Source of the DNA: Chitinophaga pinensis
GTDB lineage: Bacteria > Bacteroidota > Bacteroidia > Chitinophagales > Chitinophagaceae
NCBI GenBank assembly: GCA_945872085.1
Contig: CAMBYG010000011.1
Span: 1 to 35,654 of the forward strand
DNA: 35,654 bases
Direction of reading: 5' to 3'
Of this stretch, positions 1 through 35,654 are shown one piece after another; positions within the stretch are counted from its first letter, which is position 1, and each line of letters begins with the position of its first letter. Both the position numbers and the translations under genes were made by a program. A model generated the notes under the pieces. That model searched no databases and had not been told where the DNA came from. It saw only the letters and a list, made by a program, of their open reading frames with translations.

Positions 1-1007
1 TTGGTATAGCACAACATGCGCCAACCTAATCCATAGTTTTTTATACCTGCTTTTTCGAAAGAACAAGGTCCGTAGGCTAATTCAAGCGTTTCGTTGTTTA
101 ATAATTTGTTTTGGTAAAACGATTGATCCCATTTATACATATCTCGCACGGTACTGTAAATGCCTTTGTCGCCATATATGCCATCGGCAAACATCACCGG
201 CTCTGGTTGCCAATTGTATTTGTAACTAATACTTGCAGATGCCGGCAGTCCATCTGCAGGATCAAATACAAAGGTATGTTCCATGCCTAAGGGTTTGAAA
301 ATATATTTTTGCATGAAACTTTTATACGGCATTTCCGTAACGATTTCAATAATTTTTGCCAAGACTGCATAATTGGTATTGCTGTATTTAAAATGCGTAT
401 TCGATGGAAAATCTAAATGTGGTTTTACGCTACTTAGTAATTTGATGATATCATCGTTGTAAAAAATGCGTTTGCTTTTATTGGCGAAAGGCACAGCCCA
501 ATGGGTATAATCGGGTAATCCGCTGCGGTGATTTAAAAGCATTTTTATGTTGATGTTTTTATAAGGGAAGCTCGGAATATAGGTAGTTACGAGTTCGTTG
601 ATATCTAAATATTTATGTTGGTATAAATATAAAACTGCAGCTGCGGTAAAGGTTTTACTAACCGATGCTAATTGCACCGCTGTTTGTTCGCTCAACGCTA
701 AGCCTTTGCTTCTATTAGCTATGCCGTAATACTGTTCGTATACAATTTTGCCTTTATAGCCTACTAAAACGGATCCATTAAATCCGGCAGCCATTTGTTT
801 ATTGTAAAACGAATCAATGCGTTGTTTTATAATGTTCCATTCCGGACTCGTGCTTACATTGGATTGTAGTGTATTTGTTTCAAAGGTTTCTGGTTCTAAA
901 ACAAAATGTGTATGTGCTTTGGCATTTTCATTAGCAAACTGGCACGACAATAAGGTGAATAAAAATAAACTTGCTGTGGTATATAATTTAGTAGGTAGTA
1001 GTTTCAT
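1..1007 (-). CDS. Serine beta-lactamase-like lipoprotein (partial, C-terminus outside window)
   Basis: Only the first 335 codons are present; the frame is open to the window edge. The N-terminus is a lipoprotein signal: a hydrophobic stretch ending in LLSC with the lipidated Cys at residue 22. A class C beta-lactamase/D-alanyl-D-alanine-peptidase fold follows, with the nucleophile motif S115-V-S-K118 and the second active-site motif Y208-S-N210. The third (KTG/HxG) motif would lie beyond the edge. Family members hydrolyse serine-reactive peptides, esters or beta-lactams, and sequence alone does not show which. The protein should be anchored in the outer or inner membrane. Its ATG lies inside the end of the upstream acpH frame (20-base overlap), so it is probably the last gene of the FUSC-acpH operon. 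A true antibiotic-resistance role is unproven; most such Bacteroidota proteins are general serine hydrolases. Confidence 0.88.
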   Translation of the reverse strand, partial: MKLLPTKLYTTASLFLFTLLSCQFANENAKAHTHFVLEPETFETNTLQSNVSTSPEWNIIKQRIDSFYNKQMAAGFNGSVLVGYKGKIVYEQYYGIANRSKGLALSEQTAVQLASVSKTFTAAAVLYLYQHKYLDINELVTTYIPSFPYKNINIKMLLNHRSGLPDYTHWAVPFANKSKRIFYNDDIIKLLSSVKPHLDFPSNTHFKYSNTNYAVLAKIIEIVTEMPYKSFMQKYIFKPLGMEHTFVFDPADGLPASASISYKYNWQPEPVMFADGIYGDKGIYSTVRDMYKWDQSFYQNKLLNNETLELAYGPCSFEKAGIKNYGLGWRMLCYT

Positions 1008-1599
1008 GGGTAAGATTCGATCGGTATTGGTTTGCAAAAATACACATGTCTTCTATAAATTCATAATAACAATTGTTTAAATAAAAATAATGCGCCATAA
1101 AAATATCGAAAGCCTCTTGCGTGTCACCTAAATAAGTAGCTCTTCTAGAAAGTCCTTCCAATGATTTTTTCATCCCAACAGTTGTTTTGTAATTATACAA
1201 CCAGTTGTGCTGTTGCATGCTTTCAAAGGCTTTTACGAAAGGTGGTGCAAAAAAGTTCGACTGTTTAGCTAAAGAAGTATAGGTCTGCTCGCTGAATGAC
1301 AAGAGTGCCTCATCATGTGCAAAATATTTCGCATCATTAGCTAAAAAATGATCCATTATGGTGTCGATGATGGCACCGGAATAGCGCTGGTAGCGTGCTT
1401 TGAAAAGTAATTGCGCTCTAATTAACGCAGGGTGCTGGTCGGTATACTGATCAATGGCTCTATGCAATAAAATGCCTTCTTGTACTTTTTGAGGAAACTG
1501 TTGTAAGGCCAATTTGCCTTTTATAAAATCACCCATCATATTGCCCAATAAAAGTGCTTCGTCGGTACCAGAAAGCAAAGCGTGCCCTAAAAAATTCAT
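988..1599 (-). CDS. acpH: Acyl carrier protein phosphodiesterase (AcpH-like)
   Basis: A 203-residue protein of the ACP phosphodiesterase family (DUF479), close to the usual length of about 190-200. It starts MNFLGHALLSG and carries the conserved GNMMGDFIKG, LHRAIDQYTDQHP and DHFLA segments, which supply the His/Asp residues of the HD-like metal site. Known members remove the 4'-phosphopantetheine arm from holo-ACP, giving apo-ACP in the cytoplasm. The ATG overlaps the TAA of the FUSC gene by one base (TAATG), which points to translational coupling, and its 3' end overlaps the start of the serine-hydrolase gene by 20 bases. Whether it acts on ACP in this organism is inferred from family membership. 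Confidence 0.85.
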   Translation of the reverse strand: MNFLGHALLSGTDEALLLGNMMGDFIKGKLALQQFPQKVQEGILLHRAIDQYTDQHPALIRAQLLFKARYQRYSGAIIDTIMDHFLANDAKYFAHDEALLSFSEQTYTSLAKQSNFFAPPFVKAFESMQQHNWLYNYKTTVGMKKSLEGLSRRATYLGDTQEAFDIFMAHYFYLNNCYYEFIEDMCIFANQYRSNLTHETTTY

Positions 1600-3773
1600 T
1601 ATGTAGTAGCTTGTAATTGTGAACTTAAAAATTCAAGATCATCTTTGATAGCGTGTATCTCAAAATGAATCTTGTACAAAGAATTGCGTTGATAGGTAGA
1701 TAATAGCGGCAATTGGCTTATATCTATATTCAATCGTTCCCATTCTTTCAATGTAACTTGTTGCGACAACTGTATTTTAATATCATCAAAGCAGTTTAGA
1801 ATCTCCCGTATGCGATCCACATCAGCAGCTTGCGCCGGTGTATTGGTAGCGGCTGTATCTTCATTTTCAATATTGAATTTATTGAGCTCTCTCGTTATGC
1901 GAACGATATGCGTGAGTAAGGCATAGTAGGCGGTCACTTTCTTTTTATCGTGCAAAGGTTCTTGCATGTAGCGTTGTAGCGAATCAAAGGCGATGCTATT
2001 GTGCGATTCGGCCAAACGTTTAAAGCGGGTCCATGGCAGCGAAGTTTCTTGCATGCTGCATTGGAAGTAATTAAAGTTCTTAGAAATAGCTTGTAGGATA
2101 TGTTTTGGCAACCAATTCTTTTCAAAGGTGGGTAAGAATACAAAGCCGGCTATTACAGCAAGCGTAGCGCCAATGGTGGTGCTTACAAGACGTTGTATTA
2201 AGACCGTATAGGTAAGCGCTTCATCAACGGAGTATAACAATACTAAACTTAAGGTGATGAAAAAGGTAGATAAGGAATAGCTTCGTTTAATACTGATAAT
2301 CATGCACACGGCAGATATAAAAAACAAGAATTCTTTAAGGTGCAAGGTGCCAGGTGTGCTTAATACTAATGCGCCGCCAAGGATACCTAAAAATGTACCA
2401 GCTATGCGCTCTATTGCTTTTTTATTGGTGGTTGTCACATAGGGTTGCATTACAATCAATGTAGTGAAAGGAATCCAGTAGCCATATTGTATATGGGCTA
2501 GTCGATAGATAAGATAGCCAATCGTGCTTGCAATAGCGGCTCTTAATGCAAATTTAAAGGTGAAGGTATTTATGTTGAATAGTGTTTGTAAGTGTTGCAA
2601 CCATTCTTTCGGTTGCAGGATATACAAGGTTTTATATAATCCATATGATTGAAAGGTAAGTGCTTCTTTATCGTGTTCGTTGATAACGGTTAGCACTTTT
2701 GACATTAATTTTAAAATACGCTCATAGCTCAAATAGATGCGTTTTGCGTATGCGTTTGGGTGGCCCGCACCAGCAAGGAATTTCTTATAGAAAAGGGAAT
2801 TCAATTTTTGCAATCGATCAACCTGTACGTTTACCAATAAAAAATCTTCTTTCTTGAGGGAGAGCATATAGTAGGCCATTCGATTGCACAATTGTTCATG
2901 TGCTTTCATAACACCATATAAAGCAATACATGCTAATTCCGCTTCTTTGTTGTAGGCCAAATTGCGCAGCTCCTCTTCTATGTTGGCAGTGATGCTTCCT
3001 ATAAGGGCAGCCGCCTTTCTAATTTGCGCTAAGTCTAATTCTTGTTTGTTTTGCTGCGCTACTTGATGCGCTAATTTTGCATGAAATTGCAAGGAATTAT
3101 CTAGGGCATTGCGCACTTCTCGTTCGCTTAAATAAATTGCTCTTATGTTATTTTTTTTGCCACGCTGATTAAAGCCTTCTGATAGCGTATGCTGTAAGGC
3201 AGCAATACTCTTCCAAATGAGGGCTATGCTTCTGCGATAAGGTTTTTGTACGGGTATAAAAATGCTGAACAGCACACCCAAAATTAAACTCCATAAACCA
3301 CCTATGCCTATCCATACAATTCTTTTGCTTAGCACTTCTTCGATAGGGCAGGGATAGGCATTGGTGAAGATGAACATGACAAAAATGCTGATGGCTAAAC
3401 CACTTCCCCGTTCGCCGATATTTTTAAAGAGGCCTGTTAGAAAACCTACAACAAACATAAAAAAGACACTCAAGGATAATACGGTACCCGAGCTACTGCC
3501 TAAAAAACCAAAGCCCATGGCAAATAAAATAGCAATAAGCAATACTTTCAAGCGCTGCGTAAAATTGCCTTTTAATTCCATCCAGCCAATGGCTTCTGCG
3601 GTTAAGGTGATTAAACCACCCTCTGTTTCATGGTGGGTGTAAATGCCCCATACGAGCGGCACACATGCAGCAATGCCCATGCGTAAGCCCCAACTCAGCA
3701 GCGGTTCAAAACGTTCGCTTTCTAATAGTTGGTCTAATGTCTTTAAGGAAATGATGGAATAACTTTTTTTCAA
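1599..3773 (-). CDS. FUSC family (YccS/YhfK-like) inner-membrane protein
   Basis: A long membrane protein of about 724 residues with two hydrophobic blocks. The first lies roughly at residues 30-180 and the second at 410-550, separated by a soluble helical region and followed by a soluble helical C-terminus. This duplicated arrangement is typical of the FUSC/YccS/YhfK family, related to aromatic-acid efflux (AaeB) and aluminium-activated malate transporters; the substrate is unknown. The frame extends to a TTG at 3797, but that codon is part of a perfect TAnnTTTG promoter element (3795-3802). The TTG at 3773, the next in-frame initiator downstream of the expected transcription start, is therefore preferred. 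There is no ATG before residue 40 of the longer frame. It is the first gene of a probable three-gene operon with acpH and the serine hydrolase. Confidence 0.82.
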   Translation of the reverse strand: MKKSYSIISLKTLDQLLESERFEPLLSWGLRMGIAACVPLVWGIYTHHETEGGLITLTAEAIGWMELKGNFTQRLKVLLIAILFAMGFGFLGSSSGTVLSLSVFFMFVVGFLTGLFKNIGERGSGLAISIFVMFIFTNAYPCPIEEVLSKRIVWIGIGGLWSLILGVLFSIFIPVQKPYRRSIALIWKSIAALQHTLSEGFNQRGKKNNIRAIYLSEREVRNALDNSLQFHAKLAHQVAQQNKQELDLAQIRKAAALIGSITANIEEELRNLAYNKEAELACIALYGVMKAHEQLCNRMAYYMLSLKKEDFLLVNVQVDRLQKLNSLFYKKFLAGAGHPNAYAKRIYLSYERILKLMSKVLTVINEHDKEALTFQSYGLYKTLYILQPKEWLQHLQTLFNINTFTFKFALRAAIASTIGYLIYRLAHIQYGYWIPFTTLIVMQPYVTTTNKKAIERIAGTFLGILGGALVLSTPGTLHLKEFLFFISAVCMIISIKRSYSLSTFFITLSLVLLYSVDEALTYTVLIQRLVSTTIGATLAVIAGFVFLPTFEKNWLPKHILQAISKNFNYFQCSMQETSLPWTRFKRLAESHNSIAFDSLQRYMQEPLHDKKKVTAYYALLTHIVRITRELNKFNIENEDTAATNTPAQAADVDRIREILNCFDDIKIQLSQQVTLKEWERLNIDISQLPLLSTYQRNSLYKIHFEIHAIKDDLEFLSSQLQATT

Positions 3774-3794
3774 TTTTTTTATAATTACGCTACA

Positions 3795-3802
3795 CAAAGT
3801 TA
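3795..3802 (-). promoter_or_regulatory. Candidate -7 promoter element for the FUSC-acpH operon
   Basis: The minus strand reads TAACTTTG, an exact match to the Bacteroidota -7 consensus TAnnTTTG. No well-spaced -33 TTTG is visible. It overlaps a possible TTG start at 3797, arguing against that start. It lies back to back with the plus-strand element at 3890-3897. Confidence 0.5.
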
Positions 3803-3889
3803 AGTTTTAATAAGCTATGATGAGCCCTAATGGGAAGCAAATCAGTTCATTTTTTTTGCACAAAATTTTTAGGTACGAATTAAAACAAG

Positions 3890-3897
3890 TAGGTTTG
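3890..3897 (+). promoter_or_regulatory. Candidate -7 promoter element for the carboxyltransferase gene
   Basis: TAGGTTTG matches TAnnTTTG exactly and ends 20 bases before the ATG at 3918. The leader between them is AT-rich with no Shine-Dalgarno sequence, as usual in Bacteroidota. No TTTG occurs at the expected -33 spacing. Confidence 0.5.
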
Positions 3898-3917
3898 TAG
3901 GATAATTTTAATTCCAC

Positions 3918-5456
3918 ATGAACAAGGTTTCGATTTTACAAGAAAAACAAGCTGCTGCTTTATTAGGCGGCGGTGCTGCTCGTATAGAAAGTCAACATAA
4001 AAAAGGTAAACTTACCGCTCGTGAGCGTATTCAATTATTGTTAGATGAAGGATCGTTTGAAGAGATAGGTATGTTAGTGGCGCATCGTTGCAAAGACTTT
4101 GGTATGGAACAAGAAACCTATTTAGGTGATGGTGTTATTACCGGTTATGGTACGGTCAACGGTCGATTGGTTTATGTGTTCTCACAAGACTTTACTGTTT
4201 TTGGAGGTAGCTTATCCGAAACGCATGCTGAAAAAATTTGTAAGCTTATGGATTTAGCAGTGCAAAATGGTGCTCCATTAATAGGCTTAAATGATAGTGG
4301 TGGTGCGCGCATCCAAGAAGGTGTTGTCTCTTTGGGTGGCTATGCCGATATTTTTCATCGCAATGTAAAAGCATCGGGCGTTATTCCTCAGTTGTCGGCT
4401 ATTATGGGCCCTTGCGCTGGTGGTGCTGTGTATTCTCCAGCCATTACAGATTTTATTTTAATGGTAGAGAAAACTTCGTACATGTTTGTTACGGGTCCGA
4501 ATGTAGTAAAAACAGTTACGCACGAAGAAGTGAGTAGTGAAGAATTGGGCGGTGCTACTACGCATGCATCTAAATCGGGTGTTACGCATTTTGCCATGGC
4601 CAACGAAGTAGAGTGTATTGAGTATGTAAAAAAATTATTGAGCTATATGCCTCAAAATTGTGAGGAAGAAGCACCCACTTGGGAATATGAATTGGGCAAT
4701 GAAGTGCGTGAGCAATTGAATAGCCTCATTCCAGAAAGTGCTAATCAGCCTTATGACATGAAAGAGGTGATAGAACAAGTAGTAGATGCGGATAGCTTTT
4801 TAGAAGTTCATAAACAATATGCCGAAAATATCATTGTTGGTTTTGCACGTATAGCGGGCAGAAGTATTGGCGTGGTGGCTAATCAACCAGCTTGCTTAGC
4901 GGGTGTTTTAGATATTGAAGCCAGTAAAAAAGCGGCACGCTTTGTTCGTTTTTGCGATGCCTTCAATATACCATTACTTGTGTTGGTAGATGTTCCAGGT
5001 TTCTTGCCGGGTACCGATCAAGAATGGCATGGTATTATTACCAATGGCGCAAAATTATTGTATGCATTAAGCGAAGCAACAGTGCCGAAAATCACAGTCA
5101 TTACAAGAAAAGCTTATGGTGGTGCTTATGATGTGATGAACTCAAAACATATTGGTGCCGATCTCAACTTTGCATGGCCAAATGCGGAGATCGCGGTAAT
5201 GGGTGCAAAAGGTGCAGCTGAAATAATTTTCAAAAAAGAAATTAGCGAAGCTGCCGATAAAGAAGCAAAATGGAAAGAGAAAGAACAAGAGTACTTAGAG
5301 AAATTTGCTAACCCATATGGAGCTGCTGCTAGAGGCTTCATCGATGAGGTGATCATACCATCGCAAACCCGCTTGAAATTAATTAAAGCTTTTGCAATGT
5401 TAGAAAACAAACAGGTAGCTACTCCAAAACGCAAACACGGAAATATTCCATTATAA
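3918..5456 (+). CDS. pccB: Acyl-CoA carboxylase carboxyltransferase (propionyl-CoA type, beta subunit)
   Basis: A 512-residue protein, full length for the family. It has the two crotonase-like halves of a biotin-dependent carboxyltransferase. The N-terminal half includes [12 protein letters not shown] and [11 protein letters not shown] (oxyanion-hole region for acyl-CoA). The C-terminal half includes [12 protein letters not shown] and [15 protein letters not shown]. Asp405 in GGAYD occupies the position (Asp422 of Streptomyces PccB) that separates propionyl-CoA from acetyl-CoA carboxylases, so propionyl-CoA is the likelier substrate. It moves the carboxyl group from carboxybiotin to the acyl-CoA, giving methylmalonyl-CoA. 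The biotin carboxylase and biotin carrier partners are not in this window. It has its own promoter element and is followed by a strong hairpin at 5463. Confidence 0.95.
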
Positions 5457-5462
5457 TTATTA

Positions 5463-5487
5463 AACACGACTTCGGTCGTGTTTTTTT
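5463..5487 (+). terminator. UUCG hairpin with U-tract (terminator or intra-operon attenuator)
   Basis: An 8-base perfect stem AACACGAC/GTCGTGTT closes a TTCG tetraloop and runs into seven T residues. It starts seven bases after the stop codon of the carboxyltransferase gene. The next gene's ATG at 5490 begins only three bases after the T-run, so the structure sits where that gene's leader would be. Confidence 0.85.
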
Positions 5488-5489
5488 CT

Positions 5490-6290
5490 ATGTTGTCTCG
5501 TATACTTCGCACTGCAAAATTATTAGTCGATCGGCAATATTATATAGCTTTCGTAGCGTGTAGTTTGCCTGCGGTACTTTTTTATAAAAGTTCTGCTGCG
5601 CTTAGCTATGCAGCACTCGCTTATATGGCCGCCCTGTTGCTGGCTACCTGCACGGCCTATCAATGGCATCATATATTTTATCATCAAACATCGAAACCTG
5701 CATCCTTGTCTGCTTTTATAAAGCAAGCTTCACCTATAGGGCCTTTGCTTCTACTCGTGCTGTTGAGTAGCTGCTTGCCTATGTATGTGGTGGTCTTCGG
5801 ACTTATATTAGCACTGGTATCATTGCTTTATTCTTATCCGCTTTTAGAAAACTGGGGTATTAAACCCTTGAATCGTTACGGACAACTCAAGCCTTTTGTA
5901 CTCAGTGGGGTATGGGTATTGGCTACCGCTTACTTGCCTATGCGCATGATGGCAAACATGGATCTAGTGTTGTTGTTTCGTTATAGTTTTATGGTATGGA
6001 TTTCTTGTTGTCTTTTCGATGCGCGTGATGCAGCAAAAGATACTGCTAACCAAGTGCGTACATTAGCCAACAGTTATAGCCCCAAAATTTTTCATGCGCT
6101 GTTGTATCTGTTAATGCTCATTTATATGGTTTTGTCATATAAATCATCGTCATGGAGTGGCATAGAAATAATTAGAGGCATAGCCGCGATTTTATGTATT
6201 CGCTACTATGCCTCTTGTAGTGCTTATGTATTTGAAGTAGCCATTAATGGCTTACTTCTTTTCTTTGCGTTGACGCAATTATTCGTCTAG
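5490..6290 (+). CDS. UbiA-like membrane protein lacking the first Asp-rich motif
   Basis: A 266-residue polytopic membrane protein with about seven to eight hydrophobic segments. The middle part ([10 protein letters not shown], then [17 protein letters not shown]) and the motif D177-A-R-D180-A-A-K-D184 resemble the UbiA prenyltransferase family, where the second Asp-rich loop binds magnesium-diphosphate. The first NDxxDxxxD motif is not recognisable: the corresponding loop reads [10 protein letters not shown] near residue 57. It may be a divergent prenyltransferase or a member that has lost catalysis. The frame can be read back to a GTG at 5478, but that lies in the hairpin arm, so ATG 5490 is chosen. 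The 3' end overlaps lepA by 12 bases on the opposite strand. The family assignment is moderate. Confidence 0.6.
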
Positions 6291-8072
6291 TTTTAATACC
6301 GCTAAAAACGCGTCTTGTGGAATCTCTACGCTACCAATTTGGCGCATACGTTTTTTACCTTCTTTTTGTTTCTCTAATAATTTTCGTTTACGAGAAATAT
6401 CCCCACCATAACATTTAGCCGTTACGTCTTTGCGCATAGCAGAGATGTTTTCACGCGCTACAATTTTTGCGCCAATGGCAGCTTGTATCGCAATTAAGAA
6501 TTGTTGACGCGGCAATAATTCTTTTAATTTAGAACATAATTTACGGCCAAAATCTTGTGAGCGACTTCTATGAATTAAAGCGCTCAAGGCATCCACTTTC
6601 TCGCTGTTCAATAAGATGTCCATTTTCACGATATCACTTTCTCTATAGTCAATTGGGTAATAATCAAAAGAGGCATAACCGCGGGTACTCGATTTTAGTT
6701 TATCATAAAAATCAAATACAATCTCCGTCAAAGGCATCTCAAAAGTAAGTTCTACCCGCGTAGGCGTTAAATAGGTTTGGTTGATGAGCATACCTCTTTT
6801 GCCTAAGCATAAGCTCATAATATTACCGATATAATCTGGCGATGTAATAATCTGTGCACGAATAAAAGGTTCCTCAAAACTTTTTAGTTTGGTAGGATCG
6901 GGCATTTCGGTAGGGTTGTTCACAATGATGGTTTCGCCACTATTGAGGTGCGCGATAAAACTTACATTGGGAACCGTGGTAATAACCGTTTGGTTAAATT
7001 CACGTTCTAAGCGCTCTTGGATAATCTCCATGTGCAACATGCCTAAGAATCCACAACGGAAACCAAAGCCTAAGGCTTGCGAGGTTTCTGGCTCAAAGGT
7101 AAGGGAGGCGTCATTGAGTTGCAATTTCTCCATACACTCGCGGAGCTCTTCAAAGTCGTCGGTTTCTACAGGGAAGATACCCGCAAATACCATTGGTTTT
7201 ACTTCTTCAAAACCTTTTACGGTTTCTTGACTTGGGTTTTTGAGTAGGGTAATGGTGTCGCCTACTTTTACTTCTTTAGCATTTTTAATACCCGTAATGA
7301 TATAACCTACATCGCCGGTGCTCACTTCGTTTTGAGGCGATAAACCCATTTTTAAAACACCCACTTCGTCGGCAAAATAATCATTACCACTATGTACAAA
7401 TTTTACTTGATCGTTCTTTTTTATACTGCCATTAAAAATTCTAAAATACGCAATGATACCTCGGAAAGAGTTGAAGACCGAATCAAAAATTAGTGCTTGC
7501 AAAGGCTCCTCTGGTTTTCCTTTTGGTGCCGGAATGCGATCAATAACCGCGGTCAATACCTCTTCAATACCAATGCCGCTTTTGCCGGATGCTAAAATGA
7601 TATCTTCTGGTTTACAGCCAATTAGCTCTACAATCTGATCCGTTACTTCCGGTATCATAGCACCTTCCATATCAATTTTATTGATAACAGGAATGATCTC
7701 TAAATCATTATCTAGGGCCAAGTATAAATTGCTGATCGTTTGTGCTTGTATACCTTGAGAGGCATCTACTAAAAGTAAGGCCCCTTCGCATGCAGCCAAG
7801 GCACGCGATACCTCGTAGCTAAAATCCACATGGCCAGGCGTATCGATAAGGTTGAGTTTATAGGTAGTGCCTTTCCATTCGTAGCTCATTTGGATGGCAT
7901 GACTTTTAATGGTAATGCCTTTTTCTCGCTCCAAATCCATATCGTCTAAGAACTGCGCTTGCATGTCTCGGTCGGAGATGGTTTTGGTAAATTCCAATAA
8001 TCGATCGGCCAAGGTAGATTTACCATGGTCGATATGAGCGATAATGCAGAAGTTTCTAATATTTTTCATCAT
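6279..8072 (-). CDS. lepA: Elongation factor 4 (LepA), back-translocating ribosomal GTPase
   Basis: A 597-residue protein with the normal length and domain order of LepA. The GTPase domain has the P-loop AHIDHGKST (residues 12-20), DTPGH and NKID. EF-G-like domains II, III and V and the LepA-specific C-terminal domain follow (with [29 protein letters not shown]). EF4 acts on stalled ribosomes and in ribosome biogenesis. Two ATG codons in tandem (8072 and 8069) can serve as the start. It lies after the ispF terminator, so it is probably transcribed separately. The nearest promoter-like match is a one-mismatch TAATTTCG about 11 bases upstream. The 3' end converges on and overlaps the UbiA-like gene. 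Confidence 0.98.
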
Positions 8073-8145
8073 AATGCGTGCGCGAAATTACTAATTTTTA
8101 TTCGTTTTATGGGTTTGCAGGTAGAATAGTTCCATAGCATTTTTT

Positions 8146-8165
8146 TGCTGAAGGGTGCGACGCAA
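8146..8165 (+). repeat. 20-base dispersed repeat, copy 1
   Basis: TGCTGAAGGGTGCGACGCAA occurs here on the plus strand and, identical over 20 bases, on the minus strand at 10410-10429. The core TGCG-A-CGCA is itself a short palindrome. The two copies bracket ispF and hutU in opposite orientation. An exact 20-base match is unlikely by chance in 35 kb. Confidence 0.7.
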
Positions 8166-8198
8166 GGATGCTGAGCAGCGACCACAAGTCCGTCTCAT

Positions 8199-8221
8199 AA
8201 AAAAAGAGCCCGAAGGCTCTT
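8199..8221 (-). terminator. Intrinsic terminator of the ispF transcript
   Basis: On the minus strand, AAGAGCC-TTCG-GGCTCTT forms a 7-base stem with a UUCG tetraloop followed by a run of T. It begins two bases after the ispF stop codon. It separates the hutU-ispF unit from lepA. Confidence 0.9.
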
Positions 8222-8223
8222 GT

Positions 8224-8703
8224 CTACATATTTTTCATCAGTAATACATTGGCGGTGGCCACGGCCCCTTCTTCTCTACCTATAAAACTCAGTTCTTCGG
8301 TAGTAGTTGCTTTTATTGATATAGCATCGACATCTAAGTGCAGTATTGCTGCTATACATGCTTGCATAGCGGGGATGTGGGGTTTTATTTTAGGCGCTTG
8401 CAGCAATAAGGTGCTGTCGATATTTACAATGCCATATCCTTTATCGCTGATCAACTGATAGGTTTTAGCCAATAAAACTTTACTGTCGATATCTTTAAAT
8501 TCGGCACTTGTGTCTGGGAAATGTACACCAATATCGCCTAAGGCTAAAGCGCCCAAAAGGGCATCGCAAATAGCGTGTAAAAGCACATCGGCATCGCTGT
8601 GGCCTAAGAGCCCTTGGTGGTGGGGTATTTGCACACCGCCCAACCATAAAGCACGACCGGCTACCATTTTGTGGAAATCAATTCCTTGTCCAATTCTATA
8701 CAT
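8224..8703 (-). CDS. ispF: 2-C-methyl-D-erythritol 2,4-cyclodiphosphate synthase
   Basis: A 159-residue enzyme of the MEP (non-mevalonate) isoprenoid pathway that cyclises CDP-methylerythritol phosphate, releasing CMP. Metal ligands are seen at D9-x-H11 (GQGIDFHKM) and H43 in the [12 protein letters not shown] segment. The C-terminal [17 protein letters not shown] is typical. The chosen ATG at 8703 overlaps the TAA of hutU by one base (TAATG). An in-frame TTG at 8709 would add two residues inside hutU and is less likely. The gene is followed immediately by its own terminator. Sharing an operon with hutU makes no obvious pathway sense. Confidence 0.97.
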
Positions 8704-10364
8704 TACCAAATATTTAAATCGTGTGCTTTACCCGTTTCGGTAGCTAAATCGTAGCCCGCATCGGTATGGCGCAATACGCCCATAGCAGGGTCGTTGTGTA
8801 ATACTCTACGCAAGCGTGCTTCAGCATCTGCCGATCCATCGGCTACAATAACCATGCCGGCATGTAAGCTATAACCCATACCCACACCACCACCGTGGTG
8901 GAAGCTTACCCAACTAGCACCGCCAGCGGTATTAATTAAGGCATTGAGAATAGGCCAATCGGCAACTGCATCGCTACCATCTTTCATTGCTTCTGTTTCT
9001 CGGTTGGGAGAGGCTACCGATCCGCAATCTAAATGGTCTCTGCCAATTACAATCGGTGCTTTTACTTTTCCGGTGCGCACCAATTCGTTAAACAATAAGC
9101 CTGCTTTTTCGCGCTCGCCCATGCCCAACCAACAGATACGGGAAGGCAATCCTTGGAAGGCAATTTTTTCTTTTGCCATATCCAACCATCGGTGCAATCC
9201 TTTATTGTCGGGGAATAATTCTTTTAAAGCAGCATCGGTTGTATATATATCTTCCGGATCGCCACTAAGCGCTACCCATCTAAATGGACCTTTACCTTCG
9301 CAGAACAACGGACGGATATAGGCAGGCACAAAGCCTGGGAAATTAAACGCATTTTCAACCCCACGTTTATCGTGTGCTTGTCCTCTCAGATTATTACCAT
9401 AATCGAATGTTATAGCACCACGATTTTGCAATTCCAACATCAGTTTTACGTGATGCGCCATGGTATCTAAAGAACGACGAGAATAGGAGTCTTTATCACT
9501 TTCGCGCAACGCATTTGCTTCGTCTACACTTAAGCCTTCTGGGAAATAGCCAATCAATTCATCATGCGCCGAGGTTTGATCGGTAAGCGTATCTATGGCG
9601 ATATTTCTATCAATCAAGCGTTGCAATAAATCTACCACATTGCAACATACACCAATAGAAACCGCTTCGCCGGCTGCTTTTGCCGCTAAGGCACGGTCAA
9701 TAGCTTCGTCGATCGTAGTAGCCACTTCATCTAAGTAGCGGGTTTCTATTCTTTTTTGAATGCGCCACGCTTCCATTTCGGCTACCAAGGCTACGCCTTC
9801 ATTCATGGTGATGGCTAACGGCTGAGCGCCACCCATACCACCTAAACCAGCGGTTACATTCAAGGTGCCTTTAAGACTACCGTTATAATGTTTATTGGCC
9901 AACGACAAATAGGTTTCGTATGTGCCTTGCACAATGCCTTGCGAGCCAATATAGATCCAGCTACCAGCGGTCATTTGTCCATACATCATCAAACCCTTCG
10001 CTTCTAGTTCACGGAAATGCTCCCATGTAGCCCAGCGGCCTACCAAGTTGGAGTTAGCAATAATTACACGAGGCGCATCTTTGTGTGATCGTAATACGCC
10101 AACGGGTTTGCCACTTTGCACCAACAAGGTTTCGTCTTCTTCGAGCGTTTTTAGTAGGGCAAGAATTTTATCAAAACTTTCCCAATCGCGCGCAGCTTTA
10201 CCAATACCGCCATATACAACCAGTTCCTCTGGTTTTTCGGCTACTTCTGGATCCAAATTATTTTGAATCATTCTATACGCAGCTTCGGCTACCCAATTTT
10301 TACAATTCAAGGTATTGCCGGTAGGCGCTTTTATAATTCGAGAACTATCTTTATAGGTTGGCAT
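8703..10364 (-). CDS. hutU: Urocanate hydratase
   Basis: A 553-residue protein with normal family length. It has the NAD-binding glycine-rich region around [12 protein letters not shown] and the active-site Cys in [16 protein letters not shown], followed by the [14 protein letters not shown] segment. It converts urocanate to imidazolonepropionate in histidine degradation. The other hut genes (hutH, hutI, formiminoglutamate step) are not in this window, so the pathway is either dispersed or incomplete. It ends in a TAATG overlap with ispF. The 86-base gap to purC holds a copy of the dispersed repeat and no clear promoter, so readthrough from purC is possible. Confidence 0.98.
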
Positions 10365-10409
10365 ATTTTTTATTTTGTTTATCAGCTTGAGTACCTAGAT
10401 CAACTTCCG

Positions 10410-10429
10410 TTGCGTCGCACCCTTCAGCA
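10410..10429 (-). repeat. 20-base dispersed repeat, copy 2 (inverted relative to copy 1)
   Basis: On the minus strand this is the same 20 bases as 8146-8165. It lies in the 86-base gap between purC and hutU. Similarity stops at both ends of the 20 bases. Confidence 0.7.
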
Positions 10430-10450
10430 GGGGTAGTGCGCGTGGGGCTC

Positions 10451-11368
10451 TTAAAGCGCAGCGATGGCTTGGTCTAAAATAGCAGCCATGTCGGATTCCG
10501 CTACTGTTTGTTTTTCAAATGTTTTTCCGGTTACTTGTTCGTATAATTCAATATAACGAGCAGAAATAGCGTTTACTACTTCATCTGTCATGGTAGGTAC
10601 TTGTTGTCCTTCTTTACCTTGAAAGCCATTCTCCATCAACCATTCGCGAACAAATTCTTTACTCAATTGTTTTTGTGCTTCGCCTTTTGCTTGGCGCTCT
10701 TCAAAACCATCGGCATAGAAATAACGAGAAGAATCGGGCGTGTGTATTTCATCGATTAAGTAAATGGTATCACCAATAAAACCAAATTCGTATTTAGTAT
10801 CTACTAAAATCAATCCGCGCTCTGCAGCCATTTTTTTACCTCTTTCAAATAAGGCAAGCGTGTAGCGCTCAAGTTGCTCGTATTGTTCTTTAGCTACTAG
10901 GCCACTACTGATAATTTCTTCCCGACTAATATCTTCGTCGTGCCCTTCGTGTGCTTTAGTGGTGGGTGTAATAATTGGACTTTCAAAAAAATCATTTTCT
11001 TTTAAGCCTTCTGCTAAGCTAACGCCGCATAAGCTGCGCAATCCACTTTTGTAGGTGCGCCATGCATGGCCCGTTAAGTTGCCACGTACGACCATTTCTA
11101 CAGGAAAGGTTTCGCATTTCAAGCCAATGCTGCCATTAGGCAATGGCGTAGCCTTAAGCCAATTTGGTAAAATATCTTCGGTAGCTTTTAAAGCGCCTGC
11201 AGCAATTTGGTTGAGCACTTGTCCTTTGTAGGGGATGGGTCGAGGCAGTACCACATCGAAAGCAGAAATACGATCGCTTACGATCATAGCTAAATATTGA
11301 TCGTTGATGGTATATACATCACGTACTTTTCCTTTGTAAAAATTAGTTTGATTGTGTAGCGTTAACAT
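10451..11368 (-). CDS. purC: Phosphoribosylaminoimidazole-succinocarboxamide synthase (SAICAR synthetase)
   Basis: A 305-residue enzyme of de novo purine synthesis that joins aspartate to CAIR using ATP. The N-terminal [10 protein letters not shown], the central [12 protein letters not shown] and the [12 protein letters not shown] signature are all present. The frame stays open upstream to 11506, but those 46 codons lack family similarity and cover the promoter element at 11388-11395, so ATG 11368 is the start. The length fits the roughly 300-residue type rather than the shorter E. coli type. It is probably the first gene of its transcript, divergent from the rhomboid gene. Confidence 0.97.
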
Positions 11369-11387
11369 GAAATTGTTTTTTATAAAA

Positions 11388-11395
11388 CAAAGATA
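11388..11395 (-). promoter_or_regulatory. Candidate -7 promoter element for purC
   Basis: The minus strand reads TATCTTTG, an exact TAnnTTTG match, 19 bases before the purC ATG. The region where a -33 box would lie contains the palindrome at 11398-11416 rather than an obvious TTTG. Confidence 0.55.
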
Positions 11396-11397
11396 CA

Positions 11398-11416
11398 CTC
11401 GCTTTGTTGAAGCGAG
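11398..11416. promoter_or_regulatory. Palindrome immediately upstream of the purC -7 element (candidate operator)
   Basis: CTCGCTT-TGTTG-AAGCGAG is a 7-base perfect inverted repeat with a 5-base centre. It lies two bases upstream of the purC -7 element, in the space between the expected -33 and -7. It has no U-tract on the purC strand and lies upstream of transcription, so an operator is likelier than a terminator. The binding protein is unknown. Confidence 0.4.
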
Positions 11417-11480
11417 AAAAAAGTTGTTAGAATTTATCCACGATTTAAATTGATTATCTTTAAAACTTAAAAATGATTGT

Positions 11481-12083
11481 ATGATTACCTTTGTTATTAT
11501 CGGCATTACCTGCTTGGTTTCTATTGTTGCTTTCCAAAACGACAGGCTTGTTAATCAGCTATCGTATAGTCCCTATTCAATCAAACGCGATCGCAGTAAA
11601 GGCTACCAAATGCTTACCCATGGCTTTGTGCATGCCGATTATTCACATTTACTCTTCAATATGTTGAGTTTGTTCTTTTTTGCGCCGGCTTTAGAAAATA
11701 GTGTTTTTTCTACTGGGGAGTTTATTTTCTTATACCTAAGCGCCATCGTAGTTGCGGCTTTGCCAAGTTATAAAAAACACCAAAATAACTATGCCTATAG
11801 CGCTGTAGGTGCTAGTGGTGCGGTAAGTGCGGTATTGTTTTCTTGTGTATTATTTATGCCCTGGAGTGTTATTTATATCAAGTTTATAATACCCATTTAC
11901 TTTATATTGTTTGCTTTGGGCTATGTCATCTATTCTTATGTGATGGGCAAGCGCCAGTCGGACAATATTGGCCATGATGCTCATTTGTGGGGTGCTTTGT
12001 ATGGCCTTGTGTTTACCCTTATTACCCATCCACAAACCTTGCCATACTTTATAGATCAGTTGCAACATCCGCCCTTCTTATAA
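11481..12083 (+). CDS. Rhomboid family intramembrane serine protease
   Basis: A 200-residue membrane protein with about six hydrophobic segments and all rhomboid hallmarks. These are H51-x4-H56-x3-N60 ([10 protein letters not shown]) for the oxyanion pocket, the nucleophile S112 in GASGAVS, and the catalytic H168 in HDAHLWG (usually AHLGG; here Trp replaces the first Gly). It cleaves transmembrane substrates within the membrane; the substrate is unknown. It is a minimal rhomboid without extra domains. It is divergent from purC; a one-mismatch -7 element (TATCTTTA, 11455-11462) precedes it. The alternative ATG at 11473 runs into a stop after three codons. Confidence 0.93.
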
Positions 12084-12086
12084 TAA

Positions 12087-12114
12087 AAAAAAGCCCCGAA
12101 TTCGGGGCTTTTTT
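12087..12114. terminator. Bidirectional terminator between rhomboid and leucine dehydrogenase genes
   Basis: A near-perfect palindrome with GC-rich arms AAGCCCCGAA/TTCGGGGCTT and A-run/T-run flanks on both sides. It can stop transcription of the convergent genes on either strand. Confidence 0.92.
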
Positions 12115-12128
12115 AAAAGTAGTTCAAC

Positions 12129-13199
12129 TTATAATCTTGATTTGATAGCAGCAATATCTGCAATGCGTTTTTCTGCTAATTTGATAGCAGCGCCTTGCAC
12201 ATGCATTTTTTCTGCTTCAGCATAGTTGAAAATCTCTAAAGTTCTATCGAAAATTTTCTCTACATTGTTCATAACACGCTCTCTGTTGTAACCGTCTAAT
12301 TCGGCACCAACATTGATTAAACCACCAGCATTAATTAAAAAGTCGGGAGCATAAACAATACCTTTTTCAATGAGTTTATTGCCATGAATTGTTTCGTCTG
12401 CTAATTGATTGTTGGCAGCGCCAGCAATTATGGCACAGTTCATTTTGCTAATGCTATCATCGTTGATCGTAGCGCCTAATGCACACGGTGCATAAATATC
12501 AAAATCAACATCCCACATGCCTTTTGCATCAATCACTTCTACATTTCGATGCGCATCTACTGTTTGTTTAATTTTTTGAGCATCGATATCAGTGATATAT
12601 ACTTTTGCGCCTGCTTTTATTAAATGTCCAACAAGGTATTGACCAACGTGTCCTACCCCTTGAACCATTACTTTTTTACCAGTTAAATCTTCAGCGCCAA
12701 ATTGTTTTTTAGCGGCAGCTTTCATACCAATGAAAACGCCATAAGCGGTGAAAGGAGAAGGGTCGCCGCTGCCACCCATGTATTCCGGAACGCCCGTTAC
12801 ATGTTTTGTTTCTAAAGCGATATACTCCATATCTCTTGCAGAGGTGTTTACATCTTCTGCAGTAATATATTTACCATTAAGGCTATTTACAAATTTTCCA
12901 TATCGGCGCCATAAAGCTTCCGATTTCATAGAAGGGTCTGCGATAATAACCGCTTTGCCACCACCTAAGTTTAAACCGCTGATAGCTGCTTTATAGGTCA
13001 TGCCTCTACTTAAACGTAGGGCATCTACCACCGCATCTTGATGGCTGCTATAATGCCACAGGCGGGTGCCGCCCAATGCTGATCCTAAAGTGGTATTATG
13101 AATGGCGATGATGGCGCTAAGTCCGCTTTGTTTATCGTTACAAAACACCACTTGCTCATGGCCCATTTCTTGCATTAAATCAAATGTTGATGGATGCAT
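12129..13199 (-). CDS. Glu/Leu/Phe/Val dehydrogenase, leucine dehydrogenase type
   Basis: A 356-residue NAD-dependent branched-chain amino acid dehydrogenase. Lys70 (GMTYK) and Lys82 (NLGGGK) match the substrate-binding and catalytic lysines of Bacillus leucine dehydrogenase. GVGHVGQYLVGHL around residues 175-190 is the dinucleotide-binding fold. It interconverts leucine (also valine, isoleucine) and the 2-oxo acid with NADH and ammonia. An upstream TTG at 13223 would add eight residues but lies inside the TAGGTTTG promoter element, so ATG 13199 is chosen. It has its own promoter with an overlapping palindrome. Phenylalanine or valine preference cannot be excluded from sequence. Confidence 0.94.
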   Translation of the reverse strand: MHPSTFDLMQEMGHEQVVFCNDKQSGLSAIIAIHNTTLGSALGGTRLWHYSSHQDAVVDALRLSRGMTYKAAISGLNLGGGKAVIIADPSMKSEALWRRYGKFVNSLNGKYITAEDVNTSARDMEYIALETKHVTGVPEYMGGSGDPSPFTAYGVFIGMKAAAKKQFGAEDLTGKKVMVQGVGHVGQYLVGHLIKAGAKVYITDIDAQKIKQTVDAHRNVEVIDAKGMWDVDFDIYAPCALGATINDDSISKMNCAIIAGAANNQLADETIHGNKLIEKGIVYAPDFLINAGGLINVGAELDGYNRERVMNNVEKIFDRTLEIFNYAEAEKMHVQGAAIKLAEKRIADIAAIKSRL

Positions 13200-13220
13200 A
13201 CTATTTTTGGTTTTAGGGTG

Positions 13221-13228
13221 CAAACCTA
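13221..13228 (-). promoter_or_regulatory. Candidate -7 promoter element for the leucine dehydrogenase gene
   Basis: The minus strand reads TAGGTTTG, an exact TAnnTTTG match, 21 bases before the ATG at 13199. A TTTG lies only 11 bases further upstream, which is too close for a standard -33 box. Confidence 0.55.
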
Positions 13229-13249
13229 CTATTATTTTTCAAATAGTAG
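13226..13249. promoter_or_regulatory. Inverted repeat overlapping the leucine dehydrogenase promoter (candidate operator)
   Basis: CTACTATT-N8-AATAGTAG: two perfect 8-base arms separated by 8 bases. The arm nearer the gene shares its last bases with the TA of the -7 element, so a protein bound here would cover the promoter. Confidence 0.45.
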
Positions 13250-13271
13250 AAATTTGCTCTTGTATTTAATT

Positions 13272-14339
13272 CTATTCTTGATGGGTATTTGTTTTGCCAA
13301 ACCACTCATCTCGGTGTTTTCGAAGGGGATGGTCTTTTGATTTATTAAAGATCATGGCGCCTTTGTCAATCCCTTTTCTCAAATTCGCTTGTTCTTCTGC
13401 TGGCAGTTTTATGAAATCGTGACAAGCATCGGAGCAAGTACCTTCCATAGCTTGTTGGCAAGCAGGGCATTGGATAAATAATAAATGACAGGCATCGTTT
13501 TTGCAATTCGTATGATCGTCGCAAGGAGCGCCACATTGATGGCATTTTGCTATGATGTCGTCTGATATTCGTTCGCCTAAGCGCTCGTCAAATACAAAAT
13601 TCTTGCCAATAAATTTATTAGGTAGGCCCGCTTCTTTTGCTTTGCGGGAATATTCTATAATGCCTCCTTCTATATGAAATACATTTTTAAAACCTTGGTG
13701 TTTGAAGTATGCACTGGCTTTTTCGCAGCGAATGCCTCCTGTGCAATACATTAAAATAGGATCTTCCTTTTTGTCTTTGAGCATATCAATGGCCATAGGC
13801 AATTGTTCTCTAAAGGTATCGGAAGGCACTTCGATCGCATTTTCAAAATGACCTACTTCGTATTCATAATGGTTGCGCATATCTACCACAATCGTATTCG
13901 GATTGCTCAATAAATCATTGGTTTCTGCTGCTTTAAGATATTGGCCAACAGCAGCTGGATTAAAGCTTGGGTCGTCGATGCCGTCTGCTACAACTTTGTT
14001 TCTTACTTTAATACGTAGCACCCAAAACGATTTTCCATCATCATCGACCGCAATGTTTAAACGTAAATTTTTTAAGGCTTCATATTGCTCCAGCGTTCTA
14101 CGAAGTTCATCGATATTTGCAGTGGGTATATTGATTTGTGCATTGATACCTTCTTGAGCCACATAAATTCTACCATACACATTGAGGGCGGTTAGTTGCA
14201 ACCACAATTGATCGCGAAATGCATGCGGATCTTCAATGGGAAAATACTTGTAAAATGAAATGGTCGTGCGAGGAGTTGGGTCGGCTAATAAGCGCTGTTT
14301 TAACTCTTCATTGGAAACGCGGTTGTGTAACACTGGCAT
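13272..14339 (-). CDS. trhO: tRNA uridine-34 hydroxylase TrhO (rhodanese-related, YceA family)
   Basis: A 355-residue protein. An N-terminal acylphosphatase-like domain (residues 20-130) includes [14 protein letters not shown] rhodanese domain (about 140-240) has the active-site Cys199 in MYCTGGIRC and Cys205. A Cys-rich tail (about 260-305, CHQC, CPAC and further Cys) probably binds zinc. Known TrhO makes 5-hydroxyuridine at tRNA position 34 using oxygen. The start is fixed by an unusually good Shine-Dalgarno sequence, GGGAGG, ending six bases before the ATG, rare in this phylum. A TAnnTTTG element lies at 14380-14387. The next gene downstream has its own promoter. Confidence 0.94.
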
Positions 14340-14379
14340 GGTGAACCTCCCTTGGATATTTAATGAATAATTGAAAACG

Positions 14380-14387
14380 CAAATTTA
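14380..14387 (-). promoter_or_regulatory. Candidate -7 promoter element for trhO
   Basis: The minus strand reads TAAATTTG, an exact TAnnTTTG match, 40 bases before the ATG. A small palindrome TTAAC-G-GTTAA (14400-14410) lies just upstream, where a -33 box might be. Confidence 0.5.
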
Positions 14388-14467
14388 ACCTTTTTTCAGT
14401 TAACGGTTAAGTATTCTAACTAATTGAAATTCGCTTTTAAACTGACATTTATCATTTTAAGAAAGCC

Positions 14468-15511
14468 TTATGGTCTATTTTTCAATCGGAGTAAGGGCTG
14501 CTCTAGCCAATGCCAAGAGGCATAGGATAAGGGAATGAGCACGATAAGGCTGCCCATAAATAATTGCCATCCTTGCATAGGATGCCATTGCACTAATAAT
14601 TGTTGTACGGGGAAGGCGTAAATATAAAGGCCATAAGATGGATCGCCCAATTGTTGTAGCCTATCTAACTTGGGTGCATGCATTGTAGCGAGGCTTAACA
14701 CTAAAATTGGATAGCACAAATAAAGTACCCAATTGGCTTGATGGATATATAAACTAGTTAAAAGAATAAGTATAGCGGCTGCAGCCAAATGCTTACGGTA
14801 AGGCAATTGTTTCCAATTAATAAAACTTCCCAATGCGCCGGCAACAAAATAAATAACTACATCGAAGCTTAAACTTAATGAACTATGAGCGCCAGGCAAA
14901 AAGCCGGAGCTTAAACGCGCATCAAATAAAGTAAGTCCGATGTAAAGATTTATAAACACTATGCTCAAAACTAGTTTTTGAATAATGGAATTGCGCTTAA
15001 TAATAAAAAATGTAGCAATGCAAGCATAGCAAAGCAGCTCATACCAGATGGTCCACAAAGAACCATTGGCAATATTGCTGAATGGATTTTGCGTAAAACA
15101 TCCTATTAGCGATGGGGTATTTGGAATGCCGGGTATTTTTAGTGAAGAGAGCAAATAATGATAAGTGCTCGGGTTGTTAAAATAGGCAGAGGTAGAAAAG
15201 CTCGTGCATAAGGGGCCTATAATAAAAGTGGTAATGCATAAGGCGCTTAATAAACCAGGAACAATGCGAAGTGTTCTTTTTTTTGCATAATTCAACAAGC
15301 TAGTGCTGCGTAATAAACTCTTATAAATTAGGAAGCCACTAATTACAAAAAAACCGCGTACGCCCAAATACGAAAAATTTAATTGCTGATGACTCCATTG
15401 AAATAATACATCGTTTTCTCCGCTGCCACTTAACAGCACAGCATGTGTGGCAATTACAAAGAGAGCAAACAGAATTCTTAGAAGGAGAAAATTATTTTTG
15501 ATTGGTAGCAT
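14468..15511 (-). CDS. Acyltransferase family 3 (OafA/YrhL-like) membrane protein
   Basis: A 347-residue protein with about ten hydrophobic segments. The N-terminus LLRILFALFVIATH carries the conserved His of the family. It continues with YLGVRGFFVISGFLIYKS and KRTLRIVPGL, which supply the usual Arg/His active-site features. Family members move O-acyl groups, often acetyl, onto LPS O-antigen, exopolysaccharide or peptidoglycan. There is no C-terminal SGNH domain, so it is a stand-alone membrane domain. Genes for a polysaccharide are not nearby, so its acceptor is unknown. It is divergent from the ABC ATPase gene; a one-mismatch -7 element TATCTTTA lies at 15520-15527. Confidence 0.88.
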   Translation of the reverse strand: MLPIKNNFLLLRILFALFVIATHAVLLSGSGENDVLFQWSHQQLNFSYLGVRGFFVISGFLIYKSLLRSTSLLNYAKKRTLRIVPGLLSALCITTFIIGPLCTSFSTSAYFNNPSTYHYLLSSLKIPGIPNTPSLIGCFTQNPFSNIANGSLWTIWYELLCYACIATFFIIKRNSIIQKLVLSIVFINLYIGLTLFDARLSSGFLPGAHSSLSLSFDVVIYFVAGALGSFINWKQLPYRKHLAAAAILILLTSLYIHQANWVLYLCYPILVLSLATMHAPKLDRLQQLGDPSYGLYIYAFPVQQLLVQWHPMQGWQLFMGSLIVLIPLSYASWHWLEQPLLRLKNRP

Positions 15512-15584
15512 GCTTAACGTAAAGATAAGCGCATAAAAATAAACTAAAAATGATGCGAAGGTATTTTTTGTCGTAATAAGTAAT

Positions 15585-15592
15585 TAAGTTTG
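15585..15592 (+). promoter_or_regulatory. Candidate -7 promoter element for the MlaF-like gene
   Basis: TAAGTTTG matches TAnnTTTG exactly, 20 bases before the ATG. A TTTTTTG ends at 15570, 14 bases upstream, shorter than the usual 19-base spacer. Confidence 0.5.
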
Positions 15593-15612
15593 CCTATTAG
15601 ATTTGACTGGCA

Positions 15613-16371
15613 ATGATAGAACTCGTTAATGTAAAAAAAGGATTTGGCACTAAAGTGGTGGTTAATGGCGTTTCTTCTATAATGCAATCCAGTACTACTA
15701 ATTTGATTATTGGCTCGAGTGGTAGCGGCAAAACCGTTTTATTAAAATGCATGATCGGTCTATTCAAACCCGATGAAGGACAGGTTTTATACGAAGGCGT
15801 TGATTTATATAGTATGAATGAAGGGCAAATGAAAGAAGTGCGCAAACAAATAGGCATGTTGTTTCAGGGTTCTGCTTTATTTGATAGTAAGACCGTAAAA
15901 GAGAATGTGCAATTTCCCTTAGATATGTTTACTAATTTAACCACCTTAGAAAAAGAAAAGCGCGTAGATGAAGTATTGGAGCGCGTTCGAATTCAGGGTG
16001 CCCACCAAAAATCGCCAGCCGAAATTAGTGGTGGTATGAAAAAGAGGGTGGCCTTGGCAAGAGCCATTGTATTGAATCCTAAATATTTGTTTTGCGACGA
16101 ACCCAATTCGGGCTTAGATCCCCAAACATCTATTGTTATTGATGAGTTGATTAAAGAAATAACGGAAGACTATAAAATGACCACCATTATCAATACGCAC
16201 GATATGAATACGGTAATGGAAAGCGGTGATCATATTTTATACATGCATCAAGGTCTAAAACAATGGGAAGGCTCTAGTAAAGAGATTTTTACAAGTCAGA
16301 ATACCTTGCTGAATGATTTTGTGTTTGCTTCTTCGATGTTAAGAGAATTAAGGGAATTTAAACAACGTTAA
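15613..16371 (+). CDS. ABC transporter ATP-binding protein, MlaF-like
   Basis: A 252-residue ATPase with Walker A G34-SSGSGK40-T, Q-loop Q85 (MLFQGSALF), signature ISGGMKKRV (138-146), Walker B YLFCDE (158-163) and H-loop H196. The GALF-type Q-loop context and GGMKKRVALARA are characteristic of the MlaF/Ttg2A subfamily that powers phospholipid or lipid transport with an MlaE permease and MCE proteins. No permease or MCE gene is adjacent: the upstream neighbour is on the other strand and the downstream gene is sucD. Partners must be encoded elsewhere. It has its own promoter element. No terminator is visible before sucD. Confidence 0.88.
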   Translation: MIELVNVKKGFGTKVVVNGVSSIMQSSTTNLIIGSSGSGKTVLLKCMIGLFKPDEGQVLYEGVDLYSMNEGQMKEVRKQIGMLFQGSALFDSKTVKENVQFPLDMFTNLTTLEKEKRVDEVLERVRIQGAHQKSPAEISGGMKKRVALARAIVLNPKYLFCDEPNSGLDPQTSIVIDELIKEITEDYKMTTIINTHDMNTVMESGDHILYMHQGLKQWEGSSKEIFTSQNTLLNDFVFASSMLRELREFKQR

Positions 16372-16454
16372 GCGTTAGGTAGCTTTTTGAACTAAGTTGT
16401 AAGGCTATTTTCAATACTTCCGCACTATTTTAATGCAAAAAAGCAGGCTTTAAG

Positions 16455-16485
16455 TTTGCAATTGACTTGTTTTACCCTATTTTTG
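16455..16485 (+). promoter_or_regulatory. Promoter of sucD with both -33 and -7 elements
   Basis: TTTG at 16455-16458 and TATTTTTG at 16478-16485 are separated by 19 bases, an exact match in sequence and spacing to the Bacteroidota vegetative promoter (TTTG-N19-TAnnTTTG). The expected start of transcription is near 16491, giving a leader of about 34 bases. This is the clearest promoter in the window. Confidence 0.78.
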
Positions 16486-16524
16486 CACACGCAAATACTA
16501 TTCATTTAAAAAAAACCAATTCAT

Positions 16525-17397
16525 ATGGCTGTTTTAGTCAATAAAAATTCAAAAGTAATTGTTCAAGGTTTTACCGGAACGGAAGGAACTTTCCATGCTA
16601 CACAAATGCTAGAATATGGCACGAATGTAGTGGGTGGTGTTACCCCAAATAAAGGTGGAACGATGCACTTAGATCGTCCTGTTTTTAACACAGTAAAAGA
16701 TGCTGTTGTTGCTACTGGCGCAGATGTTTCTATTATTTTTGTACCACCAGCATTCGCATCAGATGCGATTATGGAAGCTGCAGATGCAGGTATCAAAGTT
16801 ATTATTTGTATTACGGAAGGTATTCCTGTACAAGATATGATTATCGCTAAAAATTATATTCAAAACCGCGATTGCAGATTGATCGGTCCAAATTGCCCAG
16901 GTGTTATTACCGCTGGCGAAGCAAAAGTTGGTATTATGCCAGGTTTTGTTTTCAAACCAGGAAGAATTGGTATCGTTTCTAAATCAGGTACCTTAACCTA
17001 CGAAGCAGCTGACCAAGCAGTAAAAGCAGGTATGGGTATATCAACCGCTATTGGTATCGGTGGCGATCCAATTATTGGAACCACTACACGTGAAGCAGTG
17101 GAATTATTAATGAACGATCCGGAAACAGATGGTATCATTATGATAGGAGAAATTGGTGGTAATATGGAAGCAGAAGCGGCAATGTGGTTGAAAGAAAATA
17201 TGCGCAAACCAGTTGTAGGTTTCATCGCTGGCCAAACAGCGCCTCCAGGTCGCCGTATGGGTCATGCTGGTGCTATCGTTGGTGGTGCTGATGATACAGC
17301 AGCTGCAAAAATGAAAATTATGAGCGAATGTGGTATTCATGTAGTAGCAAGTCCTGCTGATATCGGTATCACCATGGCCAATGTAATTAATAAATAA
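16525..17397 (+). CDS. sucD: Succinyl-CoA ligase (ADP/GDP-forming), alpha subunit
   Basis: A 290-residue TCA-cycle enzyme subunit that binds CoA and carries the phospho-histidine. The N-terminal CoA-binding Rossmann domain includes [11 protein letters not shown], followed by LIGPNCPGV and the active-site His247 in [10 protein letters not shown]. The beta subunit (sucC) is not adjacent, so the two subunits are encoded apart. Flanked by a strong promoter and a long terminator hairpin, it is a single-gene transcription unit. Confidence 0.98.
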
Positions 17398-17410
17398 TAT
17401 AATCTATTTT

Positions 17411-17444
17411 AAAAACAGCTCAGTGTACACTGAGCTGTTTTTTT
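17411..17444 (+). terminator. Terminator of sucD
   Basis: A 16-base perfect inverted repeat (AACAGCTCAGTGTACACTGAGCTGTT with A/T extensions), ending in a T-run. It starts 13 bases after the stop codon. Its fully palindromic centre means the loop opens at GTAC. Confidence 0.9.
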
Positions 17445-17479
17445 ATGGATAATAAGTATCTTGAGTTTAAATTTTTAAT

Positions 17480-18385
17480 ATGAAAAGGAGTTGTCTTTTA
17501 TTATTAGTTGGCCTATGCTCCCTTGCAACGCAGGCGCAAGTGAAAGTGACATCTGGACAAATAATAAGCTTTACCAATTTCAAATCGAATTTTGTTGATG
17601 CTAGAAATGTGGATGTTTGGCTGCCCGAACATTATAATCCTCAAAAAAAGTATGCGGTGCTTTATATGCACGACGGACAAATGTTATTTGATTCTACTAC
17701 AACTTGGAATCATCAGGAGTGGGGTGTAGATGAGTGCTTTACAAAAAACGCTTCAGCATTACCCAATACTATTGTTGTGGGGGTGTGGAATAGTGGTAAA
17801 CATAGGCATGTCGATTACTTTCCGCAAAAACCCTATGCGTTGCTAACACAAGAAGAACAAGCACGCATTGCTGCTTATGTAAGAAATGAGGCAGCGCTTT
17901 TTGCCGATGGCATTCGTTCCGACAATTACTTAAAATTCTTGGTAATGGAATTAAAGCCTTTTATAGATAGTGCCTTTGCAACCTACAAAGACGCATCACA
18001 TACCGCTGTTGCAGGCTCTAGTATGGGAGGGTTGATTTCTATGTATGCAATTTGTGAGTATCCATTAGTTTTTGGCAGCGCCGCTTGTCTTTCTACCCAC
18101 TGGCCGGGTATTTTTACCATAGATCGTAATCCAATACCCAATGCTTTTGCTTCTTATTTAAAAACACATATGCCCGATCCTAAAACGCATAAACTCTATT
18201 TTGACTATGGCACAAAAACGTTAGACTCTTTGTATGAGCCTTACCAGCACATTATAGACGGAGTTATGCAGCAAGGTGGTTATACGCATAAAAATTGGAT
18301 GACGATGAAGTTTGAAAATGAGGATCATTCTGAAAAAGCATGGCGCAAAAGATTATTTATTCCCTTACATTTTATTTTGAATTAG
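17480..18385 (+). CDS. Secreted alpha/beta-hydrolase esterase (esterase D/Fes-like)
   Basis: A 301-residue protein with a signal peptide (residues 1-19, cleavage near TQA-Q) and the putative-esterase fold. DVWLPEHYNPQKKYAVLYMHDG is the typical start of the core. The nucleophile is S181 in GSSMGG, and the likely catalytic His lies in NEDHSEKAW near the C-terminus. Relatives include enterochelin esterases, feruloyl esterases and esterase D. The substrate cannot be predicted. It ends one base before the anmK ATG, so the two genes are co-transcribed and probably translationally coupled. Residues are exported to the periplasm or outside, unlike AnmK. Confidence 0.87.
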   Translation: MKRSCLLLLVGLCSLATQAQVKVTSGQIISFTNFKSNFVDARNVDVWLPEHYNPQKKYAVLYMHDGQMLFDSTTTWNHQEWGVDECFTKNASALPNTIVVGVWNSGKHRHVDYFPQKPYALLTQEEQARIAAYVRNEAALFADGIRSDNYLKFLVMELKPFIDSAFATYKDASHTAVAGSSMGGLISMYAICEYPLVFGSAACLSTHWPGIFTIDRNPIPNAFASYLKTHMPDPKTHKLYFDYGTKTLDSLYEPYQHIIDGVMQQGGYTHKNWMTMKFENEDHSEKAWRKRLFIPLHFILN

Positions 18386-18386
18386 C

Positions 18387-19469
18387 ATGTTGTATAAAGT
18401 AATTGGCTTAATGAGCGGCAGCTCCTTAGATGGCTTAGATATAGCCTATTGCCATATTGAAGAAAATAGAGGTCGATGGAGTTATGAAATAAAAGCAGCT
18501 AGTTGCAAGGCCTATTCTCAAGAATGGCTGCACGCATTAAAGGATGCAGCGCAACAAACAGTTCCGGAATTTTTAGAGCTGCATACCGCCTATGGTCATT
18601 ATGTTGGTCAATGTGTAAATGAATTTATCCGGGAGCAAGCCTTAGATTTAAAAGTAGATTTTATTGTTTCGCATGGGCATACGGTGCATCATAATCCATC
18701 TAAGCAAACGAGTTTTCAATTAGGTTGTGGTGCAAGTATTGCGGCTACTACGCAATTGCAAGTGATCAATGATTTGCGTGCCATGGATGTAGCCTTGCAT
18801 GGACAAGGAGCGCCAATAGTACCTATAGGCGATTATTTTCTATTTAATGAATATGCTTATTTATTGAATCTTGGCGGCATCGCTAATATTACTATTAAGC
18901 AAAATCAGTCGCTATTGGCTTTTGATATTTGTGTAGCCAATCAAGCGCTCAATTATTGGGCGCAAAAACTCGGATTGGCATACGACGATAAAGGAAGTAT
19001 AGCAGCTAGCGGATCTTTGCATAGCGGATTATTAGCGCAGCTTTCCGAACATGCATATTACAAAGTGCAAGGTCCTAAATCATTGAGTAATGAGCAGGCT
19101 ATGCATTTGGTTTCGGCATTGTTGGAAGACACAAGTATTTCTGTAGCCGATGCGTTACATACCTTAGTGCATTTTATAGTAGATAAAATTGAAGCAGCCC
19201 TAATTGCTAATCATTGTCAAGAACAAGCTTCAATGCTTGTTACAGGCGGAGGTGCTTTTAATGATTATTTAATAGCACAATTGCGTGTGCGAATGCAATC
19301 GCTAGGTATTGAAACGGTTGTGCCCGATCCATTAGTGGTACAATATAAAGAAGCTTTAATTATGGCATTCATTGGCGTGTTGCGCTGGAGAGAAGAACTA
19401 AATGTATTGAAGGCTGTAACAGGGGCATCTAAAAGCAGTATTGGCGGTGCTTTTTGGATGGGTGCTTAA
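18387..19469 (+). CDS. anmK: Anhydro-N-acetylmuramic acid kinase
   Basis: A 360-residue sugar kinase of the ASKHA fold. The start GLMSGSSLDGLD (residues 7-18), NLGGIANIT and TGGGAFNDYL are the family signatures. It phosphorylates 1,6-anhydro-MurNAc while opening the anhydro ring, giving MurNAc-6-phosphate in murein recycling. It follows the esterase gene with a one-base gap. The stop TAA shares the bases TTAA with the stop codon of the convergent recR gene. mpl, another recycling gene, lies 3 kb away in a different unit. Confidence 0.96.
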   Translation: MLYKVIGLMSGSSLDGLDIAYCHIEENRGRWSYEIKAASCKAYSQEWLHALKDAAQQTVPEFLELHTAYGHYVGQCVNEFIREQALDLKVDFIVSHGHTVHHNPSKQTSFQLGCGASIAATTQLQVINDLRAMDVALHGQGAPIVPIGDYFLFNEYAYLLNLGGIANITIKQNQSLLAFDICVANQALNYWAQKLGLAYDDKGSIAASGSLHSGLLAQLSEHAYYKVQGPKSLSNEQAMHLVSALLEDTSISVADALHTLVHFIVDKIEAALIANHCQEQASMLVTGGGAFNDYLIAQLRVRMQSLGIETVVPDPLVVQYKEALIMAFIGVLRWREELNVLKAVTGASKSSIGGAFWMGA

Positions 19470-20095
19470 GATTCGTTTTGGATAGAAACATAATTATCGA
19501 TTGGTAATCTTTTTGAAATAGAACGCGCAAGGGTTACTTCATCAGCATATTCCAATTCGCCTCCAAAAGCGATTCCACGTGCGATGGTGGTGATTTTTAC
19601 CGAAGTGCCTTGAAGCATTTTAGAAAGATAATATACAGTAGTGTCTCCTTCTATGGTTGGACTTAAAGCCATTATAATTTCTTCTGTGCCTTCAGATTGG
19701 ATGCGTTCGTGCAAATTGCTTATATGTAATTGCTCTGGCCCTATGCCATCTAAAGGCGATAATACACCGCCCAATACATGATACAAGCCGTTGTATTGTT
19801 GTGTGCTTTCTATAGCAATTACGTCTCTAATAGATTCTACAATGCATAGCTGTGATTTCTTACGAACGCTATTGTTGCAAATAGTACACACTTCATTATC
19901 CGAAATATTAAAACATTGTTTGCATATTTTAGTGTCATTGCGCACTTGCTGAATAGCTTGTAGGAAATCATCTACTTCTTCCTTTTTCATTTTCATAACA
20001 TGCAAGACCATACGTAAAGCAGACTTCTTGCCTATGCCGGGCAATTTTGAAAATGCTTGAACTGCTTGTTCTATTAGTCGTGAAGAGAAAATCAT
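19466..20095 (-). CDS. recR: Recombination protein RecR
   Basis: A 209-residue protein of normal length. A helix-hairpin-helix motif (LPGIGKKSALRM, residues 18-29), a four-Cys zinc site (C58, C61, C70, C73) and a Toprim domain beginning near residue 83 appear in the usual order. RecR works with RecO and RecF to load RecA at gapped DNA. It lies 48 bases after the MazG-like gene on the same strand and is probably its operon partner. Its stop codon overlaps that of anmK. Confidence 0.97.
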   Translation of the reverse strand: MIFSSRLIEQAVQAFSKLPGIGKKSALRMVLHVMKMKKEEVDDFLQAIQQVRNDTKICKQCFNISDNEVCTICNNSVRKKSQLCIVESIRDVIAIESTQQYNGLYHVLGGVLSPLDGIGPEQLHISNLHERIQSEGTEEIIMALSPTIEGDTTVYYLSKMLQGTSVKITTIARGIAFGGELEYADEVTLARSISKRLPIDNYVSIQNES

Positions 20096-20143
20096 AGTTG
20101 GCTGTACTTAGGTAGGTAAAATTACAAAATCATGCTTGTTTTC

Positions 20144-20479
20144 TTAAGTTAATTTTGGATTTTCCTTGTGTCGTTGGTGGTCGCGTTTATTTTTCTTTTC
20201 AAAATTTTTTTGCAACGCATCGTTGAGGTTTACGCCTGTTTGGTTGGCTATGCAAATCAACACCCACAAAACATCGGCTAGCTCGTCTTCTATCTGTAAG
20301 TCTGCTTCTTGTCCTTTGTTCGATTGTTCTCCAAATTTACGAACCATAATACGTGCTAGTTCGCCTACTTCCTCCATGAGAATACCCATATTGGTTAGTT
20401 CATTAAAGTAGCGCACGCCTATGGTTTTTATCCATTGGTCTACTTGATCTTGAGCTTCTTGGATACTAAGTTGCTTCAT
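20144..20479 (-). CDS. MazG-like nucleotide pyrophosphohydrolase
   Basis: A 111-residue all-alpha protein with the paired metal motifs of the MazG/dUTPase-like superfamily: E36-E37-x-x-E40 (MEEVGELAR) and E66-x-x-D69 (EDELADVLW). Such single-domain enzymes hydrolyse nucleoside triphosphates to monophosphates and may cleanse the nucleotide pool. The C-terminus is basic (KNKRDHQRHKENPK). It is the first gene of a likely operon with recR and is divergent from the MoxR gene. The exact nucleotide substrate is unknown. Confidence 0.87.
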   Translation of the reverse strand: MKQLSIQEAQDQVDQWIKTIGVRYFNELTNMGILMEEVGELARIMVRKFGEQSNKGQEADLQIEDELADVLWVLICIANQTGVNLNDALQKNFEKKNKRDHQRHKENPKLT

Positions 20480-20536
20480 AAGTAAATTTTATACTACAAT
20501 ATTACAACAAGATGAACGATGTTTGTATATTGTATT

Positions 20537-20544
20537 TAAATTTG
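20537..20544 (+). promoter_or_regulatory. Candidate -7 promoter element for the MoxR gene
   Basis: TAAATTTG matches TAnnTTTG exactly, 17 bases before the ATG. A TTTG at 20522-20525 is only 11 bases upstream. Confidence 0.5.
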
Positions 20545-20561
20545 AGTATTAATTATAAACT

Positions 20562-21521
20562 ATGTTTCAGTCAGATAAAGAAGGCGTATTATTTTTGAAT
20601 CAGAAATACAAGCTGTTAAAAGAGGAAATTGCCAAAGTTATTATTGGTCAGGATGCAGTAGTAGAAAAATTACTGATTTCTATTTTATGTAATGGGCATA
20701 GTTTATTAGTTGGGGTGCCAGGATTAGCGAAAACGCTCTTGATCAAAACCTTGTCCGAAGCGTTGGATTTAGATTTTAAGCGCATTCAGTTTACGCCCGA
20801 TCTTATGCCGAGTGATATTACTGGTACGGAAATCTTAGATGAACATCGACAATTTAAATTTATCAAAGGTCCTTTATTTGCTAATATTATTTTGGCCGAT
20901 GAAATTAATAGAACGCCTCCCAAAACACAGGCTGCTTTATTGGAAGCCATGCAAGAAAAAACAATAACTGCGCAGGGTGTATTGTATAATTTACCGAAAC
21001 CCTTTTTTGTATTGGCTACGCAGAATCCTATTGAGCAAGAAGGAACCTATCCTTTACCCGAAGCACAATTGGATCGTTTTATGTTTCAGATTTATTTAAA
21101 CTATCCAAGTTTTGAAGAAGAAGTAGCCATTGTAAAAAGTACTACTACGGCAGCGTCTACTACTATAAATAAAATAATGAGTGTTGAAGAGATTATTGCC
21201 TGTCAACAATTGGTGCGCAAAGTGCCTGTACCCGATAATGTATATGAGTTTGCCGTTGGATTGGTGCAGCGCTCTCGACCTAAAACAACCCAAGCTGCAG
21301 CTATTGCAAATGATTATTTAAGTTATGGTGCTGGACCAAGGGCATCTCAGTTTTTAATTCTTGCCGCAAAATGCCATGCCTTGATTCACGGAAAGTTTTC
21401 GCCCGATATAGAAGATGTAAAAGCGGTAACACAAAATGTATTACAACATAGAGTTGTCAAAAATTATAAAGCCGAAGTGGCGGGAGTATCCACCGCTCAA
21501 ATAATTGAGCAACTTTATTAA
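20562..21521 (+). CDS. MoxR family AAA+ ATPase
   Basis: A 319-residue AAA+ protein of the MoxR type. It has Walker A G51-VPGLAK57-T, Walker B LADE (111-114, followed by INRTPPKTQAALLEAMQE), sensor LATQNPIEQEGTYPLPEAQLDRF and a C-terminal lid domain. MoxR proteins act as chaperone-like ATPases with VWA-domain partners. In Bacteroidota they usually precede DUF58 and BatA/BatB genes. Here no such gene follows; a terminator comes directly after the stop. The gene is monocistronic with its own promoter element, so partners must be elsewhere. Confidence 0.93.
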   Translation: MFQSDKEGVLFLNQKYKLLKEEIAKVIIGQDAVVEKLLISILCNGHSLLVGVPGLAKTLLIKTLSEALDLDFKRIQFTPDLMPSDITGTEILDEHRQFKFIKGPLFANIILADEINRTPPKTQAALLEAMQEKTITAQGVLYNLPKPFFVLATQNPIEQEGTYPLPEAQLDRFMFQIYLNYPSFEEEVAIVKSTTTAASTTINKIMSVEEIIACQQLVRKVPVPDNVYEFAVGLVQRSRPKTTQAAAIANDYLSYGAGPRASQFLILAAKCHALIHGKFSPDIEDVKAVTQNVLQHRVVKNYKAEVAGVSTAQIIEQLY

Positions 21522-21524
21522 AAT

Positions 21525-21554
21525 AAAAAGGCACTTGATTTCAAGTGCCTTTTT
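21525..21554. terminator. Bidirectional terminator between MoxR and exonuclease genes
   Basis: A 14-base perfect stem AAAAAGGCACTTGA/TCAAGTGCCTTTTT around TT, with A/T-runs on both sides, placed between two convergent genes. Confidence 0.92.
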
Positions 21555-21557
21555 ATT

Positions 21558-22343
21558 TTATTTATTTTGAAGTTTTTTAAGCTTCATAGCATTTAATATT
21601 TCAGTTATCTTTTGTTTGGTATGCAAAGAAAAATCCGATTGCATCATCCAGTCGTAATATTGTTGTTCTATCGTAAAAACCTCTTCTACCTTCTTGCCTT
21701 TGTGTTTGCCAAAATTGAAATAAGGAATATTGTCTTTTAAAAGTATTCTGCGACCATAATCTAAAAACACATCTGTATTTGTGAATTGGTGCAATGCTTT
21801 AATATCATTTTCTAAAGCCCCTGCATATTTGTCTAACTGAGCTTCAAGAATATCAATCGTTGCATTGATATCGGCAGCAGCGCTATGTGCATTGGTTAGT
21901 TCTTTTTGGCAATAAAACTGATAAGCGGCACTTAGGGTTCTGCTTTCCATTTTGAAGAATATTTGTTGCACATCTACCATAGATCGCTCTGTAAAATCTA
22001 CTTGAATGCCAACTCTTAAAAACTCTTCAGCTAGTAAGGGCAAATCAAATTTGCTAGAGTTATAGCCGCCTAAATCGCAACCTTTCATCCATTCATACAA
22101 TTCGCTAGCGAATTGTTTGAAGAGGGGAGCTTTTGCAATATCTGCATCAAAGATGCCATGTACAGCACTTGCTTCGGCCGGAATAGGCATGCCCGGGTTG
22201 ATACGTTTTTCATACGTATCACGTTGCCCATTGGGATTGATTTTTACAAATGCTAATTCAACAATTTTATCTTTACTTGGATCTACACCAGTAGTTTCAA
22301 GATCGAAGAAAATAATTGGTTTTTTTAATTGTAATTGCGCCAT
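21558..22343 (-). CDS. DnaQ-like 3'-5' exonuclease (DEDDh)
   Basis: A 261-residue protein. ExoI motif FDLETTG (D14, E16), ExoII YNSSKFDLPLL (D100) and ExoIII HSAAADIN (H153, D158) give a complete DEDDh active site. The C-terminal 60 residues (FGKHKGKKVEEV...YYDWMM) resemble the small C-terminal module of exodeoxyribonuclease X-type proteins. It likely degrades DNA or RNA 3' ends in repair, or serves as a proofreading-type exonuclease; a DNA polymerase III epsilon role is possible but unproven. It starts 10 bases after mpl, suggesting one operon. Confidence 0.92.
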   Translation of the reverse strand: MAQLQLKKPIIFFDLETTGVDPSKDKIVELAFVKINPNGQRDTYEKRINPGMPIPAEASAVHGIFDADIAKAPLFKQFASELYEWMKGCDLGGYNSSKFDLPLLAEEFLRVGIQVDFTERSMVDVQQIFFKMESRTLSAAYQFYCQKELTNAHSAAADINATIDILEAQLDKYAGALENDIKALHQFTNTDVFLDYGRRILLKDNIPYFNFGKHKGKKVEEVFTIEQQYYDWMMQSDFSLHTKQKITEILNAMKLKKLQNK

Positions 22344-22353
22344 AGTTTTTTTC

Positions 22354-23715
22354 TTAAACCGATTTTATTGGAGTCCAGTCAATACCTTCAAAAGTACCGG
22401 AGCTCATCAATAATAAACAGATAGGTTTTCCTGTTTGTGAATTTACCGAAGAATATACATAATTCCAAAGATCTTCCTTGTTATTAAAAACTTGAAGGCC
22501 TTTAGTATTAAAATGAGTTTTGATGGTATTAGCGTTTAAGTCTTCTAATCCTTTAATGTGTAAGGCTTCTTTGCTATAGAAAACAATAGCTTCATCGGCA
22601 CCTTCCATCGATTGGTTATATTCTTTTAAGAATGCTTCGTTTAAGCTGCTATAGGTATGTAATTCGAAACAAGCAATGAGGTGGTAGTCAGAAAAGTTCT
22701 CTCTTACCGCTTGTAGTGTTGCTTTTAATTTTGACGGCGCATGTGCAAAATCTCTAAAAGCAATCAGTCCATCGGTGTCTATTATTTTTTCTAATCGTTT
22801 TGCAGCGCCCGTAAAGGAAGCAATGGCTTCGTAACACATTGCTTCTGCTATCCCTAATTCCATACAAACTTTTATGGCAGCTTGCATGTTGAGCAAATTA
22901 TGTTTGCCTAAAACATTCACTTTAATTGGACCTTCTTTTGTTTGTATTACGGGTTGGTTGTTTTCAAAGCTATAAGAAGGCATGCCATAGGGCGTATTTT
23001 TTAAATGCGATGTAGCTTGATGAACCAATTTAAGTACTTCCTCATCTGTTTCGTTATAATACAAACTAGCATCACTTTGCATATTGCTTAGATAATGCAC
23101 AAATTGGTCGGTATAGTTTTCGTAGGTTGGAAATACATTGATATGATCCCATGCAATGCCACTCAAGACGCTGATGTGTGGATGGTAGAAAAATATCTTC
23201 GGTTTTTTCTCAATGATAGATGCTGGGTATTCGTCGCCTTCTAAAATGATAATAGGAGCATCGCTCAATTTTACAGACTGATCAAATCCTTCAACTTTTG
23301 CACCTACCATATAATCGAAGTCGATAGCTGCATATTTTAAAATATGCATTATCATGGAAGTGATGGTAGTTTTGCCATGACTTCCTGCAACAACTACGCG
23401 TTTTTTGTCTTTGCTTACTTCGTAAATGTATTCTGGGAAAGAATAGATTGGGATACCTAGTGTTTGGGCTTTAAGTAATTCAGGATTGTTGGCTTTAGCA
23501 TGCATGCCTAAGACTATGGCGTCTATGGAGGTATCTATTTTTTCGGGAAACCAACCTTCTTTTTCCGGCAATAAATGCTGCTGTGCTAAATTTGTTTTTG
23601 CGGGATCTTTAATTTCATCATCGCTTCCGCTAATGCTATGTCCTTGTCTTTTAAGCGCGAGTGCTAATTGGTGCATAATTGCGCCACCAATGGCAATAAA
23701 GTGAATTTTCTTCAT
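22354..23715 (-). CDS. mpl: UDP-N-acetylmuramate:murein-tripeptide ligase (Mpl), Mur ligase family
   Basis: A 453-residue Mur ligase with the three-domain layout. The N-terminal UDP-binding domain has HFIAIGGAIMHQLALAL. The P-loop is G111-SHGKT116 in the ATPase domain, with ILEGDEYPAS and the HINVFPTYENY region. A C-terminal ligand domain follows. HFIAIGG...MHQLA and the DEYPAS segment are Mpl-like rather than MurC-like. Mpl re-attaches recovered tripeptide to UDP-MurNAc. MurC is the alternative, but MurC normally lies in the dcw cluster. It is probably followed by the exonuclease in one transcript. Confidence 0.9.
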   Translation of the reverse strand: MKKIHFIAIGGAIMHQLALALKRQGHSISGSDDEIKDPAKTNLAQQHLLPEKEGWFPEKIDTSIDAIVLGMHAKANNPELLKAQTLGIPIYSFPEYIYEVSKDKKRVVVAGSHGKTTITSMIMHILKYAAIDFDYMVGAKVEGFDQSVKLSDAPIIILEGDEYPASIIEKKPKIFFYHPHISVLSGIAWDHINVFPTYENYTDQFVHYLSNMQSDASLYYNETDEEVLKLVHQATSHLKNTPYGMPSYSFENNQPVIQTKEGPIKVNVLGKHNLLNMQAAIKVCMELGIAEAMCYEAIASFTGAAKRLEKIIDTDGLIAFRDFAHAPSKLKATLQAVRENFSDYHLIACFELHTYSSLNEAFLKEYNQSMEGADEAIVFYSKEALHIKGLEDLNANTIKTHFNTKGLQVFNNKEDLWNYVYSSVNSQTGKPICLLLMSSGTFEGIDWTPIKSV

Positions 23716-23816
23716 GTTGTTACGATGCGAGGTCTATTTATAGAATCTTTAAATTAGTAAAAATTAGTGCTTTTTTAGTTTTTTGAATGAAATATTTATA
23801 TTTTTTGTTTATTATT

Positions 23817-23830
23817 GTAAATATATTTAC
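23817..23830. promoter_or_regulatory. Perfect palindrome upstream of the small lipoprotein
   Basis: GTAAATATATTTAC is self-complementary over 14 bases and ends four bases before the ATG at 23835. AT-rich palindromes arise easily by chance, so this is weak evidence for an operator. Confidence 0.2.
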
Positions 23831-23834
23831 CGAT

Positions 23835-23942
23835 ATGAAATTTAATAAATTTAGCTCCATCGTTTTAATTGTTTTTGCAATTGCTTTGATTTTATTGTCA
23901 TCTTGTGTTACGCAGCGTTACGGATGCCCAAATCATTTATAG
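23835..23942 (+). CDS. Small lipoprotein, 35 residues
   Basis: ATG 23835 opens a 35-codon frame closed by TAG at 23940-23942. The product has a short basic start (MKFNKF), about 18 hydrophobic residues and a lipobox LLSSC. The mature peptide after the Cys is only about 11 residues (VTQRYGCPNHL). The layout of a signal, Cys, then a few residues ending in YGCP is one I recall from other Bacteroidota small lipoproteins, but I cannot verify that here. A good terminator follows at 23963, which supports an expressed gene. Its function is unknown. It is easy to miss because of its size. Confidence 0.65.
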   Translation: MKFNKFSSIVLIVFAIALILLSSCVTQRYGCPNHL

Positions 23943-23962
23943 TATTATTAAAGATTAAATAA

Positions 23963-23993
23963 AAAAAAAGAAGAGCAGCGCTCTTCTTTTTTT
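23963..23993. terminator. Bidirectional terminator between small lipoprotein and outer-membrane barrel gene
   Basis: Arms AAGAAGAGC/GCTCTTCTT close a three-base loop, with A/T-runs on both sides. It lies 20 bases after the small lipoprotein's stop and two bases after that of the barrel gene on the other strand. Confidence 0.9.
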
Positions 23994-23995
23994 AT

Positions 23996-24628
23996 TTAGA
24001 ATTTCAGACCTAAATGAAACTGAAAGATTCTTGACTTCCAAAGATCATCGGTAGAAACTTTATTAGCATTGCTTAAGTCGGTTATAAATCGAGCGCCAAT
24101 ATTAAGATTCATTGGTAAGTCTATCCATAAACCACCAACAGCTGCTACAGCACCACTTTTAAATATATCTTGAGAACCTTTCAACAGACTGTCTTTATCT
24201 TTAATATTTACTATGCCGCTAAATTGTGGTCCCATTTGCAACCAAACATTTGGTATCAACTTAATTTGCAATAAAATAGGAAAGTTGATATAATTAACAT
24301 TGATTGTTTTATTGGCGGTTGCGGCATTAAAAGAGTTTTTGTAAATATTCCATAGGTTGCTTGCAGTTATAATACTACTATCTGTACTGTAACTTGTTTG
24401 GCTAAAATAGGCCTCGCCATGCAATCCTATTTTTTTAAGTTTGATACTTATAAAAGCCCCGCCGTGCCAATTTGTTTTTAATTCGTTTTTCCAAACACCA
24501 CCATCTACATTATTTAAATTCAAACCGGTTTTCAATCCTATTTGGATTTGCATAGCTGGTTCTGATTGGGCTAAAGAAATACTTGCCCAGAATACTAAAA
24601 TGGAAATACTGCTTATAATTTTTTTCAT
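23996..24628 (-). CDS. Outer-membrane beta-barrel protein (PorT/OmpA-barrel-like)
   Basis: A 210-residue protein with a Sec signal peptide (residues 1-20, SLAQ). The remainder has alternating hydrophobic beta strands ending in Phe (QFHLGLKF), the usual C-terminal signature of outer-membrane barrels. The start IQIGLKTGLNLNNVDG is typical of the Bacteroidota porin-family/PorT-like barrel. It has no recognised ligand. A one-mismatch -7 element (TACCTTTA, 24650-24657) lies between it and bshC, so it may have its own promoter. Confidence 0.82.
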   Translation of the reverse strand: MKKIISSISILVFWASISLAQSEPAMQIQIGLKTGLNLNNVDGGVWKNELKTNWHGGAFISIKLKKIGLHGEAYFSQTSYSTDSSIITASNLWNIYKNSFNAATANKTINVNYINFPILLQIKLIPNVWLQMGPQFSGIVNIKDKDSLLKGSQDIFKSGAVAAVGGLWIDLPMNLNIGARFITDLSNANKVSTDDLWKSRIFQFHLGLKF

Positions 24629-24657
24629 AGTAATTGATTTTGGCTATTATAAAGGTA

Positions 24658-26256
24658 CTAATTATTAATTTGCAATATATTAAACAATGGATTTACTATT
24701 TGAGAAGCCTCAATAAGATTTTTTATTAAATCTGGATTGCTTCCATAAAAATCTAGAAAATTACAATAGCGTTCTTGTAATTGATTGTCTGGGAAAAGCT
24801 CCGCTTTTAATTGTGCAACTTGATTTTGGTAAGTTTGGAGCTTTCTTTTTTCTGCACGAAGCATTTTTTGCTGTAATTGCACAACGTGTTTCTCAATTTT
24901 AGAAATTGTTGCAGCTGCTGCATCATTTAAAGTAGGATCAATAGTTTGAGCTTTTAATTGAACATGCTGCATAATAGCTTGCATACTTTCCCATTGTTCG
25001 TTTAGTGAGGGTTCTTCGATACCCAATTCTTTTAATTTTAATTTGAGCAGCGTTTCTGTAGCATTAAAAATAGATTGCTCCGTTAATCCTATTTGTAATA
25101 ATTTCTTTTGTTGTTGGGTATTTATTAGTAAATAGCTTTGTCTCAAAAGTAAAGGTGGAAAAAAGATACGGTGTTCTTTGAAAATTGGCTTTAGCTGCAA
25201 CCAATAGGCAATTTCTGCGCCGCCACCAATAAATGCTACGTTTGGCAACCACGTTTCTTGTAATAGTCCACGGGTAATGACATTAGTGCTAAAGCGTTCA
25301 GGGAAATTATACAACTCGTTTAAAATCTGCTCTTGAGCAAAAGTTAAACTAGTATTTACAATCGAGTACTTATCGTTGTTCCATTCAATCCGATTTCGGC
25401 CATTTTCATTTAAATAAAATAAATTGATGGGTCTAGGATTAGCTTGAGTGGGGTAGTATGCATTGATTTTTTGGGATTGCTCTTGGCATAAATAAAAAGA
25501 TTTTCTTTCCAAAAGTTCTTTCTCAAATAGTGGAATCATTTTTTCTTTTACCATTCGGTCATCCGGATTGAAAACTAGTAATCCGTATTCACCAAATAAA
25601 GCATGTACCAATGATTGCGTTGCTTTGCTAATCGTAGATTCCTCGGCATATGCTTTTGTAAGCATTTGCTTTAATTGATTTGTATGGTCATTGCTTGGAC
25701 CAATATACGAAAGCACCTTTTTTAAAATTTCTGCTGCATATTTTGTTTCTGCTCTTCCAAAAGCGCCTTTAAGCTCTGGGTAGTCCCAAGTAAAGGTTTG
25801 TTGGTTGAAATTAAAATGGGCTAATTCATCCCAATCGTTATCCTCCGATCCCATATAGTAAATGGGTATAAATTTCTTTTGAGGATAGCGTTTGTTTAAA
25901 TAATTAGCTAAGGCAATAGTATGAGCAATTTTGTATAAGAAATAAATGGGCCCTGTTAGTAAATTGGGTTGATGCGCTGTGCAAACGGTATATGTTTGTT
26001 CGTTTTGTAGTAAATCAATTTGCTGCTGAATAGTATCGTTTTCATAAGCAGTATATTGATTTTTTAAAACTGCAACTAAAGCAGTTCTGTCTATTGTAAA
26101 ATTATTTCGTTCAGCTATTGCTCGGTCGATGCCATCTAAAGAGGGTTCGAAGGCTTGCCATTCAGAAAATATAGGAAGTTTAGCAATATAATCTACGGCT
26201 AATTTTGAAAAGGAGTGTGTACTAGAATAATCAATATGTTTTATTGGTTTGATCAC
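24658..26256 (-). CDS. bshC: Bacillithiol biosynthesis cysteine-adding enzyme BshC
   Basis: A 532-residue protein of normal length. TAHQPNLLTGPIYFLYKI near residues 93-110 and IPIYYMGSEDNDWDEL near 130-145 are the characteristic segments of the Rossmann-like core. A coiled-coil region lies around residues 425-480. It adds cysteine to glucosaminyl-malate, the last step to bacillithiol, a low-molecular-weight thiol used for redox balance and metal handling. The start is GTG at 26256; no nearby ATG exists and the N-terminus (HIDYSSTHSFSKLAVDY) aligns with the family. bshA and bshB are not in this window. Confidence 0.95.
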   Translation of the reverse strand: MIKPIKHIDYSSTHSFSKLAVDYIAKLPIFSEWQAFEPSLDGIDRAIAERNNFTIDRTALVAVLKNQYTAYENDTIQQQIDLLQNEQTYTVCTAHQPNLLTGPIYFLYKIAHTIALANYLNKRYPQKKFIPIYYMGSEDNDWDELAHFNFNQQTFTWDYPELKGAFGRAETKYAAEILKKVLSYIGPSNDHTNQLKQMLTKAYAEESTISKATQSLVHALFGEYGLLVFNPDDRMVKEKMIPLFEKELLERKSFYLCQEQSQKINAYYPTQANPRPINLFYLNENGRNRIEWNNDKYSIVNTSLTFAQEQILNELYNFPERFSTNVITRGLLQETWLPNVAFIGGGAEIAYWLQLKPIFKEHRIFFPPLLLRQSYLLINTQQQKKLLQIGLTEQSIFNATETLLKLKLKELGIEEPSLNEQWESMQAIMQHVQLKAQTIDPTLNDAAAATISKIEKHVVQLQQKMLRAEKRKLQTYQNQVAQLKAELFPDNQLQERYCNFLDFYGSNPDLIKNLIEASQIVNPLFNILQINN

Positions 26257-26345
26257 GCTGTAATTATTTTCATAAAGATACTATTTCTCGCTTGCTCCTC
26301 CTTGTTTTAACCAATTCTTCTTTAACTTTATCTATATTTTAAGTT

Positions 26346-27038
26346 ATGGATAGCAGCTACGTTAGTATTAAAAATTGGTCTGATGAAGATCGCCCTAGAG
26401 AAAAATTGTTGAGCAAAGGGATTGCTTATTTAAGCGATGCCGAATTGCTTACTATCCTTATTGGAACGGGCACAAAAAACAAATCTGCTTTAGATTTGGC
26501 TAATGAAATCATTAAATTGGTAAGAGGCAATTTGCACGAGTTGGGACGCTTAAGTGTAAAGCAGCTCATGCAAATAAAAGGGATAGGATTAGCTAAAGCA
26601 ATTACCATATCCGCAGCCCTTGAAATGGGAAGACGCAGACAATTGTCAGAAGCCCTTGTAAAACCACAATTAATGAATAGTAGGCATTGTTTTGAGGTAT
26701 TGCAGCCATTGATGAGTGATTTGCTGCAAGAAGCATTTTATGTACTTTTTTTAAATCATAATAACCGCTTAATGCATGCAAAAAAAATTAGCAATGGAAG
26801 TAGTACCGCAACGGTTGTAGATGTTAAGTTAATTATGAAAGAAGCACTCGATGCTAATGCTAATACATTGGTGATAAGCCATAATCACCCTTCAGGTAAT
26901 TTGCAGCCTAGCGAAGCCGATAAGGCATTGACCAATAAAATAAAAGAAGCTGCAGCATTCATGGATATACGTTTGGTAGATCATATTATTATTGCAGGAG
27001 CCACCTATTTTAGCTTTGCAGATGAAGGTTTGCTTTAA
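26346..27038 (+). CDS. radC: RadC family DNA repair protein (JAB/MPN domain)
   Basis: A 230-residue protein of usual length. The N-terminal helix-hairpin-helix region (MQIKGIGLAKAITISA, residues 75-90) precedes a JAMM metal motif H179-N-H181-P-S-G...D192. Its role in repair is uncertain despite the name. The stop codon shares TTAA with the stop codon of the convergent CoA-binding gene. It is divergent from bshC. Confidence 0.95.
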   Translation: MDSSYVSIKNWSDEDRPREKLLSKGIAYLSDAELLTILIGTGTKNKSALDLANEIIKLVRGNLHELGRLSVKQLMQIKGIGLAKAITISAALEMGRRRQLSEALVKPQLMNSRHCFEVLQPLMSDLLQEAFYVLFLNHNNRLMHAKKISNGSSTATVVDVKLIMKEALDANANTLVISHNHPSGNLQPSEADKALTNKIKEAAAFMDIRLVDHIIIAGATYFSFADEGLL

Positions 27039-27400
27039 TATTGGCCGGTAGATAGCATAACTAAAGTGCAAGCGTGCAAGCAAGTGATATTATGTGCAGC
27101 AGCTAGTTGTTCTAATACAGGATTTTCGGTGCCTGGATTAAATATAATGCGTTTGGGATTTGCGGTAATTATCACATCTTTAAATAGTTCTTGCAAACTA
27201 GGGTTGATATATAAGGTAATGGTATCTATATCGTTAAGTTGCGGAATATTTTTTAAGATAGGCGTATCTTCTATAAACCCCTCTCTATTGCCAATTGCAA
27301 TTACCATGTGGCCATGTGCTTTTAGCTGTTTTACAGCTTTGTTAGAATAGCGTTCGGTATTTTCACTAGCCCCTAATACCATTGTTTTTTTTGATTTCAT
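27035..27400 (-). CDS. CoA-binding domain protein (YccU-like)
   Basis: A 121-residue single Rossmann domain of the CoA_binding_2 family. It opens with TMVLGASENTERYSNKAV, and contains IIFNPGTENPVLEQLA near residues 84-99. Such proteins bind CoA or acyl-CoA; the function is not established. The gene is divergent from the small His-rich protein and convergent with radC. Confidence 0.88.
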   Translation of the reverse strand: MKSKKTMVLGASENTERYSNKAVKQLKAHGHMVIAIGNREGFIEDTPILKNIPQLNDIDTITLYINPSLQELFKDVIITANPKRIIFNPGTENPVLEQLAAAHNITCLHACTLVMLSTGQY

Positions 27401-27409
27401 TTAAATCTG

Positions 27410-27417
27410 TATATTTG
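27410..27417 (+). promoter_or_regulatory. Candidate -7 promoter element for the receptor cluster
   Basis: TATATTTG matches TAnnTTTG exactly, 13 bases before the ATG at 27431. A T-run ending in TTG (27391-27393) lies 16 bases upstream as a possible -33. Confidence 0.55.
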
Positions 27418-27430
27418 CAAAGTTATAATA

Positions 27431-27757
27431 ATGCGAAACAAAATAGTACATACTGTTTTTAGTGCTGCCTTGGCATTGCTATTGATGATTTCATCAGTTG
27501 CTCCTGAGTGGATCCACCAGTTTTCAGGCCACCAAGACACACAGCACACTAATGAGGTAGGTCTGCAGTTTGAAGGTCAGCATCATCACTGTGCTTTTTT
27601 AACATTTGTACCCAGTGTTTTTATAAAAGTTGCTGCAATTTATATACCCTATATAAGCGATTATAAAACAGCTAATTACCAAAGATATTCGAGTCAAGCG
27701 TATAATCGAATATTATTCCATTCTAGTCTATTAAGAGGCCCCCCAAGTAGTATATAA
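27431..27757 (+). CDS. Small secreted His-rich protein upstream of a TonB receptor
   Basis: A 108-residue protein with a signal peptide-like N-terminus (residues 1-22). The middle (HQFSGHQDTQH, then GQHHHCAFL) is rich in His with one Cys. The C-terminus ends LLRGPPSSI. Short proteins with an H/C cluster and a terminal R(G/A)PP motif resemble the DUF2946-like proteins that often precede metal-related TonB receptors, an assignment made from memory only. It begins the transcription unit with the receptor, 37 bases upstream of it. A role in metal sensing or binding is inference. Confidence 0.72.
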   Translation: MRNKIVHTVFSAALALLLMISSVAPEWIHQFSGHQDTQHTNEVGLQFEGQHHHCAFLTFVPSVFIKVAAIYIPYISDYKTANYQRYSSQAYNRILFHSSLLRGPPSSI

Positions 27758-27794
27758 TACTATATTTTCAATTTATTAATACTAAAATTATTTT

Positions 27795-30212
27795 ATGAAA
27801 CAAATATATACGATTTGTTTCCTTGTGCTATTTATATGCTCAGTGAAACAAGGCTTTGCACAAACCCTAACTATTAGCGGAACAGTGCTCAATCATAATA
27901 AAAAACCAATAGACCATGCAATAGTATTGCTCAATCCATTAAATAAAGTTGCAGCAACAGATGCAAATGGTCATTTTTCTTTTTTAAATCTCTCAAGCGG
28001 TACTTACGCTATAAAAGTTATGGATGAGAATTCCCCTACTATAACGTATAAGGATTTTTCATTAGTAAAGGATACCGTTTTTCGAGTTGTGTTAGAAGAC
28101 AACATCATTGAACATCAAGAAATTATTGTAACAGGAACAAGCATTGCAACAGAAAGAAGAATTTCGCCAACGCCCATTCATGCTATTGGCTTTAAAGCTA
28201 TGTTGGAGCAAAGTAGCCTTAATATAATTGATGCTATTTCAAAAGTACCCGGCGTTAATCAAGTTACAACTGGACCATCTATTTCAAAACCAATTATAAG
28301 AGGTTTGGGATATAATCGAATTATAACCCTTCAAGATGGCGTTCGCCAAGAAGGTCAGCAATGGGGAGATGAACATGGTATTGAGATTGATGAGTATCAT
28401 GTTCAAAAAGTTGAAGTCTTAAAAATGCCCTCTTCGTTATCCTATGGGTCAGATGCATTGGGAGGCGTAATTAATATTTTAACCGAACCTACTCAATCGA
28501 AAGAAGGTATTAGCGGAACGCTGCTTACAAATATGCAAACCAATAATGGTTTGTTTTCATCGCATGCTAATATAGCTTTTGCCAAAAAAACTTTGCGCGC
28601 AGGCTTTTATATTACGTCGAAGTCTGCACATGATTACAAAAATGCATTTGATGGGTATGTATGTAATAGTAGGTTTGAGAATTTAAATTTTGGTGGCCAT
28701 CTTGGTATTGAAAAAAAATGGGGTTCCTCCAAGCTGTACTTTAGTTCATTTACACAAACACTTGGATTAATAGAAGGGGAGCGCGACGAACAGACAGGAG
28801 CTTTTATATATCCTGCTGTAGTTAATGGGCAAGATTCGTTCTTAACCTATGATAAAGCGCAGTATAAAGAATATTCTTTTTTAGTGCCGAAGCAAATTAT
28901 CATGCACAAAAAAGTATCTTGGAATAATCAAATTGTATTGCCCAATAGCGCTAAAATCAATGCTATTATAGCATACCAAAATAATCAACGAAAAGAATAT
29001 GCTGTTGCTTCTGCGCCTGATCAAGCAGATCTTCATCTAACACTACATACACTTACATCAACCCTATCTTATTTATTGCCTACCTATAAAGATTGGAATT
29101 TAAGTTTTGGTTGGAACGCCATGTATCAAAAAAATATAATTCAAGGCGATGATTTATTGATTCCCAATTATACAATTTTAGATAATGGAGTCTATGCTAT
29201 GTTTCAAAGGAAAAAGGATAAGTTTTTTGTTAGTGGAGGTATCCGATTCGATTCTAGAATTTTCAAAACAGAAGCCTTGTGGTTAGATACAAATTTTGCA
29301 ATTGCCAATCAAGTTGAAGATAAATTTTATGAGCAGTTTAGAGAAGATCAATTACGTTTTAGTAGAGTTACTGGTAGTATAGGTATGAGCTACAAGTTAA
29401 CTAATGATTTGTATGGGAAAATTAATTTTGCTAATGCCTTTAGATCTCCTAATATCGCTGAATTGTCTGCTAATGGGGTACATGAAGGCACTATTCGTTA
29501 TGAATATGGCAATGTAAATCTGAAGCCAGAAAATGCTACGCAATTAGATTTTGGCGTTGATTACAAATCGAAACACATAAATATACAAGCAAGTGTTTTT
29601 ACTAATCGAATCCAGAATTTTATTTACCTAAGCAAAATGTTAACGCTGTCTGGTGCAGATTCTATTCCTGTTTTGCGAAATGAAAATCAGTTTACAGCCT
29701 TTCAACACACTCAAAATTTAGCTCATTTATACGGCGCAGAATTTTATGTTGATGTTCATCCGCATCCTATCAATCAATTACATTTTGAGCTCACTACTTC
29801 TTATGTAAGAGCTATTGGGAAAACAGATAACGGTACTAATTTTGATCTTCCGCAAATTCCTCCATTTAGGTCGCTTATTGCAACTAAATATGAATGGAAG
29901 AATTTAACTAATAAAAAGCTGACCGCATATTTTAAAGCAGAACTCGATTATAATAGTCAGCAGAATAAATATTTGACATTAAATAATTCAGAAACAGCAA
30001 CGCCATCCTATTCGTTATTCAACTTGTATGCAGGAATAGATTTATTTGAGCATACCAGCAAATTGCTCCTCGCAGCTAATAATATATTCGACATAGCCTA
30101 TCAATCTAATACGAATAGATTGAAGTATGCTGCTCAAAATGTAGTTAGCGGAAGAAATGGTGTTTTTAATATGGGAAGAAATATTAGTTTTACTTTTGTT
30201 TATAATTTTTAA
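27795..30212 (+). CDS. TonB-dependent outer-membrane receptor with carboxypeptidase-regulatory-like domain
   Basis: An 805-residue protein. It has a signal peptide (residues 1-22, FA-Q), a CarbopepD-regulatory-like beta domain (about 25-105), and a TonB plug (about 108-235) with KPIIRGLGYNRI, QDGVRQEGQQWGDEHG and YGSDALGGVINI. A 22-strand-type barrel ends in Phe (ISFTFVYNF). The plug resembles ZnuD-like and other metal or heme receptors more than SusC. It lacks a SusD partner, which argues against glycan uptake. The ligand is unknown. The downstream hypothetical gene starts three bases after its stop. Confidence 0.93.
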   Translation: MKQIYTICFLVLFICSVKQGFAQTLTISGTVLNHNKKPIDHAIVLLNPLNKVAATDANGHFSFLNLSSGTYAIKVMDENSPTITYKDFSLVKDTVFRVVLEDNIIEHQEIIVTGTSIATERRISPTPIHAIGFKAMLEQSSLNIIDAISKVPGVNQVTTGPSISKPIIRGLGYNRIITLQDGVRQEGQQWGDEHGIEIDEYHVQKVEVLKMPSSLSYGSDALGGVINILTEPTQSKEGISGTLLTNMQTNNGLFSSHANIAFAKKTLRAGFYITSKSAHDYKNAFDGYVCNSRFENLNFGGHLGIEKKWGSSKLYFSSFTQTLGLIEGERDEQTGAFIYPAVVNGQDSFLTYDKAQYKEYSFLVPKQIIMHKKVSWNNQIVLPNSAKINAIIAYQNNQRKEYAVASAPDQADLHLTLHTLTSTLSYLLPTYKDWNLSFGWNAMYQKNIIQGDDLLIPNYTILDNGVYAMFQRKKDKFFVSGGIRFDSRIFKTEALWLDTNFAIANQVEDKFYEQFREDQLRFSRVTGSIGMSYKLTNDLYGKINFANAFRSPNIAELSANGVHEGTIRYEYGNVNLKPENATQLDFGVDYKSKHINIQASVFTNRIQNFIYLSKMLTLSGADSIPVLRNENQFTAFQHTQNLAHLYGAEFYVDVHPHPINQLHFELTTSYVRAIGKTDNGTNFDLPQIPPFRSLIATKYEWKNLTNKKLTAYFKAELDYNSQQNKYLTLNNSETATPSYSLFNLYAGIDLFEHTSKLLLAANNIFDIAYQSNTNRLKYAAQNVVSGRNGVFNMGRNISFTFVYNF

Positions 30213-30215
30213 TAT

Positions 30216-30644
30216 ATGCCAACTATACTTTGGGTAGAAACCTCTGCTGCAGCTTCACTATTTTTAGATTCCTTTGCTTTACAACCTTGTAAGGTGATAG
30301 ATAAAGGAAGTCAAGTTGAAACCGCTAATGGGATTCGTACTTATGATAAAACCTTGATTGGATTTGAAGTAAGTAAGGCAGACTTTACTGAAATTGAAAA
30401 GCAAATCACAGAGGCTATTTCATTTTTTAATGATCATGCTGTAGCGTTTGCATCTTTGTTTTCTAAAGACAGTGTATCGGCTCGAATTGATTTTGGATTT
30501 TACACCACTTTTGTTGATCAGAAAATTGTGGTGCAACATGATCATTTTCCAAGTGCATTATTATTGCACCTTGGCCAACTTAATATTGATTTAGATTTAT
30601 CTCAATTTTGGTATGGTGGTCAGCAAGATTTAGCATCTATTTAG
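30216..30644 (+). CDS. Hypothetical protein, 142 residues, last gene of the receptor unit
   Basis: I do not recognise this protein. It has no signal peptide or membrane segment and looks like a small soluble alpha/beta domain. The C-terminal part (SARIDFGFYTTFVDQ, then SALLLHLGQLNIDLDLSQF) has a layout loosely like DUF4279 proteins, but that is weak. It starts three bases after the receptor's stop, so it is co-transcribed and likely coupled. Its 3' end overlaps the M20 amidohydrolase on the other strand by eight bases. A link to receptor function is by position only. Confidence 0.8.
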   Translation: MPTILWVETSAAASLFLDSFALQPCKVIDKGSQVETANGIRTYDKTLIGFEVSKADFTEIEKQITEAISFFNDHAVAFASLFSKDSVSARIDFGFYTTFVDQKIVVQHDHFPSALLLHLGQLNIDLDLSQFWYGGQQDLASI

Positions 30645-31824
30645 TAGCTACTGCATTTATGGCTATCCAAGCCATCATGCCCATTCCAATTTCTAGTGCT
30701 TGTTCATCAATATCGAAATGGTCGTTATGAACAGGTGCTAGAAATTTTTCATTATTAGTATTGGTGCCTATTCTAAAAAAGCACCCTGGCATATGTTGTG
30801 TATAGAAACTAAAGTCTTCTCCGGCCATTCGTTTGTCTAGTGCTTCCACATTTTCAATGCCCATATAATCACTTGCCCAATTTTTAGCTTGCTCTGTAAT
30901 TACAGGGTCGTTAAATAAAGAAGGGTAGCCTTTAGGTATTTCAATTGTTGCTTTTGCACCATTTGCATCGCAAATTGCGTTTGTAATTTCATGAATCCAT
31001 TTATGAGCTTCAGCGCGCCAAGCTTCATCCATTGTTCGGAAGGTGCCTAATATAGTTACCTTGTCTGGAATAACATTGGTAGCAAAGCCACCTTCTATTT
31101 TCCCAAAGCTTAAAACAGAGGGTATTAACGGATTGCCTTTGCGAGATGTAATTTGTTGTAAAGAAACGATTACCTGAGCTGCAATGGCTATTGGGTCAAT
31201 CGTTTGATGAGGTAAAGCGGCATGTCCGCCCTTGCCATGAATTGTAATATAGATTTCATCGGCACTAGCCATGTATTGTCCAGATCTAAATCCAACTTTC
31301 CCCACGGGTAAATGTGGGTATACATGTAGCGCATATATGGAACTGGGTTTTGGATTTTCTAATGCATGATCAGCAATCATTAAGCTAGCCCCACCAGGAT
31401 GTTTTTCTTCACCAGGCTGAAATAATAATTTAATGGTACCCTCCCAATTATCTTTAGTCGCTTGAAGGATTTTGGCTGCGCCTAATAGGCATGCGCTATG
31501 CACATCGTGGCCACAAGCATGCATAACTCCCTTGTTTTTAGAGGCATAACTACAATCATTTGCTTCTAAGATAGGAAGGGCATCCATATCGGCTCTTAAA
31601 GCTATGCAATTATATTCTGGGTTCTTACCCTTGATGAGTGCAACAATGCCGGTACCAGCTACTCCTGTTTTATGTTCGATGCCAAATTCATTGAGTTTAT
31701 TGGATATAAACTTTGCGGTTTCAAATTCTTGAAAAGACAATTCGGGATGGGCATGTATATGATGCCTAATAGCTTGTATTTCTGAAAAAAATTGATGGGC
31801 TAATTGTTTGATTGTTGTTTGCAT
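30637..31824 (-). CDS. M20 family metallo-amidohydrolase (N-acyl amino acid/peptide hydrolase)
   Basis: A 395-residue M20D-type peptidase. The metal-binding segments are RADMDALP (near residues 77-84), HACGHDVH (102-109) and PGEEKHPGGA. The inserted dimerisation domain lies around residues 190-300. Relatives remove acyl groups from amino acids (hippurate, N-acetyl amino acid, IAA-amino acid hydrolases), and the native substrate is unknown. No signal peptide is present, so it is cytoplasmic. It is the third gene after icd and deoC, with a 29-base gap containing a palindrome at 31839-31855 that could allow separate regulation. Confidence 0.93.
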   Translation of the reverse strand: MQTTIKQLAHQFFSEIQAIRHHIHAHPELSFQEFETAKFISNKLNEFGIEHKTGVAGTGIVALIKGKNPEYNCIALRADMDALPILEANDCSYASKNKGVMHACGHDVHSACLLGAAKILQATKDNWEGTIKLLFQPGEEKHPGGASLMIADHALENPKPSSIYALHVYPHLPVGKVGFRSGQYMASADEIYITIHGKGGHAALPHQTIDPIAIAAQVIVSLQQITSRKGNPLIPSVLSFGKIEGGFATNVIPDKVTILGTFRTMDEAWRAEAHKWIHEITNAICDANGAKATIEIPKGYPSLFNDPVITEQAKNWASDYMGIENVEALDKRMAGEDFSFYTQHMPGCFFRIGTNTNNEKFLAPVHNDHFDIDEQALEIGMGMMAWIAINAVATK

Positions 31825-31838
31825 ACATCCCTATATTA

Positions 31839-31855
31839 AATACTAAGTTAGTATT
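31839..31855. promoter_or_regulatory. Palindrome between deoC and the amidohydrolase gene
   Basis: AATACTAA-G-TTAGTATT has two perfect 8-base arms around one base. It overlaps the last bases of deoC and ends 14 bases before the amidohydrolase ATG. It could be an operator or a small mRNA hairpin; no T-run follows. Confidence 0.3.
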
Positions 31856-32513
31856 AATTTTTAGATTCTTCAATGATTTGTAGGCTAGCTGAGCAGCCAA
31901 TTCTATTGGCACCTGCTGCAATCAATTCTTTTGCAAAGGCATAGTTGCGTATGCCACCAGATGCTTTTATTTGAATGGATGCAGGTAGGCAACTTTTTAT
32001 GGTTATGATGTCTTCGGTGCTAGCACCTTTAGAAGCATATCCGGTTGAGGTTTTTATAAAATCAACATTCAGGGCTGCATATATTTTACAGCATGCAATA
32101 ATCTCTTCTTTGGTTAATTCGCCGCTTTCGATAATAATTTTAACAATGCATTGGTGTTGGTGTGCCAACTCAATGATGGCTTGTGCCTCAGCTCTAAGAA
32201 AGTCCCATTGTTTATTTTTAACGGCACAAATATTATGCACCACATCTAGTTCTTTGGCTCCATGCGCAATGGCTTCTTGTACTTCAATTAATTTTGAGGC
32301 GGTGCTATTATATCCGAACGGGAATCCAATAACAGTAGCAATGACAACATTAGAATTCGCTAAACTTTCTTTTGCTAGTTTTATATAATTGCCACTAACG
32401 CATACTGCTTTTATATTATAGCGCATCGCTTCCGTGCATAGCAGAATAATATCTTCCGACTTCGCTGTTGGTTTCAACAGGGTATGATCTATGTAGGAAG
32501 CGATGGGTAGCAT
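31854..32513 (-). CDS. deoC: Deoxyribose-phosphate aldolase
   Basis: A 219-residue TIM-barrel class I aldolase that splits 2-deoxyribose-5-phosphate into glyceraldehyde-3-phosphate and acetaldehyde. The Schiff-base lysine is K154 (FIKTSTGY), K183 is in IKASGGIR, and D90 in ELDVV completes the known triad. The segment after D90 reads VVHNICAVK where many relatives have a VIN(I/V)G-type run. The ATG overlaps the icd stop by one base (TAATG), so the genes are translationally coupled. Nucleoside catabolic genes are not nearby. Confidence 0.95.
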   Translation of the reverse strand: MLPIASYIDHTLLKPTAKSEDIILLCTEAMRYNIKAVCVSGNYIKLAKESLANSNVVIATVIGFPFGYNSTASKLIEVQEAIAHGAKELDVVHNICAVKNKQWDFLRAEAQAIIELAHQHQCIVKIIIESGELTKEEIIACCKIYAALNVDFIKTSTGYASKGASTEDIITIKSCLPASIQIKASGGIRNYAFAKELIAAGANRIGCSASLQIIEESKN

Positions 32514-33778
32514 TATAAGTTTTTTATTAGTTCTTCTGCAAATTCACTTGTTTTTAAAAGTGTAGCGTCATGCATAAGATTATAAAAATCTATAGTTACA
32601 CGCTTTCTTTTAATAGTAGTTTTTAAGCTTTCTACGATGGCGTCTGCTGCTTCGTTCCAGCCCATGTATTCCAACATCATTACGCCACTTAATAATAAAG
32701 AGGAGGGGTTCATAGTATTAGTGTTGGCAAATCGAGGCGCCGTTCCATGTGTGGCTTCAAATACCGCATGGCCTGTTGTGTAATTGATATTGCCACCCGG
32801 TGCAATACCAATGCCGCCAACTGCAGCTGCAAGTGCATCGGAAATATAGTCGCCATTCAAATTCAATGTAGCGATTACACTAAAATCTTTTGGTGCTAAT
32901 AAAATTTGTTGTAAGAAATTATCGGCGATACAATCATTGATTATGATTTTACCTTCTACGCTTGCTTTTTTAAGGGCAATATTTGCAGCTTCTTCATTCT
33001 GTTCTGCTTTTATTGCTTCCCATTCCATCCAAGTAAATACTTGATCTCCAAATGCTTCTTTTGCTATTTCATAACCCCAATTTTTAAATCCACCTTCTGT
33101 GAATTTCATAATATTGCCTTTATGTACCAGGGTTACACTTGGTTTCTTTTGTTCTATAGCATATTGAATTGCTGCTTTAATGAGTCGTTGAGAACCTTCT
33201 TTTGAAACCGGTTTAATGCCTAGTGCCGTACTTTCTGGGAATCGAATTTGCTTGTCAACGCCTAATTCTGTTTTTAAGAAGTGCATTAGTTTTTGCACTT
33301 CTTCACTGCCCATTTTAAATTCAATACCGGCATAGATATCCTCGGTGTTTTCTCTAAAGATCGTCATGTTCACATCTTCAGGATGATGCACTGGAGATGG
33401 AACTCCTTTAAACCAATTCACTGGTCGTAAGCATACATATAAATCTAATTCTTGTCTCAACGCTACATTTAAAGAGCGAATGCCACCACCAACTGGCGTA
33501 GTTAATGGGCCTTTAATAGATACTAAATATTCTTTTGCTATATCAAGCGTAGCTGCAGGAAGCCACTCTCCGGTTTGATTAAAAGCTTTTTCGCCTGCCA
33601 ACATTTCTTTCCACTCTATTTTTCGCTCGCCTTTATATAATTTTTCAACAGCCGCGTCTAATACTTTTCTGCTTGCACTCCAAACATCGGGACCAATACC
33701 ATCACCTTCAATAAACGGAATTATGGGCTGATTGGGAACTTGTAACTTGCCATTAGCGCCCATGGTAATTTTATTCAT
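32513..33778 (-). CDS. icd: Isocitrate dehydrogenase, E. coli Icd type, coenzyme preference uncertain
   Basis: A 421-residue homodimeric-type isocitrate dehydrogenase. The isocitrate-binding segment [23 protein letters not shown] has the phosphorylatable-type Ser with the Asn and both Arg. [11 protein letters not shown] and the [16 protein letters not shown] region are conserved. By alignment with E. coli Icd (offset five), the NADP determinants differ: Lys344 is R349, Tyr345 is F350, Val351 is M356, Tyr391 is I396 and Arg395 is N400. The NADP label therefore rests on family only. It has a TAnnTTTG element at 33803-33810 and is followed by deoC with a TAATG overlap. Confidence 0.95.
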
Positions 33779-33802
33779 ATTTAACTAAATTTAAAATTTT
33801 TG

Positions 33803-33810
33803 CAAATTTA
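33803..33810 (-). promoter_or_regulatory. Candidate -7 promoter element for icd
   Basis: The minus strand reads TAAATTTG, an exact TAnnTTTG match, 24 bases before the ATG. No TTTG is seen at the -33 position. Confidence 0.5.
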
Positions 33811-33863
33811 GAATAAATTGACCTTAATAGCACATTTAAATAAAGGATATTAGCTGATTTTCA

Positions 33864-34913
33864 TTATTTTTTTGCAATGGTAAAACCAAATGTAGTGCCA
33901 ATGCCAATTTTACTTCTAACGGTCACATTTTGTCCATGTGCTTCAATAATGTGTTTAACGATGGCCAAGCCCAATCCGGTGCCTCCAATAGATCGGTTTC
34001 TACTCTTATCTGCTCTGTAAAAGCGTTCAAAAATTCTTGGCAGATGCTCTTCGGGAATTCCAGGGCCGTTGTCGGTAACTTCAACAAGGATAGTTTTTTT
34101 ATCTAATGCATACCACCCTAGGGTAACGAAGCCATATTCTGAACCATATTTAATGGCGTTTTCAATTAGGTTAATGAGTACTTGTTTGTATTTATTTTTA
34201 TCGCCATCAACTAATACGTCTGTTTTAGTATCGGGTTTTATTTCTAGGCTAATATTCTTTTCTTTTGCTTTTAATCGAATTTCTTCAAAAACATCCTGCA
34301 CTATTTCTTGCAATTGAAAATGTTCTATAACCAATGGTATGCTGCCGGATTCTAATTTTGAAATTTCATGTAAGTCATTTACAAGATGTACCAATCGTTC
34401 AACACTATTGGCTGCATTCTGCAAGAATTTACGGTTTACTTGAGGATCTTCTAGCGCACCATTTAATAGGGTGTCTATATAGCCTTGGATATTGAAAATA
34501 GGGGTTCTAACTTCATGCGTTAGATTCATTAAAAATTCTTTTCTGAATTGTTCGTTTTTACGAAGTAATTCTATTTCGTCTTTTTTTTCTACAGCCCAAA
34601 GTTCAACGTCTGATTTAACTTCTTCGATTGTTTTTTGTGGTAGTAAATGTTCGTTGAAATATTGTTCTCTTTTGCTCGATTTGGTTTGGTTGATGAGCTT
34701 ATAGATTAGCTTGATTTTTTTAGCTATGTATTTTTCAATAATGGCATTAACAACAAAGTAACCTATAAAGCCAGAAATGGCTAATATTATGATTGCATTA
34801 AAGAAAGGAATTTCAAAAAATAGACAGCATATCGCTATTGCGATACTTGATATGAGAACTGAAAAAAAACTTAATTGACTGGTTGAATAGTCTTTTTTAT
34901 CAAAAAAATCCAT
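33864..34913 (-). CDS. Sensor histidine kinase (PhoR-like)
   Basis: A 349-residue kinase. Two transmembrane helices (about residues 12-33 and 37-59) are separated by only a few residues, so there is almost no periplasmic sensor. A linker follows, then HisKA with the phosphorylated H133 in LTHEVRTP. The HATPase domain has N (NLIENAIKYG), DNGPGIP, RIFERFYRADKSRN and GGTGLGLAIV. It should phosphorylate the adjacent response regulator, 17 bases upstream in the transcript. The signal is unknown. The phosphate assignment is by resemblance only. Confidence 0.94.
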   Translation of the reverse strand: MDFFDKKDYSTSQLSFFSVLISSIAIAICCLFFEIPFFNAIIILAISGFIGYFVVNAIIEKYIAKKIKLIYKLINQTKSSKREQYFNEHLLPQKTIEEVKSDVELWAVEKKDEIELLRKNEQFRKEFLMNLTHEVRTPIFNIQGYIDTLLNGALEDPQVNRKFLQNAANSVERLVHLVNDLHEISKLESGSIPLVIEHFQLQEIVQDVFEEIRLKAKEKNISLEIKPDTKTDVLVDGDKNKYKQVLINLIENAIKYGSEYGFVTLGWYALDKKTILVEVTDNGPGIPEEHLPRIFERFYRADKSRNRSIGGTGLGLAIVKHIIEAHGQNVTVRSKIGIGTTFGFTIAKK

Positions 34914-34930
34914 TCTTAAAGGTACTAGAT

Positions 34931-35617
34931 TTATTCTGGAACTTGAAATTTATACCCAACGCCTTTTACAGTACTTATTAAATCGATACCTACTTTTTGT
35001 CGAATTTTTCTAACGTGAACATCTATGGTGCGGTCACCAACAATCACGTCAGTGCCCCAAACTTTTTGTAATATTTCATTGCGTAAAAACACTCTACTAG
35101 GTTTTGAAGCGAGAAGACTCAATAATTCAAACTCTTTTTTAGCTAAAATTATTTGTTCGCCTTTGTATTTTACGGTAAACTGACTTCTATTGATTTCTAA
35201 ATCACCAAATTCTTGCTTCTCATCTACCTTTTCTTTGCTATTTCTTCTCAACGCACTGTTTATTCTAGTGAGCAGCAATTCCATTTTAATAGGCTTAGCA
35301 ATATAGTCATCTGCACCTAAGTTAAGGCCATCAATTTCTGATTTTTCATCAGAAAGTGCGGTTAAAAATATAATGATGGTATTGGCAAATTGAGGCTTCA
35401 GTTTTAATTCTTTTAATGTTTGTATGCCATCTTTGTTAGGCATCATTACATCTAATAGAATTAAATTGGGTTTGAAGTAAAGCGCTTTTGCAATGGCTTC
35501 ATTCCCATCAGATGCGGTTTCTACTTCAAATCCTTTACTACGAAGGGTGTAGCTGATAAATTCCACGATATCCTGTTCGTCATCAACTACTAATATTCTA
35601 TCGATTGAATTGCTCAT
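34931..35617 (-). CDS. OmpR/PhoB family response regulator
   Basis: A 228-residue protein. The receiver domain (residues 5-120) has acidic D12-D13, phospho-acceptor D56 (LILLDVMMP), Thr in IIFLTALS and Lys in DDYIAKPIK. The C-terminal winged helix (about 130-228) has SRVFLRNEILQKVWG and DRTIDVHVRKIRQKVG. A GTG at 35638 would extend it by seven residues but overlaps the TAATTTTG promoter element, so ATG 35617 is chosen. It forms a two-gene unit with the histidine kinase. Confidence 0.95.
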   Translation of the reverse strand: MSNSIDRILVVDDEQDIVEFISYTLRSKGFEVETASDGNEAIAKALYFKPNLILLDVMMPNKDGIQTLKELKLKPQFANTIIIFLTALSDEKSEIDGLNLGADDYIAKPIKMELLLTRINSALRRNSKEKVDEKQEFGDLEINRSQFTVKYKGEQIILAKKEFELLSLLASKPSRVFLRNEILQKVWGTDVIVGDRTIDVHVRKIRQKVGIDLISTVKGVGYKFQVPE

Positions 35618-35637
35618 TGTTGGTTTGTTATTATGCA

Positions 35638-35645
35638 CAAAATTA
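35638..35645 (-). promoter_or_regulatory. Candidate -7 promoter element for the two-component operon
   Basis: The minus strand reads TAATTTTG, an exact TAnnTTTG match, 20 bases before ATG 35617. The -33 position lies past the window edge. Confidence 0.5.
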
Positions 35646-35654
35646 CATTCAATT

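Follow-up and report, generated by a model that had tools for sequence, protein, structure and literature searches.

The choice between NADP and NAD by isocitrate dehydrogenase (IDH; Icd for the type considered here) is a familiar example of how enzymes adapt. According to PMC3590139 (sources with PMC numbers are cited here from excerpts), residues 344 and 345 in Escherichia coli numbering are 'reliable landmarks' of that choice, with Lys-Tyr denoting NADP and Asp-Ile denoting NAD. The icd gene in the window, by which we mean the whole 35,654-nucleotide stretch of Chitinophaga pinensis DNA that was analysed, encodes Arg-Phe at these positions, which raises the questions of which coenzyme its product uses and whether the altered pocket belongs to this protein alone.

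The window encodes an intact type I isocitrate dehydrogenase

The interval singled out by the original prediction is a single, intact open reading frame on the minus strand:

33778..32513, minus strand: icd, type I isocitrate dehydrogenase, 421 aa (homodimer expected from the family)

The protein passes, over its whole length, the curated cut-offs of two NCBIfam equivalog models that place it among type I homodimeric Icd enzymes, PRK07006 (682.9 bits; cut-off 490) and TIGR00183 (640.3; cut-off 567.3), both named NADP-dependent IDH; Pfam Iso_dh also matches. Its description in the original prediction as very like E. coli Icd holds to the extent of 58–62% identity, but the protein is closer to Bacillus subtilis Icd (69%), with which it shares an insert absent from the E. 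coli enzyme. Among solved chains the order of closeness is B. subtilis 1hqs, Acidithiobacillus thiooxidans 2d4v and then E. coli Icd. A ligand-free AlphaFold2 monomer model (pLDDT 91.1, pTM 0.90) has 1hqs as its best PDB match (TM 0.96; 0.95 for 2d4v) and is weaker around R349-F350 (mean pLDDT 74 for residues 341–350). The ten positions which we take to be the isocitrate and metal residues of Icd (S113, N115, R119, R129, R153, Y160, K230, D283, D307 and D311) carry the identical letter in all 198 aligned rows, one truncated row being gapped at 113–119. The catalytic residues of the window Icd are intact, and isocitrate oxidation is most likely normal. The genome from which the window derives (1.9 Mb, 95 contigs, 95% complete) holds one match to this protein.

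The neighbourhood of the gene has two further features. The icd stop and deoC start codons overlap (TAATG, 32511–32515), which suggests translational coupling; a deoC homologue lies in the flanks, some of them short, of 27 of the best 80 of 582 named icd loci. A PhoR/PhoB-like histidine kinase and response regulator, encoded immediately upstream of icd in the same orientation, occupy 33864–35638, and such a pair adjoins icd in nine of the same best 80.

Six coenzyme-pocket residues are changed

Pocket positions were read by alignment to the Icd sequences of B. subtilis, A. thiooxidans and E. coli, the last reportedly the enzyme of the Dean and Zhu work and of the Hurley and Stoddard structures. 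The alignment bears out exactly the five residues named in the original prediction, R349, F350, M356, I396 and N400, at E. coli K344, Y345, V351, Y391 and R395, and adds a sixth that it had overlooked: A295, where NADP-type enzymes have R292' of the second subunit. Loci with Phe at E. coli column 345 (F350 of the window Icd) are hereafter denoted RFM-type (n = 97 in the counts). The pocket codons are:

32894..32896, minus strand: A295, equivalent to E. coli R292' (NADP contact reaching across from the other subunit); A 88, S 7, N 2 of 97 RFM-type loci
32729..32734, minus strand: R349-F350, equivalent to E. coli K344-Y345 by alignment
32711..32722, minus strand: T353-N354-T355-M356 of the coenzyme loop, equivalent to E. 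coli Q348, D349, K350 and V351
32591..32593, minus strand: I396, equivalent to E. coli Y391; I 84, V 13 of 97 RFM-type loci
32579..32584, minus strand: Y399-N400, equivalent to E. coli E394-R395 by alignment

Y345, Y391 and R395 hydrogen-bond the 2'-phosphate of NADP in the closed form of E. coli Icd (PMC6313988, Table 2, as excerpted); the window Icd has F350, I396 and N400 in their place. PMC8623467 (excerpt) counts R292 of the second E. coli subunit among the NADP contacts; the window Icd has A295 there. In the Aeropyrum pernix enzyme, Arg296' of the second subunit touches the 2'-phosphate (PMC6313988, excerpt), and its spacing to the neighbouring Gln leads us to infer that it corresponds to R292. 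Position 344 stays basic, with R349 (Lys to Arg). NAD-specific type I IDHs have Asp at 344 (PMC3590139 and PMC10380307, excerpts), and where their Asp344-Ile345-Ala351 would stand, the window Icd has R-F-M. The original prediction was thus right that the pocket matches neither residue set. What R349-F350 does present is the combination found in dual-coenzyme enzymes, a basic residue at 344 followed by a hydrophobic one at 345.

The altered pocket is a clade trait

Pocket counts took loci with a summed BLAST score above 300, 194 in all; L022, L160 and L161 (fragments of one broken Icd of G034, 80–86% identical) and L220 were left out of every count, and L152 and L178 are one gene. All 97 RFM-type loci, the window's own included, lack R292, V351, Y391 and R395 (Y345 being absent by definition). 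R292 is kept in 94/94 canonical loci, or 96/96 canonical rows when two references are included, versus 0/97 RFM-type loci. Arg or Lys occupies position 344 in 96 of the 97; position 399 is Y in 88, H in 6 and F in 3, and position 400 is N in 76, K in 18 and Q in 3. These loci comprise 94 distinct sequences for the RFM-type and 93 for the 94 canonical loci, and are related rather than independent. A second genome of the genus carries the identical pocket (L002, 99% identity) and, since the changes also recur in all 97 loci, chance or sequencing error is excluded.

An R/K-F-M-I/V-N/K/Q pocket is present in all of the best 80 of 582 confirmed named-relative loci, a set biased toward near kin, in which Chitinophaga, Taibaiella, Edaphocola, Flavipsychrobacter, Ferruginibacter and MAGs with titles such as Chitinophagaceae or Bacteroidetes are represented at 70–99% identity. 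Within the window's family, all 15 genomes with a full-length Icd (the window's included) have R/K/Q-F-M-I/V-N/K/Q. Outside the family but within the order, 35/35 Icd loci read are canonical in the pocket, one with Phe at 391. At phylum level the pocket was read in 69 of 134 genomes with an Icd match, a sample partly hand-picked for divergence; among 64 loci read, 59 have R292-[KR]-Y-[VI]-Y-[RN], three have an N-I-V pocket with M/I at 292, and two, in G148 and G492 from a different family of the class, are RFM-type. The RFM pocket spans at least 15 genus codes, 14 within the family and one outside. The altered pocket is a trait not of the window protein alone but of a clade that takes in Chitinophagaceae and a second family of the class.

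The three N-I-V loci (L183, L192 and L195, in G484, G480 and G375 of the same class) keep R395 behind an Asn-Ile-Val pocket and have Pro, His or Asn at 391 and Met or Ile at 292. RFM-type Icds at 79–81% identity also occur in MAGs titled Azovibrio restrictus (L048) and Phycisphaerales (L065); these contigs are perhaps mis-binned or mis-named.

The differences cluster in the coenzyme pocket

All 398 well-filled columns were ranked by how sharply they separate RFM rows (16, non-redundant) from canonical rows (64). The eight highest, in E. coli numbering, were 394, 391, 351, 345, 292, 348, 350 and 395. All eight fall within a pocket set of 37 positions taken from PMC8623467 as excerpted (loop 336–352, helix 390–397 and listed contacts), with a hypergeometric probability of 2.7e-9, or 2.9e-8 without the group-defining column 345. 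The set was chosen after the ranking was known and the sequences are related, so these figures describe clustering along the protein and not evolutionary events. The new states are close to fixed in the RFM-type loci (M356 97/97, T353 95/97, T/S355 95/97, Y399 88/97; F350 97/97, by definition), and the site therefore looks re-specialised rather than decayed.

Phylogeny

In a tree computed without twelve pocket columns, the RFM rows, the three N-I rows and the NAD-dependent A. thiooxidans enzyme (AtIDH, 2d4v) separate from 25 canonical rows with support 95/86, and the RFM rows alone are grouped with 74/78; canonical rows were thinned, L199, L202, L021, L210 and L201 were left out, and the bootstrap was not fully settled. 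A quick tree of 84 rows gave supports of 96 and 82. When AtIDH and three long or outlying rows (L009, L203 and L218) were additionally removed, the RFM rows alone received 96/90 and RFM with N-I 94/44. These trees support a single origin for the RFM pocket and suggest, though not firmly, a kinship of the RFM Icd with NAD-type enzymes. Rooting with TIGR02924-type IDHs (without L203, L218 and L009) yields a tree in which the RFM rows are not one group; its root falls on a single terminal row, L167, with 2.66 of branch length to each side, and this rooting was set aside as an artefact of distance.

Genome context

The context survey covered 147 genomes, the window's own and relatives. The family's other IDH has a D-I-A-G pocket, NAD-like by motif; of 59 genomes assigned to this D-I-type, the pocket was read in 12 and the other 47 were placed by a sub-cut-off TIGR02924 score band. 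RFM-Icd and D-I-type IDH occur together in none of 88 family genomes, where about ten would be expected, as if the two fill the same slot.

Isocitrate lyase is found in 0/15 RFM, 2/59 D-I-type and 14/34 canonical genomes (RFM versus canonical, Fisher p = 0.0023); discarding four weak, partial matches among the canonical genomes lowers their count to 10/34 (p = 0.021). Glucose-6-phosphate dehydrogenase (zwf) is found in 7/15, 43/59 and 1/34, respectively (p = 0.0005). Counting G034 as RFM and adding the fragmented canonical G045 alters these contrasts little, with p = 0.0021 for isocitrate lyase and p = 0.00065 for zwf. Both contrasts are confounded by ancestry, because the RFM genomes are one family and the canonical genomes are its sister families. 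The transhydrogenase subunit PntB fails to separate RFM from canonical genomes (14/15 versus 23/34, p = 0.075; D-I-type 45/59). The absence of isocitrate lyase from the RFM genomes agrees with the statement, in an excerpt of PMC5909895, that organisms without this enzyme carry an NAD-specific ICDH. The RFM context resembles that of D-I-type genomes more than that of canonical ones, and it fits a lower NADPH output from Icd, with ancestry as a confounder.

In the window genome and its sister G002 (95–96% complete), searches found no isocitrate lyase, zwf, monomeric IDH or TIGR02924-type IDH; PntB and the alpha-ketoglutarate dehydrogenase E1 component are present. Compensation through zwf is thus inapplicable to the window genome, from which the gene is missing, and the window Icd is the only IDH detected in the genus when Icd, TIGR02924-type and monomeric enzymes are considered.

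Two other accounts of the context were set aside. A second IDH as NADP supplier is non-discriminating, with over-cut-off TIGR02924 matches in 4/15 RFM, 9/59 D-I-type and 14/34 canonical genomes; in the four RFM genomes concerned, the pocket of this second enzyme is R/K-R-A-Y three times and L-I-A-N once. An incomplete TCA cycle behind NAD use is unsupported, the E1 component being present in 15/15 RFM genomes.

TIGR02924-type IDHs of the order (L127–L146) have widely varying pockets (R-R-A-Y-K, K-M-A-N-K, L-I-A-N-K and D-I-A-A-K, among others) and would, from their motifs, form a second coenzyme-variable IDH family. Four genomes of the family (G007, G012, G021 and G077; 99–100% complete) have no detected Icd, TIGR02924-type or monomeric IDH.

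Comparison with characterised enzymes

Two characterised type I homodimers with a basic residue at 344 come nearest, both compared at positions 344, 345 and 351. UmIDH of Umbonibacter marinipuiceus (420 aa) has, like the window Icd, Arg at 344 followed by a hydrophobic residue (R345-L346-V352), but Leu and Val for Phe and Met; according to the excerpt of PMC10380307, its kcat/Km is 2.3-fold higher for NADP, its Km exceeds 1 mM for both coenzymes, and two or three substitutions leave it active with only one coenzyme. MfIDH of Methylobacillus flagellatus has also lost Y345 while keeping a basic 344, but carries K-I-A in place of R-F-M; it is dual-coenzyme, with a 5-fold preference for NAD (PMC5397045, excerpt). 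The window Icd is likely, by analogy, to belong to the same dual class.

The B. subtilis NADP-IDH (BsIDH, 1hqs), the closest solved structure, shares the insert and catalytic residues with the window Icd but has the full R292'-K-Y-V-Y-R NADP pocket. AtIDH (approximately 62% identity) resembles the window Icd in being without K344, Y345, Y391 and R395, and groups with the RFM rows once the pocket columns are removed, but differs in its D-I-A motif and in retaining R292. Because an NAD enzyme keeps this arginine, its loss is by itself no mark of NAD use.

Coenzyme use and mechanism

On balance the evidence leans towards an active TCA-cycle Icd whose adenosine/2'-phosphate pocket has been re-specialised across the clade, with NADP having lost its advantage and NAD+ being preferred or both coenzymes used. 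This is close to the relaxed or NAD-leaning specificity put forward in the original prediction, which is the best-supported reading given the loss of Y345, Y391, R395 and R292', the dual-coenzyme precedents and the genome context, but which applies clade-wide and not to one protein. The retained Arg or Lys at 344 would still allow NADP use; as Y391, R395 and R292' are lost as well, the window Icd should lean to NAD. In mechanistic terms, the 2'-phosphate of NADP would lose two tyrosine hydroxyls and two arginines, with R349 at most remaining, and would gain little binding energy without them; NAD+ would fit against F350, M356 and I396, and R349 may leave some NADP activity. The NADH formed would feed respiration, and NADPH would come from other sources, PntB being encoded in the window genome.

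The main rival reading, in our view unlikely, is an NADP-specific enzyme with a rebuilt 2'-phosphate site, in which R349 together with T353, T355, Y399 or N400 replaces the classical ligands. The newly conserved polar residues T353, T/S355 and Y399 could in principle rebuild such a site, the basic residue at 344 is kept almost throughout, and strong pocket conservation could equally mean a site of this kind; in yeast type II IDH, Arg316-His317 bind the phosphate at the corresponding places (PMC6313988, excerpt). The NCBIfam models call the window protein NADP-dependent, and UmIDH, which has the nearest pocket, slightly prefers NADP. Set against this are the loss of R292' and R395 in every member, a genome context like that of D-I-type genomes and not of canonical ones, and the variation of 399 to F and H and of 400 to K and Q, which is loose for a phosphate ligand.

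An enzyme that binds both coenzymes weakly and discriminates poorly between them, as an evolutionary intermediate without functional preference, has a direct precedent in UmIDH, whose R-L-V pocket is of just this kind, but we consider it improbable here: conservation of the pocket over at least 15 genus codes, in what is the only IDH detected in the genus, speaks for efficient catalysis with one of the coenzymes at least. Neutral drift under relaxed constraint, with coenzyme use unchanged and the substitutions meaning little, finds some encouragement in the individually conservative nature of K to R, Y to F and V to M; given that all eight top separating columns lie in the pocket and that the new states are near-invariant, we regard it as very remote. 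Returning to the NAD-preferring or dual-coenzyme reading, the NADP-specific label of the window Icd is probably wrong, and the enzyme may work with NAD or with both coenzymes.

A more ambitious proposal, which we advance tentatively and with less than even confidence, is that R/K-F-M-I/V-N/K with A292 constitutes a third, stably inherited coenzyme solution of bacterial Icd, distinct from D-I-A (NAD) and K-Y-V-Y-R (NADP): an efficient NAD-preferring enzyme without Asp344, fixed in a family, with the Arg-type intermediate, held to be unstable, as a possible evolutionary endpoint.

Implications

Dual and NAD-dependent Icds were already known; what is new, relative to the open-access literature matches listed, is a conserved R-F-M-I-N pocket spanning a family, no description of which appears among those matches, nor, judged by title and start of abstract, does any characterised Chitinophagaceae Icd. 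A clade with a third conserved state is natural material for testing the two-state code at 344/345. It also bears on the view, published in PMC10380307 as excerpted, that UmIDH is a poorly stabilised survivor of low activity and that good stabilisation is out of reach for an Arg-type intermediate; the R-F-M pocket, by contrast, has become fixed throughout a clade. For Chitinophagaceae, the analysis suggests that the automatic NADP label is not to be trusted for the RFM clade; if relatives are labelled NADP-dependent as well, a main source of NADPH would be misplaced in metabolic models of the family.
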